In this document: positions 1 through 59,447 of the stretch, one piece after another
How the letters are laid out: the number at the start of each line of letters is the position of its first letter
How positions within the stretch are numbered: the first letter of the stretch is position 1
Source: Candidatus Melainabacteria bacterium
Lineage (GTDB): Bacteria > Cyanobacteriota > Vampirovibrionia > 2-02-FULL-35-15
Reading direction: 5' to 3'
Length of the DNA stretch: 59,447 nt
Assembly (NCBI GenBank): GCA_016201905.1
Contig: JACQBQ010000022.1
Location: forward strand, 1 to 59,447
Program-made: the position numbers and the translations under genes
Notes under the pieces: model-generated
Databases searched by the model: none
What the model was told of the DNA's origin: nothing
Seen by the model: the letters and a program-made list of their open reading frames with translations, nothing else

Positions 1-70
1 GATGATACTTGTTGTCAAATATTACATGTGATGTTCTTCTATATCTTTTTTCTCCCATTACTCCATTTTA

Positions 71-1258
71 CTAAACCGCCAATTTGACCTGAAGGGGTCG
101 CCTAAAGGCGAGGGATCTTACCCCACAGGAAGAATTAGATATTTTATCTTTGTAGGAATTAAGAAGACCACAAATCGCTATTAATAAAATAAAAGGGGTA
201 CTAGTTAATATTCCTGCTACTTTTTCAAGAGTAACTAAATCAACATCTGAAAAAGTTGGGATTTCTGTTGAGAAATGAAAGTATGGGAAAGTAGAGTTGA
301 ATAATGGGCTATGAAACAGATAAAAATAAAAATTGGAAGGTAAATGTTCAATCGCAAGTGGACTTAATTTAATAAACAAGTTAGTTACACCAAGTTGGTA
401 CTTAAAACCAAATTCTAGCGGGTTGCCAAATCTTAAATAGTTATATATTCCAATAATCATTAAACAAATACCATATGATGCTAGTAAGCCAATTATAGTT
501 GGGTCCTTTAGTATCGGTTTATTGTTTATTTTTTTAAGTTCATTTATTGATAGATAAATTATTACAAGTGAACCAAATAATAAATTTGCCCTGCTTCCAA
601 CTGACAACCCTAAACATAAACCCCCTATAAATAATGACTTAAGTGAAATCTTAGTTGAATTAATAGCACGACATAGGAAATAAATTGATGCTGTAAGAAA
701 AAAATGACCCCCTGAAATAGCTACTTGATAAACTCCGGCTTGACGAACCATGAATCCACCAAGGTTTGAAAAGCCTAATATTCCTATTGAAAGTAAAACC
801 ATCCATCCAGGAATATCAGAGAATTGTTTTTCCCTAATGTATAAGAGAAAAGCTGTTGAAAATAGAAAGCCACCGAACATAAAAATCAGAACTGCTAAAT
901 TATCAGGTAAGAAATATCCTGTTAACAATTTGTAAGGTATATAAAGAAATAGTGCTGGCACTGCACCCCAATAAAAATAATACTTCCCCTTGTAGTATGA
1001 TGCATCATGCCATTTATAATTACTGTTTTCTTTTGGCTCGTATGGATCTGTTAAATTTGCTAGTTCAGGTTTAGGATCAACTAATAGATTTGTTTTCCCT
1101 TGAAGAAATGAATCTACTAAATGATTATATGAGATATAGGTACCATAATCACTCATGCTTAAATTAAATTTATTTGTACCTGCAGTTGCAATCCAGACAT
1201 AGTAAGTTAATACCGTAAATATTAGTAGAATAAGTTTTTTGGATTTAAATAATTGCAC
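71..1258 (-). CDS. Polytopic membrane protein, GT39-like glycosyltransferase candidate with altered C-terminus
   Basis: The 395-residue product starts at a GTG and is strongly hydrophobic, with an N-terminal TM (about residues 7-26), a soluble loop (about 27-115) and then many TM segments. The loop has DPYEPKEN, YKWHDASYY and YYFYWGAVPALFLY, a pattern I associate with multi-TM lipid-linked sugar transferases of the ArnT/PMT type; no catalytic motif is certain. The last roughly 17 residues (GVRSLAFRRPLQVKLAV) are basic and are encoded by a GC-richer palindromic repeat, so the natural 3' end has probably been lost. The exact function is unknown. Confidence 0.55.
   Translation of the reverse strand: MQLFKSKKLILLIFTVLTYYVWIATAGTNKFNLSMSDYGTYISYNHLVDSFLQGKTNLLVDPKPELANLTDPYEPKENSNYKWHDASYYKGKYYFYWGAVPALFLYIPYKLLTGYFLPDNLAVLIFMFGGFLFSTAFLLYIREKQFSDIPGWMVLLSIGILGFSNLGGFMVRQAGVYQVAISGGHFFLTASIYFLCRAINSTKISLKSLFIGGLCLGLSVGSRANLLFGSLVIIYLSINELKKINNKPILKDPTIIGLLASYGICLMIIGIYNYLRFGNPLEFGFKYQLGVTNLFIKLSPLAIEHLPSNFYFYLFHSPLFNSTFPYFHFSTEIPTFSDVDLVTLEKVAGILTSTPFILLIAICGLLNSYKDKISNSSCGVRSLAFRRPLQVKLAV
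76..125. repeat. Palindromic repeat at the 3' end of the membrane protein gene
   Basis: This GC-richer block contains the inverted repeat TCGCCT-a-AAGGCGA (98-111) inside AT-rich DNA. It supplies the last codons and the stop of the membrane protein on the minus strand, and looks like an inserted interspersed repeat. Confidence 0.45.
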
Positions 1259-1600
1259 TTGTTTTAACTTTCATATTAAATTCTTCTAAGTTCTTGTTCA
1301 AGAGTTTCAGTGAGCTTTACAATAACGATAAAGAAACTATTATTAGCTATAGATTATAAATCTTTTGTATTTCCTATTTCTATCTGTAATTAATGATTAA
1401 CACTAGGAAGGAAAACTAAGCAGTAGGTGCTAACTCAGGAATATAAATACATCCTTTATAGTTAAGAATTTCAGTTCTTACTCTTATATAAAACATCCCA
1501 AGTTTAGATCTTCTTCACAAATAAACAAATTAACCTAAAAACAAAATATAATTAAAACAATTAATCAGCAAAGATATAAAAAATCATTAAGGAGAAATTT
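1259..1600. other. Intergenic region between divergent genes
   Basis: This 342-base AT-rich gap separates the minus-strand membrane protein from the plus-strand 127-residue gene. I see no further coding frame. It must hold both promoters. The only clear element is the ribosome binding site AAGGAGAAATTT just before the ATG at 1601, a leader shared with the exported-protein genes at 37.5 and 39 kb. Confidence 0.4.
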
Positions 1601-1984
1601 ATGCCATTATATGTTAATCACGTAGGAATTTTACTATTAGGAAAACCACATCGCTCTCATCATAAAATCTCAATTGATAAGGCAATAAAAGAACATACCT
1701 TAGATTCATTTCTGTCTCATATAAAACCAGCCGGGAAAGAGTATTTAATAAATGCAATTAACACAAGTAAAACAGTTATGTGGGCAGGTAATTTAATCCC
1801 CCTTGGAACAATAATAAGAGAAAACATAATAAAAGAAATCGTTCCAATTATTGAAGCTGGTAAAATCCCTGACAACTTAGACTACAGTAAATTAGTTGAT
1901 GAATTAGGAACACTTAATAAAGAAGAGCTTGAAGAAGCACTATTTTATTTAATTCAAGATATTACTTCACAAGAGCTGGATTAA
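1601..1984 (+). CDS. Hypothetical protein, 127 aa
   Basis: The product is soluble and mainly helical, with no signal peptide and no TM segment. The N-terminus (MPLYVNHVGILLLGKPHRSHHK) is hydrophobic then basic with three histidines, and the C-terminus is acidic (LDYSKLVDELGTLNKEELEEALFYL), resembling a helical adaptor. A strong AAGGAG seven to eight bases before the ATG supports the start. The gene stands alone and ends 10 bases before the convergent guaB3 stop. I do not recognise the family. Confidence 0.6.
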   Translation: MPLYVNHVGILLLGKPHRSHHKISIDKAIKEHTLDSFLSHIKPAGKEYLINAINTSKTVMWAGNLIPLGTIIRENIIKEIVPIIEAGKIPDNLDYSKLVDELGTLNKEELEEALFYLIQDITSQELD

Positions 1985-1994
1985 AAATGATAGA

Positions 1995-3191
1995 TTACTT
2001 ACCCATTCCTAGCTTCTGTGCTTTTTGAAATACTTTTCCTTCAGTAAGAATCGACGGAGCTATAACTACTTCTACTTGCTGCATTTCTTTTATATTTTGA
2101 GCACCAAGTGTTGCCATAGATGTTTTCAGTGCACCAACTAGGTTTTGTGAACCATCATCAAATCTTGCTGGACCTAGTAAAATTTCTTTTAAAGTACCAA
2201 TTGAGCCTACTTTTATCCTCGTGCCACGTGGCAATACCGGGCTAGGTGTTGCCATGCCCCAGTGATATCCATTTCCTGGTGCTTCTTTTGCCTTTGCAAA
2301 TGGAGAACCTATCATCACTGCATCAGCACCACAAGCAATTGCTTTACAAATATCACCACCAACTGACATTCCACCATCAGCTATTATATGAACATAACGT
2401 CCTGTCTTAGAAAAATAATCATCACGTGCTGCTGCACAGTCTGCAATTGATGTAGCCATTGGAACACCAATACCTAGGACGCCACGACTTGTACAGGCTG
2501 CTCCAGGACCAATTCCTACTAAAACTGCACTGGCACCTACTTTCATGTGCTCAAGCGCTACTTCATATGTCACACAATTTCCTACAATGACAGGTATTTT
2601 CATTTTCTGGATAAAGTCTTTTAAATTAAAACATGCTGATTTATCCTGAGATCTATGTTCTACGGAAACTACTGTGCTTTGAACTACAAAAATATCTGCA
2701 TCAGCATTCTGTGCAACAGGTCCATAACTATTTGCAAGGTTTGGAGTACAAGAAACAGCACATATTCCACCAGCTGATTTTATTTCTTTAATTTTCTTCT
2801 GTATTAATTCATCTTTAACAGGTTCCTGATATATTTCCTGCATAAGTGACACAAAACTTTCATTATCAGCATCAGTGATTTTCTTTAGTATCTCTTTGTG
2901 ATTTTCATATCTTGTATAAATTCCTTGAAGGTTTAAGACACCAAGTCCGCCAAGCTTGGATATTTCAACAGCAGCCTTTGGACTTACTACGCTGTCCATC
3001 GCTGATGCAAGAATTGGAAAATCAAATTTATGCTTTCCTAAAATAAAGCTTGTATCGCAAAGCTCAAGATCTAAAGTAATTTTTCCAGGCACTAAGGATA
3101 TTTCATCAAAACCATAAGTCTGACGAGCTTGTTTCCTGCCTCCTATTGGGATTGATTTTTGAGTGGTCTCATTTTGATCTTTAAGCTGCAT
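1995..3191 (-). CDS. guaB3: GuaB3 family IMP dehydrogenase-related protein
   Basis: The 398-residue (beta/alpha)8 barrel has the IMPDH features: an N-terminal GRKQARQTYGFDEISLVPG segment, the LASAMDSVVSP substrate loop, the catalytic-Cys loop GIGPGAACTSRGVLG, and the phosphate-binding HIIADGGMSVGGDICKAIACGADAVMIGSP. There is no inserted CBS pair, so it is shorter than true GuaB. This architecture and N-terminus match GuaB3, found in cyanobacteria and actinobacteria; cyanobacterial GuaB3 has been reported to act as a GMP reductase (known from the family, not shown here). It probably interconverts IMP and GMP in purine salvage. No clear SD precedes the ATG. Confidence 0.85.
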   Translation of the reverse strand: MQLKDQNETTQKSIPIGGRKQARQTYGFDEISLVPGKITLDLELCDTSFILGKHKFDFPILASAMDSVVSPKAAVEISKLGGLGVLNLQGIYTRYENHKEILKKITDADNESFVSLMQEIYQEPVKDELIQKKIKEIKSAGGICAVSCTPNLANSYGPVAQNADADIFVVQSTVVSVEHRSQDKSACFNLKDFIQKMKIPVIVGNCVTYEVALEHMKVGASAVLVGIGPGAACTSRGVLGIGVPMATSIADCAAARDDYFSKTGRYVHIIADGGMSVGGDICKAIACGADAVMIGSPFAKAKEAPGNGYHWGMATPSPVLPRGTRIKVGSIGTLKEILLGPARFDDGSQNLVGALKTSMATLGAQNIKEMQQVEVVIAPSILTEGKVFQKAQKLGMGK

Positions 3192-3309
3192 ATTTTTTAA
3201 ATATGGTAACTCTAAAAAACTAAAAAAGCTGGAAATATAGAATTAATTTATATTTAGGAAGGGATATACACATTGATGGACTGAGCATAATTAAGCCTCT
3301 TAAAAACAA

Positions 3310-3344
3310 AATGATTTGCCTTGGCAATACACCAAAACAAATCA
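3310..3344 (-). terminator. Hairpin plus T-rich tail downstream of the 66-aa gene
   Basis: On the minus strand the perfect 8-bp arms ATGATTTG/CAAATCAT enclose a 19-base loop and are followed by TTTGTTTTT. It lies about 20 bases after the stop of the 66-residue gene and before guaB3, as expected for an intrinsic terminator, although the stem is AT-rich and therefore weak. Confidence 0.4.
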
Positions 3345-3364
3345 TGAGGAGTCTGAATAAATGC

Positions 3365-3565
3365 TTAAGCAGCTCTGCGTTTTGCAAACATGAAATTCAA
3401 TATTTCATAAACTTCACCGGTGGGATAAGCTTCGTAGAATTTTTTATAAAGAAAATATACGTAGTTTATAGCCACATCGGGTGAAACAGTCTCAAGCATT
3501 TTCAAGTCGTCAGTCCCAATCTTTTTTATAAAGTCATCAACTAATTTTTGAATTGAGTAATTCAC
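3365..3565 (-). CDS. Small hypothetical protein, 66 aa
   Basis: This short soluble protein begins at GTG with AGGGT about eight bases upstream. It is helical and mixed-charge (KLVDDFIKKIGTDDLKMLETVSPDVAINYVYFLYKKFYEAYPTGEVYEILNFMF), with an aromatic-rich middle and a basic end (AKRRAA). It has no signal peptide. It lies downstream of sigA on the same strand with a 176-base gap and is followed by a terminator-like hairpin, so it is probably its own transcript. The function is unknown. Confidence 0.5.
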   Translation of the reverse strand: MNYSIQKLVDDFIKKIGTDDLKMLETVSPDVAINYVYFLYKKFYEAYPTGEVYEILNFMFAKRRAA

Positions 3566-3741
3566 TTTTTTACCCTTTTGCCCTGTCTCTGTCTAACCTT
3601 ATTAATATGAAACAACACTTTGTTAAAGACTGGGTTAAGATAATAAAGTATCCTGATTATGTAAACCGTTGTTTACAAAACACTTTTTAAAAGAGCATAT
3701 CTCTAGCAAATTAATATTAATTGTAAGAATAAAGCAATAAA

Positions 3742-4749
3742 CTAGTGGGTTAAATACCCTTCAAGCTTTGTACACCTGTCTGGCTGCCTAAGCTTACGCA
3801 TAGCTTTAAACTCTATCTGCCTAACACGCTCGCGGGTAATACCAAATAATTGACCGACTTCTTCCAGAGTTCTCTCACGTCCATCGTCAAGCCCATAACG
3901 TAAACGAATTACTTCACGCTCTCTTGGCAAAAGTGAATTTAACACTTGTTCAATGTCGCCACGGAGAAGTTCATCTGTAGCTGAGCTGTCTGGCTGGGCT
4001 GATTCAGCATCAGCAATAAAGTCTCCAAGACGGCTATCTTCTTCTTTACCTAAAGGAGTCTCAAGAGAAACCGGTGTTCTGTTTGCAGCAACAATTTCTT
4101 TTACTTTTTGTACAGAAACATCCATTGCTGCAGCAAGTTCGTGTTCTGTCGGTCTGCGGTTCAAGCCCTGGGACAATTCTCTGGTAATTTTCTTAAACTT
4201 ATTTATGGTTTCCACCATATGTACTGGAACCCTGATTGTCCTGGATTTATCAGCAAGAGCTCTGGTAATACCCTGTCTTATCCACCATGTAGCATAAGTA
4301 GAGAACTTATAGCCTCTATCAGGATCAAATTTTTCAGCTGCACGAATTAAGCCTAGATTCCCTTCCTGGATTAAATCAAGAAAAGGTAATCCTCTGTTTA
4401 AATATTTTTTTGCAATTGAAACGACAAGTCTTAAGTTAGCTTGCACTAGCTGTCTTTTTGCAACAATACCGTCATAGCCACCATTTGCGATTCTTCGTGC
4501 TAAGTCTATTTCTTCTTCAGCACGTAAAAGTGGTATACGACCAATTTCTCTAAGATATAAACGTATTGAGTCATCTGTGCCTAATTCAAGTTTTGGATCA
4601 AACGGTTCATCTTCTAAAGGTCCTAAATCCAGTTCATTATCTACGTCAAGAAGTACATCTCCAAACTCTGATTCAATTTGTCCAAGTTGTTCAGCATCAG
4701 GCGACTCAGTATCAACCAGAATGCTTGCTTGACTAACAATATCAGCCAT
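3742..4749 (-). CDS. sigA: RNA polymerase sigma-70 factor (SigA/RpoD-like)
   Basis: Region 1.2 ([28 protein letters not shown]), region 2 ([40 protein letters not shown]), region 3 ([14 protein letters not shown]) and region 4 ([48 protein letters not shown]) are all intact. At 335 residues with an acidic N-terminal stretch and no clear region 1.1, it fits the cyanobacterial group 1/2 layout. The ATG at 4749 is preferred over the GTG two codons upstream because AGAGG lies five bases before the ATG and would overlap the GTG. Whether it is the primary or a group 2 factor cannot be decided from this window. Confidence 0.9.
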
Positions 4750-5068
4750 AATCACCTCTTATTTTTATCTTTTTAATTTACTACAAACCAGTAACTAAAA
4801 TTATGTTTCACCTAATCCAACAAGATTTTCAAATACTTGGGCCATTTTAAAACTTGTCAGAAAAGACCTAACCTTATATTCTTTAAACTACCCTATTTTT
4901 TATATAATTTTGCTTATTCAGCTTAAATGAGAGTAAGTAAGATTTAATATGTGGTCAGTACTCATATTTAAATATAACTTCTAGATGTTAAATAAGAAAG
5001 TGAAATTCCTTAAATGATTGTTAAATTTTTTGTTTAGAAGGCTACCTTAACTTAGGTTATGAAGATTA
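4750..5068. other. Leader and promoter region of sigA
   Basis: A 319-base AT-rich gap lies between rlpA and sigA, both on the minus strand. I find no further coding frame and no convincing terminator. The sigma-factor gene's SD (AGAGG) sits at its lower end. The length suggests a long untranslated leader or more than one promoter, but no specific box is certain. Confidence 0.35.
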
Positions 5069-5557
5069 TTAGCTCTCATTGTTTATTTCTTTTTCTTCAT
5101 TTCCCTGATTTTCAACAAGAGGGTTTAAAACTTGAAGTTTAATATATGCAATTCCTTCTTTTCTCGAATCAATTTTTTCTGCAGCTTCTTCTGAAAGATC
5201 AATTATCCTATTATCAATAAACGGTCCTCTATCATTTATTCTTACAACTACTGATTTTTTGTTTTTTAAATTGGTTACTAAAACCATTGTATTAAATGGA
5301 AGATAGGGATGAGCTGCCGTCAATCTATTTTTATTATATTTTTCACCGCTTGATGTTTTCTTTCCTTGAAATCTGGGTCCATACCACGATGCATTTCCAT
5401 ACCAAATTTCACCTCTTAAGAAAGAGCTGTCATACTCATTCCCTGCTTCACTTTTGGTAGAAGCCCTAGCCATTGGATCAAGCAATATAGATGAATAAAA
5501 AACCACTATAGGTAATAAATAAAGAAATACTCTTTCTAGGTTTTTATACTGAATCAT
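5069..5557 (-). CDS. rlpA: RlpA-like double-psi beta-barrel protein
   Basis: The 162-residue protein has an N-terminal signal/TM segment (about 10-28), then the RlpA domain: GNASWYGPRFQGKKTSSGE, the conserved LTAAHPYLPFNTMVLVTNL, then VVVRINDRGPF and RIIDLSEEAAEKI. RlpA proteins are septal or envelope lytic transglycosylases acting on denuded peptidoglycan glycan; the conserved H and D of this fold are present. It has no C-terminal SPOR domain and ends in an acidic tail. It is exported and probably acts in the periplasm on the cell wall. Confidence 0.85.
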   Translation of the reverse strand: MIQYKNLERVFLYLLPIVVFYSSILLDPMARASTKSEAGNEYDSSFLRGEIWYGNASWYGPRFQGKKTSSGEKYNKNRLTAAHPYLPFNTMVLVTNLKNKKSVVVRINDRGPFIDNRIIDLSEEAAEKIDSRKEGIAYIKLQVLNPLVENQGNEEKEINNES

Positions 5558-5728
5558 AGCTTTATTACTTTTACCTTATTACATCTAAGAAAAAACGTCT
5601 TGTTAAAGATTTATTTATTTTATAAGGCAATAACTATAAAAATTATAAGAAAAATCCCAGTATTTTAATGAAAATTTTGATTACTTGCATGGAGTTCTTA
5701 ACCTTACATAACCACACATTTCAGGCCT

Positions 5729-7678
5729 TCAGATAATCTTCTGGGATATTTCATTTAGTAAGAGTTCAATAAATTTATCAATTGTAGTTGTGCCAGTGTC
5801 ACCCTTTTTTCTCATCCGTATTGAAATATTATTTTCTTTTACTTCTTTATCACCAACAATTACCATGTACGGGATTTTTTCAAGTTGAGCATCTCTGATT
5901 TTTGCATTTACAGACTCAGCTCTCTCATCAACATGAGCTCTAATATTTTTTTCCTTCAAAAGATTTGCAATTTTATTTGCATAATCAATCTGCCTGTCTG
6001 TAATTGGCAATATAATAACCTGTTTATATGAAAGCCACAGGGGAAATGCACCAGCAAAATGTTCAATTAAAAGAGCTGCAAACCTTTCAAGGCTGCCATA
6101 AATAGCACGGTGCACCATAACAGGCTGTTCTTGTGAGCCATCTTTTTCAGTGTATTTTAATTCAAATCTATTTGGCAAATTAAAATCAAGCTGAATAGTA
6201 GCTCCCTGCCAAATTCTCCCAAGTGCATCTTTTAATTTAAAGTCTATTTTTGGGCCATAAAAAGCACCATCTCCAGGGTTAATCTTATATGCCAATCCAT
6301 ACTCTTTCAATGCCTGCTCTAAACCTGTTTCTGCAAAGTCCCAGCTCTCCTTAGCACCAATTGCATCTTTTGGTTTTGTAGAAAGTTCAGCAAAATACTC
6401 AAGCCCAAATCCTTTGTACATTAGATCTACAAGCTTAATTACTCCTTTAATTTCTTCAACATATTGATCTTTTCTGCAAAAAATATGTGCATCATCCTGA
6501 GTAAATCCGCGGACACGAGCCAAGCCATGCATTACACCCGAGCGTTCATATCTGTAAACTGTTCCAAGTTCAGCCATTCTAATTGGCAAATCACGGTAAC
6601 TATGTCTAGTAGATTTAAAAATCAAAACATGAAAAGGACAATTCATAGGTTTTAAAACATAGTCCTGTTGATCTACATTCATATAAAACATGTTTTCTTT
6701 ATAAAATTCATTGTGACCAGAAATATTCCAGAGATCAGTTCTTGCAATATGCGGAGTGTAAACGATTTCATAACCGTTTTTCTGGTGTAGCTCTCTCCAG
6801 TAATTTTCCATCTGACTTCTGACAAATGCCAGATTTGGATGCCAGAGTATTAATCCTGGTCCCGTTTCATCATGCATACTAAAAAGCTCCATCTGACGTC
6901 CAAGCTTTCTATGATCTCTTTTTTCTGCTTCTTCAATCTTATGTAAATAAGCATCGAGTTCTTCTTTGCTCCACCATGAGGTTCCATATATCCTCTGCAG
7001 TGATTCTTTAGTTTCATCAGCACGCCAATATGCTCCCGAGACAGAAAGAAGTTTAAATGCTTTAACCTGTTTTGAACTTGTAATATGAGGACCACGACAA
7101 AGATCATTCCAGACAGGATTGCCAGACTTGTCTTCTAAAACATATAAGGTAGGGTTTTCATTTTTATGTTCTTCAAGCAACTCTGCTTTAAATTTTTCTC
7201 CTTGAGATTTAAATTCTTTAATTTGTTTACTTACATCCTGAATGTTTACTCTTATAAATTTTTGATCTTCATCAATCAGTCTCTGCATTTCTTTTTCAAT
7301 TTTTACAAGATCATCTGGGGTCAGTTTATGATTAGGGATCTCAAAATCATAATAAAAACCATCTTCTATAACAGGACCTATTGCAATTCTTGCACCCTTA
7401 AAAATATTTTGAACAGCTTCAGCAAGTATATGAGCAGTGCTATGTCTTAAAAACTCATAACTGCTAGGATCATCCTGAGTGATGATTTCTACTTTATCTC
7501 CATCTTTTAAAACTGTTAGAAGATCTTTAGATTCACCATTTAGCAAAAGTCCTATGCTTTTTTTTACAAGACTGTTACTTATTGACTTGGCTAAATCCAA
7601 TCCAGAACTGCCCGCTGGAATTTCTTTTTTAGAACCATCCTTTAAAAATACTGAGATTGTAGTTTGGGTTTGAGGCAT
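5729..7678 (-). CDS. thrS: Threonyl-tRNA synthetase
   Basis: The full-length 649-residue enzyme has an N-terminal TGS domain (1-65), the editing domain (HSTAHILAEAVQ near 78-90 and CRGPHI) and the class II catalytic core (PMNCPFHVLIF with the zinc Cys, YRYERSGVMHGLARVRGFTQDDAHIFC, GDGAFYGPKIDF) followed by the anticodon-binding domain (VIILPITDRQIDYANKIANLL). It charges tRNA-Thr in the cytoplasm. It lies 11 bases after pyrE on the same strand and is probably co-transcribed. I see no T-box leader. Confidence 0.97.
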   Translation of the reverse strand: MPQTQTTISVFLKDGSKKEIPAGSSGLDLAKSISNSLVKKSIGLLLNGESKDLLTVLKDGDKVEIITQDDPSSYEFLRHSTAHILAEAVQNIFKGARIAIGPVIEDGFYYDFEIPNHKLTPDDLVKIEKEMQRLIDEDQKFIRVNIQDVSKQIKEFKSQGEKFKAELLEEHKNENPTLYVLEDKSGNPVWNDLCRGPHITSSKQVKAFKLLSVSGAYWRADETKESLQRIYGTSWWSKEELDAYLHKIEEAEKRDHRKLGRQMELFSMHDETGPGLILWHPNLAFVRSQMENYWRELHQKNGYEIVYTPHIARTDLWNISGHNEFYKENMFYMNVDQQDYVLKPMNCPFHVLIFKSTRHSYRDLPIRMAELGTVYRYERSGVMHGLARVRGFTQDDAHIFCRKDQYVEEIKGVIKLVDLMYKGFGLEYFAELSTKPKDAIGAKESWDFAETGLEQALKEYGLAYKINPGDGAFYGPKIDFKLKDALGRIWQGATIQLDFNLPNRFELKYTEKDGSQEQPVMVHRAIYGSLERFAALLIEHFAGAFPLWLSYKQVIILPITDRQIDYANKIANLLKEKNIRAHVDERAESVNAKIRDAQLEKIPYMVIVGDKEVKENNISIRMRKKGDTGTTTIDKFIELLLNEISQKII

Positions 7679-7689
7679 TGATAGAAATA

Positions 7690-8292
7690 TTAACGTGAAA
7701 ACTTTGCTTTCTCAATAACTTCCTTTATATCAAACAAATAATCATATTGTAGCCCTGAGTTCTTAAAGGCTTCTCTGCCACCTTCATTTCTATCCACAAT
7801 AGCAAGAACCTGTTCTACCTTGCAACCAAACTCTGTAATTTTTTCAATTGCTTTAAGTGATGAACCACCTGTTGTTACTACATCCTCTAATATTGCAACT
7901 TTTTCTTGTGGTTTGACTGGTCCTTCAATCCATTTAACTGTCCCATGTTTTTTGGGTTCTTTTCTAATATAAAAAGCATTGAGTTTCTTCCCAAGTAAAA
8001 AACCTACCTGCGAAACTCCGCTACTTAAAGGATCAGCACCAACACTTATACCACCGACAGCTGAGATATTTTCTTTTAACATTCGTAACAATAAAATTGA
8101 AATAAGTGTTCCACCTTCTGCATCAAGCGACGTTAGCTTACCATCAATATAGTAATTACTTTCTTTACCAGAGACCAAAACAACTTTTCCTTCTTTGTAG
8201 CTTTGTTTAGCTAATATGCTTAAGAGTTTGTCTTTTAATGTATTAGTATCCTTTTGCCAAAGAGTATTGATTATTTGATTTGTTGCTGTCAT
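7690..8292 (-). CDS. pyrE: Orotate phosphoribosyltransferase
   Basis: At 200 residues it is the usual PyrE length. It has the orotate-loop region SNYYIDGKLTSL, the flexible loop KKHGTVKWIEG, and the PRPP-binding motif VAILEDVVTTGGSSLKAI. It converts orotate plus PRPP to OMP in pyrimidine synthesis. It is the first gene of a pyrE-thrS pair and is divergent from the alkyltransferase-like gene, with only 17 bases between their start codons, so the two promoters must overlap coding sequence. Confidence 0.95.
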   Translation of the reverse strand: MTATNQIINTLWQKDTNTLKDKLLSILAKQSYKEGKVVLVSGKESNYYIDGKLTSLDAEGGTLISILLLRMLKENISAVGGISVGADPLSSGVSQVGFLLGKKLNAFYIRKEPKKHGTVKWIEGPVKPQEKVAILEDVVTTGGSSLKAIEKITEFGCKVEQVLAIVDRNEGGREAFKNSGLQYDYLFDIKEVIEKAKFSR

Positions 8293-8309
8293 AGCTTAAA
8301 TATTTTACT

Positions 8310-8663
8310 ATGAATAGGATGAAAACTTACCAAAGGATCTACAACCTCGTGAAGAAAATCCCAAAAGGCAGAGTTGCTACATATGGGCAAATTGGACAGA
8401 TGCTGGATCTAAACCCAAGAGTCATCGGATGGGCTTTGAACAGACTGGCAAAATACAAACCCAATTATTCTAGAGCTAATCATGTTTCTGTTAGAACAAT
8501 TCCCTGGCAGCGAGTCATTAATTCTAAAGGCAGCATCAGCACAAACAAGCTTATGAATATTCCATTGGGATTACAAAAGAAATTATTAGAAAAAGAAGGG
8601 ATTAAATTTAATAAAGAAGAAAAAATCAATTTAAAAAAATATTTATGGAAGAGTTTAAGCTAA
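8310..8663 (+). CDS. MGMT-fold alkyltransferase-like protein (ATL), Cys replaced by Trp
   Basis: The 117-residue protein is only the C-terminal DNA-binding domain of the O6-alkylguanine transferase family: IYNLVKKIPKGRVATYGQIGQML is the winged helix, and the active-site region reads IPWQRVINSKGSIS where MGMT has PCHR. Trp at the Cys position is the hallmark of alkyltransferase-like proteins, which bind alkylated guanine without repairing it and hand it to nucleotide excision repair (known for E. coli ATL and S. pombe Atl1). It cannot perform alkyl transfer. An alternative start lies three codons downstream; neither has a good SD. Confidence 0.85.
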   Translation: MNRMKTYQRIYNLVKKIPKGRVATYGQIGQMLDLNPRVIGWALNRLAKYKPNYSRANHVSVRTIPWQRVINSKGSISTNKLMNIPLGLQKKLLEKEGIKFNKEEKINLKKYLWKSLS

Positions 8664-8669
8664 TTCTAT

Positions 8670-11060
8670 TCAATTTCTGTTTTTCATATAATTCAACAGG
8701 GTTCTTACCTGATCAAGATAAGTACTTATATATAACGCCCTTTGTTCTCTCTTTAAATATTTTTCAAGGCTAAGCCAGTCTTTTACTTTTAATTGCAGGT
8801 TAATTATCTTCTTCTCAATTTCTTCGGTTTTATCTGGAGTGAAATTTTTAAAGTCATTTTTTAATTCTTTAGTCAAATAAAAAACATCTTTTTGAGTTTG
8901 ACTGTCAGCTAATATTGATAGCGTTTTTGTAACTGCAAATTTATCTATGACTGAAGAAAACTCTTCAAGCAACTGCTGACATGCAAGAAGGGGCTTATTA
9001 TATGGGATAAAGGCTTGTTCACGGAAAGGTCCTATTTTAAGCAAATCTTTCTTTAAGTCATTCAGATGCTCTGCTGCAAATAATGCCACCCCAAGCACGC
9101 CAGAATTTCTTGCTAAGGTTATTCTCTCTGCAAACTCTCCAATATTCAAGACTCTAAGATTAAAAGCTGGAATAATAACCGCTCCGTGATTCACGATTTC
9201 TTTTTCGCGCTCCAGCTTAGCTTTAATTTCATCTTTTGTATATGAATAATAAAAAGGATAAACAGCATCAACCCATTTGTTTAATAGCCAGCTTTCCCAG
9301 TCCTGTTGAATTATTCTTAATCTCAAAGAACGATCTATTCCAAAAACAGCAGCTGATATTTTTAATTTTGGTTTTATTTTTTTTAGCTCACCACTTAAAT
9401 CCCTGACAAAATCACTGACAATTTTAATCTTCCATTCAGTCCAGATCTTATTTACAGGGCCTTCTAACTGTGGAAGTTTACCTGTAGTCTCCTGAAAAGC
9501 ATTTTTTGACACAAAGTCAAAACCAACCTGTGAGTATGTTTGTTGGAATGGGAACCTGATATAGTCTAGCTGTAACCCATCTACATCATAATTACGAATG
9601 ATTTCACTAAACAACTCAGTTAAAAACGCACATGCCTTTTTATTTGCTGGACTTATCCAGTTTTCAGGCTGCATCTCTATCCTCAAAGCACCTCTTGCAC
9701 TTGTTAATGCCCAACTTCTGCCTTTACTAGAAACAATTGGTCCAGGGTACTGAACAGGCTGTCCAATGAGAAGATTGTGCCTGGTATTACCAACAGCAAA
9801 AGTCCAGACCCATGCATGCAATTCAACACCATAAGCATGAGCTGCTTCAACAGCCACTTTAAGCGGATCCCAGTTATTAACAAGAGGGTTTTGAGGCAAC
9901 AGCTTAGAAGGATAAATAGGATAACCAGCATTTATAGTTTCAAAAAAGATCACATTAAATCCTAATCTTGCAATGTTTTTAATCAAGTTTGCAAGCTCAA
10001 AGGCATCCTTCATGCTTACTATAGTTCCACGATCCAGCCAGATTGCACGAACTTCAACTTTCTTTACAGGTATGCCTAAAGAATAAACAATAGCAAACTC
10101 ATTTTTTGCAGCATCAGCATTTTCTCTTGCAAGCAAATAATTTTCAAACAAATAGTTTGAGTTAAAACTCTTAAACAAATTATTGCCATCATCAAAATGT
10201 TTTCTAAGCTGATACTTTGGAACGGGTAAATCTAATTGTTCTGTGATTTGAATTACTGAGTTTGCTTCTTCTTTTATTTTTGAAATTTCTGTTGAGATTT
10301 TCTTATATTCGTCTATTGTTATTTCTCTTGCCAGCCTTGAAGAAATACCATCCCAAAAATAATCCAATGTTTTTAAAAATGCTTTAATATCATTGCTTTT
10401 ATCAATGTCCTGCCCCCAACTATAACCAATATAAACCAGGCTCTTATTACCGCCAATTGCCACTTCATCATTCTCTTTCCACCTGCCAAAAATCTTTTTA
10501 CCGGGTCCTGAGATTTCAAAGGTAGAATAGAAATTCCCACTTGGAAGCTCAAAATAGACATCATCAAGTTTATGTTTTAAATTTAGCGTACGCTTTGCAA
10601 TTATATTCTCACTAATAATAATTCCATGTTCAGCTAAAAATGTTTTTAAACTGCCTGAAATTGGACCAACTCCACCGGTAATAATCAATTTTCCACCAGT
10701 ATCTATGAATTTGTTTAAAAAATCTCTTTCATCCTGGCTGATACTTATTGCCAACGGAAAAAAGATAACACGTACACCCAGATCATCAACCTTGGTTTCA
10801 GGAGAGATATTACATAAGAACTGATAATCTAAATATGTTTCCTGGAATGTCTCAAGAAATGGTTTCCATAGCTGATAAAACCCAACAATATCATTTATGC
10901 CATAGGATTCTACATTCTCATAACTGTACAAGACCCCAATCTTTTCTACATTCTTAGCATCTGATAGACTACAATTAAAAATACAAAAACAAAGAATTAA
11001 CAAAACAAAAATGCTTCTTTTACAGAAAACAAAACATTTACTTTTAAAAAGATTTACCAA
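8670..11060 (-). CDS. Secreted GHL10-family (DUF187) glycoside hydrolase-like protein
   Basis: The 796-residue product has a signal peptide (KRSIFVLLILCFCIFNCSLSDA), an N-terminal glutamine-amidotransferase-like domain (about 35-240), and a GHL10 TIM barrel (about 335-690: VRAIWLDRGTIVSMKDAFELANLI, GVELHAWVWTFAVGN, YDVDGLQLDYIRFPFQQ). A helical C-terminal region (700-796) follows. GHL10 proteins resemble YngK and are thought to cut cell-wall or extracellular glycans; the D of DGLQLDYIRFP is the conserved acidic position. The start is TTG with GAGGT 12 bases upstream. Its first 50 bases overlap the first 50 bases of the divergent phosphorylase gene. Confidence 0.75.
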   Translation of the reverse strand: MVNLFKSKCFVFCKRSIFVLLILCFCIFNCSLSDAKNVEKIGVLYSYENVESYGINDIVGFYQLWKPFLETFQETYLDYQFLCNISPETKVDDLGVRVIFFPLAISISQDERDFLNKFIDTGGKLIITGGVGPISGSLKTFLAEHGIIISENIIAKRTLNLKHKLDDVYFELPSGNFYSTFEISGPGKKIFGRWKENDEVAIGGNKSLVYIGYSWGQDIDKSNDIKAFLKTLDYFWDGISSRLAREITIDEYKKISTEISKIKEEANSVIQITEQLDLPVPKYQLRKHFDDGNNLFKSFNSNYLFENYLLARENADAAKNEFAIVYSLGIPVKKVEVRAIWLDRGTIVSMKDAFELANLIKNIARLGFNVIFFETINAGYPIYPSKLLPQNPLVNNWDPLKVAVEAAHAYGVELHAWVWTFAVGNTRHNLLIGQPVQYPGPIVSSKGRSWALTSARGALRIEMQPENWISPANKKACAFLTELFSEIIRNYDVDGLQLDYIRFPFQQTYSQVGFDFVSKNAFQETTGKLPQLEGPVNKIWTEWKIKIVSDFVRDLSGELKKIKPKLKISAAVFGIDRSLRLRIIQQDWESWLLNKWVDAVYPFYYSYTKDEIKAKLEREKEIVNHGAVIIPAFNLRVLNIGEFAERITLARNSGVLGVALFAAEHLNDLKKDLLKIGPFREQAFIPYNKPLLACQQLLEEFSSVIDKFAVTKTLSILADSQTQKDVFYLTKELKNDFKNFTPDKTEEIEKKIINLQLKVKDWLSLEKYLKREQRALYISTYLDQVRTLLNYMKNRN

Positions 11061-11805
11061 ATTAAAAATTAAACCTCAAATTGCAATTATAACTGGTTCA
11101 GGTGTAAAGCTTTTCAATGATCGTAATCCATCTTTTGAAATGAAATATAATGAACTGCCTATCTGGTCAATTTCAGAAAAGAAGCAAGGAGTAAAGGGCC
11201 ATGAGGGAAAGTTAAAACTTTATAAAGTAAAAGATAAAGGCATCCTTGTTTTTTCTGGCAGGCGGCACCTATATGAAGGCTTAAGCATTACTGATGTTGT
11301 TTCTAATATTAGACTTGCATACGAATCAGGAATTCAAAAAATGATAATAACAAATGCTGCAGGCGGAATAGACAGGAGTTTAAATGTTGGTGACTTAATG
11401 CTAATAAGTGGATTTATTAATCTAATGCAAGCAACTGAACGAGGTGTACTAGATGGAATTGTTCAACCACCCAAACAAATAAAAACTAAGCTAACTAAAT
11501 TAATCCAAACAAGACTCAAAAAACATATTAAAACTGGAATTTATGCAAGTGAATTAGGTCCATCATATGAAACTTTTTCAGAAATCAGATTATTACAAAA
11601 ACTGGGTGCTTCTGCTGTTGGAATGTCAACAATTCCTGAGATGATTTGTGCAAAAAGCTTAGGATTGGATTTTGCAGGTATTTCTATCATAAGCAATGTG
11701 TGGGATAAAAAACATAAGCCATCTCATAAAGAAGTTTTAGAACATGTAAATAAAGCAAATGAAAAACTGAATGATTTGATACTAAAAATTATAGCTAATG
11801 TATAG
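11011..11805 (+). CDS. Purine nucleoside phosphorylase (PNP/MTAP family)
   Basis: The 264-residue protein has the trimeric PNP signatures: QIAIITGSG near residue 24, FSGRRHLYEGLS (the GRxHxYEG phosphate/base site), ITNAAGGI, ELGPSYETFSEIRLLQKLGASAVGMSTIPE, and SNVWD near the end. It phosphorolyses purine nucleosides to the free base and (deoxy)ribose-1-phosphate. The ATG lies inside the divergent hydrolase gene and has no clear SD, so the true start may be internal. Substrate range (inosine/guanosine or methylthioadenosine) cannot be told by eye. Confidence 0.85.
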   Translation: MLLLQKTKHLLLKRFTKLKIKPQIAIITGSGVKLFNDRNPSFEMKYNELPIWSISEKKQGVKGHEGKLKLYKVKDKGILVFSGRRHLYEGLSITDVVSNIRLAYESGIQKMIITNAAGGIDRSLNVGDLMLISGFINLMQATERGVLDGIVQPPKQIKTKLTKLIQTRLKKHIKTGIYASELGPSYETFSEIRLLQKLGASAVGMSTIPEMICAKSLGLDFAGISIISNVWDKKHKPSHKEVLEHVNKANEKLNDLILKIIANV

Positions 11806-11832
11806 GTGGATAGGTTAAATATTCGGGGCAAC

Positions 11833-11955
11833 TGTCATTGCGAGAAGTCTGCCCAGGCAGACGACGAAGCAATCTCACAAACGTTAGGAGATTGCCACGC
11901 TCGCCTCGCTTTGCTGGTGAAGCGGGTCGGCACTTTGTGCCTCCTCTCAATGACG
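11833..11955. repeat. Long palindromic repeat, GTCATTGCGAG family
   Basis: The element opens GTCATTGCGAG, contains CGACGAAGCAATCTC, and closes with CTCAATGAC, the inverted complement of its start. It is much richer in G and C than its surroundings and fills most of the gap between the phosphorylase gene and pgk. Other copies lie near 30.4, 40.3, 43.3 and 53.8 kb. Confidence 0.8.
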
Positions 11956-12013
11956 TGGAAAGTTTTATCCATATTTTGTTAACACACTCAGTTATAAGTT
12001 AAAATAAGATTCT

Positions 12014-13258
12014 ATGGACCAATTAACAATAAAAGATATCCCTCAAAAAGACTTTGAAAACAAAAAAGTTCTTATTAGAGTAGATTTTAATGTTCCACAA
12101 GAAAACAAAAACGGCAAAATTTCTATATCAAACGATTTAAGGATTAAAGCCTCACTACCTACGATTAAATATCTAATTGAATGCAAAGCAAAAGTTACAT
12201 TAGTCTCACACCTTGGCAGACCAAAAGGCTTTGATAATGATTTTAAAATGGATACCGTTGCAAAAAGACTTTCTGAATTACTTGGGCAAAAGGTATTAAA
12301 ACTCAATGACTCAGTCGGAGTAGAGGTTCAAAATGCCGTTGAAAGTTTAAAGCCAGGAGAAGTTTGTCTTTTAGAAAACATTAGATTTTATAAAGAAGAG
12401 GAAACGAATGACTCTGATTTTGCAAGAAACCTGGCAAAACCATTTGACATATATGTAAATGATGCATTTGGAACAAGTCATAGGGCTCATGCAAGTACTA
12501 CCGGAGTATCAGCTTTTTTAAGTCCATGCTTATCCGGACTGCTTTTGCAGAAAGAAGTTGACTCACTAAATAAAATTCTCACAAACCCAATAAGGCCATT
12601 TACTACTATTCTTGGTGGCAGCAAAATCTCATCAAAAATTGAAGTTTTAAAACAGCTTATTCCAAAGGTAGATACTCTGTTAATTGGTGGTGCAATGGCT
12701 TTTACATTTATACGTGCTAAAGAAGGAGAAATTGGAGACTCACTATATGAAGAAAAATGTATCCCACTCATTAAAGAGATAGACAGTCTCAAAGAAGAAC
12801 ATGCAGTAGCACTCATTTTGCCTGAAGATATGCTCTGTGCAAAAAAAGAAGATCTTGAAAATGGAAAACAAAACAAAGAACTTCATGTTTACCCGATAAA
12901 CAAAATTCCAAAAGGATACACAGGCTTAGACATAGGCCCTGAAAGTATAAAAAAGTTTATAAAATTAATCAGCCAGTCAAAAACCTTATTTTGGAATGGG
13001 CCGATGGGAATGTTCGAGGATAATCAGTTTATGGACGGTACAAAAGCAGTTGCAGAAGCTTTAACAGAAGCCACAAAGAAAAAGTCAGTAACAGTAGTTG
13101 GTGGGGGTGACTCAGTCTCTGCTATTGAAAAGTTAAATATTTCTTTTGATTCTTTTTCTCACGTCAGCACTGGCGGTGGTGCCTCAATAGAATTCATAGA
13201 AGGGAAAACTTTACCTGGAATTGCTTGCTTAGATAAAAAAGTATCTATAAAAAAGTGA
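12014..13258 (+). CDS. pgk: Phosphoglycerate kinase
   Basis: The 414-residue protein has all PGK landmarks: KKVLIRVDFNVP near the N-terminus, VTLVSHLGRPKG, CLLENIRFYKEE, YVNDAFGTSHRAHAST, the hinge ILGGSKISSKIEVL, FFWNGPMGMFE-type region (TLFWNGPMGMFE), and the nucleotide loop VTVVGGGDSVSAIEK followed by HVSTGGGASIEFIEGKTLPGI. It interconverts 1,3-bisphosphoglycerate and ADP with 3-phosphoglycerate and ATP. It appears to be a single-gene unit; no gapA is adjacent. Confidence 0.97.
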   Translation: MDQLTIKDIPQKDFENKKVLIRVDFNVPQENKNGKISISNDLRIKASLPTIKYLIECKAKVTLVSHLGRPKGFDNDFKMDTVAKRLSELLGQKVLKLNDSVGVEVQNAVESLKPGEVCLLENIRFYKEEETNDSDFARNLAKPFDIYVNDAFGTSHRAHASTTGVSAFLSPCLSGLLLQKEVDSLNKILTNPIRPFTTILGGSKISSKIEVLKQLIPKVDTLLIGGAMAFTFIRAKEGEIGDSLYEEKCIPLIKEIDSLKEEHAVALILPEDMLCAKKEDLENGKQNKELHVYPINKIPKGYTGLDIGPESIKKFIKLISQSKTLFWNGPMGMFEDNQFMDGTKAVAEALTEATKKKSVTVVGGGDSVSAIEKLNISFDSFSHVSTGGGASIEFIEGKTLPGIACLDKKVSIKK

Positions 13259-13299
13259 AATGTTCTATATTCTTTATTCTAAAAATTTGAGGAAGACTC

Positions 13300-14296
13300 T
13301 TAGTAAGAGTTGATTTGATTTACTTCATTTTTAAGTGTACTAGCAACAGAAGCTTGTACTTGAGATGACAGTTCAGCAATGGATTTTTGTCCAGCTATAG
13401 TCTGTAACTTTCCTCTTAGTTCCAGTATTTTTCGAGCAGAAGAGTTTGCATTCCCTGTATCATTACTTAAAAATGTAGTTGCTTTGTTTAGCTCATTCTG
13501 CAATTCTTGTTTTATTTCTGTTTCTTCTGAAACAAGGACTTCAACAGGTTCCTCTATGATGATTGAACTCAGCAATATACCTAAATCAAGTGCTCTTCTT
13601 TTTGAAATTGCAAGAAAGCTGACGATTTCAGGATCATCAAGATAGTTATAGCTTGAATTGCTTGTGCTTGCTACGCCTGTAGAACCTATCCCTATAGTTA
13701 TTGAATTATTTGTGCTTGTGCCAGTATTGTTTGTTCCAGTTGAATTGCCTGTATTTGAAGTACCCGTGGTTGTTCCTGTTGAACTGCCTGTATTTGAAGT
13801 ATCTGTAGTTGTTCCTGTTGAACTGCCTGTATTTGAAGTATCAGTGGTTGTTCCTGTTGAACTGCCTGTATTTGAAGTATCTGTAGTTGTTCCTGTTGAA
13901 CTGCCTGTATTTGAAGTAAAGGGTTGTACCCTGATCCAGTGCAGAAAGGAGTGATTGCAGGTCTGTTACTCTTTGATTGACCCAGCCATTCGCTCTTGTA
14001 AGCTCTGACAAGCGTGCTGTTGCATCACTATCATTATCAACAGTGGTATTTGAAGATCCTATTAATTCAAGCTCATGTGTTCTTTCAGATTCCAGTTCTC
14101 TAGCAACTGCATTTATATCCGTGTTGTCTACCCCTTCAACATATACTCCTAGATACTGTCTTGTAATCAATGAAGTCAAAAGTGCTTCCAGCTGCATTAC
14201 TCTATGTTCTGAAACATCTGCCTCGTCAAGGTTATTAACTGGCGTGCTATTAGAATCTAAGCTTAAGTGAAGTGGCACTATTGAAAGTATAAACAT
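13300..14296 (-). pseudogene. Frameshifted repeat protein (two frames of one gene)
   Basis: Two minus-strand frames belong together. The 5' part (14296 to about 13918) encodes a helical region (QLEALLTSLITRQYLGVYVEGVDNTD). It runs out of frame at the start of a tandem repeat and would read arginine-rich nonsense (YFKYRQFNRNN). In the +1 frame the same DNA reads a natural Thr/Ser/Gly linker, TSNTGSSTGTTTD repeated, and continues open through the 91-residue C-terminal region to 13300. One extra T in the CCCTTT run near 13919 explains everything. The intact product would be about 330 residues: helical head, 13-residue repeat linker, helical tail. The frameshift may be a real lesion or an assembly error. 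The function is unknown. Confidence 0.65.
13742..13917. repeat. 39-bp tandem repeat, about 4.5 copies
   Basis: Unit starts at 13742, 13781, 13820, 13859 and 13898 are spaced exactly 39 bp, each opening GAA(T/C)TGCCTGTATTTGAAGT. On the minus strand each unit encodes the 13-residue TSNTGSSTGTTTD linker. Copy-number change would keep the reading frame. Confidence 0.9.
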
Positions 14297-14508
14297 TTTT
14301 TTACCTACTCTGCAGTCTAACTATTTCACTCAAATGAAAAACCTAATTCCATCTGGAGTGCATGCTATATTAACCAAAAATTTGATTAAGATAAGGTAAA
14401 AAAGTAGGTTGATTTAGATTAATTCCAGTTAATGTTCATAGTACAAAAAGATAAATTTGTCTCTATATTATCTTTAGAAGATAGTGCTCTTGGTAATCGT
14501 AGTATATT

Positions 14509-14640
14509 TCAGTTATTTGTTTTCATAAATCTTGAGCAGTATTCACATACCTTTGTTGCTGTTTTTTCAATATTTGAGTTATCATTACTAACTTTTTCAT
14601 TTGAATTTGATGATGATTCATTGGTTCCATCCATAGGCAT
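14509..14640 (-). CDS. 43-aa microprotein with a CxxC pair
   Basis: An ATG at 14640 is preceded by AAAGGGAGG six bases upstream, one of the strongest ribosome binding sites in the window. The frame encodes a Ser/Asn-rich N-terminus (MPMDGTNESSSNSNEK) and ends KVCEYCSRFMKTNN. The CEYC pair could bind metal or form a disulfide. It occupies the otherwise empty 475-base gap upstream of the frameshifted repeat gene, on the same strand. The function is unknown; the call rests on the SD and composition. Confidence 0.5.
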   Translation of the reverse strand: MPMDGTNESSSNSNEKVSNDNSNIEKTATKVCEYCSRFMKTNN

Positions 14641-14771
14641 AATAAACCTCCCTTTAACTTGAGAATTTGCTAGCTAATTTAAAATTTAATCTGTTCTGGG
14701 GCTATTAAACCTTCACTTAGTTAACAGGAAGTAAAACGATAACTAAAATATTGATTAATTTTAATTAACGT

Positions 14772-16709
14772 TCAACCTACTACATCAGTTTTTACACAAA
14801 ATGTTTTTGGACTTTTAAAACAAATACCACCAATTTCCAGTTCTTTAGTCCAACTGTTTTTTTTAACAGGCATCCAGCTTTTTAATTCCATTGAATCTAA
14901 TTTCTTTCTATTACATTCAAAGCAGCATGCAAAAAGATTTTCTGTATCAAAATTAAACTGCGGCATCTTACTCACAGGTAAGTAATGGTCATAAGAAGCA
15001 GAGTGCTCCCTCAAGATATGATTTGTTACTTCTTTCCCATCTTCATTTATATATGTAATAAAGGCATCTTCTGCTTCTTTTATTGCAGACTTAACGGTAT
15101 CTGGATCTAATAACTGCTTTCCACAATAAACACAACTCCAATTATCTCTCTCCCATACTTCATAAAGAAGCTTTTCAGGTGGCTTTTTCCGTATTTGTTT
15201 CTTTACACTATCATCGTTCAAAGAAGGCTGAATAAGTTTTTTTTGAATCGCAGGCTCGCTGTAGGAATAGTTTTTGAATATTTCAGCAGCTAATTCTGAC
15301 AAAGAATTAAAAAATTCCTTTTGATAACTCTGATCTCCAATAACTTCACCGCTAAATATAACTTGTACATTTTCATCAAAAATTGTACCTACTTCAAATA
15401 TTGTTTTATTTCCAATTTTTGTCATCTTGGCTATCGGTTTATCAGAATGAATTAACTTACATTTCAAATTATCAACAGAAAAGAGGGACAAAGTACTTAA
15501 GTTTTGCCCACCAGAGGCTGGTCCACCTTTGGCGGAAGGTCTTGAGGTCTTGAAGTCCTGAAGTTCTGAGGTTTTGCCCGCCAGAGGTAACTCCACCTTT
15601 AGCAGAAGATCTGTAGGTCTTGAGATTACAGGACTTTGAAGTTCTAAATTACTGTGACCATTTGCTACCACTTCCTTATTATTTTCAGGGAGTGAATAAA
15701 GAGATTTTTCCTTATATTCCTTCTTATAGTGTTCTGCTATTGCACTTTGAATAGAGCGTAAAACCAGGCTGTAAACATCATTTGGATTGTTATAGCGTAC
15801 TTCTTTTTTAGTAGGGTGAACATTTACATCTACAAAAGAAGTTTTAAAATTAAGGTTTAAAACTACAATAGGATATTTACCGGCAGGTAACAGTCCTTCA
15901 CATGCACTAAATATAGCTTTTGAAACTATTTGACATTTTATCGGACGATTATTTACAAATATAAAAATAGATTTCCTGTCTGCTCTAAAAACCTCCAGGG
16001 TACTTATAAATCCACTTAAATCCATAAAATCATTGTTTGATGAAATTGGAATTAGTTTATCTTTTAAATCAATTCCTAACAGTTCGACTATAGTTTGTTG
16101 AAAATTATTTGAACCGCTTGATTTTAATAAAACATTTTTATTGTTTAAAAGAGTAATAGCTGCCTTCGGTCGAGAAAGCGCTTCTGAAATTACAGCATCA
16201 TAAACATGCCCAATTTCTGTGGTTTCTGATTTTAGGAATTTTTGTCTGGCTGGGACATTGTAAAACAAGTCATCAATTTCAAAGGCAGTACCTATAGCTA
16301 TTGCAGAGGTTTTTTTATTTGTTTTTTCATCAGCAATTTTTAGTTCAAATCCATATTCCTGGTCTATGTGCTTTGATCTGCAGGTTATTTTACTTACTGC
16401 ACTAATTGAAGCTAATGCTTCCCCACGAAAACCCAGAGTTTTTATACTCCACAGATCATCAAAACGTTTAATTTTACTTGTAGCATGTCTGGCAAAAAGC
16501 AGATTTACATCGTCTGGATCAATTCCCATTCCATTGTCAGAGACTTTAATATATTTTCCGCTTCTTTCAATTTCAATTTCAATTTTTGTTGCACCCGCAT
16601 CAATAGAATTTTCTACAAGTTCTTTTACAACAGATGCCGGTCTTTCAATAACTTCACCTGCTGCAATTTTTTTTATTAAATCTTCTGAAAGCTGTTTTAT
16701 GTAACCCAT
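14772..16709 (-). CDS. mutL: MutL-type GHKL ATPase with a C-terminal HNH nuclease domain
   Basis: Residues 1-335 are a canonical MutL N-terminus: GEVIERPASVVKELVENSIDAGA, DNGMGI, ATSKI, TLGFRGEALASI, and the VDVNVHPTKKEVRY transducer end. The C-terminal dimerisation/endonuclease domain is not recognisable; I see neither a DQHA nor an E-rich endonuclease motif. Instead residues about 508-620 form an HNH fold: WERDNWSCVYCG (C526, C529), SYDHYLP (H575) and NLFACCFECNRKK (C596, C599). The linker (about 350-400) contains repeat-derived sequence. The ORF is continuous, so the join is not a frame artefact within this sequence. Expected role: mismatch repair with a nicking activity supplied by HNH (inference). 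Two operator palindromes lie at its 5' end. Confidence 0.85.
   Translation of the reverse strand: MGYIKQLSEDLIKKIAAGEVIERPASVVKELVENSIDAGATKIEIEIERSGKYIKVSDNGMGIDPDDVNLLFARHATSKIKRFDDLWSIKTLGFRGEALASISAVSKITCRSKHIDQEYGFELKIADEKTNKKTSAIAIGTAFEIDDLFYNVPARQKFLKSETTEIGHVYDAVISEALSRPKAAITLLNNKNVLLKSSGSNNFQQTIVELLGIDLKDKLIPISSNNDFMDLSGFISTLEVFRADRKSIFIFVNNRPIKCQIVSKAIFSACEGLLPAGKYPIVVLNLNFKTSFVDVNVHPTKKEVRYNNPNDVYSLVLRSIQSAIAEHYKKEYKEKSLYSLPENNKEVVANGHSNLELQSPVISRPTDLLLKVELPLAGKTSELQDFKTSRPSAKGGPASGGQNLSTLSLFSVDNLKCKLIHSDKPIAKMTKIGNKTIFEVGTIFDENVQVIFSGEVIGDQSYQKEFFNSLSELAAEIFKNYSYSEPAIQKKLIQPSLNDDSVKKQIRKKPPEKLLYEVWERDNWSCVYCGKQLLDPDTVKSAIKEAEDAFITYINEDGKEVTNHILREHSASYDHYLPVSKMPQFNFDTENLFACCFECNRKKLDSMELKSWMPVKKNSWTKELEIGGICFKSPKTFCVKTDVVG
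15501..15624. repeat. Two copies of a repeat inside the mutL linker
   Basis: Two similar blocks of about 46 and 54 bases, at 15501-15546 and 15571-15624, each run from GTTTTGCCC(A/G)CCAGAGG to TCTTGAG with CCACCTTT(G/A)GC in the middle. They are translated in frame on the minus strand (VELPLAGKTS and SRPSAKGGPASGGQ). Their G/C content and internal palindromic character differ from the flanking mutL sequence, so they look like inserted repeats tolerated in a flexible linker. Confidence 0.6.
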
Positions 16710-16717
16710 GGTTACAT
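16699..16717. promoter_or_regulatory. Operator palindrome overlapping the mutL start codon
   Basis: The minus strand reads ATGTAACCATGGGTTACAT, two perfect 8-bp arms around a 3-base centre. The centre ATG is the mutL start codon (16707-16709). The same 19-bp design recurs 30 bp upstream and before three small-protein loci. A protein bound here would block translation initiation signals and early elongation of transcription; this is inference. Confidence 0.7.
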
Positions 16718-16728
16718 TGTCGCATTAA

Positions 16729-16747
16729 ATGTAACCTATGGTTACAT
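16729..16747. promoter_or_regulatory. Second operator palindrome upstream of mutL
   Basis: The sequence is ATGTAACCTATGGTTACAT, with perfect 8-bp arms. Its centre is 30 bp (about three helical turns) from that of the copy on the mutL start codon, so two dimers could bind on one DNA face. Confidence 0.75.
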
Positions 16748-16791
16748 TTTTATAAAAAGGATTGTTTAAGTTTAAAAAGCCTCTTCTTTTT

Positions 16792-16819
16792 TGTCATTCC
16801 TGCATAAGCGGGAATCCAG
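16792..16819. repeat. Short palindromic repeat, GTCATTCC...GGAATCC family
   Basis: This is a TGTCATTCCTGC / GCGGGAATCCAG imperfect palindrome in the gap between mutL and the HEAT-repeat gene. A longer relative lies near 59.3 kb. This motif type is widespread as a small interspersed repeat in bacteria. Confidence 0.6.
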
Positions 16820-16829
16820 ATAGAGCATC

Positions 16830-18182
16830 TTAGCTCTCTGCTTGTCCAGGATTATTTCTTTCTATTCCTTGTAACATCTCTTCAATTATTGGCTTAACTC
16901 TGGGATCTTCTTTGTCATGTGCCATGCACTTTAAAACATATGGTATAACCCTTGGATCATCAATACTAAATAACGATACGAGCAAATAAAAACGATTATC
17001 AATATCAGGTTCTTCTAATAGATATTTATTTAATCCTTTATCTAATATTTCATCGCTTAAAGATTGAAGACTATTTCTTGCAAAGGTTTGAATCTTATTG
17101 GGGATTCTTATGGCTACAAGAAGTGCAGGCACTATAATAGGGTTTTTTGTCCTGACCAATGCTTCCAATGCACTAAGCTTCACTGCAAGGTCAGGTGCTT
17201 GAGAAAATATATTATACAAAACAGGAGCTGCTACTGACTCATTAAATCCACTAATTGCAATTGCTGCCTTTTTTACAGCTTCTGGATCTTCGTTATTTAG
17301 AATAGTTAGTATTAAATCATTTAGTAATTCCCCGCTTTGTATTTTTGTATTTCTAAGGAATTCTTCTGCTATAGAACGAAGTCTGGCATTAGGATCTCGT
17401 GAGCATTTTGCTAGTGCACTTGTTGCTTCATCGCTCGTTATATTAGATTCGGCTAATTTAGCTATTATACTTGCAGCATATTCTCTTGTTCTCATATCAT
17501 ATTCATCACTTAATAAAGGAATTGCTTCCTCCAAAGTTTTTTTATCTTTTATTCCACAGAGAATATCTCTTGCTCTTTCACGCCTAGAAATATCGTTATC
17601 TGCACGCAGGCAGGTTGCTAACATTTCAACTGCTTCAGCCTTTTCTAACTGCCCAAGCAGCATTGCAGCATTTACAGACACATCATAATATTCATTTTCT
17701 TCTAAGCATTCAACCAATATTTTAGCTAATAAGTCTATGCTTGTTTGGCTAATTTTATTTTTATTTCCTAAAACTATAGTTTCTAATGCATCAATGGAAT
17801 TAAGAACCAGCTCATTATCTTTGTCCTGTAAAGCCTTAGCTAATGGACTAATTGCTCTTGTATTATTCAGACTACCTAAAATCTGTGCACTAGCTCTGCG
17901 AGAAACAATATCACCTTTACTAAGTAGTTCAATCAAAGCATCAAATATATTTGGATCACTATTAAGATCATTATTATTTCGTAGTTCATTTATTGCATCA
18001 GTACGAAGCCCGGAATCAGGTGAACCTAAATTTGTAATTAGCTCAAATACTTCCGGAGATTCAAAATCACCCTCCTCAAAAGTAAGTCCACTTTCTTGAT
18101 CATCTTGAGCAGCAACTTCAGGTGTTTGCAGCAATTGATTTTTTGCAGGACCTGGGGCACCAGACGGTAAAATAGGTATCAT
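16830..18182 (-). CDS. HEAT-repeat protein, 450 aa
   Basis: After a Pro/Gly-rich, low-complexity N-terminus (about 1-45), the protein is a continuous alpha-solenoid of roughly 30-residue helical pairs (SDPNIFDALIELLSKGDIVSRRASAQILGSL, RAISPLAKALQDKDNELVLNSIDALE and so on), the PBS-lyase HEAT pattern. There is no signal peptide and no catalytic domain, so it is probably a cytoplasmic scaffold. It is divergent from the LRV-repeat gene across a 173-base gap. The partner is unknown. Confidence 0.75.
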   Translation of the reverse strand: MIPILPSGAPGPAKNQLLQTPEVAAQDDQESGLTFEEGDFESPEVFELITNLGSPDSGLRTDAINELRNNNDLNSDPNIFDALIELLSKGDIVSRRASAQILGSLNNTRAISPLAKALQDKDNELVLNSIDALETIVLGNKNKISQTSIDLLAKILVECLEENEYYDVSVNAAMLLGQLEKAEAVEMLATCLRADNDISRRERARDILCGIKDKKTLEEAIPLLSDEYDMRTREYAASIIAKLAESNITSDEATSALAKCSRDPNARLRSIAEEFLRNTKIQSGELLNDLILTILNNEDPEAVKKAAIAISGFNESVAAPVLYNIFSQAPDLAVKLSALEALVRTKNPIIVPALLVAIRIPNKIQTFARNSLQSLSDEILDKGLNKYLLEEPDIDNRFYLLVSLFSIDDPRVIPYVLKCMAHDKEDPRVKPIIEEMLQGIERNNPGQAES

Positions 18183-18355
18183 AAAACCTTTCTATTAAAA
18201 TTAGCCTCTATTAAACAACATTCACGCCTTAATGATCAATACTCAAAGATTAAATTTTTTTAATGTTTGAGAAATTGCACGAGTATAGTTTGATTTTTAG
18301 TCATTAAACCTTAACCCATTTCAACAAATTACAATGTTACTATTATTTCCAACTT

Positions 18356-19846
18356 ATGAGTACCATTAGAATTATTGCTTCAGCCTTTGTAAATGCAGGT
18401 TTATTTCTAGCTCAGAGCGAACTCAAAGCAACACAATCTGCTCAAAACGCAACAAAGCCAGTGCCTGCTCAAGCTGCCAAGCTTGATACTGGATTTAATA
18501 AAGAAAAAGTTAAAAAAATGATTGGTGATCTTGATAGTGGTTTATTTGCCACAAGAGAAAAAGCTACATCAGAACTTGTAATCGGACTTGCATTATCAAA
18601 TGATTTATTTCCTTACGTACTAGATGAGTATCCTAAAGCCTCTCTTGAAGTACAACGCAGGCTTGACCGCATGATAAAAAAGATTATTGGTCAAAGAGGT
18701 ATTTATCTAGCTAGTGATGAGAAAACCAATCTAAATACATTTAAATATTTAGCTGAGCATGGTGGTTATCCTATTAAGATAAGACTGCTTTTTAACAAAG
18801 GTTTTACTGATGAGAACAGCATGAGTTTAATTCTCAATGAACTGCCAGATGATGTGTTAGGACATTTAGTAAGTGTAACTAATCGTGCATTAGTTCTGGA
18901 TGTTTTAAGAAAAAACGAGATTGAGAAAAAAATTCACTTTGAAAACTATCTTGCAAAAAATCCAAGCATTACTGAAGAAACCATGGAAAAATTTGCTAAT
19001 AGTGAAAATGTTGTTGTCAGATTTAGTGTTGCAGCAAATAGAAGCCTCACAAAAGAACTACTTGAAAAGCTAGCTCAGGATAAAGATTCCAATGTTAGAG
19101 CAGCTGTTGCAGCAAATAGAAGTACCAAAAAAGAATTACTTGAAAAATTACTTCAAGATGAATGTCCTGAAGTTGTACAAGCAGCTGCAGCAAATAAAAA
19201 CTTACCTAAAGAACTACTTGAACAATTAGCAGAATCTAAAAGACTCTATATTAGATTAGGTATTGCAGCAAATAAAAATACTCGTAAAGAAATACTTGAA
19301 AAACTAATTCAGGACGAATGCTCTGAAGTTATACAAGCAGTGCTAGCAAATGAAAACTTGTCTAAAGAACTACTTGAACAATTAGCAAAATCTGAAAGAC
19401 TCTATATTAGATTAGGTGTTGCAGCAAATAAAAATACTCGTAAAGAAATACTTGAAAAATTACTTCAGGACAAATGTCCTGAAATTAGGCAAGAAGCTGC
19501 GGGAAATGAAAGCTTACCTAAAGAGCTCCTTGAACAATTAGCAGAATCTACAGATCGCTATATTAAAGCTGGTATTGCACAAAATAAAAACACTTCAAAA
19601 ATAAAAGGATTGCTTGAAAAACTAGCTAGAGATGTGGCTCCTTTTGTTAGATATCATGTTATATATAATAATAATGTTACTTTAGAATTGCTCATAGAGC
19701 TTGGGACATATGATAATAATAACCATAACAGGAACGTAGCTAGATTTATGCTAAATAAGTGCTGGTCTAATTATTTAACAGGTTTAATTGATTCAAGTCT
19801 AAATCAAGAAAGATTTCTTAGATTTTTACCTTTTCATTTATTTTAG
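18356..19846 (+). CDS. Exported LRV/HEAT-like repeat protein, 496 aa
   Basis: The N-terminus looks like a signal peptide (about 1-25: [16 protein letters not shown]). From about residue 195 to 430 there are at least eight near-identical repeats of about 24 residues, of the form [20 protein letters not shown], with consensus N-(K/R)-x-(T/L)-xKE-(L/I)LE-(K/Q)L. This is the leucine-rich repeat variant (LRV) pattern. DNA identity between neighbouring repeats is high, indicating recent expansion. The last 29 bases overlap the 3' end of convergent clpB. It is probably a binding protein outside the cytoplasm. Confidence 0.7.
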
Positions 19847-22463
19847 AAAAAACTACTTTGTCTCCATCATAATCTACTTTAACAGTGTCACCTTCAGTAA
19901 ACTTGCCACTTAAAAGTTCTCTAGCAAGTTCATTTTCAAGCTCTTTTTGTATGAGCCTTTTAAGAGGTCTTGCTCCAAAAGTAGGATCATAGCCTACTGT
20001 AGCTAAATGATCTTTTGCATCATCAGTTAATTGAAGTTTTAATTTCTTTTCTTCCAGACGTTTTATTATTCTTTCAAGCTGAATATCAACAATTTTCTTT
20101 AACTCATTTGCTCTTAAGGGGTTAAATACAACTATTTCATCAACCCTGTTTAAAAACTCAGGTTTAAATTGTCCTTTTAAAAGTTCAAATGCTTTTTCTT
20201 TTACCTGATCGTAAGCAATTTCAGCATTACCACCATCCATACTTAGCTTTAACTGCTGTTCCAAAATAATTTGACTGCCTATATTGCTGGTCATTATGAT
20301 TATTGTATTTTTAAAATCAATTAATCTTCCCTGCGAATCAGTTAATCTACCATCATCTAAAACCTGAAGTAAAACATTAAAAACATCAGTATGAGCTTTT
20401 TCAATTTCATCAAATAAAATTACTGAGTATGGCTTTCTCCTTACCTGTTCAGTTAACTGCCCGCCTTCTTCATAGCCAATATAACCGGGTGGTGCACCAA
20501 GAAGTCGGCTTACAGTATGCCTTTCCTGATATTCACTCATATCGATTCTAATCATATTTTGTTCATCATCAAATAAAACGTAAGCTAGTGACTTTGCAAG
20601 CTCAGTTTTTCCAACACCTGTCGGTCCTAAAAAAATAAACGATCCAATTGGTTTTTGAGGATCGCTTAGTCCTGAGCGTGATCTTCGTATAGCATTACAA
20701 ACTGCTTTTACTGCTTCGTCTTGTCCTATTACACGCTTATGAATTTCTTCTTCAAGTTTAACTAATTTCTGTTTTTCACCTTCAAGCAATTTACTTACAG
20801 GTATATGTGTCCATTTTGAAACCACCTCAGCAATATCATCTTCATCAATTTCTTCTTTTAAAAGACGACCATTGCTTTCTGGCAAAGCACTACCTGAAGC
20901 CTGTTTTAATTTTTTCTCAAGCTCGTTTAGCTTCCCATATTTTAATTCAGCTGCCCTTTGGAGATCAGTTTCTCTTTCTGCCTGTTCAATTTGTCTCTTT
21001 GTTTCTTCTATCTTTTCTTTTATCTGCCTGATATTTGAAATGCCACTTTTTTCTTTCTGCCATTGAGTCTTTAAGAGATCAGCTTTTGATTGCAATTCTT
21101 TTAGTTCTTTTTCTAGTTTTTCCAGCCTATCTTTTGATGATGGATCTGACTCTTTCTTAAGTGCTTCTCTTTCAATGCTTAACTGTATTCTTCTTCTTTC
21201 CAGCTCATCAAGTTCAATCGGCATAGAATCAATTTCAATTCTAAGCTTTGCTGCTGCTTCATCCATCAGATCAATAGCTTTATCAGGTAAAAATCGATCA
21301 GAGATATATCTGTGGCTTAAAGTAGCAGCACTTACAAGCGCAGCATCTTTAATGCGAACTCCATGGTGAACTTCATAGCGCTCTCTCAGTCCTCTTAAAA
21401 TTGAAATAGTTTCTTCCACAGTAGGCTCATCTACAAGCACTGTCTGAAATCTTCTTTCAAGAGCAGCATCTTTTTCAATATGCTTTCTGTATTCATCCAG
21501 CGTAGTAGCCCCTATACAATGCAATTCACCACGAGCAAGGGCAGGCTTTAAAAGATTTCCAGCATCCATAGAGCTTTCACCTGTGGTACCTGCTCCTACT
21601 ACTGTATGCAGCTCATCTATAAACAAAATAATTTCACCTTCATGGGACTGAACTTCTTTTAAAACTGCTTTTAATCTCTCTTCAAACTCACCACGAAACT
21701 TTGCACCAGCAATAAGTGCACCCATATCCAGTACAATTACTTTTTTATCCTTCAAGCCTTCAGGAACATCTCCACGAATAATTCTTTGTGCTAGACCTTC
21801 TACTATTGCTGTTTTTCCAACACCTGGTTCACCGATTAAAACAGGGTTGTTTTTTGTCCTGCGGGATAAGACCTGAATTACCCTTCTTATTTCTTCATCA
21901 CGGCCAATTACAGGATCCAACTTTCCCTTTTTTGCAGTATCCGTTAAATCTCTTCCATACTTTCCAAGAGCATCATAAGTAGCTTCAGGTGTCGGGCTTG
22001 TAATTCTTTGATTTCCTCTAATCCTGCTTAATACTTTTAAAATTTGTTCTCTTGAAATGCCCTCATCTTTTAAAATTTTCTGTGCTTCACCCTTTAGCTG
22101 GGGTTCGGTTAATGCAAGCAAAATATGTTCAACACTTACATAATCATCTTTCATATTTTTAGCTTCATCATAAGCTTTTTCTAAAAGACTATTTGCACGA
22201 GAGCCCAGGTAAAGCTGATCATTTCCAGTTGCAGAAGCCCTTCCTTTAGGCTGTTTTGATAAATATTCATTTAATTTTTCTAAAATCCTTTTTTTGCTTA
22301 CACCAAGTTCATCTAAAACCTGTGGTACAAGTCCATTTGTCTGCTCGGTAAGTGAAATTAAAATATGTTCAGGTTCAAGACTGGCATGCTCATATTTTTC
22401 AAGCAAGGTTTTACATGAAGCAAGAGCTGACTGGGAATTTAAAGTTAGTTTATTGAAGTCCAT
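19818..22463 (-). CDS. clpB: ClpB disaggregase
   Basis: The 881-residue protein has the N domain (1-145, two Clp repeats), NBD1 ([18 protein letters not shown] Walker [16 protein letters not shown]), the coiled-coil middle domain typical of ClpB (about 410-525, highly charged KEL/EKL heptads), NBD2 ([28 protein letters not shown]) and the C-terminal D2-small domain. The M domain separates it from ClpA/ClpC. It extracts polypeptides from aggregates with DnaK. No CIRCE palindrome is visible in the 100 bases upstream. Confidence 0.97.
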
Positions 22464-22565
22464 ATGTTCAAAATTATAGTGTAATTCACAAACATTATGC
22501 CCATCTTAAGTATTAGATGCATATCAAGATAATTGAAATTAATATTTTTTTAAGAAAGTTAATCT

Positions 22566-24203
22566 TTAATCAGCTAAAGCTTTACCCAAACCACTGATTC
22601 CAGCAAGTTTTTTAAATAAGTTATGTTCTTCGCTATCCTCGCAAGAAGCAGTAAGCTTCTCTAATAAAAGCTGATTCATCCTTCCTTCATCCAATAACCA
22701 GGCACTTTCTAAAATATCTAATGCATTTGCTTTAATATTTTTTCTTATTTCTGGTGTTTTACCTTCTCCAAATGCCGCCCACTTCTCAAATGTCTCAAGA
22801 CCTATATAATCAACTAAATCACAAGACAAATTTCTTCTTTCACTAGGACTTAATTGGAACCAAATTATGCCTTTATCATTTCTAAAAATCAATGAAAGAT
22901 CAATGTTTGCAAGATTCAAATAAGCCTGCTTTAAATCTCTTTCTTCATGAAAAGTTTTAGACAATACACCTAATAAAACTTTAGAGTATTTATTGTCAAA
23001 TTTTGCCAACTGCGTTATGGAGGCAAGTGGAATCGACAGTTTATTTTCTCTGACTTGTTTAACTATTACATCAACTAACGCCCTCATGCCATCTACTCCA
23101 CAATTATTTGCAAGCTCATAGCATGCACTACCAGTCAAAAATTGATCTGTATCATTCTTATTATATATAAATTCTTTTAAAGTCTGCGCAGCATTTTCAC
23201 GAGCAGAATGTGCGTATTGAGATGTAGCATAAAATGACTTATATCTTTGCTTATCATCTTCGCCATTGCTATTATTATTTACAAGTTGATCTCTAAATAT
23301 TTCCATTGCATCTTTTAAAGAGTACTCTCTTAAAAGTTTTGAAACCTCATCATAAATATTTTTATTAGCTGATTTCTTATACATGGCTTTAAGGTGCCTA
23401 AGCGGTATAGGTGATGAATCTTTTACAAAGGATTCATCACCTTTTAATATATGAATTATTTCTAATGCAACTTTTTGATTTTTTTCTTTTTCTGCTATCA
23501 GAGAATCGTCTTCACAACAGTCTTTACAAGAAGCTTTATGTCCTAACACCAGCATATCCAACACCTCATACGGATCTCTTATTACTATTAAAGATCTTGC
23601 AAAGTCATTAATCTTAGTTATCTTATTAAAATCTATGGTATTCAGCAACTTTTCAAAATCTTTTTTCTTAATTGCAGTTAAAAATTGAATACAGAAATCG
23701 TGGTTATTCTCAGCATTTTCAAAACCATTTCTTTTTTCTAGTGCAGGCAAAAAATATTCATCTAATAATTCATCTTGTCTTTCTAAAGAATAAAATGTTT
23801 TAAGCAATATTACTTTCTCTTCAATATTGTTAGATTTTTTAAGAACACCTTTTAATAAAGAAATTAAATCCAGTCCACCTTTTGAAAATACAGGAACTAA
23901 GTCTTCTATTGTGTCTTTTAAAGAAGAATCAAATTTTAATGCGTCTCTAAAACATTCATCTGATGACATATCAAGTTTTTTTCTTTGCCATCGTATGAAT
24001 TTTTGCAGTCCCTCCAGCGGAGATATAACTGCTCTGAAGTTTTTAGAAAGCTTGGGATAAGAAGACATATTAAGAGCTTCAACAACTGGCTCATCTTTTG
24101 CCTTTTCTTTAGCAGCATTGGAAACAGTAGTATTATTTTCAGTTAAATGTGCAGATACTTGCACATTAGGACTACCAGCCCCATCAGTTCTTCTTATATC
24201 CAT
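22566..24203 (-). CDS. Hypothetical alpha-helical protein, 545 aa
   Basis: The N-terminal 50 residues are Ser/Thr/Asn-rich (NVQVSAHLTENNTTVSN) and probably disordered; the rest is helical with scattered HEAT-like pairs (QTLKEFIYNKNDTDQFLTGSACYELANNC, GMRALVDVIVKQVREN). A Cys cluster SCKDCCEDD lies near residue 227. It has no signal peptide and no TM segment. It sits between clpB and the divergent aprA with its own promoter space. I recognise no family. The layout (disordered head plus helical solenoid) resembles the other solenoid proteins in this window, suggesting a lineage-specific scaffold. Confidence 0.6.
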   Translation of the reverse strand: MDIRRTDGAGSPNVQVSAHLTENNTTVSNAAKEKAKDEPVVEALNMSSYPKLSKNFRAVISPLEGLQKFIRWQRKKLDMSSDECFRDALKFDSSLKDTIEDLVPVFSKGGLDLISLLKGVLKKSNNIEEKVILLKTFYSLERQDELLDEYFLPALEKRNGFENAENNHDFCIQFLTAIKKKDFEKLLNTIDFNKITKINDFARSLIVIRDPYEVLDMLVLGHKASCKDCCEDDSLIAEKEKNQKVALEIIHILKGDESFVKDSSPIPLRHLKAMYKKSANKNIYDEVSKLLREYSLKDAMEIFRDQLVNNNSNGEDDKQRYKSFYATSQYAHSARENAAQTLKEFIYNKNDTDQFLTGSACYELANNCGVDGMRALVDVIVKQVRENKLSIPLASITQLAKFDNKYSKVLLGVLSKTFHEERDLKQAYLNLANIDLSLIFRNDKGIIWFQLSPSERRNLSCDLVDYIGLETFEKWAAFGEGKTPEIRKNIKANALDILESAWLLDEGRMNQLLLEKLTASCEDSEEHNLFKKLAGISGLGKALAD

Positions 24204-24296
24204 AGTTAGTTAGTAATTGTTTATTATATATTCAAGTAACAATTAAAAGCCAAGAAAGGATGTAAGCATTTTCTTACAATTGCTAAACTATTAAAG

Positions 24297-26012
24297 ATGC
24301 AGAATCTAATCGACAAAATTAAAATTGAAAAACTTAAAACAGACTTCTTAATAATAGGTGCTGGAGCAGCAGGATGCTTTGCAGCATATGAAGCAAAAAG
24401 ATTAAATCCAAATATTGATATTTTAATTTTAGAAAAAGCTCATATAGCCAGAAGCGGATGTTTAGCAGCTGGAGTAAATGCAATAAATGCATATATTACA
24501 CCCGGACAATCACCGGAAAGTTTTCTTGAATATGTAAAAAAAGATTCTATGGACTTAATCCGGGAAGATCTTGTTTACAGCATTGCAAAAGAAGTAAATA
24601 ACGTTGTAAATCTGCTTGAAGAGTGGGGGCTTCCCATACCAAAAGATGAAAATGGGCAGCCATATGTCCGTGGACGCGGATCGATAATTGTTCAGGGTGA
24701 AAGAGTAAAGCCAATTATTGCACAAGCTACAAAAAATACAAAAGCAAAAATTTTAAATCGTGTTGTTGTAACAAATCTAATTAAAAATAAAAACAAAGTC
24801 TGCGGAGCATTTGGATTTGGAGTACGGGATGGGAAATTTTATGTCATTCAGGCTAAAGCTGTACTGGTCGCAACAGGGGGTGCAAGCGGCATTTACAAAC
24901 CAAACAATGAAGGTGAAGCAAAGCATAAAATCTGGTACTCACCATTTAATACTGGAGCTGGCTATGCAATAGGTATAAGAGCCGGTGCAGAGATGACCAC
25001 CTTTGAAATGCGATATGTAAGCATGAGAATAAAAGATCTCATGGCACCCACAGGTGCTGTTGCTCAAGGTGTAAAAGCAAAGCAGGTCAATGCACTAGGT
25101 GAAAGATATTTAGAAGAGAGATATGTGTATCTGGGCGGAACATCGATGCCAACAGCCATGAGGCTCTGGGCAACACTGCAGGAAAACATTGAAGGTAGAG
25201 GACCCTGCTACTTAGACACAACTCATCTAACAAGAGAACAAGCGGAAAGATTACAAGCATACTATCTTCACATGACACCGGGCTTGACGCTATACTGGGG
25301 AGCTCGTGGTACAAAGCCAGATACAGACCCTCCAGAAATTGTTGGAACTGAACCTTACATTGTAGGGGGACATGCACAGGCAGGTTACTGGATAGATATA
25401 AATAGAATGTCCACGCTGGAAAACTTATATGCTGCAGGAGATGTGGCTGGCGGCGCACCCAAAAAATACCTATCAGGTGCAGCAGCAGAAGGAATGATAG
25501 CAGCTAGAGAAATAGTTTCAAAGCTAAAAAGTATAAATGAAGAGCAAGTCTATGAAAAAGATATTAAAGATGAAGTAAAAAGAGTTTTTTCACACCTAGA
25601 AAAGAAAAATATAGAAATCTTACCCGATGAATTAGAGCTTAGAATGCAAAAAATCATGGATGATTATGCAGGAGGGATTTCAAGTGGATATATTTTAAAT
25701 GAACAAAAATTGCTTAAAGCAAGAAAATATATAAAAGAATTAAAACAGGAAGCTAACAATTTATATGCTATTAATCCGCATGAGCTTATGAAATGTCATG
25801 AAGTAATAGACAGGCTTGACGTTGCAAGTGTACTTATAGAACATCTTTTACACAGAAAAGAAACCAGATGGCCCATCTATCAATCAAGAGCAGATTATCC
25901 TGAGCGTGATGATAAAAACTGGTTAAAGTTTGTGAATTCTGTGTATGATCAAACTAAAGATGAAATAAAAATTCTTGAAAGGCCATGTAAAAAGTTAGAA
26001 GCAGTAAAATAA
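24297..26012 (+). CDS. aprA: Adenylylsulfate reductase alpha subunit-like flavoprotein
   Basis: The 571-residue protein follows AprA along its length: FAD motif LIIGAGAAGCFAAYEA, RSGCLAAGVNAINAYI (AprA has SGAVAQGLSAIN), LIREDLVYSIAKEVNNVVNLLEEWGLPI, KFYVIQAKAVLVATGGA, GIRAGAEMTTFEMRYVSMRIKD (equivalent to the substrate Arg region) and EPYIVGGHAQAGYWID (with the active-site His). It is shorter than classical AprA (about 620-660), lacking C-terminal insertions. The expected reaction is AMP + sulfite to APS, or the reverse. It overlaps aprB by one base (TAATG). No sat or qmo genes are in the window. A related fumarate-reductase-like function is the main alternative, but the AprB partner argues against it. 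Confidence 0.8.
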   Translation: MQNLIDKIKIEKLKTDFLIIGAGAAGCFAAYEAKRLNPNIDILILEKAHIARSGCLAAGVNAINAYITPGQSPESFLEYVKKDSMDLIREDLVYSIAKEVNNVVNLLEEWGLPIPKDENGQPYVRGRGSIIVQGERVKPIIAQATKNTKAKILNRVVVTNLIKNKNKVCGAFGFGVRDGKFYVIQAKAVLVATGGASGIYKPNNEGEAKHKIWYSPFNTGAGYAIGIRAGAEMTTFEMRYVSMRIKDLMAPTGAVAQGVKAKQVNALGERYLEERYVYLGGTSMPTAMRLWATLQENIEGRGPCYLDTTHLTREQAERLQAYYLHMTPGLTLYWGARGTKPDTDPPEIVGTEPYIVGGHAQAGYWIDINRMSTLENLYAAGDVAGGAPKKYLSGAAAEGMIAAREIVSKLKSINEEQVYEKDIKDEVKRVFSHLEKKNIEILPDELELRMQKIMDDYAGGISSGYILNEQKLLKARKYIKELKQEANNLYAINPHELMKCHEVIDRLDVASVLIEHLLHRKETRWPIYQSRADYPERDDKNWLKFVNSVYDQTKDEIKILERPCKKLEAVK

Positions 26013-26434
26013 TGGGAATTTACATCGATCAAAATCTATGCAACAGCTGCGGCTATCCTCAGTCAGAAACACCATGTAACATGGCATGCCCTGGAGATTT
26101 AATTTTCATGCAATTAAATGGTAAAGCCCAAATTACATCTAATGCAGAGTGCTGGGACTGTGCAGCATGTATTAAAATCTGCCCACAACAAGCAATTGAC
26201 ATAAGACTACCTTTTGAAATTGTCGGAAAAGAAGGAACACTAAAAGCAAGAGCCTACCGTGAAAAAACAATCTGGACTGTAAAAGATGAAAAAGGAAATG
26301 AACAGATCTTTGAAACTCCAGCCAGAAATGATGCAAGCCTAGAAACATTAATTAATCCTGAAGAATTTTCAGATACTATTGATTCATATAAAGGTATTTC
26401 AAAGAGTTTTGTGGACCTGGGATTAGATATCTAG
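26012..26434 (+). CDS. aprB: Adenylylsulfate reductase beta subunit-like ferredoxin
   Basis: The 140-residue protein has two [4Fe-4S] motifs arranged as in AprB: CNSCGYPQSETPCNMACP (C-x2-C-x8-C-x3-CP, the long first motif typical of AprB) and CWDCAACIKICP. A non-cluster tail follows with YREKTIWTVKDEKGNEQIFETPAR, matching the AprB tail that wraps AprA. It passes electrons between the AprA flavin and a membrane partner. The 1-base overlap with aprA implies coupled translation and a fixed ratio. Confidence 0.85.
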   Translation: MGIYIDQNLCNSCGYPQSETPCNMACPGDLIFMQLNGKAQITSNAECWDCAACIKICPQQAIDIRLPFEIVGKEGTLKARAYREKTIWTVKDEKGNEQIFETPARNDASLETLINPEEFSDTIDSYKGISKSFVDLGLDI

Positions 26435-26502
26435 GCAGAGGTTTGTTGACTTTAACCACTTATTTATGGTTTAATATTCTCTAATTAAATAAGAGGTTTT
26501 TT

Positions 26503-26688
26503 ATGAAAGCAAAAGCTATTTCTCTTGACCTAGGCCCAAAACAGCTAACTTTGTTAAGTCGAAGACTAGGGTTAACAGATAAACAGGTTGCTCAGCTTAA
26601 AGAAGGAATGCTCCCTGAAACTACCAACAAAAAAAGTACTGCTTTGCTTAGAGCCAGACTGGAACAGCTTGGTAATCCTCTTTATTAG
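26503..26688 (+). CDS. Small hypothetical protein, 61 aa
   Basis: AAGAGG six bases before the ATG supports the start. The product is basic and helical (LGPKQLTLLSRRLGLTDKQVAQLKEGMLPETTNKKSTALLRARLEQLGN); the middle resembles a short helix-turn-helix but is too brief to call DNA-binding. It follows aprB by 68 bases on the same strand, so co-transcription is possible. The function is unknown. Confidence 0.5.
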   Translation: MKAKAISLDLGPKQLTLLSRRLGLTDKQVAQLKEGMLPETTNKKSTALLRARLEQLGNPLY

Positions 26689-26700
26689 TTAAGTATTAAA

Positions 26701-26847
26701 TTAAAACTCTGCAATAATTCCAAAGCACGCTATTAAAACAAGCCACATAAAAAAGTGCAGGTAAAAGAATGTATTAGAAAGAAACCTTATAACAAGCGAA
26801 GTACTTGATGTGTTCATTATTGTTTTAGCATCTTTTACTGTTGCCAT
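26701..26847 (-). CDS. 48-aa single-TM protein at the end of the respiratory gene run
   Basis: The ATG at 26847 is followed by an open frame of 48 codons: a polar head (MATVKDAKTIMNTSSTSL) and one long aromatic TM segment (FFYLHFFMWLVLIACFGIIAEF). GGAG lies 12 bases upstream. It lies 65 bases after mvhD, in the same direction as the cytochrome genes, so it may be a small subunit of that membrane complex. It converges with the aprAB strand. Confidence 0.5.
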   Translation of the reverse strand: MATVKDAKTIMNTSSTSLVIRFLSNTFFYLHFFMWLVLIACFGIIAEF

Positions 26848-26884
26848 TTTTCTGATTTACTCCTTATTTATCATTACCATTAGA

Positions 26885-26911
26885 GGGGCAGATCAAGCTC
26901 TGCCCCTACAG
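26885..26911. repeat. 27-bp stem repeat abutting the mvhD stop codon
   Basis: The arms GGGGCAGA/TCTGCCCC enclose a short loop and are followed on the + strand by CTACAG. The repeat ends at the base next to the mvhD stop codon (26912). Five related copies are listed elsewhere. The position fits a 3'-end RNA hairpin. Confidence 0.75.
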
Positions 26912-27340
26912 TTATGTTACAGCAGCCTTTGCTGCTTCCGGTGCTGGTAAATTGTTCAGGTCTTCCTCAAATTTACTAACCTTCTCCATAAATTTCTTAT
27001 AATCACATTTTGCCAACCAATAACCCCTGACTTTATTTTTATCAACAGCCTTTTTAATGTTTGGTGGTCTTAAGCCTAAAAGCCTATCCTGACACCATTT
27101 ATTTCCCTCGCGAAAGTGGCAGTCACCGATTTGGCACCCCATTACAAAAACACCGTCAGCACCTTGTTTAAAGCCTTCTTCAATCATTATTGGCTGAATC
27201 ATACCAGAGCAAACCATTTCAACAATTGCTACATTGTCCTTGTCTTTAAGTTTGTTGTTCTTAATATGCTTTTTCAGATCTACGCTTCGTTCGCAGACAA
27301 TCCCAAGTACCTTTTTCTTTTTTTTATTTTGCTGCGTCAT
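26912..27340 (-). CDS. mvhD: MvhD/HdrA-associated iron-sulfur protein
   Basis: The 142-residue protein matches the MvhD family (methyl-viologen-reducing hydrogenase delta subunit): ICERS, MVCSGMIQPIMIEEGFKQGADGVFVMGCQIGDCHFREGN (family pattern C-x-GR...GADGV-x-V-x-GC-x-x-GDCHY-x-x-GN), then CQDR and CDYKKF. The family carries a [2Fe-2S] cluster and moves electrons between a flavin disulfide/hydrogenase module and a partner; it also forms the C-terminal part of QmoB. Here there is no HdrA or hydrogenase nearby; the upstream neighbour is the cytochrome b-ferredoxin, so it may dock there. Confidence 0.85.
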   Translation of the reverse strand: MTQQNKKKKKVLGIVCERSVDLKKHIKNNKLKDKDNVAIVEMVCSGMIQPIMIEEGFKQGADGVFVMGCQIGDCHFREGNKWCQDRLLGLRPPNIKKAVDKNKVRGYWLAKCDYKKFMEKVSKFEEDLNNLPAPEAAKAAVT

Positions 27341-27358
27341 ATTTTATCCTTACCACAA

Positions 27359-27387
27359 GAGGGACAGATCAAGACCTGCCCCTACAG
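27359..27387. repeat. 27-bp stem repeat just after the cytochrome b-ferredoxin stop
   Basis: The element GGGACAGATC/...ACCTGCCCCTACAG ends two bases from the stop codon at 27390. It has the same family and orientation as the copy after mvhD. Confidence 0.7.
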
Positions 27388-27389
27388 TA

Positions 27390-28520
27390 CTAAACTGTTA
27401 TCGGCTCCTTTAAAACATCCCCTATTTTTGCAATGATTTCTTTAGAATGTTTTTGTGGTAAATCAATTGCTTTAAATGCACAAGCACCCACACAAAGTCC
27501 ACATTCTGCACAGCGAGCATCAATTACAATAGCCAGCTGTTTGTATTTAGGATGATCTGTTCTTGGCACCATATAAATAGCTTCATAAGGGCAATCCTTA
27601 GCACATAAAGTACACCCAACACAATTATCCAGTGAAACAGTAGCTGGTGATTTTTGCTCATCAACTATTAAAAATGGTACAAGAAGTAAAATTGCAACTG
27701 CTATAAAAACAATTGTCCAAACAACCATTGCCGGAATATTTGAGAACAATGGGAAAATCCACAAATAAAACCAGTCAACCGGAAACTCTTTTGGAGTTTC
27801 AGTTAAAACAGCAGGTTTACCACTAACTACAGGTATAAGACCTGCTGGAATAATAATTGTAGCCATTAATAGAAGACCTAATCCTAATGGCACATCAGTA
27901 GCTGGTCTTGAGATTCTAAGATAATGAAGCCAGAGTAAATATAAAAGAAAAAATGAAATGCCTACATGTAGGAAAAATGACATAGCCATTGTATAGTGAG
28001 TGATCACTTCGCCATTTATAAATAGCCCTGCAAGTGAAGTACCTACAAGCGGTATAGCTTTTAGCGCATCAGTCATCATTAAAGTTATCATATAAGAACG
28101 CTCATCCCATACGAGAATATAGCCAGTAATGCCAATTACAAACATGCAAAGGAAAAGTGCTACCCCAGAGTACCAGGCAATCCAGCGATATTTTCTATAC
28201 CTGTCTGTAAAATAAACTCTTAGTGCATGCAAAACCACTGTAATCATCATTGCATCTGCAGCATAGCGATGCATACCTCTTACTACACCACCAAAAGGGA
28301 TTTTTGTAGAAATATAATTTACTGAAATATAAGCACTGTCAAGGGTGGGCTGGTAATAAGCAAAAAGCAAAAGACCAGTAACAAACAAGGTCCACATAAA
28401 AAGATTTGGTACAGCACCATGATAGTAAAACGGATTATATTGCTGACTAAAAACTTTGTTTAGCAGCTTCTCAAAAGCTATTGTTAGTACTTGTAATTTG
28501 TCTAGTGTTTTTCTGTACAT
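27390..28520 (-). CDS. Cytochrome b fused to a 2[4Fe-4S] ferredoxin domain
   Basis: Residues about 35-225 are a cytochrome b N-terminal four-helix domain with all four haem ligands at the canonical 14-residue spacing (H84/H98 and H185/H199). Further TM segments follow, with PVDWFYLWIF (about 250-260) in the Qo PEWY-like position. Residues about 296-360 are a dicluster ferredoxin: CVGCTLCAKDCP and CAECGLCVGACA. The fusion links quinone chemistry directly to iron-sulfur electron transfer, unlike an ordinary bc1 cytochrome b. It sits immediately before mvhD. I infer that it exchanges electrons between quinone and MvhD/AprAB. Confidence 0.85.
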   Translation of the reverse strand: MYRKTLDKLQVLTIAFEKLLNKVFSQQYNPFYYHGAVPNLFMWTLFVTGLLLFAYYQPTLDSAYISVNYISTKIPFGGVVRGMHRYAADAMMITVVLHALRVYFTDRYRKYRWIAWYSGVALFLCMFVIGITGYILVWDERSYMITLMMTDALKAIPLVGTSLAGLFINGEVITHYTMAMSFFLHVGISFFLLYLLWLHYLRISRPATDVPLGLGLLLMATIIIPAGLIPVVSGKPAVLTETPKEFPVDWFYLWIFPLFSNIPAMVVWTIVFIAVAILLLVPFLIVDEQKSPATVSLDNCVGCTLCAKDCPYEAIYMVPRTDHPKYKQLAIVIDARCAECGLCVGACAFKAIDLPQKHSKEIIAKIGDVLKEPITV

Positions 28521-28542
28521 AACTCCTCTTTAAAATTCTCAA

Positions 28543-28761
28543 TTACCTCCTTGGTTTCTCCTTTGCCGGGTTTGTCTCTTCATTGTCGGCATTTCTAGTT
28601 AAAACAAGAAATGAAATTGCAGCCATTGTTGCAAATATACCAAAATAAATCGCAAATGTTAGATCCTTATAACTAAGTTCAGATGTTGCTAAAAGATATA
28701 ACATAACAAGTGATCCTGCAGCACTTGCAAATCCAATCAATAATTGAAAAAGGAACATCAT
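28543..28761 (-). CDS. Small two-TM protein of the cytochrome operon, 72 aa
   Basis: Two TM segments (MMFLFQLLIGFASAAGSLVMLYLL and LTFAIYFGIFATMAAISFLVL) are followed by a polar tail (NADNEETNPAKEKPRR). Its ATG overlaps the stop of the preceding 91-residue gene (ATGA), so translation is coupled. It lies between the two cytochrome b genes and is probably an accessory subunit or assembly factor. I recognise no family. Confidence 0.65.
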   Translation of the reverse strand: MMFLFQLLIGFASAAGSLVMLYLLATSELSYKDLTFAIYFGIFATMAAISFLVLTRNADNEETNPAKEKPRR

Positions 28762-29033
28762 TTGTGTATTTTCCTCACAGAGAGCTTACTATATAGCCAT
28801 TCATAGAAACCAAACTTCATTTTTAAATTATCTTTTTTCTTTTCATCTACGTAAATCCAGTAACCCATTAAAAAAAGTGTAAGTAGAAAAACTAAAGCTG
28901 AAACAATAGAAATACCTAGATGAGCAAATGTCATTTCAGATGAAATAAGTCTGCCTGCCTCAAAAAATTCTGACAGTGCAAAAACTGATATAAAAAATAC
29001 AATGAGTCTAAAAGGTTTTATATTTTTCAACAT
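28758..29033 (-). CDS. Small two-TM protein of the cytochrome operon, 91 aa
   Basis: Two TM segments (RLIVFFISVFALSEFFEA; HLGISIVSALVFLLTLFLMGYWIYV) and a basic, aromatic tail (KFGFYEWLYSKLSVRKIHK). It overlaps the end of the upstream cytochrome b by one base (TAATG) and the start of the next gene by four, so all three are translationally coupled. It is probably a structural subunit of the same membrane complex. The family is not recognised. Confidence 0.65.
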   Translation of the reverse strand: MLKNIKPFRLIVFFISVFALSEFFEAGRLISSEMTFAHLGISIVSALVFLLTLFLMGYWIYVDEKKKDNLKMKFGFYEWLYSKLSVRKIHK

Positions 29034-30370
29034 TATGCAGCTTTCTCCTGAGTTTGAACTATCCTCTTCCTAATAAGCAGGTGCCACCCATAAGCAATGG
29101 TGGCTGGAATCATGCAAACTCCTACACCAACTAATTGCTGCTTTACTGTAATCCATCCATTTAATAAAGTTGGGAATGACCAATATAAAACAAAAAGTGG
29201 ACAAGCTACATAAGCTATAAAATCCATAATTGCAACAGGTAATTTTTCAGGTCTTTCAATTTTATGATTAATGTACTGCCATACAACACCAATAGCAATG
29301 ATTATCCAGGTTCCCGTTCTCCATATGGGCGGATCTCTATGAATATTTGCAATATTTGCAATTATTAATCCTGAAAAAACTAAAAATTGAATGAAGCCCA
29401 TTATAGTTACCATTAAAAAAATCGGTCTTTTTGAAAGTCGTGTCTCAGGTCCAAGATCAAAAAATGGAAGAGCAATTACAGTTACAGGCACAAGCACGGT
29501 AAGTGCTGTTGCCCAGACCGGTTCCATATATTTTAAAAATTGATAAAGTGCTAAAAAATACCAGTCAGAAAGAATTGGCAAAGGAGTAACACTGGGATCT
29601 GCTCTATGGCCAATTTGAGCAGGCAAAATAATTGCAGTAATAAATACCATTGCAGTTGGAACAGATGCTAACTTCCAGGAAATATTTAATCTTTTAAATC
29701 CAGTCTTATAAATGTAAAGCTCATAAGCTATGAGTGCAAGCAAAGTAAATGCAGTATGAAATGCATAAAACCTTGTCATCGTTGCTTGTCCAATTGAGCT
29801 ACCACCTAAAAGGATTTGAGAGGTATTAACTCCAATGTGTGTTGGTCCAAGAATATAAAATTGTTCTACGTAAGTAGGGAATGTTGCAAAAACTTTTGTT
29901 GCCCAGAATGCTCTTTGATTCCAGATTAGAAGATAACCAGTTAGACCAGAATACATTCCAAAGAGCAGTGTAATTAAAGCAATGGCTATATTAAATTCAC
30001 GATTTGGTTTATAGTCGCATGCAAGAAACATTCTATAAAGCCTCATCGTTGCTGCAATTATAACTGCATCTGCACCATATTTATGAACCCCTCTGGTAAT
30101 TGCCCCGAAAGGAATTTCTGTTTGTATTTTTACAATTGAATCATATGCTTCGCTAATAGAAGGAATGTAAATTGCCATAAGTAGACAACCAGAAACTATT
30201 GTTACCATCCAAAAGAGCCATACTAATGATCCAAGCGTATACCAGGGATTTGTTTTTGCTTTATCTACATAGTGCTCATCAAAAATATCAATGCCATTAA
30301 TGTGATCAATCACCCATTTTTTGGCGATTTCAAATTGTTGTTTCCCGATTTCTTTTAGTTTATCGATCAT
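29033..30370 (-). CDS. Cytochrome b (bc-type), lacking one pair of haem ligands
   Basis: The 445-residue protein has the full cytochrome b plan (b6 plus subunit-IV-like halves, at least eight TM) and a Qo motif LPILSDWYFLALYQ. In the haem helices the first histidines are present (H96 in RGVHKYGADA; H205 in FYAFHTAF), but the +14 positions are Arg110 and Tyr219 instead of His. By the canonical scheme this keeps the bL pair and loses the bH pair. The start at 30370 has AGG five bases upstream. It follows the Rieske gene, separated by an interspersed repeat. Confidence 0.85.
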   Translation of the reverse strand: MIDKLKEIGKQQFEIAKKWVIDHINGIDIFDEHYVDKAKTNPWYTLGSLVWLFWMVTIVSGCLLMAIYIPSISEAYDSIVKIQTEIPFGAITRGVHKYGADAVIIAATMRLYRMFLACDYKPNREFNIAIALITLLFGMYSGLTGYLLIWNQRAFWATKVFATFPTYVEQFYILGPTHIGVNTSQILLGGSSIGQATMTRFYAFHTAFTLLALIAYELYIYKTGFKRLNISWKLASVPTAMVFITAIILPAQIGHRADPSVTPLPILSDWYFLALYQFLKYMEPVWATALTVLVPVTVIALPFFDLGPETRLSKRPIFLMVTIMGFIQFLVFSGLIIANIANIHRDPPIWRTGTWIIIAIGVVWQYINHKIERPEKLPVAIMDFIAYVACPLFVLYWSFPTLLNGWITVKQQLVGVGVCMIPATIAYGWHLLIRKRIVQTQEKAA

Positions 30371-30382
30371 GATTACCTATTT

Positions 30383-30494
30383 GTGTCATTGCGAGCCGAA
30401 CAAAGTGAGGCGTGGCAATCCGTTTTTGAGATTGCTTCGCTCGGCCTCGTCTCCGACGAGTCGGAGCGGGTCGCTAACGCTCCTCGCAATGACG
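30383..30494. repeat. Long palindromic repeat inside the Rieske-cytochrome b operon
   Basis: It opens TGTCATTGCGAGCCG, contains GAGATTGCTTCGCTCGG and the inner stem CTCCGACGAGTCGGAG, and closes CGCTCCTCGCAATGAC. It fills most of the 130-base space between the Rieske and cytochrome b genes, so it will be transcribed as a large stem within the operon mRNA. Confidence 0.8.
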
Positions 30495-30506
30495 CTAAAC
30501 ATCATA

Positions 30507-31073
30507 TTATGCTACTCCTCCTGTTTCAAGATCAGTTATAACCAACTGATTATTTTCAACCTTGTAAACAAACTTCCTTGGTGGCCTTGGTGCCGGACCA
30601 GAAACTACTTTTCCTTCTTTTTGAATATCAAAAACGCTTAAGTGGCATGGACATGCAAAAACCGGTCCATCTGGGCGATAGTTATAACCTTTAGCTACAT
30701 CATCAGGGTTTGGGACAAAATTAAACACACAACCTAAATGTGGACATATTCTGCTATAAACTGCAAAATCTCCACTTGGAAGTTTTATAGCAAAACCTGG
30801 AATATCTCTGATTTGTGTACCGATAGCTGTATATTCTTTGTTTACCTGTATAAAATTAAATGCCTGAGCATCAAATGGTTTTGTGAACAAAGAGAGATCA
30901 AATATTACAGGTTTTACAGATTTTGGCAGATCAGGACCTTGCATATAATTTAGAGGTTTAATCGTTGGCTTTAAAAACCTCATAAAAGGTGACAACGCTG
31001 CAAGTAATGTCCCCAGGACTGGAACAGCTAAAAACCCTTTTAATAAATCCCGTCTTGTTGTCTCCATATCCAT
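30507..31073 (-). CDS. Rieske iron-sulfur protein
   Basis: The product has a twin-arginine-like N-terminus (TTRRDLLKGFL) with one TM anchor, then the Rieske fold with ligands CPHLGC and CPCHLSVFD, and the Pro-rich loop SGPAPRPP. It takes electrons from quinol at the Qo site and gives them to cytochrome c. The ATG at 31073 (188 residues) is preferred because AAGAGG lies 11-12 bases upstream; an upstream GTG would overlap that SD. Position between dihaem cytochrome c and cytochrome b marks a bc-type complex. Confidence 0.9.
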   Translation of the reverse strand: MDMETTRRDLLKGFLAVPVLGTLLAALSPFMRFLKPTIKPLNYMQGPDLPKSVKPVIFDLSLFTKPFDAQAFNFIQVNKEYTAIGTQIRDIPGFAIKLPSGDFAVYSRICPHLGCVFNFVPNPDDVAKGYNYRPDGPVFACPCHLSVFDIQKEGKVVSGPAPRPPRKFVYKVENNQLVITDLETGGVA

Positions 31074-31097
31074 AATTATTATCACCTCTTAATTTTA

Positions 31098-31910
31098 TTA
31101 TTTATCCTTCTCTGTATTTTCTTCTTCTTTCTTACTTTCTTTTGCTTCAAACAATTCTTTTTCTCTTAAAATATCCTTTTCAGTGCTGTAACCAAACTGT
31201 CTAATAAACTTAACAAGCTCCCATCTGAACTTTTCATCAAACTCAAAATGCTTATCCTTATCAACCCTTCCTGCCCATGGCGGCATTGCAGTCCAGGGTA
31301 TTCCATTAGAAACTTCATCAAAAAGTTTCTCATCTGTTTTTTCATAAAGCCTGTCAAACTGATTAAAGTTTGCTGGGGGTGGATTTAAAAAGTAATGAAT
31401 TGGACCATCAGCAAATCCTCTTGTACCATGACAAACCGCACAGTTTGAACCAAACTTGACTTTTACATCTTCAACATCCTTTGGCAAACCAAAAAGTGTA
31501 TAACGGACATACATCACTATGTCCCATCTTTCTTGTCTGGTTAATTTTTCTCTAAATGACTCATGCTTATCATCATTAGTAATCACTTTAAATAATTGAG
31601 ATGGTGGAACACTGTTTATATATTTCAGAGTAAACTCATTTTTATTTGCTTCACTTCCAAAACTATGGCAAGCTGAACAGTTCTGGGTAAATAACTGCTT
31701 CCCTTCTACTACAGATGGGTCCTTCGTAGGGTATGCAAAATCTTCTTTAGTAGCTTTTTCATTAATTAATGGTTTCTTCTCAGAAGGCAAGTTAACTTTT
31801 TTCAAATTCAAGGTCGATTGGCAGGCAGAAATTAGAAATCCAATTAGCACAATGCACATGACAAGTGTTACTGTCTTTAATATTTCTGCTATTTGTTTTT
31901 TATCACTCAT
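31098..31910 (-). CDS. Dihaem cytochrome c lipoprotein
   Basis: The N-terminus is a lipoprotein signal peptide (VTLVMCIVLIGFLISAC, lipobox LISAC). Two c-type haem motifs follow, CSACH and CAVCH, each in a cytochrome c fold with likely Met ligands downstream (MPPWAGR). A charged tail ends the protein (KESKKEEENTEKDK). The ATG at 31910 (270 residues) is preferred over the upstream TTG. Its place next to the Rieske gene suggests it replaces cytochrome c1/f and passes electrons to the cbb3 oxidase. Confidence 0.85.
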   Translation of the reverse strand: MSDKKQIAEILKTVTLVMCIVLIGFLISACQSTLNLKKVNLPSEKKPLINEKATKEDFAYPTKDPSVVEGKQLFTQNCSACHSFGSEANKNEFTLKYINSVPPSQLFKVITNDDKHESFREKLTRQERWDIVMYVRYTLFGLPKDVEDVKVKFGSNCAVCHGTRGFADGPIHYFLNPPPANFNQFDRLYEKTDEKLFDEVSNGIPWTAMPPWAGRVDKDKHFEFDEKFRWELVKFIRQFGYSTEKDILREKELFEAKESKKEEENTEKDK

Positions 31911-31933
31911 TTTCTTTCTAACTACCCTCAATC

Positions 31934-31960
31934 TAGGCAGGTCTTGACCTGCCTCTACAG
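31934..31960. repeat. 27-bp stem repeat after the 58-aa TM gene
   Basis: The arms AGGCAGGTC/GACCTGCCT followed by CTACAG end one base before the stop codon at 31962. Same family as the copies at 26.9 and 27.4 kb. Confidence 0.7.
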
Positions 31961-31961
31961 T

Positions 31962-32138
31962 TTAATATCCAAAAAACGGTACCCATGAAATTAAAGCCCA
32001 AAGAAAAACTAAAAAGAATAAGACTAGTAAAAAAAGAGGTGGCTTATGTTCTCCCATCCGATATTCTTCTGGTTTTGTAACTTGAGGAACTTGACAAAGC
32101 GGTTCATATTCGTGTTTTTGTCCTACGTTATCAGCCAT
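31962..32138 (-). CDS. 58-aa single-TM protein of the oxidase operon
   Basis: A soluble, acidic head (MADNVGQKHEYEPLCQVPQV) precedes one TM segment (FLLVLFFLVFLWALISWVPFF) at the C-terminus. The ATG at 32138 is chosen because AAGGAGG lies nine bases upstream; it overlaps the end of the ccoS-like gene by eight bases. It could serve as a membrane anchor or CcoP-like N-terminal piece, but similarity is too low to name it. Confidence 0.65.
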   Translation of the reverse strand: MADNVGQKHEYEPLCQVPQVTKPEEYRMGEHKPPLFLLVLFFLVFLWALISWVPFFGY

Positions 32139-32337
32139 TGTTATGAACCTCCTTCTTTGGACTATCTTCCAACATATCAAACTTGCTTGTTTCCAGATCT
32201 TTCATTTGACCTGATCTCATAGCCCAGATAAAAAATACCAGCGCAACCAGAAAATAAACTGTGCATAGCCAGGCAAACATGCCAAGACCAGGTCTTGTAA
32301 TTAAATCATGGATTACTTCTTGTGGTGTTACGTTCAT
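32131..32337 (-). CDS. ccoS: CcoS-like cbb3 oxidase maturation protein
   Basis: The 68-residue protein has one TM segment (MFAWLCTVYFLVALVFFIWA) followed by MRSGQMKDLETSKFDMLEDS, close to the CcoS hallmark W-A-x-RSGQ-x-DDLE-x-x-x-x-x-IL-x-DD. CcoS helps insert haem and copper in cbb3 oxidase. It usually sits in a separate ccoGHIS cluster; here it is directly after ccoO. The N-terminal 20 residues are longer than usual. A CcoQ role is the alternative. Confidence 0.65.
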   Translation of the reverse strand: MNVTPQEVIHDLITRPGLGMFAWLCTVYFLVALVFFIWAMRSGQMKDLETSKFDMLEDSPKKEVHNNG

Positions 32338-32344
32338 TTTTTAT

Positions 32345-33301
32345 TTAGTGCCCTCCTCCGGCACCTGGTGGTGGACCTTTTGTTTCAATAATCATTGCAG
32401 GCTTCTGGGAATTTAATTCTGCTGCTGAGATTTTTTGTTGCTCATTCCATCTTTCAGGATCCAGCGTCTCATATGCTTTTGGATAAACCTCATTTTCTCT
32501 TGGCAGTGTTTTTAAGAAAGCTACTAAATACCATCTTTGTTCCTCAGTTAATAACTTCCCCCACTGCGGCATTCTTGTCCCTGGTACACCTTCAGTAATT
32601 CTCCAGAACCATGTCACATCATCATAATCTTTAAAAAATGGTCTTGAAAAGTTCGCTGGTTTTTTAGCAATGGCTATAGCATTTGGTCCATTGCCTAATC
32701 CATGAGTACCATGGCAGGTAGCACAGTTTTGTTGAAATATTCCGCGACCAGCATTTGCAGCAGCTGAGCTGTCTACATTAACTTTTCTTTTTTCTAGAAC
32801 TTTTTCAAGTTCATCAGGGTGGTAAATGCGATTGTACTTAACAATTCTTTTTTTACCTAAAGACTGAACATAAGCAACAAGCGCTTTCATCTCTTCATCT
32901 TTCAGGTAAACAAACGGTGGCATAACTGAGCCTGGTGTTGTAGTTCGTGGATTTTTAAAGTGAGCAATATGCCATGCATCAGGATGCTTACCACCTTCAT
33001 TTGATAAATCCGGACCAGTTCTAATCGTGCCAAGAACATTTGGTGTCTCATATACATAGTCACCTGCCATAACAAGTGGTCCAAAATCCCTGTCCTGTGG
33101 TCTTACAAACTGACTGTGGCAATAAACGCAGCCTTCTCTCAGATAAATCTTTCTACCTTTTGCTTCAAGAGGCGTGTACTTAACTGCAAACTCTGATGGA
33201 GCAGGTTTAAAAATAAAATTTGGCAAAAGTACAGTAGAAAAAATGATCATGCTAAATGAAAGTAAAACAACAATGCCAGGAAGTAAATAATTCTTATTCA
33301 T
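32345..33301 (-). CDS. ccoO: CcoO-type monohaem subunit fused to a second cytochrome c domain
   Basis: After one TM anchor (about 5-28), residues 45-165 follow CcoO: GRKIYLREGCVYCHSQFVRPQDRDFGP and GTIRTGPDLSNEG...HIAHFKNPR. A second cytochrome c domain (about 195-290) follows with CATCHGTHGLGNGPNA and GTRMPQWGKLLTEEQRWYLVAFL, of the kind normally found in CcoP. So one 318-residue protein carries two c haems. No separate ccoP is seen in the operon. Confidence 0.85.
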   Translation of the reverse strand: MNKNYLLPGIVVLLSFSMIIFSTVLLPNFIFKPAPSEFAVKYTPLEAKGRKIYLREGCVYCHSQFVRPQDRDFGPLVMAGDYVYETPNVLGTIRTGPDLSNEGGKHPDAWHIAHFKNPRTTTPGSVMPPFVYLKDEEMKALVAYVQSLGKKRIVKYNRIYHPDELEKVLEKRKVNVDSSAAANAGRGIFQQNCATCHGTHGLGNGPNAIAIAKKPANFSRPFFKDYDDVTWFWRITEGVPGTRMPQWGKLLTEEQRWYLVAFLKTLPRENEVYPKAYETLDPERWNEQQKISAAELNSQKPAMIIETKGPPPGAGGGH

Positions 33302-33334
33302 TTTTTACTTAGCGATTTTTCCGCCTCCCTTGCT

Positions 33335-34717
33335 CTAGCTTTTTGCTGGTGCCATTGCTGGTTCAACATCTGGTGAATCCAAAGGCTTAACAGCACGCAT
33401 TGTCTGAATTACATTTAAAAGAAATAAAACATTTCCAAACCACATTAAGCTTCCACCCATAGCACGTAAGATCCAGTAAGGAACCATTTCAATTCCCCAT
33501 TGGTTTACCGGGATGCCGGCATGCCAGCCAGCTGACTGAACTAATCCACCAATTGTCATGGATGAAAAGAAAATAAGAAATCCAATCAATGTAAGCCAGT
33601 AATGTGCTCTTGCTAAACCTACGCTGTAAAACTGCCTGTTTAAAATTCTTGGTAAAATATAATAAATAGCACCAAAATCAAAAAAAGTAAAAGTGCCAAG
33701 AAGCGCTACGTGTGCATGTCCAACCACCCATTGTGTAAAGTGAAGGTACCAGTTAATAGACCTTGTCGCTTGGAAAGGCCCTTGAATACAAGTAATAAAG
33801 TAAAAGAAAGCTCCTGTTAAAACAAAACGCAATGGCAAATTATTTGCAAGCTGCCACCAGTTCCCTTTCATTGTCATAAAAAAGTTGGTCAGAACAGTAA
33901 TAACCGGAATAACAAGAGCTACACTAAAAACTACTGCAAGTGCTTTTAACCACTCAGGCACAGGCGACTGCAAAATATGATGGGTACCGGTCGGTGCATA
34001 GAAAAATGCTATGGTCCAAAAGCCAAGCATTGAAAGGCTGTGACTCCAAAGTGGACGTCCGCTAAGCTTTGGAATCATATAGTATGCAATACCAACCCCA
34101 AGGGTTGTAAACCACATTCCTAAAATATTGTGTCCATAAAACCAGTTTACAATTCCATCATTCAATCCTTCTAATCTAACAAATGTTCTATTACCAATAA
34201 AATAAACTAGTGGCATCCAGAAAAAAGTACCAAGAATATACCAAAGACTGACATATAACTTTTTAACAGTTCTGGTTATTGCAGTCATATAAACAACATA
34301 TGAAAGTGTAAGCAGTCCAGTTAAAACCATTACATCTATTGGAACTGGGAACTCTGCATATTCGCGGCCTTCAGAGTAGCCATTTACAAGGCAAAGAATT
34401 CCACCAAAAATTGCAAGGTTCCAAACCAGGCAAACAAAGTTAGCAAGCTTTTCATTAAAAAGTTTTGAGCGGGTAAGCGTGGGCACTATATAAAGAACTA
34501 TTCCAATATTTGCCATTGAAAGCCAGCCAAAAGCTACAGTGTTTACGTGGGCTGGTCTTATCCGAGAAAATGTTAACCATGGAACGCCAGTACTTAAATC
34601 AGGAGCTGTAAACTCAATAGCCCCAGTTAAACCTAATGTCATTCCTATTACAAGCCAGAATACTGCTGTAACAATAAAATTCCTACTTGCTGAATTTTCT
34701 TTATCTGAAAAAAACAT
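33335..34717 (-). CDS. ccoN: cbb3-type cytochrome c oxidase subunit I
   Basis: The 460-residue polytopic protein has about 12 TM segments and the cbb3 metal ligands: RPAHVNTVAFGWL (haem b), NWFYGHNILGMWFT (CuB His), PTGTHHILQSPVP (CuB His-His), and WVVGHAHVALLGTF (two haem His). It reduces oxygen and pumps protons at the membrane. It is the first gene of the long minus-strand run. No strong SD is visible. The upstream 216 bases hold its promoter and then the end of the small TM cassette. Confidence 0.95.
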   Translation of the reverse strand: MFFSDKENSASRNFIVTAVFWLVIGMTLGLTGAIEFTAPDLSTGVPWLTFSRIRPAHVNTVAFGWLSMANIGIVLYIVPTLTRSKLFNEKLANFVCLVWNLAIFGGILCLVNGYSEGREYAEFPVPIDVMVLTGLLTLSYVVYMTAITRTVKKLYVSLWYILGTFFWMPLVYFIGNRTFVRLEGLNDGIVNWFYGHNILGMWFTTLGVGIAYYMIPKLSGRPLWSHSLSMLGFWTIAFFYAPTGTHHILQSPVPEWLKALAVVFSVALVIPVITVLTNFFMTMKGNWWQLANNLPLRFVLTGAFFYFITCIQGPFQATRSINWYLHFTQWVVGHAHVALLGTFTFFDFGAIYYILPRILNRQFYSVGLARAHYWLTLIGFLIFFSSMTIGGLVQSAGWHAGIPVNQWGIEMVPYWILRAMGGSLMWFGNVLFLLNVIQTMRAVKPLDSPDVEPAMAPAKS

Positions 34718-34933
34718 TTTGTTTCCAATTACATGATAATTGTATTAAATATTTGAAAAAATCAACTATTGATTATTTCTTTCTTTATAAAAAAAATATT
34801 GAAATTAATTCGCATCAAGTAAATGAAGAATTATTATAAATAAAACCTATAAATAAGCAGTCAATATGTAATGTTCACCAGTTTTAAGTTATAAGAAAAT
34901 TGCAGAATTAGCTCAATGCTCAATTAAAATAAT

Positions 34934-35065
34934 CTATCCGGTTTTTTTATTGTGTCTTTCTTTTGATTTCTTTTCCATGGAGTAAAACATATACCAAAGA
35001 CCACCTAGTAAAAGTGAAACTGAAAAAAGTGTAAACAGTAGCCCTATTATTTCATTTTGATTCAT
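34934..35065 (-). CDS. 43-aa single-TM basic-tail protein (cassette 1, third gene)
   Basis: A short head (MNQNEIIG), one TM helix (LLFTLFSVSLLLGGLWYMFY) and a basic tail (MEKKSKERHNKKTG). It overlaps the preceding 39-residue gene by 14 bases in another frame, implying coupled translation. The two neighbours share the TGGAAAAGAAATCAAAAGA stretch and the EKKSK tail, so they arose by tandem duplication. It is too short for usual ORF finding. The function is unknown. Confidence 0.6.
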   Translation of the reverse strand: MNQNEIIGLLFTLFSVSLLLGGLWYMFYSMEKKSKERHNKKTG

Positions 35066-35171
35066 CTTTTGATTTCTTTTCCAGTGAAAACTTTAAATAA
35101 AAAAGGCTTCCGATAAGAATGCCACATACTGATAATGAAGCAAGTAAATTTAAAAAAAAGTTGGGTTCCAC
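35052..35171 (-). CDS. 39-aa single-TM basic-tail protein (cassette 1, second gene)
   Basis: It starts at GTG with GGGAG seven bases upstream, four bases after the stop of the 69-residue gene. The product is one TM helix (FFLNLLASLSVCGILIGSLFYL) with a tail KFSLEKKSKDESK. The same gene order, two-TM protein then single-TM protein, is found at 51 and 58 kb. The function is unknown. Confidence 0.6.
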   Translation of the reverse strand: MEPNFFLNLLASLSVCGILIGSLFYLKFSLEKKSKDESK

Positions 35172-35175
35172 TTAA

Positions 35176-35385
35176 TTACTCCCTTATTTCTTCAAAGCCT
35201 ATTTGAATGAACATTATACCAACAAATAGCAATAAAACTGCTCCAATGAAATTAATAAGAAATTGACCAGAAAATTTTATACCCATACTCAGTAACTCCA
35301 AGGCTAATTTCCCAAATGGAGTCATTAAGGCTATACCTAATATCTTAAATACCTCAGCTCTATATTTCTGTTCTTCTGAAACCAT
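35176..35385 (-). CDS. Two-TM MV(S/T)EEQK-family protein (cassette 1, first gene), 69 aa
   Basis: It opens MVSEEQKYRAEVFKILGIALMTPFGK, then has a second TM helix (FLINFIGAVLLLFVGIMFIQIGF) and a short acidic end. Paralogues at 51.0 and 58.4 kb share MV(S/T)E(E/K)QK(Y/F), a G in the first helix and a P-x-G turn. An operator-like palindrome ATGTAACC-AAG-GGTTACAT lies 69 bases upstream of the start. There is no SD before the ATG, as with its paralogues. The family is not recognised. Confidence 0.65.
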   Translation of the reverse strand: MVSEEQKYRAEVFKILGIALMTPFGKLALELLSMGIKFSGQFLINFIGAVLLLFVGIMFIQIGFEEIRE

Positions 35386-35453
35386 AACACATAAAAAAGC
35401 TAGCAGTAACCATATTAAAAATTAATAGGGAGATCTCTGTATTTCAAGAGAAT

Positions 35454-35472
35454 ATGTAACCAAGGGTTACAT
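35454..35472. promoter_or_regulatory. Operator palindrome upstream of cassette 1
   Basis: ATGTAACCAAGGGTTACAT has perfect 8-bp arms and a 3-base centre, as before mutL and cassette 2. It lies in the 310-base gap between the 69-aa gene and the divergent DNA methyltransferase gene; apart from this and the repeat at 35662 I see nothing else in the gap. Confidence 0.75.
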
Positions 35473-35661
35473 AAAAAGATTAATTTTTTCAAATATAGAT
35501 TTTTTCAAAAAACATCTTCCATTTTCTCGGGAACATCATCGGAACAAATTTATTATCCTAATTCAAAAAAAATAATTTCTCTATTATCAAAAACACTTTC
35601 TGATAACCTGCACAACAAGTGGATTTCACATGGAACCAAGAATTTGCTTTTGCGACATTGT

Positions 35662-35685
35662 AGAAACGCGCCGCAGTGCGTCTCT
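35662..35685. repeat. GC-rich palindromic repeat before the methyltransferase gene
   Basis: AGAAACGCGC-CGCA-GTGCGTCTCT is an imperfect inverted repeat standing out from AT-rich flanks, 10 bases before the methyltransferase ATG. It could fold in the mRNA leader and affect initiation. Confidence 0.5.
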
Positions 35686-35695
35686 TTAAAAACCT

Positions 35696-36991
35696 ATGCT
35701 CAAGACCAAAACCCGCGAGCCAAGAGAAGATTTTTCTTCCCTAAAAGGCGATTTATTAAAAATTGTTGACCCGGGTGACATCAGCATTGATTCATACCCT
35801 TCAACAAGCAGTCACTCTCTAAAAAACACCTGGCGTCAAAACCCAAGAAACTGGGGACATCCAATGCACAGTATGGCATCGAGGTCTGGGTCTTTTCCAC
35901 CAGCACTTGCAGATTATTTTATTAGTAACTTTTCTAAAATTGGAGATCTGGTTTTAGACCCTTACTCAGGAAAAGGCACAGCACCATATCAAGCATGCTT
36001 ACTCGATAGAATAGGTTTTGGTGTAGATGTAACACCTGAAGCCTATGTTCTAACCGGAGCAAAGGTCCATACTATAAAACATGAAGAAGCAGTTGAATAT
36101 TTAAAGTCAATTAAATTTAACATATCTAAAACAAATATAAAAGATGTGCATCCTGATGTAAAAGTTTTTTTCTCTACAAAAACACTAGCTCAAATTTTAG
36201 TTATCAAGGAAAGACTGCTTGAAGATCTAGAATTGGGCACAGAAAAAATTGATTATATAAATGGAAATGTGTTTCATCAGGCAAAAACAAAAAAAGAACA
36301 ATGTGCACAATACTGGCTTGGAATCTTAACAGGCATTCTTCATGGTTCATCAAGTTATAGCCTAAGTCTCCCATGCTCACATTCTTTTTCAATGGCACCA
36401 AATTATACAAAAAAATATGCAAAAGAACATGACTTGAAAAAACCAGATCGCAATGTTAAAGAATGCATGATTGAAAAATCTTACTCTTTACAGAGTGCAG
36501 GTATTCCCAGGGTCAGCGGGAAAGCATATCTGGGTAAAGCACAGGAGTTGCCAGATAGCTGGGAAGAAAAATTTGATCTGATTGTAACTTCCCCGCCATA
36601 TTTTACAGCTCAAAGTTATGCCTGGGACAATTGGCTTCGGGAATGGCTTCTAGGATTTGATTTTAAAGAAGTAAGAAAGCAAACTACACAAACAGCAAGC
36701 TATGAAAAATACTCACAGGCAATGTATGAATTTTTAAAAGAAGCACACAGGGTTTTAAAGAGAGGAAAGAGAGCTTTTGTAATAGTAGGAGATGTCACTA
36801 AAAAATCCGGCAATGAAAAAATAATTATTAAAACAAGCAATGTAATTACAACAGAAGCAAAAAAAGCTGGATTTGAAGTTGACTTAATAATTAACGATGA
36901 TATACCGCCAACTAAAAGATATAACTCATCTTTTCTTACAGTTAATCAAGGATTACAAATTGACAGAATTGTATGTTTGAGAAAAAACTAA
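35696..36991 (+). CDS. Orphan N4/N6 DNA methyltransferase
   Basis: The 431-residue protein has motif I VLDPYSGKGTAPYQA (about residue 84) before motif IV VTSPPYFTAQ (about 300), followed by the VLKRGKRAFVIVGDV motif V/VI region. A central insert (about 150-290) probably holds the target recognition domain. SPPY allows N4-cytosine or N6-adenine methylation. No restriction endonuclease, specificity subunit or vsr lies beside it, so it may be regulatory, or part of a decayed system. The ATG has no clear SD and a hairpin repeat lies just upstream. Confidence 0.8.
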   Translation: MLKTKTREPREDFSSLKGDLLKIVDPGDISIDSYPSTSSHSLKNTWRQNPRNWGHPMHSMASRSGSFPPALADYFISNFSKIGDLVLDPYSGKGTAPYQACLLDRIGFGVDVTPEAYVLTGAKVHTIKHEEAVEYLKSIKFNISKTNIKDVHPDVKVFFSTKTLAQILVIKERLLEDLELGTEKIDYINGNVFHQAKTKKEQCAQYWLGILTGILHGSSSYSLSLPCSHSFSMAPNYTKKYAKEHDLKKPDRNVKECMIEKSYSLQSAGIPRVSGKAYLGKAQELPDSWEEKFDLIVTSPPYFTAQSYAWDNWLREWLLGFDFKEVRKQTTQTASYEKYSQAMYEFLKEAHRVLKRGKRAFVIVGDVTKKSGNEKIIIKTSNVITTEAKKAGFEVDLIINDDIPPTKRYNSSFLTVNQGLQIDRIVCLRKN

Positions 36992-37033
36992 CTTAATCTA
37001 TTTGTGTTACGATAATCTTCAACAAATACCAAT

Positions 37034-37471
37034 ATGCAGGTACAAAGAGCAGTAGGACTGGGTTGCTTAGAGAGTCATGTACTCGAAACAAATCAAAAAC
37101 ACTCAAGCCCTAAGCAAGAACAAATTGAAAAAGACATAAACCTCCTTGTTTTTTACATGCAGGGTAAAACTTTTTGTATCGGTGATCCTTACTATCAAAA
37201 AATCAAACGACTTGTAGATCTCACACCATTTATTGTAGAAAGAGATGATTTTAATTGCCCACTAAACTATCCAGTTGAAAAATTAGGAAACAATATTGCC
37301 CTGAGATGGTTAGGAGATATAGGTCCTGGACGTACTGCTATTTTCACACCAGATCAATTTACTAATTTACTAACTGAACTTATAAAAGTTAATTCTGATA
37401 TTGGCAGGGATCTTTATAATAACCTGCTCTGGAAAGCTTTTTACGGACAGGGAAGAGCAAAAAGTTATTAG
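37034..37471 (+). CDS. Hypothetical protein, 145 aa
   Basis: A soluble alpha/beta protein without signal peptide or TM. Recognisable stretches are LLVFYMQGKTFCIGDPYYQKIKRLVDLTPFIVERDDFNCP and RWLGDIGPGRTAIFTPDQFTNLLTELI. It follows the methyltransferase by 42 bases on the same strand and could be co-transcribed, but nothing in it suggests a nuclease (no PD-ExK or HNH pattern). I do not recognise it. Confidence 0.55.
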   Translation: MQVQRAVGLGCLESHVLETNQKHSSPKQEQIEKDINLLVFYMQGKTFCIGDPYYQKIKRLVDLTPFIVERDDFNCPLNYPVEKLGNNIALRWLGDIGPGRTAIFTPDQFTNLLTELIKVNSDIGRDLYNNLLWKAFYGQGRAKSY

Positions 37472-37500
37472 CTAATACATACAAAGCATTGAGTTATCTT

Positions 37501-37509
37501 TGTTAGAAT
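37501..37509 (+). promoter_or_regulatory. Extended -10 promoter candidate
   Basis: TGTTAGAAT matches an extended -10 (TGn plus TAGAAT). The same nine bases occur at 39008, 46 bases before the next similar gene's ATG, against 45 bases here; both are followed by AAAGGAGAAATTTATGAG. The shared spacing supports both as promoters. Confidence 0.5.
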
Positions 37510-37545
37510 TAAAAGCACTAATTAAAAAAGTTAAAGGAGAAATTT

Positions 37546-37797
37546 ATGAGTTTAAGGACTACATTAGGAACAGCTTTAATTGGTTTAAGTACATTAGGGA
37601 CAGTAAGTCCAGTAAAAGCAAATAATGAACAAACTGTTGCGGCTAACCAGAATCATAAAGTGAGTAATGAATTTACATCTACTTCACCAGATTTTGTAAA
37701 TATTGGAGGTGGGGTTGTGCTTGGGTTTGGTGGTTCAGCTTTACTTTTTATTTTTTTAAGCGACTTATTAGAAAGGTCAAATAAAAGAAAACAATGA
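37546..37797 (+). CDS. Small exported protein with C-terminal TM, 83 aa
   Basis: An N-terminal signal-like segment (LRTTLGTALIGLSTLGTVSPVKAN, cleavage after VKA likely) is followed by a short Asn/Thr-rich region and a glycine-rich C-terminal TM (VNIGGGVVLGFGGSALLFIFLSDLL) with a basic tail (ERSNKRKQ). The SD AAAGGAG is strong. It overlaps the next gene by four bases (ATGA). The layout, signal, short ectodomain, glycine-leading TM and basic tail, resembles sorting-type C-termini; this is inference only. Confidence 0.65.
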   Translation: MSLRTTLGTALIGLSTLGTVSPVKANNEQTVAANQNHKVSNEFTSTSPDFVNIGGGVVLGFGGSALLFIFLSDLLERSNKRKQ

Positions 37798-38468
37798 AAT
37801 TATTAGGATCAACTTTTAGAAACATTGCGCTGGGTGCTGCTCTTGGGTTAAGCAGTACTGCTATACCAGAGCAGGCTATTGCACAAGCTCCACAGGAAAA
37901 CATAGCAAACAACGTACAAAAAAAAGAAGATAATTTTTTAGAAAGACTTCGTAATAACTTTAACAGAAGTATTGACGAGGATGCAGTTCCACTTTTTATG
38001 TCCTTAGGTTTACTTTTATCTAGTATAATTTTTTTGATTTACTCTAGTATAAAAGATAGAAAAAAATTTACATCTGAAATTGAAAAGATTATCTCAAAAG
38101 GAAACCAAGAAGTAGAAAAAGTACTTGCTGATATAAACTTTAATAACCCTGTTGATATTGATAAAGTTGCTAAATCATTAAGAGAATTTTTAAATAAGCA
38201 ACCTTTGCCAAAAGAAGAAGAACTTGAAATAAAAAAGGTGCTGACTGATATAGCTCCTACAGTTCGTAAATTACAACAAATTAAAGCTAAAAAAGAGCTG
38301 ACAGTCGGCAATAAAAATCAACTTGAAGAAATATTTTTTAAGCTTGATGATTTATTGAATGAATTATGGATATCTCTTGGTTTAGATAAAGAAGATAAAG
38401 TTAATCAACCTCAAAACAATATAGGTAGCACTGCTATTAAAATCTTAAATCCAAATAAAAATTTCTAG
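37794..38468 (+). CDS. Exported membrane protein with helical cytoplasmic domain, 224 aa
   Basis: It has a signal-like N-terminus (FRNIALGAALGLSSTAIPEQAIAQAP), a TM at about 66-86 (AVPLFMSLGLLLSSIIFLIYSSI) and a lysine/glutamate-rich helical C-terminal domain of about 130 residues. The start overlaps the upstream stop, so the pair is translated together. The signal region is clearly related in style to those of the four neighbouring exported proteins. The function is unknown. Confidence 0.65.
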   Translation: MKLLGSTFRNIALGAALGLSSTAIPEQAIAQAPQENIANNVQKKEDNFLERLRNNFNRSIDEDAVPLFMSLGLLLSSIIFLIYSSIKDRKKFTSEIEKIISKGNQEVEKVLADINFNNPVDIDKVAKSLREFLNKQPLPKEEELEIKKVLTDIAPTVRKLQQIKAKKELTVGNKNQLEEIFFKLDDLLNELWISLGLDKEDKVNQPQNNIGSTAIKILNPNKNF

Positions 38469-38553
38469 CTAGAGATTTGCACATTAACTTCTACTCAAAG
38501 ATCTTTGAAAAAATCTTTGTAAATCATTTGTAAATTAATTTCTAAATTATATT

Positions 38554-38572
38554 ACACAATCTTGTATTGTGT
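38554..38572. promoter_or_regulatory. Inverted repeat upstream of the 95-aa exported gene
   Basis: ACACAAT-cttgt-ATTGTGT has perfect 7-bp arms, 47 bases before the ATG at 38619 and beside a TTAATATAT -10-like stretch. It could be an operator; no other copy was seen in the window. Confidence 0.4.
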
Positions 38573-38618
38573 TAATATATTGTATTACATTCTAACAACT
38601 TAAGAAAAGGGGGTAATT

Positions 38619-38906
38619 ATGAGCTTAACAACACATCCAGTCAATATACTACCATCTCAAAAAGCCAATAAGCCAAATAAGTTCACCAGGTTATTTGCTC
38701 CGCTAGTTCTTGGTACTGCATTAGCTCTTGGAGGTACTGCGCCAGTTATTGCAGCTGAAGCTGAGCAACCTAACCCAAACAATAATGTACCAGCTGAAAA
38801 TAAAAAAGATGAAAATTGTTCACCTCACAAATTTCTTTTCGGTTATATTACTGGTGCAATAATGGGACACTTGCTTGAAAAATTACACCAGAAAAACAAG
38901 AGTTAA
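38619..38906 (+). CDS. Small exported protein, 95 aa
   Basis: A longer N-terminal head (MSLTTHPVNILPSQKANKPNKFTR) precedes the hydrophobic segment LFAPLVLGTALALGGTAPVIAAEAE with a likely AxA cleavage site. Then comes a polar Asn-rich stretch, one Cys, and a weak hydrophobic end (FLFGYITGAIMGHLLEKLHQ) with a basic tail. AAGGGGG lies upstream of the ATG. It is one of five similar units in a row; a hairpin follows. Confidence 0.6.
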   Translation: MSLTTHPVNILPSQKANKPNKFTRLFAPLVLGTALALGGTAPVIAAEAEQPNPNNNVPAENKKDENCSPHKFLFGYITGAIMGHLLEKLHQKNKS

Positions 38907-38928
38907 AAGATTAATAGTCTAGACTAAT

Positions 38929-38961
38929 GAAGAGGAGAAGGCTTTAAGCTTTTTCCTCTTC
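38929..38961 (+). terminator. Hairpin after the 95-aa exported gene
   Basis: GAAGAGGAGAAGGCTT and AAGCTTTTTCCTCTTC pair at 14 of 16 positions with almost no loop, 22 bases after the stop. No clean T-run follows, so it may be a terminator or an mRNA-stabilising stem. Confidence 0.5.
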
Positions 38962-39007
38962 ACCAAAATTAAATTTTTCTAATAAATCTAAAGAGGTGAG
39001 TCATTAT

Positions 39008-39016
39008 TGTTAGAAT
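39008..39016 (+). promoter_or_regulatory. Extended -10 promoter candidate
   Basis: TGTTAGAAT here is identical to the element at 37501, and lies the same distance (46 against 45 bases) before an ATG with the same leader AAAGGAGAAATTT. Confidence 0.5.
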
Positions 39017-39053
39017 TACCTGGAATTAAGAGAAATATTTAAAGGAGAAATTT

Positions 39054-39497
39054 ATGAGAATAGGAACAAGTTTTAAAAATCTAGCTGCATCTGCTGCAAT
39101 CGGACTTGGTGCTTTAGGAATAGCAGGCCCTGCTAAAGCTGATGGTGATGGAAGACCACCTATAACACAAAAAGAAAGGCAAAGGCAAATATTAGATCAA
39201 GAAATAATAGAGGCAAAACAAGAAATCGATAGATTAAGAAAACTAGGTGTGCCTGAAGCAGAATTGCAAAGAAAAGCAGAAATATTGTCTGAGGATTTTG
39301 CAAGAAAGATTGTAGGGCTAGAAAATGGAGATAGTAGAAAAATAGATCCTCTACTACTTCTTTCACTGATGGCTCTAGGTCTTGCAGGATTTGCTGTAAG
39401 CGTAAAAGTTATTTTGAATATCGAAGAAAACAAAAGTAGCAAAAAAGAGCAATTCAAGACAGAAGCTCAAGAATCTACTGGTGAATATCAAATATAA
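39054..39497 (+). CDS. Exported protein with coiled coil and C-terminal TM, 147 aa
   Basis: The signal-like N-terminus (FKNLAASAAIGLGALGIAGPAKAD) ends in an AKA cleavage site. A charged coiled-coil segment follows (QKERQRQILDQEIIEAKQEIDRLRKLGVPEAELQRKAEIL), then a TM at about 103-125 (LLLLSLMALGLAGFAVSVKVILNI) and a basic/acidic tail. SD AAAGGAG and promoter match the gene at 37546. The function is unknown; a membrane-anchored helical surface protein is the plain reading. Confidence 0.65.
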   Translation: MRIGTSFKNLAASAAIGLGALGIAGPAKADGDGRPPITQKERQRQILDQEIIEAKQEIDRLRKLGVPEAELQRKAEILSEDFARKIVGLENGDSRKIDPLLLLSLMALGLAGFAVSVKVILNIEENKSSKKEQFKTEAQESTGEYQI

Positions 39498-39501
39498 TTT
39501 T

Positions 39502-39543
39502 TTACTCTTCCTCTATTCTTAATTTCTCTAAAACACTTACATC
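39502..39543 (-). pseudogene. Remnant of the acs 3' end (14 codons including stop)
   Basis: The minus strand reads [13 protein letters not shown] followed by TAA, identical in protein to the last 13 residues of the acs gene ending at 40067, with only a few synonymous base differences. It sits four bases after the stop of the 147-residue gene, just as intact acs sits two bases after the 112-residue gene. It is best explained as a leftover from a duplication or insertion that placed the 112-residue gene here. Confidence 0.7.
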
Positions 39544-39726
39544 CTGTATGCGTGTATTTTTATATTATTAGGTTCTGACAAGATTGTTTTTTCTTCCATA
39601 AAGCACATAAATGATTTCATCATGTATTGAGACATTGTATTCCATATATCAAATTCACGGACTAAGGTTTTTCAGTTAAAATAAAAGTCTGGTTTATAAT
39701 TTATATTTTATTACAAGGAGGCTTTT

Positions 39727-40065
39727 ATGAGTTTAGAAGTTGCACATGTTCAGCCACAAATGGCAGCACAACCAAAAAGTAAGGGCATAGCAAAAAATAT
39801 TGTCGTTGCATCAGCATGCTTGCTTGGAGGTGCAGCACTTACAAGCACTGATTACGTTGACTTTGCAGCTACAAAAAATGCTGTTGTTAAAGGGGTAGAA
39901 GAAGGGACTGAGCATTATGCCCAGAATCAAGATCCAAAAAATTATCTCTCTAGCCATTATTATCCAATGGGACCAGGAATGTTACTGGGTGGATCTTTGG
40001 GTTCTGTCGGCGCATTGCTTGCATTAATTTTTGCATTAGATAAAAGAAGACAATCTAAGACTTAA
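39727..40065 (+). CDS. Small exported protein with C-terminal TM, 112 aa
   Basis: The N-terminal hydrophobic segment (KNIVVASACLLGGAALTSTDYV) is preceded by a 25-residue polar head. A short ectodomain (GVEEGTEHYAQNQDPKNYLSSHYYP) leads to a glycine-rich TM (GPGMLLGGSLGSVGALLALIFAL) and the basic tail DKRRQSKT. AAGGAGG seven bases before the ATG is strong and a TATAAT lies about 30 bases upstream of it. It has the same layout as the 83-residue protein at 37546. Confidence 0.65.
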   Translation: MSLEVAHVQPQMAAQPKSKGIAKNIVVASACLLGGAALTSTDYVDFAATKNAVVKGVEEGTEHYAQNQDPKNYLSSHYYPMGPGMLLGGSLGSVGALLALIFALDKRRQSKT

Positions 40066-40066
40066 T

Positions 40067-42097
40067 TTACTCTTCTTCTATCCTTAGTTTTTCTAAAACA
40101 CTTACATCTTCTAAAGTAGTAGTATCTCCTGTTGTTTGTTTACCACTTGCTATATCACGTAATAGTCTTCGCATTATTTTCCCAGAACGGGTTTTGGGCA
40201 GACTATCTGTAAACTTGATCTGATCTGGTTTTGCAATAGGTCCTATTTCTTTTACAACGTGTTGCTTTAATTTTTCAATGAGTTTTATGTCATTGCGAGC
40301 CGAAGGCGAAGCAATCCCGATCGGGACTGCTTCGTCGCCTACGCTCCTCGCAGTGACATTACTTTTAAGTACTACAAAAGCACAGATCGCTTCCCCTTTT
40401 ATATCATGCGGATACCCAACTACAGCTGCTTCAGCCACATCATGATGGCTAACCAGTGCTGATTCTATTTCCATAGTACTTAAACGATGTCCTGAAACTT
40501 TTATTACATCATCCACTCTACCAAGGATCCAGAAATATCCATCTTCATCACACCTGGCTCCATCACCAGCAAAGTATGCTCCTTTTATCTGGCTCCAGTA
40601 GTTTTTTTTATACCTCTCGTCATCACCATAAATCGTTCTTAGCATTGATGGCCATGGCTTTTTAATCACCAGGCTTCCACCTTCATTTGGACCTACAGAA
40701 TTACCATCCTGGTCGACCACACTAGCAAAAATTCCCGGCAATGGAAAAGTGGCTGAGCCGGGCTTTGTAACTGTAATGCCAGGCAGTGGAGAAATTAAAA
40801 TGCCGCCTGTTTCAGTCTGCCACCAAGTGTCAACTATAGGACACTTCTTAGCTCCAATATTTTCGTGATACCACATCCATGCTTCAGGATTTATAGGCTC
40901 ACCTACAGATCCAAGTAACCGCAAGCTTGAGAGATTATATTTTTTTACCCATTCATCTCCGGCTTTCATAAAAGATCGAATAGCAGTTGGCGCTGTATAA
41001 AAAACACTTACTTTATTTTCATTAATAATCTTCCAGAATATTGCCCAGTCAGGATAATTTGGTGCACCTTCATATAAAAGAACAGTAGCACCACAGCTAA
41101 GTGGTCCATAAACTACATAAGTATGCCCAGTAATCCAACCAATATCTGCTGTACACCAGTAGACATCTGTATCTTTAATATCAAAGATCCACTTAGTGGT
41201 TACTGTAGCCCAAAGTATATAGCCACCTGTCGTATGTAAAATTCCTTTTGGTTTTCCAGTAGTGCCTGAAGTATAAAGAGTAAATAAAGGATGTTCCGAA
41301 TCCAAAAGATGAGGTTCACTAACTTCACTCTCTTTTGAAACCAAATCATGATAGAAAATATCTCGTCCACGATTTATGGACACATTGAAATGCAAGGGCT
41401 TGTCGTGACAAACCCCTACACGTTGTACAACGATTACATTCTCAATGGTAGGGCATTTTTTTAAAGCCTCATCTACATTCGATTTTAGCGGTACAACTTG
41501 TCCTCTGCGATAACCACCGTCAGCTGTGATAACTAATCTGGCTTTAGCATCATTTATTCTGTCAGCCAATGCTTCCTTACTAAAACCTCCAAACACTACA
41601 CTGTGAATTGCACCGATCCTTGCACAAGCTAGCATTGCTACAACTGCTTCAGGAATTAAGGGCATATAAATAATTACACGATCTAATTCTTTAATTCCCA
41701 GTTTTAAAAGCGAATTACTAAACTTACAAACCTCACTAAAAAGTTCTTTATAAGTTAATTCTTTCTTTTCTCCATTTTCTCCAATCCAGATCAGTGCTGT
41801 TTTATTAGCTTTATTTCTAAGGTGCCTATCCAAGCAGTTATAAGAAATATTTGTCTTAGCACCTACAAACCATTTGCTAAACGGCTCATTCCAATCCAAT
41901 ACCTTTTCCCACTTCTTAAACCAAAAAATATTGTTTTCTGCAAGCTCATCCCAAAAGCCTTCCAGGTCTGTATTGGCTTTTAAAATCAATCTGTCATATT
42001 CACTTTTATTTAGATTTGCTTGTTTTATAAAAGATTCATGCGGACTAAAAGTTCGCTTTTCTGAAAGAACTGAGATAATATTTTCTTCAGTCGACAT
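40067..42097 (-). CDS. acs: Acetyl-CoA synthetase (AMP-forming), with an in-frame repeat insertion
   Basis: The 676-residue enzyme has the adenylate-forming motifs [15 protein letters not shown]-type ([13 protein letters not shown]), [43 protein letters not shown] and the acetylatable-lysine region TRSGKIMRR. It makes acetyl-CoA from acetate. A 69-base palindromic repeat (40289-40357) adds 23 residues ([23 protein letters not shown]) in the C-terminal domain, between the ICAFVVLK strand and the helix LIEKLKQHV, which explains the excess over the usual length of about 650. The frame is kept, so the enzyme may still work. Confidence 0.93.
40289..40357. repeat. 69-bp palindromic repeat inserted in acs
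   Basis: It runs GTCATTGCGAGCC ... CTCCTCGCAGTGAC, near-palindromic, with the inner stem TCCCGATCGGGA. Its length is exactly 23 codons. Flanking DNA matches uninterrupted acs. Same family as the copies at 11.8, 30.4, 43.3 and 53.8 kb. Confidence 0.9.
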
Positions 42098-42104
42098 TAA
42101 AAAA

Positions 42105-42311
42105 TTATTTTCTTCTATCTGTCATTTTCAATCTTTTAATCATACTATTAGCTTCTTTTTCAATTTTTGGGTCATAAAGCCTATCCCATAATTTTTTACT
42201 AATATCATGGGTCTCCCAATAACGTCTTTCAGCATCTTCAGAATGAAAATCTGGCACTTCTGATAAAGACTTTACTGTTATTAGTTTTTTACTTTTTTTT
42301 CTTTTCTTCAT
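42105..42311 (-). CDS. brnA: BrnA-like antitoxin
   Basis: The 68-residue basic protein contains [27 protein letters not shown], the pattern (I/V)P-x-F-x-S-E-x-E-x-x-x-(F/Y)W-x-THD seen in BrnA/CopG-type antitoxins. It overlaps the toxin gene by four bases (ATGA). It probably binds BrnT and represses the operon. The ribbon-helix-helix part is short, so the call rests largely on the motif and the partner. Confidence 0.7.
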
Positions 42312-42571
42312 TTCCTTCTATACATCAATCTATCATTCCAATTCATATCTCTTACACTAATTACCCTAATTATACCTCCGGCTTTCCGTTGATAAACTAT
42401 AAAGAGATAACGCCCGCTGGATGTTCTTGCTAGCGAAATATAACGATTAAAGAATGTCCTTCTGGTTTTCTTTCTAGAGTCATAAAACGCTGACTCAACT
42501 TCCTCTAAACTAGCTCTTTGGCTAATTTTATATTCATTACCATCGTCCCATTCAAATTCAATATAAAACAT
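42308..42571 (-). CDS. brnT: BrnT-like toxin
   Basis: The sequence FEWDDGNEYKISQRASLEEVESAFYD, RYISLARTSSGRYLFIVYQRK and [20 protein letters not shown] follows the BrnT fold (RelE-like ribonuclease: FEWD start, (R/K)xIGxTxxGRxLxVVY, RIISAR...E-x-x-x-Y). I prefer the ATG at 42571 (87 residues, MFYIEFEWDD) over the one eight codons upstream because family members begin close to FEWD. Toxin-first order with a 4-base overlap to the antitoxin is standard for brnTA. Confidence 0.75.
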   Translation of the reverse strand: MFYIEFEWDDGNEYKISQRASLEEVESAFYDSRKKTRRTFFNRYISLARTSSGRYLFIVYQRKAGGIIRVISVRDMNWNDRLMYRRK

Positions 42572-42636
42572 TTGAAAGATTATAAAATAAAGCAAAAAGT
42601 TTGTTAATAAGGTAAAGTATTACCCTATTAAAACCA

Positions 42637-43332
42637 ATGAATACAAGACAAATAGACAGTTTCGAAAATTTTCAGCATGTAACCAAAGGTTACAACATTG
42701 AAATCAATAATAATCAATTAGATCTTTTTAAAAGATATTACAAAATATTATTAGAGTGGAATAAGAAAATTAATTTGATATCTCGAAGGGGAGAAGACAG
42801 CATAATTGAAAAGCATTTCCTAGATTCAATTGTATTTCTGCCTGAGATAGAGAATTTAATTAATCACAATCAGGGCAGGATAAATCCTGCTCCTACAAAT
42901 TTACTTGATATTGGCTCTGGCGGAGGATTTCCTGCTATACCCCTTGCAATTATGAAACCAGATTGGGATTTTGTTTTATGTGAATCTATCAAAAAGAAGG
43001 CGGGGTTTTTAACAACCCTTGTAAAAGAATTGAATCTTGAAAAACGTGTAACCATTATCAATGATCGGGTTGAGACATTATCTAATAACCAATTTGATTT
43101 CATCACTGCCAGAGCTATTGCAAAATTAGATATCCTTATAAAATATGCTTTGCCACTATTAAAGAAGGATGGACACCTCTTAGCTTACAAAGCAAAAGAT
43201 ATTGATGATGAAATAAAAACAGCTGAAGAAATAATTAAAAAAAATAAATTAAAGTTAAAAATATTTTCAAAAGAGATAAATGGGGTTGAGAGGAAACTGA
43301 TTGTTATACGTCATTGCGAGGAGTCCACCTAG
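42637..43332 (+). CDS. rsmG: 16S rRNA (guanine-527-N7)-methyltransferase RsmG with repeat insertions
   Basis: RsmG features are QLDLFKRYYKILLEWNKKINLISRRGE, HFLDSI, LLDIGSGGGFPAIPLAI (SAM motif), CESIKKKAGFL and ITARAIAKLDILIKYALPLL. A 27-base stem repeat adds QGRINPAPT just before the SAM motif strand. The C-terminus RHCEEST and the stop are supplied by another repeat (43309-43353), so the natural end is replaced. An operator-like palindrome lies within codons 14-20, in an N-terminal extension not usual for the family. Confidence 0.9.
   Translation: MNTRQIDSFENFQHVTKGYNIEINNNQLDLFKRYYKILLEWNKKINLISRRGEDSIIEKHFLDSIVFLPEIENLINHNQGRINPAPTNLLDIGSGGGFPAIPLAIMKPDWDFVLCESIKKKAGFLTTLVKELNLEKRVTIINDRVETLSNNQFDFITARAIAKLDILIKYALPLLKKDGHLLAYKAKDIDDEIKTAEEIIKKNKLKLKIFSKEINGVERKLIVIRHCEEST
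42677..42695. promoter_or_regulatory. Operator-like palindrome inside the rsmG 5' coding region
   Basis: ATGTAACCAAAGGTTACAA matches the 19-bp operator at 18 positions. It encodes HVTKGYN and starts 40 bases after the rsmG ATG. It may be a true intragenic site or chance; the N-terminal extension in which it lies is itself unusual. Confidence 0.45.
42871..42897. repeat. 27-bp stem repeat inserted in rsmG
   Basis: CAGGGCAGGATAAATCCTG with the CTCCTACA tail is in frame (nine codons) immediately upstream of the SAM-binding strand. It is the same family as copies at 26.9, 27.4, 31.9, 55.25 and 55.7 kb. Confidence 0.8.
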
Positions 43333-43353
43333 GCGGACGACGAAGCAATCTCC
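43309..43353. repeat. GTCATTGCGAG repeat at the rsmG 3' end
   Basis: This short copy (CGTCATTGCGAGGAG, inner stem CCACCTAGGCGG, CGACGAAGCAATCTCC) supplies the last seven codons and the stop of rsmG. It lies directly before the convergent HEAT-repeat gene. Confidence 0.75.
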
Positions 43354-43379
43354 TAATGCTTAATATAGAATCTTTTATT

Positions 43380-44315
43380 TCACAAACTCTTTATAACTAC
43401 TCCTAATGCCTTTGCTACCGAACTTCTTACAGATGGATGACTATCATTAGCTAATTCTTCTAATATTGGTAGAGCTTTTTCTCCCACATTTCCCAATGCT
43501 TCTATTACATTAGTTTTTACATACGCTTCATTATCTTTTGCTAAGACTTCTAATACAGGCAAAGCCTTTTCTCCAACTTTTCCCAATGCCTTTGCTACAG
43601 CTTTTCTTACATAAGATTCATTATCATTTGCTAATGCCTTCAATAAAGGCAAAGCTTTTTCCCCTATATCTCCACATGCATCTACTGCAATATTTCTTAC
43701 ATAAATATCATCATTTTTTGCTAATGCTTCTAATAGTGGTAGAGCTTTTTCTCCTGCTCTTTTTAATACCCAAATAGAAACTTGTTCCATATAATTATAA
43801 ATGTTTCTTTTTACTAACAATTCCTCTAATATAGGCAGAGCTTTTTCTATTCGTCCCAATTCTATATATCCATCTGCTGCTGTTGCTTTTATATTGCCAG
43901 CATCATATTTTGCTAATCGCTCTAAGACAGGCAAAGCTTTTTCTCCTGCTATTTGCACTATTTGTCTTAGTACATCTGGTGAATGACTTATTAAAGAACG
44001 AACATCGGATTTCATTAATTCTTCTAATACAGAGATGACTTTTTCTACTTGATTTAGGCTTAAGTATGCTTTTAATACTCTCTCTCTTGTATAAACAAAC
44101 GTATCAGATTCCAATTCCCTTAATATAAGCATGGCTTTTTCTTTTTGTCCTAACCCTATATACGCTTCTGCCACACTAGTTTTTATTTCATTATCAACAT
44201 TTTGTGCTAATTTGTCTAATACAGATATAGCTCGATCTCCATTATTATTATGTGACACCGGTGATTTTACTAATGGCAAAGACAGTATTCTAGATGTAGG
44301 CTTTGGTACTTGCAT
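43380..44315 (-). CDS. HEAT-repeat protein, 311 aa
   Basis: The protein is a regular solenoid of about ten 30-residue repeats centred on (G/R)EKALP(V/L)LE(A/V/E)LA-(K/N)-D-(N/D)-xx-V(R/K)-xxx-A-(V/K)-A-LG. The C-terminal five repeats are nearly identical at DNA level, indicating recent duplication. It has no signal peptide and no catalytic domain. It lies 13 bases after atpC on the same strand and could be transcribed with it. It is probably a protein-binding scaffold. Confidence 0.75.
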   Translation of the reverse strand: MQVPKPTSRILSLPLVKSPVSHNNNGDRAISVLDKLAQNVDNEIKTSVAEAYIGLGQKEKAMLILRELESDTFVYTRERVLKAYLSLNQVEKVISVLEELMKSDVRSLISHSPDVLRQIVQIAGEKALPVLERLAKYDAGNIKATAADGYIELGRIEKALPILEELLVKRNIYNYMEQVSIWVLKRAGEKALPLLEALAKNDDIYVRNIAVDACGDIGEKALPLLKALANDNESYVRKAVAKALGKVGEKALPVLEVLAKDNEAYVKTNVIEALGNVGEKALPILEELANDSHPSVRSSVAKALGVVIKSL

Positions 44316-44328
44316 AATTAATTCCTTT

Positions 44329-44760
44329 CTATCCCATTCTTATATTCTTTAATTTCTTTGCAAGCTCTGCAACTTCTAACATAACCAGCAATCTACTTAA
44401 TTCTAATTCTGCTTTTTGCACATCCAGTTTATCTTTTTTCTGAGCCAGTTTTGCTTCAGCCAGCTCTTTTTCTTTTTCGGCTATAACGACATCTATATCT
44501 TCAGCAAGAGCAGCATGATCTGAAATAATCGTTACGCCTTCTTTAGAGACTTCCATCATGCCACCTAATACTGCAGCAACTTTTCTTTCACCACCTGCCC
44601 AGTACTGAAATGGCGCAACAGTAAGAGGAGTAATTAAAGGGATATGATCAGGTAAAATCCCAACTTCGCCATCTACAGCTCTAGCAATGATTTGTTCAAC
44701 ATCAGCATCAAGAACTGTTGCATTTGGAGTGATTAATTTTAAGTTAAATGTCTTTGGCAT
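44329..44760 (-). CDS. atpC: ATP synthase epsilon subunit
   Basis: The 143-residue protein has the epsilon beta-sandwich (FNLKLITPNATVLDADVEQIIARAVDGEVGILPDHIPLITPL) and a two-helix C-terminal domain (AEKEKELAEAKLAQKKDKLDVQKAELELSRLLVMLEVAEL). It regulates and couples the F1 rotor. No other atp gene is in the window, so the operon is split here. It follows the PHA-synthase-like gene by five bases. Confidence 0.92.
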   Translation of the reverse strand: MPKTFNLKLITPNATVLDADVEQIIARAVDGEVGILPDHIPLITPLTVAPFQYWAGGERKVAAVLGGMMEVSKEGVTIISDHAALAEDIDVVIAEKEKELAEAKLAQKKDKLDVQKAELELSRLLVMLEVAELAKKLKNIRMG

Positions 44761-44765
44761 AAGAA

Positions 44766-45911
44766 TTAGTTTACCACTTCAGCTGTACTAGATTTTGAAT
44801 TTATAAATTCCCCACTCCTAATCTTCAACCAATCAACACATGTTTTCCATGTAGTATCCCTCGCTTTATCACTTCCCATTATCGATATATGTCCAAATGG
44901 TAATTCAGAATACTGAAAGTCTTTTGTTGAAATATGCTTGTGGACCTCTCTTACTGAATCAGGCGGAATAAATGTATCTTTTGATCCACTAAACGCTAAA
45001 AGGTTTGACTGAAAGTTTGCTAGATTTACTTTTTGATCCAATAGTTTTAATTTACCTGAGACAAGTTCATTTGAAACTATTATTTCAAAGCTTTGTTTGA
45101 AAGCAGTTCCTGGAAGATTTTGAAAATTGTTAAAGAAATTATTTAGTGCCTGATGCTTTACCAAAAAATCCCTGTCCCATGCTTTATCAATTACATGAAT
45201 AGGTCTTCTTAAATAACCTATCGGATCAGACAATTGAAAAATAAATGTTAAAAGCTCTTTGGGAATACACCCAAACTTGTCGACTAAATTAAACCATTCC
45301 TTCTTAAAAGGTTTAAATAATAAATTAAAGAACGGTAAGCATTTTAAATCAACTGGACCTGCAATGTTAATCACATTTTTAACATCATTTTTTATATCTA
45401 AGGAAACACTTCCATAAATAATACTAAATGTACCACCCAGACAAAAACCAAGCAGTGAAACCTGTTTTGCGTCAGCATGTTTTTTAGTCATGTGCACTGC
45501 ACGATAAAGAAAGTTTAATATATAGTCGTCGATTTTTAAATGCGAATCATCTCTGTCAGGCTTACCAAAATCCACAAGATAAACATTAAAGCCATTGTTC
45601 ACCAGCTCATTTACAAGACTATGCTCAGGCACAAGATCAAAAATATCTGTTGTAGTCATAAGTGGCGGCACAAGTATAACCGGCACATCATAAACATTTT
45701 CTTGTGAAGGCAGATAGTGATAAAGGGTTAAATATTTTTCTTGGTAAAGAAGTTTTTTATTTTTATTCAAAGGAGGTTGAATATCTTTTTTTATAGCAAT
45801 TTCTAGGCCATTAATAGCTCTAAGGAGAGTTTTTTCAAGCTCTTTTTGAATAATAGGTTCAAGATCTTTAGGAACTTCAAAGTTTAAAAACTTCCTGTAT
45901 TGCGACATCAT
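44766..45911 (-). CDS. phaC: Class III PhaC-like polyhydroxyalkanoate synthase / acyltransferase
   Basis: The 381-residue alpha/beta hydrolase has the PHA synthase nucleophile box LLGFCLGGTF (Cys instead of Ser), the oxyanion region VILVPPLMTTTDIFDLVPEHSLVNELVNNGFNVYLVDFGKPDRDD, the Asp in FSGSKDTFIPP and the His in LPFGHISIM. Length and the N-terminal form match class III PhaC, which normally needs PhaE; no phaE, phaA or phaB is next to it. It may make storage polyester, or transfer acyl groups to another acceptor. Confidence 0.75.
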   Translation of the reverse strand: MMSQYRKFLNFEVPKDLEPIIQKELEKTLLRAINGLEIAIKKDIQPPLNKNKKLLYQEKYLTLYHYLPSQENVYDVPVILVPPLMTTTDIFDLVPEHSLVNELVNNGFNVYLVDFGKPDRDDSHLKIDDYILNFLYRAVHMTKKHADAKQVSLLGFCLGGTFSIIYGSVSLDIKNDVKNVINIAGPVDLKCLPFFNLLFKPFKKEWFNLVDKFGCIPKELLTFIFQLSDPIGYLRRPIHVIDKAWDRDFLVKHQALNNFFNNFQNLPGTAFKQSFEIIVSNELVSGKLKLLDQKVNLANFQSNLLAFSGSKDTFIPPDSVREVHKHISTKDFQYSELPFGHISIMGSDKARDTTWKTCVDWLKIRSGEFINSKSSTAEVVN

Positions 45912-45995
45912 AAAAATAATTTAGCATCCTTCCTTGAAAAAGATCTTCTTAACCCAATATTTCAAGTGATTAGTTAAAATTACTGATAATTAAAT

Positions 45996-47045
45996 ATGCA
46001 AATTACTATTAGTCCATATACAGGGAATTCTATAAATCCAAATATTATTAGCCAATATTTGGTAAGCAACATACATAATCAAGCAATGGATTTAGAACAA
46101 GCAGTTGAACCAAATAGTATTTCTGAAGGACAAGAAACTATAAATGAAGATGATCCTGGGATTAATCAAAGCTCTGATTTATTAAAACCAGAGCAAAATT
46201 CATTTAAGGAGTGGTTATTAGATAGTTGTGACATGCTAGGACTTCCAGTAATAGCTATAGGTTCTTGTTCACTATTGCTCTGGGTACTTTTTCAGTCACT
46301 TCCTTCACAATCCTCTCCACCTACAAATAATTATAATCCCATGTCACCTATTCAAAATCCTATATCACCTATTCAAACCTTTGATCATGACTCATTAAAC
46401 CCAAAACGCCTTAAAGAAAGAGATGACATTTATGAATCACTAAAGAATACTACTGGTACTGTTAATTCTCTTTCTAAGCATCTTAGTGCTTTAAGTAATT
46501 ATGCTAAACCAGCAGTTGTCCACATTATATCTAACGGCAACATGCTTGGTAGCGGGCTTATCTATTCTTCAGATGGCATCATTGTTACCAATAACCATGT
46601 AGTAAGTGGAGCAAAAACTGTATTAGTTACACTATATGATGGTACAGAGCTTACTGGAAGTATTCTTGGAGCTGATTCAAAAACAGATCTTGCAGTTATT
46701 AAAGTTAATCAAGATAATTTGCCAGTCTTAAAATTAGCAAAGAATAAATCACAAGCTGGAGAGCTTGTTATGGCTATTGGTAACCCTAGAGATTTAGGTT
46801 GGAGTATAACCGTTGGAATTTTAAGTGACAATGAAAGAAAAGGGATTTTAGAAGAGGATAATGCGCTTTTACAAACTGATGCAGCAATTAACCCAGGTAA
46901 TTCTGGAGGTCCTCTTTTAAATATGAATGGCGAGGTTATAGGTTTAAATTTTGGAGAGCTCCGTCATAGTCAAAATATAGGTTTCAGTATTCCAGCAAGT
47001 GTTATAGAAACTACTGTTCAAAGATTAGTTGAAAAATCTAAGTAA
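45996..47045 (+). CDS. Membrane-anchored HtrA/DegP-like serine protease without PDZ
   Basis: The N-terminal 80 residues are acidic and polar, followed by one TM (about 81-102, LGLPVIAIGSCSLLLWVLFQSL), a Pro/Asn linker and a trypsin-like domain (about 165-345). Catalytic residues are seen: His in VTNNHVVSG, Asp in DSKTDLAVIKV, Ser in INPGNSGGPLLN. No PDZ domain follows, so it is shorter than DegP. It probably degrades or senses misfolded proteins outside the membrane. It is divergent from phaC and convergent with glnA (3 bases apart). Confidence 0.88.
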   Translation: MQITISPYTGNSINPNIISQYLVSNIHNQAMDLEQAVEPNSISEGQETINEDDPGINQSSDLLKPEQNSFKEWLLDSCDMLGLPVIAIGSCSLLLWVLFQSLPSQSSPPTNNYNPMSPIQNPISPIQTFDHDSLNPKRLKERDDIYESLKNTTGTVNSLSKHLSALSNYAKPAVVHIISNGNMLGSGLIYSSDGIIVTNNHVVSGAKTVLVTLYDGTELTGSILGADSKTDLAVIKVNQDNLPVLKLAKNKSQAGELVMAIGNPRDLGWSITVGILSDNERKGILEEDNALLQTDAAINPGNSGGPLLNMNGEVIGLNFGELRHSQNIGFSIPASVIETTVQRLVEKSK

Positions 47046-47048
47046 AAA

Positions 47049-48419
47049 TTAATAAGTTCTCAGATACCTAGACTCTTCCCATGCAGTTACCTGAATTCTA
47101 TATTCATCCCATTCATCCCATTTAAGAGCAAGAAACTGAGTGTAGATATGTTCACCTAAAGCATCTTTTGCAATTTTGCTTTTTTCCAGCTCTCTTAGTG
47201 CTTCTTCTAATGTGCCAGGTAGGCTATCCACTTTTAGTTCTGCTTTTTCTTTTGGATTCAGATGATAAATATTTCTATTTACCGGAGAAGGTGGCTCAAT
47301 TTTATTTTTTATTCCATCAAGCCCGGCATAAAGCATACATGCAGCAACCAGATATGGATTTGCAGCTGGATCAGGAGATCTTAACTCTACACGTGTAGAG
47401 CTGCCTCTTTTATCCGGCACCCTACAAAGAGCTGATCTGTTTCCTGGAGACCATGCAATATAAACCGGTGCTTCATAGCCCGGGACAAGTCTCTTATAGC
47501 TGTTCACAAGTGGGTTAGTCACAGCACAGATACCACGAATATTTTTTAAAAGTCCGCCAATGTACCATTTCATTTCTTTGCTTAGTTTATCTGGTGTACT
47601 TGCATCAAAGAAAATGTTTTTCCCATCTTTAGAAAGTGATTGGTTGCAGTGCATACCTGAACCATTTTGACCAAAAATCGGCTTTGGCATAAAAGTAGCA
47701 TGCATACCATGTTTGGCTGCAACAGCTTTTGTCACCCATCTAAAAGTAGCAATATTATCTGCTGCACTCAAAGCATCTTCATATTTAAAATCAATTTCAT
47801 GCTGTCCGATTGCAACTTCATGGTGTGAAGCTTCGATTTCAAAACCCATCTCTTCAAGAGTATAAATAATTTCTCTTCTAACTGACTGACCTATATCAAG
47901 TGGTTCCACATCAAAATATGCAGCAACATCACTCGGGTCAATCGTCGGGTTTCCGTTAGCATCTTTATTAAATAAAAAGAACTCACACTCAGGTCCAATG
48001 TTCATCATATAACCATGTTCTTTTTCTACCAGTGCCAAAACTCTTTTCAGATTATTACGAGGACAGCCTGGAAATGGCTTACCATCAGGATCATAGATAT
48101 CACACACTAATCTTGCAACTCTACCTTCAGAAGGTCTCCACGGCAATATTCTAAAAGTTCTTTTATCTGGATAAAAATAAAGATCTGATTTTTCAATCCT
48201 TTGAAAACCTTTTACAGAGCTGCCATCTAACATCAGTTCATTGTTTAGTGCTTTTTCTAACTGAGATATTGGGATGGCTAAATTTTTAACAATGCCATAA
48301 ATATCTATAAACTGCATACGGACAAACTTTACATCATTTGCTTTTGCTTGCTTTATAATTTCTTCGTTTGTAGGTTCTTTTGATATGTTCATGGTTTTTG
48401 CGCCAGTTACTGTACTCAT
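47049..48419 (-). CDS. glnA: Glutamine synthetase type I
   Basis: The 456-residue enzyme has the beta-grasp start (VKFVRMQFIDIYGIVKNLAIP, LMLDGSSVKGF), metal and nucleotide motifs (GPECEFFLF, HHEVAIGQHEIDFKY, FMPKPIFGQNGSGMHCNQSL, NRSALCRVPDKRGSSTRVELRSPDPAANPYL). NIYHLNPKEKAEL near 390 resembles the GSI-alpha type more than the adenylylated GSI-beta NLYDLP. The start at 48419 is supported by AAAGGAG seven bases upstream. It assimilates ammonia into glutamine. Confidence 0.96.
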   Translation of the reverse strand: MSTVTGAKTMNISKEPTNEEIIKQAKANDVKFVRMQFIDIYGIVKNLAIPISQLEKALNNELMLDGSSVKGFQRIEKSDLYFYPDKRTFRILPWRPSEGRVARLVCDIYDPDGKPFPGCPRNNLKRVLALVEKEHGYMMNIGPECEFFLFNKDANGNPTIDPSDVAAYFDVEPLDIGQSVRREIIYTLEEMGFEIEASHHEVAIGQHEIDFKYEDALSAADNIATFRWVTKAVAAKHGMHATFMPKPIFGQNGSGMHCNQSLSKDGKNIFFDASTPDKLSKEMKWYIGGLLKNIRGICAVTNPLVNSYKRLVPGYEAPVYIAWSPGNRSALCRVPDKRGSSTRVELRSPDPAANPYLVAACMLYAGLDGIKNKIEPPSPVNRNIYHLNPKEKAELKVDSLPGTLEEALRELEKSKIAKDALGEHIYTQFLALKWDEWDEYRIQVTAWEESRYLRTY

Positions 48420-48637
48420 TTATTTCTCCTTTACTTGGGCCGTATAAAATTTTTAAAACATTTATATTTCAAAAACTGCTGCTTTCATAGGAGCTTTTTA
48501 CAAAGAAAGCATTTCAACAAATGCAATTCTTTATAATTTTAGCGTATAGCGAATAACACTTAGCAAATAGTAATAAATATGTGACTCTTAAAACTTCCTT
48601 AGTCCTTCCTATACGTTAAAAGTGGTATATAAGATAC

Positions 48638-49585
48638 ATGTTCAAGATTAGATCCCCACAATTTGATGATTTAAAAAAAATTAAAGAGATAATCTGCAAT
48701 AATCCACATGTAATAATTCATGAATTACCACTATATAAGTTTGCTTACTTCATTCAAAATTTAATCCCTTATAATTTACGCTTCTTTCCAAGTATTCATA
48801 TTGCAGTTGAAGAAAAAAATATTCTTGGTTTTGTAATTTTAGAAAGTCTTTCCAAATCAAACAACTGCTGGCAAATTGATGAAGTTTTTGTATTAGATGA
48901 AAGCAGAAATAAAGGAATCGGAGAGGAGCTTTTACGATATGTGCTTTCAGTTTATGGCAGTCATGGCGTAGAGCATTTTTTAGCTGAAGTTGATTCACAA
49001 AACTTTCCAGCACTTTCACTGTTTCATCAGTGCGGTTTCAGAAGGTATGCAAAGGTAGGCTTTTATAAGAAAAACGTAGAAGCGTTGAATGCAACATCTC
49101 TACTGGACAAAGATTTTACCCTTAGACCACAGACAAATAATGACCTTGCAGAAATCGAAAAATTGGAACTTGCATCAATTCCACCTGATTTAAGGCCTGC
49201 CTTAGGAAGAGCAAAAGAATATTTTAAACAAAAGAAAAATACAACCGTTTTAATAGATAAATCCAGAAACCTGATTATTGGCTGGGGCCAGATTGAACTG
49301 TCAGGTGAAAGTAACTGCATTGAGATTTTGCTTAGTCCAGGCTGGACTCATTTATACGAAGAGTTTTTAAATACCATAATTTCCGAATATACCATTAAGG
49401 CTAATAACTGTAACGTAATAGTAAAAGCCTTTGATTACTTAACTGATCTAACTGAGGTCTTGACTAAGTCAGGATTTTTGCAAGTAGAAGTTAAAGAACT
49501 CTTAGTAAGAACTATCTGGCAAAGAGTAAAAGAAAGAAAAGCAAAAAAAGCAAAACTTGGAGCACCATCTATCGCTCCAACATAA
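48638..49585 (+). CDS. GNAT acetyltransferase with two domains
   Basis: Residues 1-150 are a GNAT fold with the acetyl-CoA loop VFVLDESRNKGIGEELLRYVLS and SLFHQCGFRRYAKVGFY. Residues 165-300 look like a second, degenerate GNAT half (FTLRPQTNNDLAEIEKLELASI, then SGFLQVEVKELLVR) lacking a clear acetyl-CoA loop. The C-terminus is very basic (RVKERKAKKAKLG). The substrate cannot be predicted. It is 19 bases before the VWA gene and probably co-transcribed with it. Confidence 0.8.
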   Translation: MFKIRSPQFDDLKKIKEIICNNPHVIIHELPLYKFAYFIQNLIPYNLRFFPSIHIAVEEKNILGFVILESLSKSNNCWQIDEVFVLDESRNKGIGEELLRYVLSVYGSHGVEHFLAEVDSQNFPALSLFHQCGFRRYAKVGFYKKNVEALNATSLLDKDFTLRPQTNNDLAEIEKLELASIPPDLRPALGRAKEYFKQKKNTTVLIDKSRNLIIGWGQIELSGESNCIEILLSPGWTHLYEEFLNTIISEYTIKANNCNVIVKAFDYLTDLTEVLTKSGFLQVEVKELLVRTIWQRVKERKAKKAKLGAPSIAPT

Positions 49586-49604
49586 AAAGATATAATTCTT
49601 ATAT

Positions 49605-50561
49605 ATGAATTTCATCTATCCTCAAGCATTGTTTTTACTTATACTTATACCAGTTTATGTTCTATTACATTTTTATTTTGACAGAAAAAAGAAAAAAGAT
49701 ATTATTCCATTTGGAAACCTTGAGGTTCTTGTTGAAGCTATTTCCAAAACAAAAAAAATAGATCTCTTAAAACACTTACCATTAATTTTAAAGACCTTAG
49801 TATTTTTTCTCTTAATTTTTGCACTTGCAAGGCCAACAAGCACAATATACATGCCCATAAGAGATACAAAGGTAATGTTACTGATTGATATTTCAATTAG
49901 CATGGAAGCAAGTGATATAAAACCAGACAGAATTACTGCAGCAAAAGAAGCAGCTAAAAAATTTATACATGATTTACCAAGAGGTATTCAAGTTGGAATT
50001 GGTTTATTCAGCGGAAATGTAAGAGTCCTTGTAAATCCTACTATAGATAAATCCAAAGTATTGCACATCCTAAATAAATTAAACGCAAAAAATCTTGAGC
50101 CAGGAACAGCTATAGGAGATGCAATCCTGGCTGGAACAGAAGCAATATCATTTGATGATATTACCAGTAGAAATAAGCTTAAAAACAATAGAATCTTAGT
50201 ATTAATTACAGATGGAGAAGCAAATGTAGGTGCTGATCCAGTATTTGCAGCAGCTCAGGCAAAAGTAAATAATATAACCATTCAGGCAATTGGGATTGGA
50301 AATCCGCTTGGGACGATAATCAGAGGAGGAATACTTACAAGACTAGATGAATATACTTTACAAGAGATCACCTCACTTACCGATGGCTACTATTTCAATG
50401 CTCAAAACTTACAAGACTTAAATAAAATTTATAAAAAAATCAGAAAAGCTATTAAGCTTATTCCACAGGAGACAGAAATTACTTTTATTCCGTTAAGTGC
50501 AGCATTTATAGTTTTAATTATTCTTCAAATTTTAAAATGGAGCAAGTTCAGATTTGCTTAG
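49605..50561 (+). CDS. BatA/BatB-like VWA membrane protein
   Basis: An N-terminal BatA-type region with two TM (about 5-24 and 58-78) is followed by a von Willebrand A domain (about 88-285) with an intact MIDAS DISIS, then T and D in DGEA context (VLITDGEANVGADPV), and a C-terminal TM (about 297-314). The layout matches aerotolerance-operon BatA/B proteins, which usually sit beside MoxR ATPase and DUF58 genes; neither is here. It is probably a membrane assembly factor. Confidence 0.82.
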   Translation: MNFIYPQALFLLILIPVYVLLHFYFDRKKKKDIIPFGNLEVLVEAISKTKKIDLLKHLPLILKTLVFFLLIFALARPTSTIYMPIRDTKVMLLIDISISMEASDIKPDRITAAKEAAKKFIHDLPRGIQVGIGLFSGNVRVLVNPTIDKSKVLHILNKLNAKNLEPGTAIGDAILAGTEAISFDDITSRNKLKNNRILVLITDGEANVGADPVFAAAQAKVNNITIQAIGIGNPLGTIIRGGILTRLDEYTLQEITSLTDGYYFNAQNLQDLNKIYKKIRKAIKLIPQETEITFIPLSAAFIVLIILQILKWSKFRFA

Positions 50562-50567
50562 AAAAAA

Positions 50568-50837
50568 TTAGCTGACTTCAAAAACATTAAATTGTTCTAG
50601 TATTTTTTCCCATTCAATTTTCACATCGCTAACCTTTGCACTTGGTGGACCTTTTTTACACCATTCAATGAGCTTTTCAATTTTTTCTTTTTCACCTTGA
50701 GCCAAAACTTCTACTTGACCAGTAGGTGCATTTCTTACCCACCCCCTCAAACCCAACCTTTGAGCCACTTCCTGGCATGAAGCCCTATAAAAAACTCCCT
50801 GAACTCTTCCTGAAATTGTTAAATGAGCTTGTTCCAT
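50568..50837 (-). CDS. acyP: Acylphosphatase
   Basis: The 89-residue protein has the signature GRVQGVFYRASCQEVAQRLGLRGWVRNAPTGQVEVLAQGE, including the catalytic Arg and the Asn of GWVRN. It hydrolyses acyl phosphates. Its start codon is 10 bases after the stop of the 44-residue TM gene of cassette 2, on the same strand, so it may share that transcript. Confidence 0.95.
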   Translation of the reverse strand: MEQAHLTISGRVQGVFYRASCQEVAQRLGLRGWVRNAPTGQVEVLAQGEKEKIEKLIEWCKKGPPSAKVSDVKIEWEKILEQFNVFEVS

Positions 50838-50847
50838 AAAGCTCAGA

Positions 50848-50982
50848 TTACTTTAGACTCAATTGCTTCTTCTTTTTTCCTTCGCGTTCCGGTTTTGTAA
50901 AAATAAAATAAAGAGGCAAGAATATAGACATTGCTGCAAAGAAGCAAGCCACATAAACCAAGACAACTTTCCAGATCTCCAT
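50848..50982 (-). CDS. 44-aa single-TM basic-tail protein (cassette 2, second gene)
   Basis: The ATG directly abuts the stop codon of the upstream two-TM gene (TAGATG), so translation is coupled. The product is one TM helix (VVLVYVACFFAAMSIFLPLYFIF) followed by TKPEREGKKKKQLSLK. It occupies the same place as the 39/43-residue proteins of cassette 1 and the 38-residue protein of cassette 3. The function is unknown. Confidence 0.6.
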   Translation of the reverse strand: MEIWKVVLVYVACFFAAMSIFLPLYFIFTKPEREGKKKKQLSLK

Positions 50983-51210
50983 CTATAAATCTCTTCTTTC
51001 GGTGTTGATTATATCATAGCTTTGAAAAATAAAATTTAATCCAAAGTAAGCTAGCAATAATGAATAGCCAAAAGAAATTAAAAACATAGTTGCTCCATAT
51101 TCACTAAAGGTTTGAAATGGATATAAAAGTATTTTACCCATTGGAGCGAGTAAAGCAATTCCTCCTAATTCTATTATTCTTGATCTAAATTTTTGTTCTT
51201 CAGTAACCAT
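50983..51210 (-). CDS. Two-TM MV(S/T)EEQK-family protein (cassette 2, first gene), 75 aa
   Basis: The product opens MVTEEQKFRSRIIELGGIALLAPMGK and has a second TM (MFLISFGYSLLLAYFGLNFIF) with a charged end (DIINTERRDL). The ATG at 51210 is chosen because it aligns with both paralogues; an upstream in-frame start would add nine residues. No SD precedes it. The operator palindrome lies 40 bases upstream. Confidence 0.65.
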   Translation of the reverse strand: MVTEEQKFRSRIIELGGIALLAPMGKILLYPFQTFSEYGATMFLISFGYSLLLAYFGLNFIFQSYDIINTERRDL

Positions 51211-51249
51211 ATAAAATATGGCAAGTATATAACACAACTTTATAAAATC

Positions 51250-51268
51250 ATGTAACCAAAGGTTACAT
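51250..51268. promoter_or_regulatory. Operator palindrome upstream of cassette 2
   Basis: ATGTAACCAAAGGTTACAT, perfect 8-bp arms and AAA centre, 40 bases before the 75-residue gene and 38 bases from the end of the deaminase-like gene upstream. Confidence 0.75.
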
Positions 51269-51306
51269 CAAATATAAAAATTTATTTGAAACTTACAACT
51301 ATTTAA

Positions 51307-52389
51307 TTATTTATTAGTTCTGTTTTTATGATAACTAGCTAAATAGTTAACAAACTCATCTCCAAAGTTAGCTGGACTAAATGCCAGGGGCAACCACTCT
51401 TTAATGCTGGTTTTTCCTATGCCTGTAATTTTTCCTTCTTCGTCATGACTTACTAGAAATACTGGCGGATCATGTTCTTCTTCTCTTACCAGTTCTCCTT
51501 GCAAGTTATATTCAAGTAAGTGTTGCCTATCTTTGTACATTACATCAGGCATCATATTTGGATCTTCAGCTACAACAATCACGCTTTGTATACCTGAAGA
51601 ATCGTCTTCCCTTCTTCCTTGTCTTACTGCATCTCTTAGTGCATAAATAGGGTGATATTCTACCATTACGTCTCTACCGCCATGATGTAAACCACGATTT
51701 GTAACTATGGTTGCATAGTATCTTCTCTCAGGATGAATCTTTGGCGGGCAGTAAGGATCATTTGTTAGAAATTTTCCTTCTTTTATTGTCTTAGCAACTA
51801 AACTATTAAAGTCACCTTTATTCATTCCTAAAGCAGAATATACTTCAAGTCTCTTTCTAGCACCTATGTTTACTTCACGAGGAGTATCAAAGGTAAACGT
51901 TGACATTGGCACCACTACAGCAAGCCCTCCTTCAGGAGCACCAGATGCTATTTCAAAATTAGTACCGAAAGTATCTCTCATAATATCCCTGCAATTTCCA
52001 CATGGACTAGGAACATTTCCTGGATTACCTGCAATAATTCCAAGAACAAGGTCATCAGGATTCTCTCCTGATAGTGACAAGCTAGATCTATGTGCTGCAA
52101 CTGCAGATTCTTCTCCATGGAGAGCCTGACAAGATCCATACTCTACATTTCCTGCGGGCAAAGCGTGAGAGTTAGTTATAACTCCTTCTTTAACAAAATA
52201 ATTTGAAAACTTTGGATGTGCTACTTTTGAATTAACAGAAACAGTAAGAGCTTGTTCGTATATAGGAATGCGTTCTTGCTGCTCTTTTCGTAACTCAACT
52301 GTTTGAGGAGGAGTGTTGCGACGAAGAGGAGCAAGAGCTTTAAAATCCCATTTTCCTGTTGTTGTTTTGTTTACTGCTTCTACTACCAT
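51307..52389 (-). CDS. Cytidine-deaminase-superfamily protein with a long C-terminal extension
   Basis: Residues about 35-165 follow the CDA fold: AHPKFSNYFVKEGVITNSHALPAGNVEYGSCQALHGEESAVAAHR, with HGE at the zinc/catalytic position and SPCGNCRDIM as the two-Cys zinc motif. Classical cytidine deaminase has CAE; HxE is used by dCMP and tRNA deaminases. About 190 further residues (RRYYATIVTNRGLHHGGRDVMVEYHPIYALRDAVRQGRR and so on) form an unrecognised second domain, making it nearly three times the length of CDA. The substrate is unknown. There is no signal peptide. Confidence 0.65.
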   Translation of the reverse strand: MVVEAVNKTTTGKWDFKALAPLRRNTPPQTVELRKEQQERIPIYEQALTVSVNSKVAHPKFSNYFVKEGVITNSHALPAGNVEYGSCQALHGEESAVAAHRSSLSLSGENPDDLVLGIIAGNPGNVPSPCGNCRDIMRDTFGTNFEIASGAPEGGLAVVVPMSTFTFDTPREVNIGARKRLEVYSALGMNKGDFNSLVAKTIKEGKFLTNDPYCPPKIHPERRYYATIVTNRGLHHGGRDVMVEYHPIYALRDAVRQGRREDDSSGIQSVIVVAEDPNMMPDVMYKDRQHLLEYNLQGELVREEEHDPPVFLVSHDEEGKITGIGKTSIKEWLPLAFSPANFGDEFVNYLASYHKNRTNK

Positions 52390-52604
52390 GGTTAACCTCT
52401 CTTTACTTTCTATTTACCTTGTACTTACCTTTACCCTCTACCTATCGAGAGTAAAAAGTAACCTTAGTTTAAGTAAAAAGGAATTAAAGAAAGATGTAAA
52501 GATAACAGTATGTAAATAAGGTTATAGAGATTAAGAAAATAGATTTTAATTTTTTACAATTACAAAACAAATACCTTACATCCGGCATACATCAAATATG
52601 AAAT

Positions 52605-53783
52605 TTATTTAAGACTAGCGCCAGTTAAGCTTTTCTTTAGTCCCCAACTACTTTCAAACTCATCAATCAAGCTGTCTACAAGCATGTTCCAATTTTTATT
52701 TGTTTCTTTTAAAACTTTTCTTTGTCTTTTACTACTTGTACCACGTTTAAAAATTTCTTTTAGATTTCTCAGTTCCTTATCTGCTTTTAATTCTTTTGCT
52801 GTCGGTTCAAGTTCAAATATAAGTTTTTCAATGGCATCTTTTACTGAAACTGTTTTACCAAGTGAATCCATAATTAGTACTCCATCTATGCCATACCTTG
52901 CTGCACGCCATTTATTTTCCCGGATTAAAAATGATGGCAGATGACCAATTTCATCCCGACAGCGATATTTTTTGGCAAGATCGGCAATAAGCGCCTGTAT
53001 AAAAGCTGCTATAGATATAACATCATCAAGCAAAGGCATTGCATCACATACCCTAACTTCTATAGTTCCAAAATCAGGATGCGGCCTTACATCCCACCAA
53101 AGCTCACGTATTGATTCAATAGTTCCTGCCTTTTTTAAAACACTGACTAAATCATTGAACTCTTCATAGCTGTGTAATTTAAACGGTAGCCCTGTAGTCG
53201 GTAATGTTTCAAGGATCTTTACCCGATAAGATTCCATTCCTGAGTCTCTTTTTACCCAGAATGGTGAGCTGGCAGAGAGTGCTAAAAGATGCGGGAGGTA
53301 ATCCATAAGCGCATTATTAATTACTATTGCCTCATCACCACTACCAACCCCAATATGAACATGAAGACCAAAAATCAGCATTCGTTTTACAGGCATTTGA
53401 ATTTTATCTACTATATCCTGGTATCTTTTTAGAGGAGATATTTTCTGCAGTGCCCAGTTCGTAGTGGGATGAGTGCCTGCCATTGTAAGCTTTATGCCAA
53501 GCTTACTTGCATGCTCATATAAAACCCTGACATGTTTTATCAAATCATTTTTAAGTTCATCAATTGTGAGGCAAGGAACACTATTTATCTCAATAACAGA
53601 TTCAAAAAGTTCATGTTTTACATGTGGGTAACCGTTTAATGATTTTAAGAGTTTAGTTGTTCCGGTAGTAAGCTCTTTTGTATTTGGATCAATTAGCTGA
53701 AGCTCTAATTCAACTCCAACAGTATGATTTTTACAAGCATTAAAATGTCTTACCGGCATAGTTTTCATTTTAACATTGTGCAT
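52605..53783 (-). CDS. GCS2-family carboxylate-amine ligase (YbdK-like)
   Basis: The 392-residue protein has the glutamate-cysteine ligase type 2 pattern: FNACKNHTVGVELELQLID near the N-terminus, FGLHVHIGVGSGDEAI, RELWWDVRPHPDFGTIEVRVCDAMPLLDD and ENKWRAARYGIDG. Family members join glutamate (or another carboxylate) to an amine using ATP. No glutathione synthase (gshB) is adjacent, so glutathione synthesis cannot be claimed. It probably stands alone. Confidence 0.88.
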   Translation of the reverse strand: MHNVKMKTMPVRHFNACKNHTVGVELELQLIDPNTKELTTGTTKLLKSLNGYPHVKHELFESVIEINSVPCLTIDELKNDLIKHVRVLYEHASKLGIKLTMAGTHPTTNWALQKISPLKRYQDIVDKIQMPVKRMLIFGLHVHIGVGSGDEAIVINNALMDYLPHLLALSASSPFWVKRDSGMESYRVKILETLPTTGLPFKLHSYEEFNDLVSVLKKAGTIESIRELWWDVRPHPDFGTIEVRVCDAMPLLDDVISIAAFIQALIADLAKKYRCRDEIGHLPSFLIRENKWRAARYGIDGVLIMDSLGKTVSVKDAIEKLIFELEPTAKELKADKELRNLKEIFKRGTSSKRQRKVLKETNKNWNMLVDSLIDEFESSWGLKKSLTGASLK

Positions 53784-53812
53784 GCAGGAATGCTAAATAG
53801 ATCTAGTGTAGG

Positions 53813-53914
53813 GTGTCATTGCGAGGAAGCCTGAAGGGCTGACGAAGCAATCTCGATCGTCTTTTAAAAAATCATTTGGGATTGCTTCGCCCGCCAAGGC
53901 AGGCTCGCAATGAC
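53813..53914. repeat. Long palindromic repeat between the GCS2 gene and obgE
   Basis: It opens GTGTCATTGCGAGG, contains GACGAAGCAATCTCGATCG and GGGATTGCTTCGCCCGCC, and closes AGGCTCGCAATGACAT. It ends six bases before the obgE stop codon region, so it can form a large stem in the 3' end of that transcript. Confidence 0.85.
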
Positions 53915-53919
53915 ATAAA

Positions 53920-55215
53920 TTAACTCATCACCATTGTTTCCGGGCTATATTCAAACTGTACTCCTGAAATATATACAGTATCACCCTCTTTTGCTCCTGA
54001 TTTTTCTAACTCATCAAAAATACCAATGCTTTTTAATATTCTCATCAGATGAGCAACAGACTGGTAATCCTTTAAGTCAGTTACAGAAAGTAGTCCTTCA
54101 ATTTTTTTACCCTCGACGTAAAATTTCTTTTTTTCTTTATACACAGTAAATTCATCTAACCCATGATCAGTTGCCTGCGGATCATAAAACGTCTGAACTT
54201 CAAGGTTTTCTTCTTTCGGATATTTTTCAAGCATCTCAAACAATTGATTAAGCATATTATTCAGATTTTTCTTAGTAGCTGCTGAAATAAATAAAGGATT
54301 TAGTTTTTTCTTTTTAAATCTTTCTTTTAATTTCTCACATTCATCCTCTGATAAAAGATCAATTTTATTCAAAACTAGTAACTGTTTACGTTTTAAAAGA
54401 GATTTATCATATTCTTTAAGTTCATTCTGAATGATTTCATAAGCACTAAGAGGCTCTGTACCATTTACTCCACCTGCATCAATAATATGAATCAATAATC
54501 TTGTTCTTTCAATATGTCGTATAAAATCATGTCCTAATCCAGAGCCAAGCGAAGCACCTTTAATAAGTCCTGGTATATCAGCTATTACAACACCATCACC
54601 ATCAGGCTTTCTAAGCACACCTAGATTCGGTACAAGTGTAGTAAAAGGATAGTCAGCAATTTTTGGTTTTGCATGGCTTATAACACTTATAAGGGTAGAC
54701 TTACCAGCATTGGGCATTCCAATAATCCCAACTTCTGCAATTAGCTTAAGTTCTAGTTCAAGCTCGCGTTCTATAACCGGCTCTCCAGGTTCACAAAAAT
54801 GTGGTGCCTGTCTTGAACTGGTCGTAAAATGTGAATTACCCCTGCCGCCTTTTCCTCCTTCAGCAACTAGAACTTTTTGTTTATCAATAACTAGATCTGC
54901 AATAATTTCTTTAGTTAAAAAATCTTTTACAACTGTACCGCGTGGAGCTTTTATAACAAGATCTTCTCCAGCTTTACCACTCATATTTTTTGGTCCGCCT
55001 TTTTGACCATCACCAGCTTTAAAAATTGATTTGTATTTAAAATCAAGAAGCGTGCCCAGATTCTCATCTGCTTCAATGTAGACATTCCCGCCTCTGCCAC
55101 CATCCCCACCAGCTGGACCTCCTCGCGGTTCAAACTTTTCCCGCCTCCAGGCAACAATGCCATTGCCGCCCTTACCAGAGGAGATTTTGATTTTAGCGGT
55201 GTCAATGAATTTCAT
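53920..55215 (-). CDS. obgE: Obg/CgtA GTPase
   Basis: The 431-residue protein has the glycine-rich Obg fold (1-158), the G domain (about 160-330: GMPNAGKSTLI, ADYPFTTLVPNLG, DIPGLIKGA, NKIDLL, ISAATKKN) and a C-terminal OCT domain (about 350-425). Obg acts in ribosome large-subunit assembly and stress control. A 27-bp repeat lies in the 49-base space to the upstream udgB gene. Confidence 0.96.
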   Translation of the reverse strand: MKFIDTAKIKISSGKGGNGIVAWRREKFEPRGGPAGGDGGRGGNVYIEADENLGTLLDFKYKSIFKAGDGQKGGPKNMSGKAGEDLVIKAPRGTVVKDFLTKEIIADLVIDKQKVLVAEGGKGGRGNSHFTTSSRQAPHFCEPGEPVIERELELELKLIAEVGIIGMPNAGKSTLISVISHAKPKIADYPFTTLVPNLGVLRKPDGDGVVIADIPGLIKGASLGSGLGHDFIRHIERTRLLIHIIDAGGVNGTEPLSAYEIIQNELKEYDKSLLKRKQLLVLNKIDLLSEDECEKLKERFKKKKLNPLFISAATKKNLNNMLNQLFEMLEKYPKEENLEVQTFYDPQATDHGLDEFTVYKEKKKFYVEGKKIEGLLSVTDLKDYQSVAHLMRILKSIGIFDELEKSGAKEGDTVYISGVQFEYSPETMVMS

Positions 55216-55243
55216 TTGTTATTCTTTTCAATTTATGGTTGAA

Positions 55244-55270
55244 AGGGCGGGATAAATCCCGCCCCTACAG
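55244..55270. repeat. 27-bp stem repeat carrying the udgB stop codon
   Basis: AGGGCGGGATAAATCCCGCC plus CCTACAG. The udgB stop codon (TAG, 55265-55267) lies inside the conserved CTGTAGGGG edge of the element, so the gene's end is supplied by the repeat. Confidence 0.8.
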
Positions 55271-55972
55271 AGAACAATATTCTACCGCTTCCCTAAATAT
55301 TTGTCTAAACATTACAGGTGTTAGCTTTCCAGTTTGTGTATTTTGTCTGCTTGGATGATAACTTGCTATTAAAGTGTGAGGCAAGTCTTTTGATTTATAA
55401 ATTGCTCCGTGAGAAAATTTAAAATCCTTCTTTCTAGGAAGGACGTGCCAGTGACACACCCCTGCAGAAAACAACCATTTTAAATACCCATCAAATGCTA
55501 TCTTCCCAAGTGCAATGATTACTTTTACATTTTTCAATAATTTTATTTCTTCTTCAAAATATGGAAAGCAATTCTCCAATTCTTTCGGCGTGGGCTTATT
55601 TTGAGGTGGAGCACATCTGCCTACTGCTGTTATATAGCAGTTTTTTAGAATGAGGCCGTCATTGGCATGGATAAGAGCAGGGTTAAACCCTGCCCCTACA
55701 GGTTTATTACAAAGACCAACTTCATGCAAAATTTTGTACATAAAGTCTCCTGAGGAATCCCCGGTAAACATTCTTCCCGTTCTATTTGACCCAAATCTTC
55801 CCGGTGCAAGCCCTAAAATTAAAATTTCTGCATCATGATCTCCAAAACTTGGAACAGGTTTGCACCAATACGTGGAATATTTTTCTTTGATCTGGTTTAA
55901 ATACTTAACAAGGCGAGGACATTTTTTACACAATGTGACTTGCTTTTGTAATTGCAATAATTTATTCATCAT
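55265..55972 (-). CDS. udgB: Family 5 uracil-DNA glycosylase with repeat insertions
   Basis: The product has the family 5 (UdgB) signatures: CKKCPRL near the N-terminus (iron-sulfur Cys), motif A ILGLAPGRFGSNRTGRMFTGDSSGDF (A instead of the catalytic Asp/Asn of other families) and motif B ASYHPSRQNTQTGKLT, with RCAPPQNKPTP between. It removes uracil and other deaminated bases from DNA. A 27-bp stem repeat adds PVGAGFNPAL in frame after GLCNK, and a second copy provides the stop codon. Confidence 0.9.
   Translation of the reverse strand: MMNKLLQLQKQVTLCKKCPRLVKYLNQIKEKYSTYWCKPVPSFGDHDAEILILGLAPGRFGSNRTGRMFTGDSSGDFMYKILHEVGLCNKPVGAGFNPALIHANDGLILKNCYITAVGRCAPPQNKPTPKELENCFPYFEEEIKLLKNVKVIIALGKIAFDGYLKWLFSAGVCHWHVLPRKKDFKFSHGAIYKSKDLPHTLIASYHPSRQNTQTGKLTPVMFRQIFREAVEYCSL
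55675..55702. repeat. 27-bp stem repeat inserted in udgB
   Basis: GAGCAGGGTTAAACCCTGCCCC with the CTACAGG edge, read on the minus strand as PVGAGFNPAL. Uninterrupted family members join LCN to the following helix without this loop (family knowledge). The frame is preserved. Confidence 0.8.
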
Positions 55973-55975
55973 TCA

Positions 55976-56005
55976 TGTAGGTTCGTAGCATGCTACGAAC
56001 CTACA
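55976..56005. repeat. 30-bp perfect palindrome between prpC-like gene and udgB
   Basis: The 15-base arms beginning TGTAGGTTCGTAGCA are fully self-complementary with no loop. It sits 13 bases after the citrate-synthase-like stop and three bases before the udgB start. It could be a terminator stem, a cruciform or a small mobile repeat. Confidence 0.8.
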
Positions 56006-56018
56006 AACGGGATTATTT

Positions 56019-57152
56019 TTACCTTCTATCAATTGGTACAAATTCTCTTTGAGGTGGGCCTTGATAAAACGCTCTGGGCCTAATTAATCGATTATCAGAG
56101 AGCTGCTCAAGGATATGAGCTGACCAGCCAGCCATTCTACTTAAGACAAAGATTGGTGTATAAAGTGGAATTGGAATTCCAAGCAAGTAATAAACAAGTG
56201 CAGAATAAAAGTCAGCATTAGGAGGAAGTCCTTTCTTCTCCTTTACTATTTTTTCTATTCTTTCTGCTATTTCATAATACTTTGGGGTTCCTTTTTTTAC
56301 AGCTAGTTCCTGGGCATATTTTTTCATGACATTAGATCTGCCATCACCTTTTTTATAAACTCTGTGACCAAAACCCATGATTTTTTCTTTTCTGTTTAAC
56401 ATATCCAGTATGCCGGCTTCAGCATCAGATGGGCTTGAAAACTTTAACATTAATTCCATTGCTGCTTCATTTGCACCACCATGGAGAGGGCCCTTTAAAG
56501 CACCAATCCCAGAGGTAATGGCTGAATAAATATCAGACATAGTTGAAGCAGTAACCCTGGCACAAAAAGTAGATGCATTAAACTCATGTTCTGCATAAAG
56601 AATAAAGCTGGCATTTATTACTTTTTCTTCAAATGAATCCGGCTCTACACCTGTAACCAACTGTAAAAACCTACCTGCATAAGATAAGGTTTTCGTAATT
56701 TTTGGCACTGGCTGATTTTTGGAAAGATGAAACCATGTCATAAGTGCAAAAGGTAGTTTAGCTATAAGTGAATAAGCAATTTGTTTGGTTTCTTCAACAG
56801 AATACTGCTTATTTTCTTCAATAGCACCAATAAAGGAAACCGATGTCCTTAAAACATCCATAGGACTTGCTGCTTGTGGAATTTGTTTTAAAACTTTAAC
56901 AAGTGGTTTTGGGATTTTTCTTTCCTGAATAAATAATTTTGTAAGTCTTTTAAGTTCTCTTTTCTTTGGAAGTCTTCCCTCGATTAACAAATGTGCAACT
57001 TCTTCAAAATTTGCATTTTCAGAAAGAGCAGTTGCACTATAGCCTCTATACAGAAGGCTTTCATTTTCAGGATTTATCGTACAGATAGAAGTACTTCCAG
57101 CAATGACATCTTCCAGTCCCTTTGTAAATTGTTCAGTAAGCGTTGTTGACAT
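56019..57152 (-). CDS. prpC: Citrate/2-methylcitrate synthase
   Basis: The 377-residue enzyme is a short-type citrate synthase: catalytic His in GPLHGGANEAAMELM, His in IMGFGHRVYKKGDGRS, and Asp in NADFYSALVYYLLGIP, ending in GWSAHILEQ. Short forms include both citrate synthase and PrpC. Its neighbour 157 bases upstream on the same strand is prpB-like, which favours 2-methylcitrate synthase, but a dual or citrate role is equally possible because no other citrate synthase is seen. SD is weak. Confidence 0.8.
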   Translation of the reverse strand: MSTTLTEQFTKGLEDVIAGSTSICTINPENESLLYRGYSATALSENANFEEVAHLLIEGRLPKKRELKRLTKLFIQERKIPKPLVKVLKQIPQAASPMDVLRTSVSFIGAIEENKQYSVEETKQIAYSLIAKLPFALMTWFHLSKNQPVPKITKTLSYAGRFLQLVTGVEPDSFEEKVINASFILYAEHEFNASTFCARVTASTMSDIYSAITSGIGALKGPLHGGANEAAMELMLKFSSPSDAEAGILDMLNRKEKIMGFGHRVYKKGDGRSNVMKKYAQELAVKKGTPKYYEIAERIEKIVKEKKGLPPNADFYSALVYYLLGIPIPLYTPIFVLSRMAGWSAHILEQLSDNRLIRPRAFYQGPPQREFVPIDRR

Positions 57153-57220
57153 CTTTTTCTCCTCAGTTATTTAGCTATAATAAAGCATTTGTCATTTTTT
57201 ATCAATTGGTTATTTATTAC

Positions 57221-57303
57221 AGCTGGCTCTGTGGTGACGTTGCTCCTCGAGCCAGCTTTCCATCAACCGCTCGGCTTGCCAAATAATTGGTCAAGCCTCG
57301 CTC
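57221..57303. repeat. Two GC-rich stems between prpB and prpC
   Basis: AGCTGGCTC (57221) pairs with GAGCCAGCT (57249-57257) over a 19-base loop, and a second imperfect stem CGGCTTGCC / GGTCAAGCC follows to 57303. It resembles another interspersed repeat more than a riboswitch, but an operon-internal regulatory RNA cannot be excluded. Confidence 0.5.
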
Positions 57304-57309
57304 TATTAA

Positions 57310-58164
57310 CTAGTCTTTATTAAGGCTTAACCCTTTCTCCATTTCATAATAATTCAGGAGTCTGTATAGCTCATCCCTGGTCTGTAAATTATTTAAAATT
57401 GATTTCTGGGTACCTTCCTTTTTAAGAGTCTGATATACCTCTTCAACAGCTTTCATCATACGCCTGAAGGCAGTTAACGGGAAGATAACAAACCTCACTC
57501 CTATAAGCTCAAATTCATAAACTGATATGTATGGAGTCTTGCCAAACTCTGTCATATTAGCTAATACAGGAATCCTGAGAGAATCTACAAACCTCTTATA
57601 CTCATCTTTGCTCTCAAGTGCTTCAGCAAATATTGCATCTGCACCTGCGCTTTGATATTTCTTAGCACGCTCCAAAGCATCATCAAAGCCTAGAACATTT
57701 CTTGAATCAACACGAGCAATTATAAAAAAATCAGGATTTGTTCTGGCCCTAGTAGCATTTTGAATTTTCAAAGCCATTTCATCTGGAGAAATAACTTCTT
57801 TACCAGATCTGTGACCACAGCGTTTTGGAAAGACTTGATCTTCTAAATGAATACCTGCTGCACCAGCAGATTCTAGTCGTCTAACTGTCTCTGTTTCATT
57901 TCCAAACCCAGTGTCTGCATCGACCAATAGAGATGTTACATTTAACGTTTCAATATTTGTAATTCTCTTTGTTTCTGTTACAACATCATCTAATGTCGTA
58001 ATCCCTAAATCCGGTACACCAAAACATCCAGTTGCAATACCAGAACCAGAAAGATACAGTGCACTAAATCCAGCATTTTTTGCCAGTAGAGCAGATGCTG
58101 CATTAAATGCACCTGGTATAACAACAATTTTTTGTTCTTTTAAGAGTTGGTGGAAGGATTTCAC
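57310..58164 (-). CDS. prpB: Methylisocitrate lyase / PEP mutase family (PrpB-like)
   Basis: The 284-residue protein has the ICL/PEPM barrel motifs: VIPGAFNAASALLAKNAGFSALYLSGSG, LVDADTGFGN (metal), GIHLEDQVFPKRCGHRSGKEVIS (the KKCGH-type catalytic Cys loop) and IIARVDSR. The CGH loop fits methylisocitrate lyase. It cleaves 2-methylisocitrate to pyruvate and succinate. Adjacent citrate-synthase-type gene supports a methylcitrate route for propionyl-CoA; prpD and acnD are absent from the window. Confidence 0.88.
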   Translation of the reverse strand: MKSFHQLLKEQKIVVIPGAFNAASALLAKNAGFSALYLSGSGIATGCFGVPDLGITTLDDVVTETKRITNIETLNVTSLLVDADTGFGNETETVRRLESAGAAGIHLEDQVFPKRCGHRSGKEVISPDEMALKIQNATRARTNPDFFIIARVDSRNVLGFDDALERAKKYQSAGADAIFAEALESKDEYKRFVDSLRIPVLANMTEFGKTPYISVYEFELIGVRFVIFPLTAFRRMMKAVEEVYQTLKKEGTQKSILNNLQTRDELYRLLNYYEMEKGLSLNKD

Positions 58165-58183
58165 AGTTAAAAAATCTTTTACT

Positions 58184-58300
58184 TTAGTTTTTCTTTTTTT
58201 GTTTTTGCCTGTTTAGATCATACAAAAAATAGGATACAAGGAGCATAGCTGGAACTATAATTACCGCAATCATTAATAATCCGACATAATCATTGGTCAT
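58184..58300 (-). CDS. 38-aa single-TM basic-tail protein (cassette 3, second gene)
   Basis: One TM helix (YVGLLMIAVIIVPAMLLVSYFLY) follows MTND and ends DLNRQKQKKKN. The start overlaps the end of the 71-residue gene by 11 bases in another frame. GGAG lies seven to eight bases upstream of the ATG (GGAGAGCAAGA). Same layout as in cassettes 1 and 2. Confidence 0.6.
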   Translation of the reverse strand: MTNDYVGLLMIAVIIVPAMLLVSYFLYDLNRQKQKKKN

Positions 58301-58505
58301 TCTTGCTCTCCTTAACAGTATTATATCCTACATAGAATAAAAACCAGCTAAGCAAAGAAATAACAGAACATATTATCACTTTGTTGATTGAAAATCTCTT
58401 TTCTAAAAGTAAATATTGAAAAGTCATCGAACCTATAGGAACAAGAAAAGAAAAGCCTAAATTTTTAAATACACTTGAAACATATTTTTGTTTTTCTGTA
58501 ACCAC
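58290..58505 (-). CDS. Two-TM MV(S/T)EEQK-family protein (cassette 3, first gene), 71 aa
   Basis: It begins with GTG and reads MVTEKQKYVSSVFKNLGFSFLVPIGS, then a TM of about 20 residues (VIICSVISLLSWFLFYVGY) and a charged end. No SD is seen. Similar to the 69- and 75-residue proteins at 35.3 and 51.1 kb in the first 26 residues, much less beyond. A degenerate operator palindrome lies 33 bases upstream. Confidence 0.6.
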   Translation of the reverse strand: MVTEKQKYVSSVFKNLGFSFLVPIGSMTFQYLLLEKRFSINKVIICSVISLLSWFLFYVGYNTVKESKNDQ

Positions 58506-58537
58506 TACATAAAAATATCACTAAGTTTTCTTTTAAG

Positions 58538-58556
58538 ATGTAACCAAAGGTATCAA
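58538..58556. promoter_or_regulatory. Degenerate operator palindrome upstream of cassette 3
   Basis: ATGTAACCAAAGGTATCAA: the left arm and AAA centre are identical to cassette 2, the right arm differs at three positions. Confidence 0.55.
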
Positions 58557-58686
58557 AACAAAAGAAAAATATTAAACCTTAATTAAGAATGTGATCTCTT
58601 ATTTAGTGATCACAGGTAAAATCTCTGATAAGTTTAAGACATTTTTTACGTCCATTACCTTTTTCAATTTGTTCTCTTAAAAAGCT

Positions 58687-59079
58687 TTACGGCGTTGGTG
58701 TTGATTGTGGAACACAAGCACAGTATGGTGATGTTGAGTTTTGGATGCATTTTCCTGTAGGAACATTAGGTAGGTCACCAGGTAGGGGGCAAGGAAGACT
58801 TGACTTAATACAAATGCCTTCATTATATGTGCAGGGAGGTGGATCACAATTTGGTAATGGGTATGCAATGCAAATGCAAATTGGTGCACCAGAGCAACCT
58901 TGACTACATTCACCTGGTTGTCCTTTTGATGTTTTACACTTTTGTTTCCAGGGACATATAGGCACTACACTACTCTCATAAGCTTCAGTACAAGGATCTC
59001 CATAACTTGCTTTTGTTTGCAGGGAAACCCCTGCTCCAAGGACAATTGAAAGTGCTATAAAAACCAAATATTTTTTCAT
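58687..59079 (-). CDS. Secreted cysteine-rich protein, 130 aa
   Basis: The N-terminal signal peptide is clear (KKYLVFIALSIVLGAGVSLQTKA, cleavage after TKA). The mature part has about 18 cysteines with many Pro and Gly (CPWKQKCKTSKGQPGECSQGCSGAPICICI, CTYNEGICIKSSLPCPL, CIQNSTSPYCACVP), consistent with disulfide knots. AGGAG lies 10 bases upstream of the ATG. An 11-base C/G homopolymer lies 32 bases upstream and may affect expression. The function is unknown; a secreted effector or surface protein is possible. Confidence 0.7.
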   Translation of the reverse strand: MKKYLVFIALSIVLGAGVSLQTKASYGDPCTEAYESSVVPICPWKQKCKTSKGQPGECSQGCSGAPICICIAYPLPNCDPPPCTYNEGICIKSSLPCPLPGDLPNVPTGKCIQNSTSPYCACVPQSTPTP

Positions 59080-59110
59080 TTCATTCTTGCTCCTAGCTAA
59101 GTCATTTTTA

Positions 59111-59121
59111 CCCCCCCCCCC
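59111..59121. repeat. Poly-C/G tract of 11 bases upstream of the Cys-rich gene
   Basis: Eleven consecutive C on the + strand (G on the coding strand) in very AT-rich DNA, between a TATAAA-like sequence (about 59130) and the start codon at 59079. Such tracts vary in length by slippage. The rest of the 331-base gap holds a repeat and IS-flanking DNA. Confidence 0.75.
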
Positions 59122-59234
59122 GAGAATTTATAACTAGACTGTTTGTACTAGAGTAAAGAACAGAAGCTAAACCCAAGAATTTCTTGTTCCTTATTTCTGA
59201 AAGAGGGATAGCCCTAAAGCTTTGAATTCTTTCA

Positions 59235-59335
59235 TGTCATTCCAGGCTTGACCTGCCCGCTCCACCTTGTCGGAGACGAGGCGAGGAAATCCAGCATAGT
59301 TACGCTTGCGGCAATTTTCTGGATTCCCGCTTGGA
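59235..59335. repeat. GTCATTCC-family repeat near the right edge
   Basis: It opens TGTCATTCCAGGCTTG, holds CCTTGTCGGAGACGAGG, and closes CTGGATTCCCGCTTGG. It is a longer relative of the 28-bp element at 16.8 kb and lies just before an IS transposase start. Confidence 0.65.
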
Positions 59336-59410
59336 GGCTATCTCAAAACTCTGTAATGAAAGGCCACTATTTTTCTAACAAAACATCATGACATGTGGGA
59401 GGATAAAAAT

Positions 59411-59447
59411 ATGCCACGTCGTCATGAACTTTCTGAAAAGCAATGGA
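59411..59447 (+). mobile_element. Start of an IS5-type transposase, cut by the window end
   Basis: An ATG with GGGAGG eight bases upstream begins MPRRHELSEKQW, which closely resembles the N-terminus of IS5-family (ISL2/IS1031-like) transposases (MxRxxLTDEQW). Only 12 codons are visible. The left IS end must lie a short distance upstream, but I could not define the terminal repeat. Confidence 0.65.

Follow-up and report, generated by a model that had tools for sequence, protein, structure and literature searches.

The MutL_C domain is thought to do two jobs, dimerising MutL and nicking the new DNA strand under clamp control, and the locus described here raises the question of how mismatch repair may be started by a MutL that carries an HNH nuclease instead of this domain. 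The gene lies in a stretch of 59,447 nucleotides (hereafter the window) from a Candidatus Melainabacteria bacterium, whose draft genome of 2.28 Mb is 99% complete in 59 contigs. An earlier note, made from the sequence alone, had proposed that a complete MutL ATPase half and an HNH domain are encoded there in one open frame, and we found this frame to span exactly 14772-16709 on the minus strand and to encode 645 amino acids. From its N- to its C-terminus, the protein has a MutL ATPase half at residues 1-341, then a variable linker and a small unassigned domain at 410-480, and lastly an HNH domain at 507-630; the corresponding features are the following:

14772..16709, minus strand: the mutL-HNH gene (645 aa), an open reading frame with an ATG start, whose architecture is common to 24 genomes
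15720..16709, minus strand: MutL GHKL ATPase and S5-like domain (residues 1-330), from TIGR00585, PF01119 and invariant motifs
15483..15719, minus strand: variable linker (residues 331-409), which aligns poorly and has a dN/dS above that of the flanking domains
15270..15482, minus strand: small middle domain (residues 410-480), from an AF2 model and low dN/dS
14820..15191, minus strand: HNH nuclease domain (residues 507-630), from PHROG and Pfam HNH matches and dN/dS
15123..15134, minus strand: CVYC, the first zinc-ligand pair (C526/C529), invariant in 24/24
14985..14990, minus strand: D574-H575, the HNH general-base motif, invariant in 24/24 and aligned to DH 581-582 of 4ogc
14937..14939, minus strand: N591, the middle Asn of the HNH motif, invariant in 24/24
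14910..14924, minus strand: C596-x-x-C599-N600, the second zinc pair and metal-site Asn, invariant in 24/24 and aligned to CERCN 602-606 of 4ogc

The ATPase half is indeed complete. The MutL equivalog model TIGR00585 matched residues 4-341 (E=4e-125), Pfam DNA_mis_repair (PF01119) covered residues 209-324 and solved MutL N-terminal structures were matched by residues 3-322 (E=6e-66). The features of MutL membership, GHKL ATPase motifs and an S5-like domain, are present, and the ATPase residues E30, N34, D58/G60/G62, GFRGE (93-97) and K301 are invariant in 24/24 related proteins. With a single TIGR00585 match above cut-off in the whole genome, this protein is also the only MutL of the organism. 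A Pfam search detected no MutS domain in it; MutS1 is encoded separately.

As for the other end of the protein, PHROG HNH-endonuclease families matched all 17 C-terminal halves that were tested (E=7e-9 for the window protein, 5e-12 at best), while the Pfam HNH match was marginal for the window protein alone (E=0.11) and reached 1.5e-5 in the best relative. A profile match to the HNH nuclease 4ogc was also marginal (E=0.5), but it placed DH on 581-582 and CxxCN on 602-606, which we take to be catalytic and zinc positions of that enzyme. The membership motif of zinc-stabilised HNH domains (CxxC ... DH ... N ... CxxCN) is present; C526/C529, H575 and C596/C599, singled out in the earlier note, all lie where it had put them and, together with D574, N591, N600 and K603, are invariant in 24/24 related proteins, whose HNH domains also share the flanking motif L..(I/V)W.(R/K)D...CVYC.(K/R).L..P. 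Among pairs without saturated synonymous sites, pairwise dN/dS was 0.07-0.22 for the HNH region, comparable to the 0.05-0.16 of the ATPase half, indicating that the HNH domain is selected rather than a decaying appendage. Structure prediction from a two-sequence alignment was too shallow for the beta-beta-alpha metal fold of HNH nucleases or a dimer: the full-length AF2 model had a mean pLDDT of 32, and in the C-terminal model the HNH part lay almost wholly below 50, only the middle domain being folded. Neither a plasmid nor a phage source for the HNH domain could be retained, plasmid matches being weak and limited to stand-alone HNH proteins and phage matches being absent, with one viral contig at 22% identity.

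When a profile of the full protein was searched across 382 genomes of the class Melainabacteria, which are uncultured relatives of cyanobacteria, full-length matches to the fusion were found in 24 species-level genomes belonging to 17 genera and three families (10 in f1, the family of the window genome, 9 in f4 and 5 in f6), each time in one open frame. These 24 are every f1, f4 and f6 genome with a match among the matches listed, 13 matchless genomes not being listed by name; one f1 genome (79% complete) had no mutL match. In other families, the listed match stops in the ATPase half or linker. Elsewhere in Cyanobacteriota, no MutL-HNH was found beyond the known class members in 386 genomes sampled at phylum level, and an insensitive scan of 84,980 genomes, the sole test outside this phylum, yielded a single relative, which belongs to the same family, so that a wider occurrence is left open. 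Separately, in several near-complete f5 genomes (genera g71, g72 and g76), the MutL match was absent or very weak, which suggests loss of mutL.

Searches with MutL_C and HNH models matched HNH (PHROG, and Pfam in relatives) but not MutL_C: PF08676 had no match in the window protein or anywhere in its genome, while 11/14 control genomes were positive. Among 43 genomes tested, MutL_C was found in none of the 24 with the fusion and in all 19 sister genomes without it. MutH (PF02976) was likewise missing from 24/24 MutL-HNH genomes, and the metal motifs of MutL endonucleases (DQHAX2EX4E, ACR and CPHGRP) do not occur in the window translation. A standard MutL_C between residues 400 and 510, or relatives in which mutL and HNH are separate genes together with an assembly break at this locus, would have overturned the proposal of the earlier note; Pfam and profile-profile comparison revealed no such domain, and fusion genomes have no separate MutL_C or MutH gene. 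The metal motifs named above mark MutL endonucleases, and [DE]QH(x3)ER(x3)E is part of the defining set (PMC10366529). The sister MutLs that were read have this motif intact, and CPHGR too wherever the tail is visible, and the cyanobacterial MutLs that were read have both. Since sister MutLs keep the endonuclease motif, the ancestor most likely had an intrinsic nickase in MutL_C; judging from these sequences, a nuclease-competent MutL_C was thus most likely ancestral and then replaced in the MutL-HNH lineage.

In a tree of the ATPase half, the HNH members form an f4 clade and an f1+f6 clade, which are either one clade or two adjacent ones, and MutL-HNH has its place inside the class's own MutL tree, having been inherited with the organism. 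Forcing the HNH members into one clade gave a slightly better likelihood and was not rejected (AU p=0.62), so that the tree is compatible with a single origin of the swap. The shared HNH flanking motif and adjacency to clpB also fit one origin: the immediate neighbour of mutL is clpB in most genomes of f1 and in several of f4, while in ten sister neighbourhoods inspected it was seen once, several kilobases off. This side-by-side position with clpB is a housekeeping context for mutL-HNH. In the window itself, two HEAT/LRV-repeat genes (16830-19846) separate mutL and clpB, adjacent in most f1 relatives. On the other side, 13300-14296 holds minus-strand open reading frame fragments with a 39-bp tandem repeat (13731-13918, 4.8 copies, 93%). 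In 'Candidatus Melainabacteria bacterium RIFCSPHIGHO2_02_FULL_34_12' (L034), their homologue at 9011-10009 reads as a single frame of 333 aa, and a frameshift at the repeat is therefore possible in the window copy.

The linker that had been noted before the HNH domain is real and variable, with a dN/dS mostly of 0.19-0.57 (0.10 in one pair) that is higher than that of the flanking domains, but it does not fill the whole interval, where a domain of about 70 residues (410-480) also sits. This middle domain is predicted as a sheet of four strands with a long helix after it (pLDDT about 75, AF2 from a two-sequence alignment), and its low dN/dS points to purifying selection. A string within it, DQSYQKEFFNSL, superficially resembles DQHAxxERxxYE, and we considered a hidden MutL_C remnant; the DQ is not conserved among relatives, and profile-profile comparison by hhalign showed no similarity to MutL_C (probability 0.1). 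Foldseek found no match to its fold at E<=0.001, and the best Z scores from VIA (at most 6.7, to SecB, roadblock and longin-like chains) were not above background. The domain is a candidate replacement dimerisation or interaction domain, its role in dimerisation being inferred. One f6 genome (G030) encodes a MutL-HNH (L056) without the middle domain; this genome shows no MutS1, yet the HNH active-site residues are all intact.

How such a protein would find the new strand had been left as a question by the earlier note, and the partner MutS offers a partial lead, although strand choice itself remains inferred. MutS1 is present in 21/24 MutL-HNH genomes and was not found in G005, G013 and G030. 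In the window genome, MutS (L124) is a complete protein that has both GDFYE and a Walker A motif and ends in ...ESGQLSLFS. Two other f1 MutS proteins end in the same way, f4 examples end in ...SLPLF... or have ...LRPLF... near the end, and the one f6 MutS read has no clamp-type ending. Peptides that bind the beta clamp have QL(S/D)LF as their consensus. The canonical clamp contact of MutL reportedly lies in MutL_C, to go by the titles of the Pillon papers cited in PMC10366529, and would therefore have gone along with that domain in MutL-HNH. No conserved clamp-binding motif was detected in the HNH-MutLs, scattered matches occurring in 8/24 against 4.2-4.4 expected from shuffles; an LxLF-like string around residue 406 is shared by only some of the f1 members and is not claimed as such a motif. 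With the MutL_C contact gone and no replacement motif conserved, the simplest model is that strand orientation comes through MutS. Another MutS-family protein, MutS2 (TIGR01069), was above cut-off in none of the 24 MutL-HNH genomes and in all 12 sisters tested (618-841 bits), so that its loss and the MutL swap go exactly together in these genomes.

As far as sequences can tell, the fusion, the loss of MutL_C and MutH, the intact ATPase and HNH sites, the purifying selection and the co-occurrence with MutS are established. We consider it probable that this protein is the functional mismatch-repair MutL of a Melainabacteria lineage and that an HNH nickase replaced MutL's own in an otherwise ordinary MutS-MutL pathway, although the nicking, the dimerisation and the choice of strand are all inferences. 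An ancestor would have lost the endonuclease and dimerisation domain MutL_C, which was replaced by the small middle domain and the HNH nuclease. MutS, tethered to the replication clamp through its C-terminal QLSLF, would detect the mismatch and load MutL; upon ATP binding, the N-terminal MutL dimer would close on DNA, and the HNH domain, on its flexible linker, would take the role of MutH or MutL_C by nicking the new strand. Dimerisation may be ensured by the middle domain or by the ATPase domains alone, and strand choice would be made via the contact between MutS and the clamp. Counting against this explanation are the lack of biochemical or genetic data, the three genomes that show no MutS1, the G030 protein without a middle domain, the absence of a conserved clamp motif in HNH-MutLs and structure models that are too shallow. 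A third solution to nicking, as the earlier note had put it, is the best-supported reading, but its nicking, dimerisation and strand choice are biochemically unshown; the version in which this solution evolved independently and MutL_C was dropped whole for an HNH nickase and a new small dimer domain, with clamp coupling resting wholly on MutS, has in our view an even chance of being right.

With two HNH domains per MutL dimer and no conserved clamp motif in these proteins, it is possible that both strands are cut near the mismatch and then repaired by recombination, in the manner of NucS/EndoMS; we find this unlikely, for most of these genomes keep MutS1, and a window MutS ending in QLSLF fits classical strand-directed repair. 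We similarly doubt that MutL-HNH serves another MutS-linked task, such as limiting recombination, with the HNH domain cutting recombination intermediates instead of acting on replication errors: this could relate to the MutS2 loss in the same clade and to the three HNH genomes that show no MutS1, but MutL-HNH is the sole MutL, is inherited in the MutL tree of the class and is accompanied by MutS1 in most genomes, and MutS2 may have been lost just once, in the ancestor of the clade and without any relation to MutL. It is very unlikely that the HNH domain merely binds DNA without cutting it, with the nick supplied by an unknown separate nuclease, given that all catalytic positions and not zinc ligands alone are invariant across 17 genera and that MutH and MutL_C are missing from the genomes, even if zinc-stabilised HNH folds do bind DNA and cleavage has not been shown here. 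Finally, an assembly chimera, or a mutL that runs by chance into an adjacent HNH gene, imaginable in a draft of 59 contigs, is refuted by the recurrence of this open frame in 24 genomes of 17 genera, on several contigs exceeding 100 kb, so that the fusion is not an assembly artefact and the break envisaged in the earlier note does not exist.

The HNH nickase that we favour can be compared with several known systems. The protein shares with the MutL_C endonucleases of Bacillus subtilis, Aquifex aeolicus and human PMS2 type a GHKL ATPase half whose catalytic residues are invariant, a nuclease carried on the same chain, the absence of MutH and a MutS1 partner; unlike them, it has lost the nuclease-dimer domain with DQHAX2EX4E, ACR and CPHGRP and has an unrelated middle domain and an HNH domain instead. 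As in E. coli MutL-MutH, a MutL ATPase would direct a nuclease of a different fold, but this nuclease is fused and of HNH type, whereas MutH is a separate protein with a restriction-enzyme fold, and the window MutL also lacks the MutL_C dimerisation domain. An HNH nuclease at the C-terminus of a mismatch-repair protein is also known from MutS7, in octocoral mtMutS and mimivirus MutS (PMC3166940); in contrast to that self-contained repair protein idea, the HNH domain is here on MutL and MutS1 is separate. MORC/paraMORC GHKL-S5 ATPases likewise go together with HNH nucleases, which are encoded by adjacent genes in restriction-modification operons (PMC2292703), but they are not MutL orthologues, and the window gene is fused and stands beside clpB and pgk. 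The motif CxxC ... DH ... N ... CxxCN ... K is also that of stand-alone HNH nucleases from phages and cyanobacteria, whereas the window domain has about 36 more residues than phrog_2118 (111 residues over 75 profile positions) and is part of MutL.

We found no description of MutL-HNH in the 5.39 million open-access papers searched, a literature that did not cover subscription papers and preprints, and our findings point to a third way of starting mismatch repair that is undescribed in that literature. A lineage in which MutL_C has been wholly replaced is a natural separation of the dimerising and nicking jobs, and it allows direct tests of whether MutL's own clamp contact is needed for strand choice, of whether a C-terminal dimer is necessary for MutL in the first place and of the minimum that a nuclease must offer to plug into MutS-MutL repair. 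Moreover, a natural fusion of ATPase and HNH that is gated by the recognition of a mismatch could be put to use as a mismatch-dependent nickase.

Follow-up and report, generated by a model that had tools for sequence, protein, structure and literature searches.

A cytochrome b-ferredoxin and MvhD gene pair in a melainabacterial oxygen-respiration operon, a candidate cytosolic electron port of an asymmetric bc complex

The CytbFd-MvhD pair and its operon

The window analysed here is the whole 59,447-nt stretch of contig JACQBQ010000022.1 (positions 1-59,447, forward strand) from a Candidatus Melainabacteria bacterium (assembly GCA_016201905.1, 98.9% complete). It carries an oxygen-respiration operon on the minus strand, the last two genes of which, CytbFd and MvhD, are the subject of this work. 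The features are, by position:

26912..27340, minus strand: MvhD/FlpD-type [2Fe-2S] protein, 142 aa (PF02662 FlpD, 84.5 bits, cut-off 22.3)
27390..28520, minus strand: CytbFd, 376 aa, a b6-type cytochrome b with petD-like helices, a degenerate Qo motif and a C-terminal 2x[4Fe-4S] domain
28543..28761, minus strand: 72-aa protein with two hydrophobic segments by hydropathy, conserved in the family by synteny, no Pfam match
28758..29033, minus strand: 91-aa protein with two hydrophobic segments by hydropathy, in most family loci by synteny, no Pfam or NCBIfam match
29033..30370, minus strand: Cytb, the Rieske-side cytochrome b (bL ligands H96/H205; R110 and Y219 at the bH ligand positions; SDWY Qo motif present)
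30507..31085, minus strand: Rieske [2Fe-2S] protein (PF00355, 32.6 bits, cut-off 20.3; ligand motif in 28/28)
31098..31931, minus strand: diheme cytochrome c with an apparent lipoprotein signal (two CxxCH in 28/28)
31962..32180, minus strand: small ORF with one hydrophobic segment, between CcoO-c and cytochrome c (synteny and hydropathy; similar ORF in two family loci)
32131..32337, minus strand: CcoS/FixS-like cbb3 maturation protein (PF03597, 30.6 bits, cut-off 23.1)
32345..33301, minus strand: CcoO fused to a second cytochrome c domain, a cbb3 subunit (PF02433, 131.6 bits, and cytochrome c domains)
33335..34717, minus strand: CcoN, cbb3-type oxidase catalytic subunit (PF00115, 291 bits; TIGR00780, 280 bits, below the curated cut-off of 583)

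A first-pass annotation of the sequence had recognized a four-His cytochrome b fused to a dicluster ferredoxin, an MvhD-like [2Fe-2S] protein next to it, and an oxygen-respiring operon around both, and all three observations were borne out. Residues 22-203 of CytbFd match PF00033 Cytochrome_B (E 3e-30) and residues 299-351 match 4Fe-4S dicluster models; the heme ligands are H84/H98 in helix B and H185/H199 in helix D, and both CxxCxxCxxxC motifs are present in 57 of 58 homologues. The MvhD protein is free-standing, has Cys 16, 44, 69 and 74 invariant in the class alignment (28/28), and was the only FlpD recovered in a search of the whole genome. The cbb3, Rieske and cytochrome c genes lie upstream on the same strand as the pair. 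The ORF finder begins the Rieske frame at a GTG; an ATG at 31070 is another possible start.

We compared the locus with 11 genomes of the window's family, 19 genomes or loci from other families of its class, and 39 loci from other phyla (7 and 8 Acidobacteriota-, 14 Desulfobacterota- and 10 Nitrospirota-type), the phylum labels of these outside samples being taken from the seed genomes and not genome by genome. The order CcoN, CcoO-c, cytochrome c, Rieske, Cytb, CytbFd, MvhD characterizes the window's class and some Acidobacteriota, being common to the family loci, to 19/19 loci of the other class families and to the intact Acidobacteriota loci. CytbFd adjoins MvhD in every family locus having both genes and in all 19 loci from the other class families, and the two form a single polypeptide in Desulfobacterota-, Nitrospirota- and some Acidobacteriota-type loci. 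This conserved adjacency together with the fusions argues that the pairing is not due to chance, and the fusions show that the pair is one functional unit. The best matches of CytbFd are PF00033 b/b6 and PRK03735 cytochrome b6, and the profile searches reported no QmoC-type match; judged by these matches its cytochrome b is of the b6/petB type running into petD-like helices, not of the QmoC/HdrE type.

The best relatives found were Candidatus Melainabacteria / Caenarcanales MAGs, and many genomes in the phylum sample have a petB of cyanobacterial type, which places the window in the sister lineage of the Cyanobacteria that does not photosynthesize. Melainabacterial complex III and IV genes have their nearest relatives outside the Cyanobacteria (PMC8235220), and two Melainabacteria genomes have been noted to carry petB and petC close to an O2 reductase (PMC6349859). 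The available part of the latter account does not describe a second cytochrome b, a ferredoxin, MvhD or missing bH ligands, in which the clusters there differ from the present one. A literature search, with most subscription journals outside its reach, found no earlier description of the arrangement, and a DNA search of plasmids gave no match.

Two cytochromes b with complementary losses

A single cytochrome b with bL ligands, bH ligands and a Qo motif is absent from the operon, these features being split over Cytb and CytbFd. Among 34 aligned Cytb sequences (28 from the class and six from Acidobacteriota) the bL histidines are kept in 34/34 and the bH histidines in 0/34, and the Qo motif SDWY and the Rieske-docking motif T.TR[FY] are present in every sequence (34/34 each). 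All 28 class sequences combine the bL histidines with Arg or Lys plus Tyr at the two bH positions; the six Acidobacteriota proteins have likewise lost the bH histidines (Arg or Lys, and Arg) with the Qo motif intact. CytbFd has the converse pattern, four histidines in 58/58 and the Qo motif [PS][ED]WY in 0/58. The class sequences in that alignment have the four histidines (29/29), both ferredoxin motifs and a lost Qo motif, and the 29 further CytbFd-type proteins have four histidines and no Qo motif. The double histidine of helix B is found in 0/34 Cytb, in 58/58 CytbFd and in 26/26 cyanobacterial petB sequences, which served as controls. AlphaFold models of CytbFd and Cytb, built on shallow alignments, were unusable (mean pLDDT 37 and 38.5).

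The simplest reading of these patterns is that Cytb and CytbFd would pair as a heterodimer having a single Qo site and a single bH. From their complementary losses one would expect a bc complex that is heterodimeric by nature and has, at bH, an iron-sulfur port to the cytosol. There is an engineered precedent, a bc1 complex with Qo dead in one half and a bH ligand mutated (H212N) in the other, which turns over via bL-bL transfer (PMC4330944). The likeness is close: one half supplies Qo and the other bH, and bL-bL alone joins them, although the engineered complex was made from ordinary cytochromes b whereas here we have diverged natural paralogues and a cytosolic iron-sulfur port. Compared with bc1 and b6f, the operon shares the Rieske protein, the PF00033 cytochrome b and, in Cytb, the bL ligands, the Qo motif and the Rieske-docking motif; it differs in having two cytochromes b with complementary losses, one of them with a ferredoxin domain and FlpD. 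It also differs from b6 where the heme ci cysteine would align, the residue there not being Cys.

In such a heterodimer the Qo site of Cytb would be the sole place of quinol oxidation, with the Rieske protein docking on Cytb. The first electron would pass from the Rieske protein to the diheme cytochrome c, cbb3 and O2. As Cytb has no bH, the second electron would have to cross from the bL of Cytb to the bL of CytbFd, and then reach the bH of CytbFd, where a putative single quinone-reducing site would lie.

It also should be considered that the operon may encode two separate complexes, CytbFd with MvhD as a homodimeric quinone reductase and Cytb with the Rieske protein as a degenerate, bL-only quinol oxidase. 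The model for the former is the fused cytochrome b-ferredoxin-MvhD form, itself probably a homodimeric quinone reductase, which in most of the other-phyla loci has no Rieske or Cytb gene beside it; the genes can evidently function apart. However, the low-potential electron would have nowhere to go in a Cytb homodimer without bH, the losses in the two proteins are complementary, and in all examined loci that contain Cytb the order of Cytb and CytbFd is conserved. We regard two separate complexes as unlikely.

AprAB as a neighbour in one family

Downstream of the pair and convergent with it are two genes outside the class-wide operon, found in this family only:

24297..26012, plus strand: AprA-like alpha subunit, PAPS-reductase-like
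26012..26434, plus strand: AprB-like 2x[4Fe-4S] beta subunit (best PDB match 8a8o_C; TIGR02060 below cut-off)

QmoABC comprises a membrane cytochrome b, ferredoxin domains and an MvhD domain, and is associated with AprAB. The first-pass annotation had accordingly proposed a Qmo-like electron exit, and a Qmo-like device dedicated to AprAB, working in either direction, does find some support within the family. AprAB lies beside MvhD in 8/8 family loci examined, with differing intervening genes, and the 9/11 family genomes that have MvhD are also those that have AprA. One exception is a contig that ends inside CytbFd; the other is a 98% complete genome (G077, the source of locus L049) without Cytb, MvhD, AprA and sulfite reductase, in which ATP sulfurylase and APS kinase are present. 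The order of ferredoxin and MvhD domains is also that of HdrA2: the ferredoxin domain of CytbFd and the MvhD protein match positions 569-642 and 643-772 of the NCBIfam model (NF040770), one directly after the other.

The adjacency is by itself weak, however, since the genes flanking the locus on either side are also syntenic in the family. AprA was found in 0/19 genomes from other class families, all of which have the operon and MvhD, and near 0/39 loci from other phyla. AprAB as a general partner of the pair was therefore rejected, and what stands of the proposed link is the adjacency and shared presence in one family. The Qmo-like comparison itself finds little support: the cytochrome b belongs to the b/b6 family, FlpD is free and not part of a QmoB-type fusion, the genome has no other FlpD, and the linkage here is to an O2 reductase. 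HdrA2 and the MvhD-HdrA of methanogens (NF040770, PDB 5odc), for all the shared succession of ferredoxin and MvhD domains, differ in that the present proteins have no HdrA flavin domain and have a membrane cytochrome b attached. As the AprAB moreover resembles a PAPS reductase, we consider a dedicated Qmo-like device very improbable.

The enzyme is closest to the Methanothermococcus PAPS reductase of known structure, its best-scoring PDB match, with 713 bits vs 370 for the A. fulgidus APS reductase, and AprA scores 431 bits against TIGR02061, below the cut-off of 641.75. In the substrate loop, whose residues have been related to APS or PAPS use and to PAPS-reductase specificity (PMC10322725), the position of the APS-specific A. 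fulgidus Gln145 is Ser in 9/9 family members, and that of Methanothermococcus Lys120-Arg121-Ser122 is Arg-Gly-Ser in 9/9. ATP sulfurylase is encoded in 10/11 family genomes, sulfite reductase in 10/11 (one weak) and APS kinase in 11/11. The likeness to PAPS reductase, taken with these three enzymes, makes AprAB look assimilatory, which is its most likely role.

A 545-aa protein is encoded upstream of AprA in the window (22566-24203, minus strand), with diverged homologues (23-45% identity) beside AprA in several family loci.

The module in other phyla and the direction of electron flow

The fused module was seen in none of the first 18 FlpD-bearing genomes of other phyla, and the wider phylum samples had it. 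Three phylum-wide samples, each drawn around a seed MAG, gave full-length matches: 13/395 genomes for the deltaproteobacterial seed, 16/396 for the Bryobacteraceae seed and 20/395 for the Thermodesulfovibrio seed. The first two led us to reject a restriction of the arrangement to the window's lineage. Two architectures recur: the window's seven-gene operon, in seven Acidobacteriota-type loci, some ending at contig ends, and the fused cytochrome b-ferredoxin-MvhD gene beside COX1, usually COX2 and often SCO. In a tree all proteins of the first type fall on one branch with strong support, the bootstrap being not fully settled.

Oxidase genes lie near 53 of the 67 loci counted (25/28 class, 4/7 and 7/8 Acidobacteriota-, 10/14 Desulfobacterota- and 7/10 Nitrospirota-type), and several of the remaining loci end at contig ends. 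Across the four phyla sampled, the module's constant partner is a heme-copper O2 reductase. The first-pass annotation had set against itself the case of a consistent but unrelated partner and never AprAB; what we found is a consistent partner, the heme-copper oxidase, with AprAB present in one family.

In four Nitrospirota-type loci a NuoF-like gene stands between two tandem, diverged fused cytochrome b-ferredoxin-MvhD genes:

L312:94-5608
L313:8352-13275
L314:7381-12907
L321:4797-10475

The NuoF-like protein has an FMN/NADH domain, an SLBB domain and a 4Fe-4S domain. At the junctions with the fused genes the frames overlap or nearly touch, start and stop codons overlapping at part of them. 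No such gene was seen in the loci examined of the window's class. Apart from an opposite-strand one in L312, no Rieske homologue lies beside the fused genes in the loci examined. The position of the NuoF-like gene between fused copies favours electron entry, and with most fused loci lacking a dedicated Rieske protein, a path from NADH to quinone to O2 is the most plausible one there. By homology with these relatives, which are distant, fused and without a dedicated Rieske protein or Cytb, entry would be the most likely direction for the window's pair as well.

Our working reading, held with moderate confidence, is that CytbFd and MvhD give an asymmetric, heterodimeric bc complex, which feeds the cbb3 oxidase, its electron port to the cytosol, with entry as the most likely direction. 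Going by b6/petD topology, the C-terminus of CytbFd, and with it the ferredoxin domain, should face the cytoplasm beside bH, in which position its two [4Fe-4S] clusters and the [2Fe-2S] cluster of MvhD would link bH to a soluble flavoprotein. Electrons from NADH or a ferredoxin-linked flavoprotein would then enter and help quinone reduction at CytbFd. Of the earlier suggestion of electron exchange with a flavin enzyme, the likely role between b hemes and a cytosolic flavoenzyme is retained and the Qmo-like, AprAB-directed exit is not.

The same heterodimer might also run outwards, as an O2-driven quinol bifurcator in which the low-potential Qo electron passes from bL to bL, bH, the ferredoxin domain, MvhD and a cytosolic acceptor, which in the window's family could be the adjacent PAPS-reductase-like AprAB. 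With bH lost from Cytb, electrons from Qo have to go into CytbFd, next to the ferredoxin domain; the Rieske, Cytb and CytbFd genes stay together, and the family matches AprAB in adjacency and presence and has ATP sulfurylase, APS kinase and sulfite reductase. On the other hand, transfer from bL to the n-side is opposed by the membrane potential, the 19 class relatives have no AprAB, and bifurcation is impossible in the fused relatives without a dedicated Rieske protein or a Qo-bearing partner, some of which carry the NuoF-like gene. Exit is the chief rival reading, and a doubtful one. Slightly less probable again is its fuller form, in which the bc complex would have given up part of the Q cycle, splitting Qo electrons between O2 and export via CytbFd and MvhD as low-potential reductant, to AprAB in the family.

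If the proposed complex is real, it would be a natural form of the asymmetric bc complex that was engineered to prove bL-bL transfer, a path under dispute, and would put that path to a direct test in nature. The n-side heme of this bc complex would, in addition, be hard-wired to a cytosolic iron-sulfur port, in a non-photosynthetic sister lineage of the Cyanobacteria whose respiration may trade electrons directly with the cytoplasm via CytbFd and MvhD. A comparable input, from ferredoxin, has been proposed for b6f in cyclic electron flow. That the module recurs with O2 reductases across the four phyla sampled points to an overlooked connection from cytosolic carriers to oxygen.

Several further observations were made along the way. 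The tandem fused proteins around the NuoF-like gene possibly form another heterodimeric cytochrome b complex. Some fused proteins (L251-L254 and L256:8655-9302) have an extra C-terminal domain of ~175 aa with no Pfam match, the end of which is similar to a ~200-aa protein encoded on its own downstream of the shorter fusion. Two family genomes carry a cluster with a molybdopterin NarG/NXR-like protein of 1205-1212 aa (L049:4070-12253 and L050:8636-16790), which has its own Rieske-domain protein (~425 aa) and a 365-aa cytochrome b, a different pairing of Rieske protein and cytochrome b. The window also encodes, at 18356-19846 on the plus strand, a 496-aa protein of tandem leucine-rich repeat-variant-like units.

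Follow-up and report, generated by a model that had tools for sequence, protein, structure and literature searches.

On the minus strand of the 59,447-nucleotide stretch analyzed here (the window, from a Candidatus Melainabacteria genome), positions 35472 to 34934 hold a compact cassette of three small genes behind a palindrome. This palindrome, which we call the operator, is odd-centred, spans 15–19 bp (35454..35472, or 35472-35454 as read on the minus strand), and has the sequence ATGTAACC-AAG-GGTTACAT. Behind it lies gene A (35176..35385, minus strand), which encodes a 69-residue membrane protein with two helices, and this is followed on the same strand by two mini-genes for one-helix proteins, B1 (35052..35171), with a GTG start, 39 residues, and a basic EKKSKDESK tail, and B2 (34934..35065), with 43 residues and a EKKSKERHNKKTG tail. 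Each element that an initial annotation had read from the letters, namely the operator, the 69-residue protein with two transmembrane segments, and the two overlapping single-span mini-genes with basic tails, was thus located on the minus strand. The mini-genes had also been taken for tandem duplicates, and since B1 and B2 are 38% identical and overlap by 14 nt, B2 is likely a tandem duplicate of B1; a single mini-gene is the usual state in the other cassettes.

The matching design claimed for the regions at 51 and 58 kb was found there as two sister cassettes. In cassette 2, the operator (51250..51268) stands before a gene A for a 75-residue two-helix protein (50983..51210, minus strand) and a gene B for a 44-residue one-helix protein with a basic tail (50848..50982, minus strand). 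Cassette 3 has a degenerate operator (58538..58556, ATGTAACC-AAA-GGTATCAA), a gene A with a GTG start for a 71-residue two-helix protein (58290..58505, minus strand), and a gene B for a 38-residue one-helix protein, again with a basic tail (58184..58300, minus strand). Near the contig end, the window also contains a poly-C run and then sequence that resembles dispersed repeats (59110-59400).

Across all copies, gene A proteins have 66–80 residues and two helices, while gene B proteins have 33–45 residues, one helix, and a basic tail, with B overlapping or abutting A in the design of each copy. The start of the mini-gene falls between -50 and +46 nt from the gene A stop codon in 81 of 84 distinct gene A sequences, overlap being the commonest arrangement, and such spacing suggests that A and B are co-transcribed. 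Gene A proteins share the motif M(I/V)TEEQKYRA..F...GFAL..P.GK..L, and residues G17, P23, and G56 are nearly invariant across the two taxonomic families that carry the module. The AlphaFold2 model of the cassette 1 A protein is a helical hairpin (helices 4–33 and 40–68, mean pLDDT 89), and both ends of the protein are predicted to lie inside. Sequence conservation in gene B is looser, though there is one helix throughout, with a mean charge of -0.6 before it (neutral or acidic) and +3.1 after it (basic); by the positive-inside rule, we therefore predict a single-span protein with its N-terminus out and a cationic C-terminal tail in. In the second family (f4, below), many B proteins share a conserved C-terminal tail of the LDPNKSFLENFFSA type. 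Among the most similar pairs, dN/dS, a check proposed in the initial annotation, is mostly 0.05–0.4 for both A and B, well under 1, and so both genes are maintained as proteins. As that annotation had also held, neither A nor B belongs to a known family, as searches by sequence and fold in Pfam, NCBIfam, PADLOC, PHROGs, and the PDB gave no significant match, toxin and antitoxin families included, and we found no description of the system in the literature.

Melainabacteria are relatives of the cyanobacteria that do not photosynthesize. In the genome of the window (2.28 Mb), a profile of gene A proteins detects 17 copies, among them two full-length ones with slightly short C-termini (C18 and C40), each with a mini-gene. 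Profile searches further place the family in all 11 genomes of the taxonomic family of the window's genome (f1) and in all f4 genomes tested, at 2 to about 27 copies per genome, while none of about 220 further genomes of the class, nor the rest of a phylum sample of 386 genomes, contains it. A phage or plasmid origin (as a holin, for example) was rejected, there being no match in 50,697 phage records, 72,556 plasmid records, or IMG/VR contigs. Gene order and operator are both kept across genera, which bears out the earlier proposal of a multi-copy membrane module behind a common operator; what that proposal lacked was the 17-copy scale, the limit to two taxonomic families, and the strongest clue of all, the presence of the operator at dprA, comM, ssb, recJ/pilC, and mutL as well. 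Tandem arrays, broken copies, and vacant sites record the birth and death of copies. With 33–80 codons, these unannotated genes are easily missed by gene callers; in small genomes, their number has risen up to 27-fold.

The operator, GTAACCnnnGGTTAC, occurs at 41 places in the genome when up to two mismatches are allowed in its 19-bp form, versus none for a reversed control. Moreover, 46 of the 47 f1 gene A copies that we checked have a site with up to three mismatches no more than 140 nt away, as against 1.15 of 47 for shuffled upstream sequences. In 27 of those copies, an extended -10 box (TGnTAnAnT) follows the palindrome after a fixed gap, a -35 box is lacking, and the palindrome centre falls at about -42 from the predicted transcription start. 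Here, the start codon coincides with the predicted transcription start, and gene A therefore probably has little or no leader. Most of the remaining f1 copies, including cassette 1, have the palindrome 47–78 nt upstream, and many of these show by eye a -35 box of their own and a palindrome centre near -62 to -74. Several copies carry a second palindrome 49–50 bp further upstream. Centres near these positions are those of the class II, class I, and tandem activator sites of CRP-type promoters, and the promoter geometry suggests that the operator acts as an activator site.

To delimit the regulon, operator matches were inspected site by site, with pilC, dprA, comM, ssb, and recJ as the uptake and recombination genes considered. 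In the f1 genomes, the operator (with at most one mismatch) precedes dprA in 10 of 11, and an exact operator precedes comM in 9 of 11. When aligned, the dprA and comM promoters display a -10-like T..AAT whose distance from the operator matches that in the cassettes. The sharing of the operator by dprA and comM, the mark by which a competence regulon would be recognized, is conserved across genera. The genome of the window also has the operator before the divergent recJ and pilC and before a small secreted gene that is followed by ssb. Because operator and promoter geometry are common to the cassettes, dprA, and comM, this comparison places the module in a DNA-uptake and recombination (competence-like) regulon, where the competence of these uncultured organisms is read from the genes themselves. 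We found no DNA-uptake regulon described for Melainabacteria in the literature, and a predicted one, complete with operator and promoter geometry, is now available.

Within the window, mutL (14772-16709, minus strand) has two operator copies at its very start (16699..16747); they are spaced by 30 bp, and one of them overlaps the assumed start codon. The operator is also found at mutL in at least four other genomes (G005, G006, G009, and G010), and mismatch repair may accordingly be tied to the DNA-uptake switch. A further copy with one mismatch to the GTAACC palindrome (42677..42695) precedes a BrnT-like/CopG-like toxin-antitoxin pair (42595-42105, minus strand). This pair belongs to a second group of targets, which by Pfam comprises RAYT-type transposases, ORF6N, Bro-N, and a 23S IVP protein besides the BrnT-like pair, and by eye RhuM-like and MazF-like genes; phage-type regulator genes are among the operator's targets. 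The REP-associated (RAYT-type) transposase genes are directly behind the operator at L006:3475-4032 and L020:4001-4648, and likewise in several relatives. In four genomes, a divergent pair of secreted-protein genes without a Pfam family shares the operator (L014:3559-5173, L097, L159, L160, and L173), and these proteins are possibly parts of the uptake apparatus.

In f4, the cassettes are more numerous (up to 27 copies) and partly in tandem arrays. Contig 28 of genome G023 (L077:4800-12600) holds about 15 of them in tandem at roughly 480 bp spacing with near-identical upstream elements, and several members of this array have an internally deleted gene A beside an intact mini-gene. The f1 palindrome is absent from the f4 cassettes. 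There, 32 of 36 A genes have the element TGnGGAA...TGACCCCTnAAAATTT upstream, in most cases at exactly 26 nt from the start codon, and this GACCCC element also precedes comM in all three genomes that use it, as well as a LuxR-type regulator gene in two genomes. It is absent at dprA in f4, and in three f4 genomes (G013, G018, and G042) neither comM nor any examined cassette has either this element or the palindrome. As judged from these upstream elements, each of the two families links the module to comM by an operator unrelated to that of the other, which makes simple co-duplication hard to invoke.

As for the regulators, each of six f1 genomes encodes exactly one CRP-family protein, with a cyclic-nucleotide-type pocket, and none scored above the cut-off in five genomes outside f1. 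This single protein (in G000, at G000:C32:51906-52127) is a candidate regulator of the operator. We did not assign it as the binder, given that its recognition helix (RETVNR) should read TGTGA half-sites and that the palindrome is one base too long between half-sites for a canonical CRP site. For f4, the product of the LuxR-type HTH gene at L142:1782-2153, which carries the GACCCC element of that family, is a candidate regulator. LexA and the SOS response were discarded as owners of the f1 operator, in that lexA of G000 and G009 carries TTTGTAC..TTGTACAA and no GTAACC palindrome upstream. The TTTGTAC-N2-TTGTACAA sequence, found upstream of lexA in two genera (L180 and L181), is a probable LexA box.

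Among known systems, the f1 regulon invites comparison with the CRP-S (Sxy/CRP) competence regulon of Haemophilus and other Pasteurellaceae, whose core targets include comM, dprA, ssb, and pilABCD (PMC3739930). The target sets overlap, the spacing is of the activator type, and there is the one CRP-family regulator in each of the six f1 genomes. In contrast to the CRP-S regulon, however, the f1 operator is odd-centred, with its half-sites one base further apart, the regulator is a candidate only, and the f1 regulon adds many small membrane modules along with toxin-antitoxin and transposase genes.

Taking all of this together, we tentatively favour an explanation in which the cassettes are a two-gene membrane module, expanding and lineage-specific, whose proteins form a new family, placed under DNA-uptake control and encoding a toxin/antidote-like pair. 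By comparison, A and B form one tight unit with one promoter and an operator at an activator position. The pair would be turned on during DNA uptake, and the two proteins would then act on the membrane of their own cell as an effector and its partner, of the toxin/antidote or addiction kind. The sharing of the operator with uptake genes suggests that cells make this membrane effector and its partner during DNA uptake. The copies would multiply, diversify, and decay like selfish addiction or kin-competition modules, and such a character fits better than a housekeeping role, given the many divergent copies, their arrays and decay, the sites left vacant, and the toxin-antitoxin and transposase genes that share the operator.

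A toxin/antitoxin-like or holin-like nature, both of which the initial annotation had put forward, is possible for these modules. Like the toxin-antitoxin and addiction modules built of small membrane proteins, the cassettes consist of two tiny overlapping genes behind one promoter, with many paralogues and rapid gain and loss; the two adjacent genes form one overlapping or closely spaced unit in nearly every pair, and type II toxin-antitoxin-like genes carry the cassette operator too. Unlike those modules, the cassettes show no sequence relation to a known family and have two partners that both resemble membrane proteins. A hand count of locus states gave about 17 with a broken A and an intact B versus four with an intact A and no nearby B. 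Since B is usually intact where A is broken, A would be the likelier harmful partner and B a modulator, and the same count argues against B as a free-standing toxin, both of which are suggestive only. The excess is not significant, that is, not clearly beyond what gene length would give when A has almost twice the length of B, and so we rejected the bias as proof of a toxic gene.

A further, rather unlikely reading takes the module, for which no homologues are known, as a new kind of selfish or adaptive element that has come under the host's DNA-uptake switch in two families, through different operators, and acts only when recombination can bring the cell a gain or loss of DNA. For example, a cell that lost the module through transformation might be punished for it. 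Mobile elements and transformation are known from other work to be in conflict (PMC11472951), and this would give a selfish module a reason for sitting in the uptake regulon. If the modules act only in uptake-active cells, they offer a direct test case for selfish genes versus natural transformation or, alternatively, for the role of small membrane proteins in competent cells.

A different explanation, which we regard as unlikely, is that the proteins have no toxic role and serve the competent state as accessory membrane effectors, which delay division, for instance, or remodel the envelope during uptake. Both the operator common to dprA, comM, and the cassettes and the purifying selection on A and B agree with this, and membrane proteins of that sort exist, as pneumococcal ComM (not the ComM helicase) is induced in competence and delays division (PMC5696345). 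The resemblance, drawn by description, lies in a membrane protein that competence induces, though ComM is a single protein and the cassettes encode a multi-copy pair. Moreover, it would be surprising to find a housekeeping effector in 2 to 27 copies that diverge, form tandem arrays, and often decay.

We consider it improbable that the cassettes are an antagonism device, in which a membrane-active peptide with its immunity protein kills neighbours to obtain their DNA. The small size of the proteins, the many diverging copies, and the arrays would suit such a device, and in streptococci the coupling of competence to bacteriocin production is established (PMC5295010, PMC4739728). The streptococcal bacteriocin and immunity loci (blp and cib) likewise have small hydrophobic proteins, many variants, and competence control, but they are from a different phylum, and in A and B we saw no double-glycine leader or signal peptide and, beside the cassettes inspected, no exporter gene. 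Furthermore, both A and B look like resident membrane proteins.

There is a slim chance that the module is an anti-phage or anti-plasmid abortive-infection device that fires upon the entry of foreign DNA. Small membrane effectors are common among defence systems, and co-regulation with DNA-entry genes would fit. However, PADLOC returned only single weak matches (best E 0.0067), each to one of 40 members, and no defence-island context was seen.

Finally, the immediate neighbourhood of cassette 1 is respiratory. On the same strand (27390-34717), it includes cbb3-type ccoN, a FixO-cytochrome c protein, a second cytochrome c protein, a Rieske protein, and two cytochrome b proteins, one of them with ferredoxin domains. 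With ccoN and ccoO downstream on its strand, cassette 1 could be thought to encode small CcoQ-like subunits of the cbb3-type oxidase, and the B proteins do share with CcoQ/FixQ one helix followed by a basic tail. This reading, which takes up the respiratory subunits suggested in the initial annotation, is very improbable and largely refuted, for ccoN adjoins the cassette in this species only, and in none of seven relatives is there an intact cassette at ccoN, which there adjoins a divergent DNA methyltransferase gene. At that site, G009 has two short blocks of about 80% identity, a probable cassette remnant. The ccoN gene has a promoter of its own that is conserved in relatives, G005 and G010 have cassettes with no ccoN detected, and unrelated genes adjoin most other cassettes. 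The one match to Pfam FixQ stays under the cut-off (14.5 bits against 29, E=0.034; 1 of 36 mini-proteins at E up to 0.1). A cassette that would speak for the oxidase is that at L018 (3812-4030 region), which by eye is followed by a CcoS-like ORF of 59 residues; what appears by eye to be the same ORF follows the cassette at L050 and L070 too, making three genera in all, which marks this cassette as a syntenic, vertically inherited copy.
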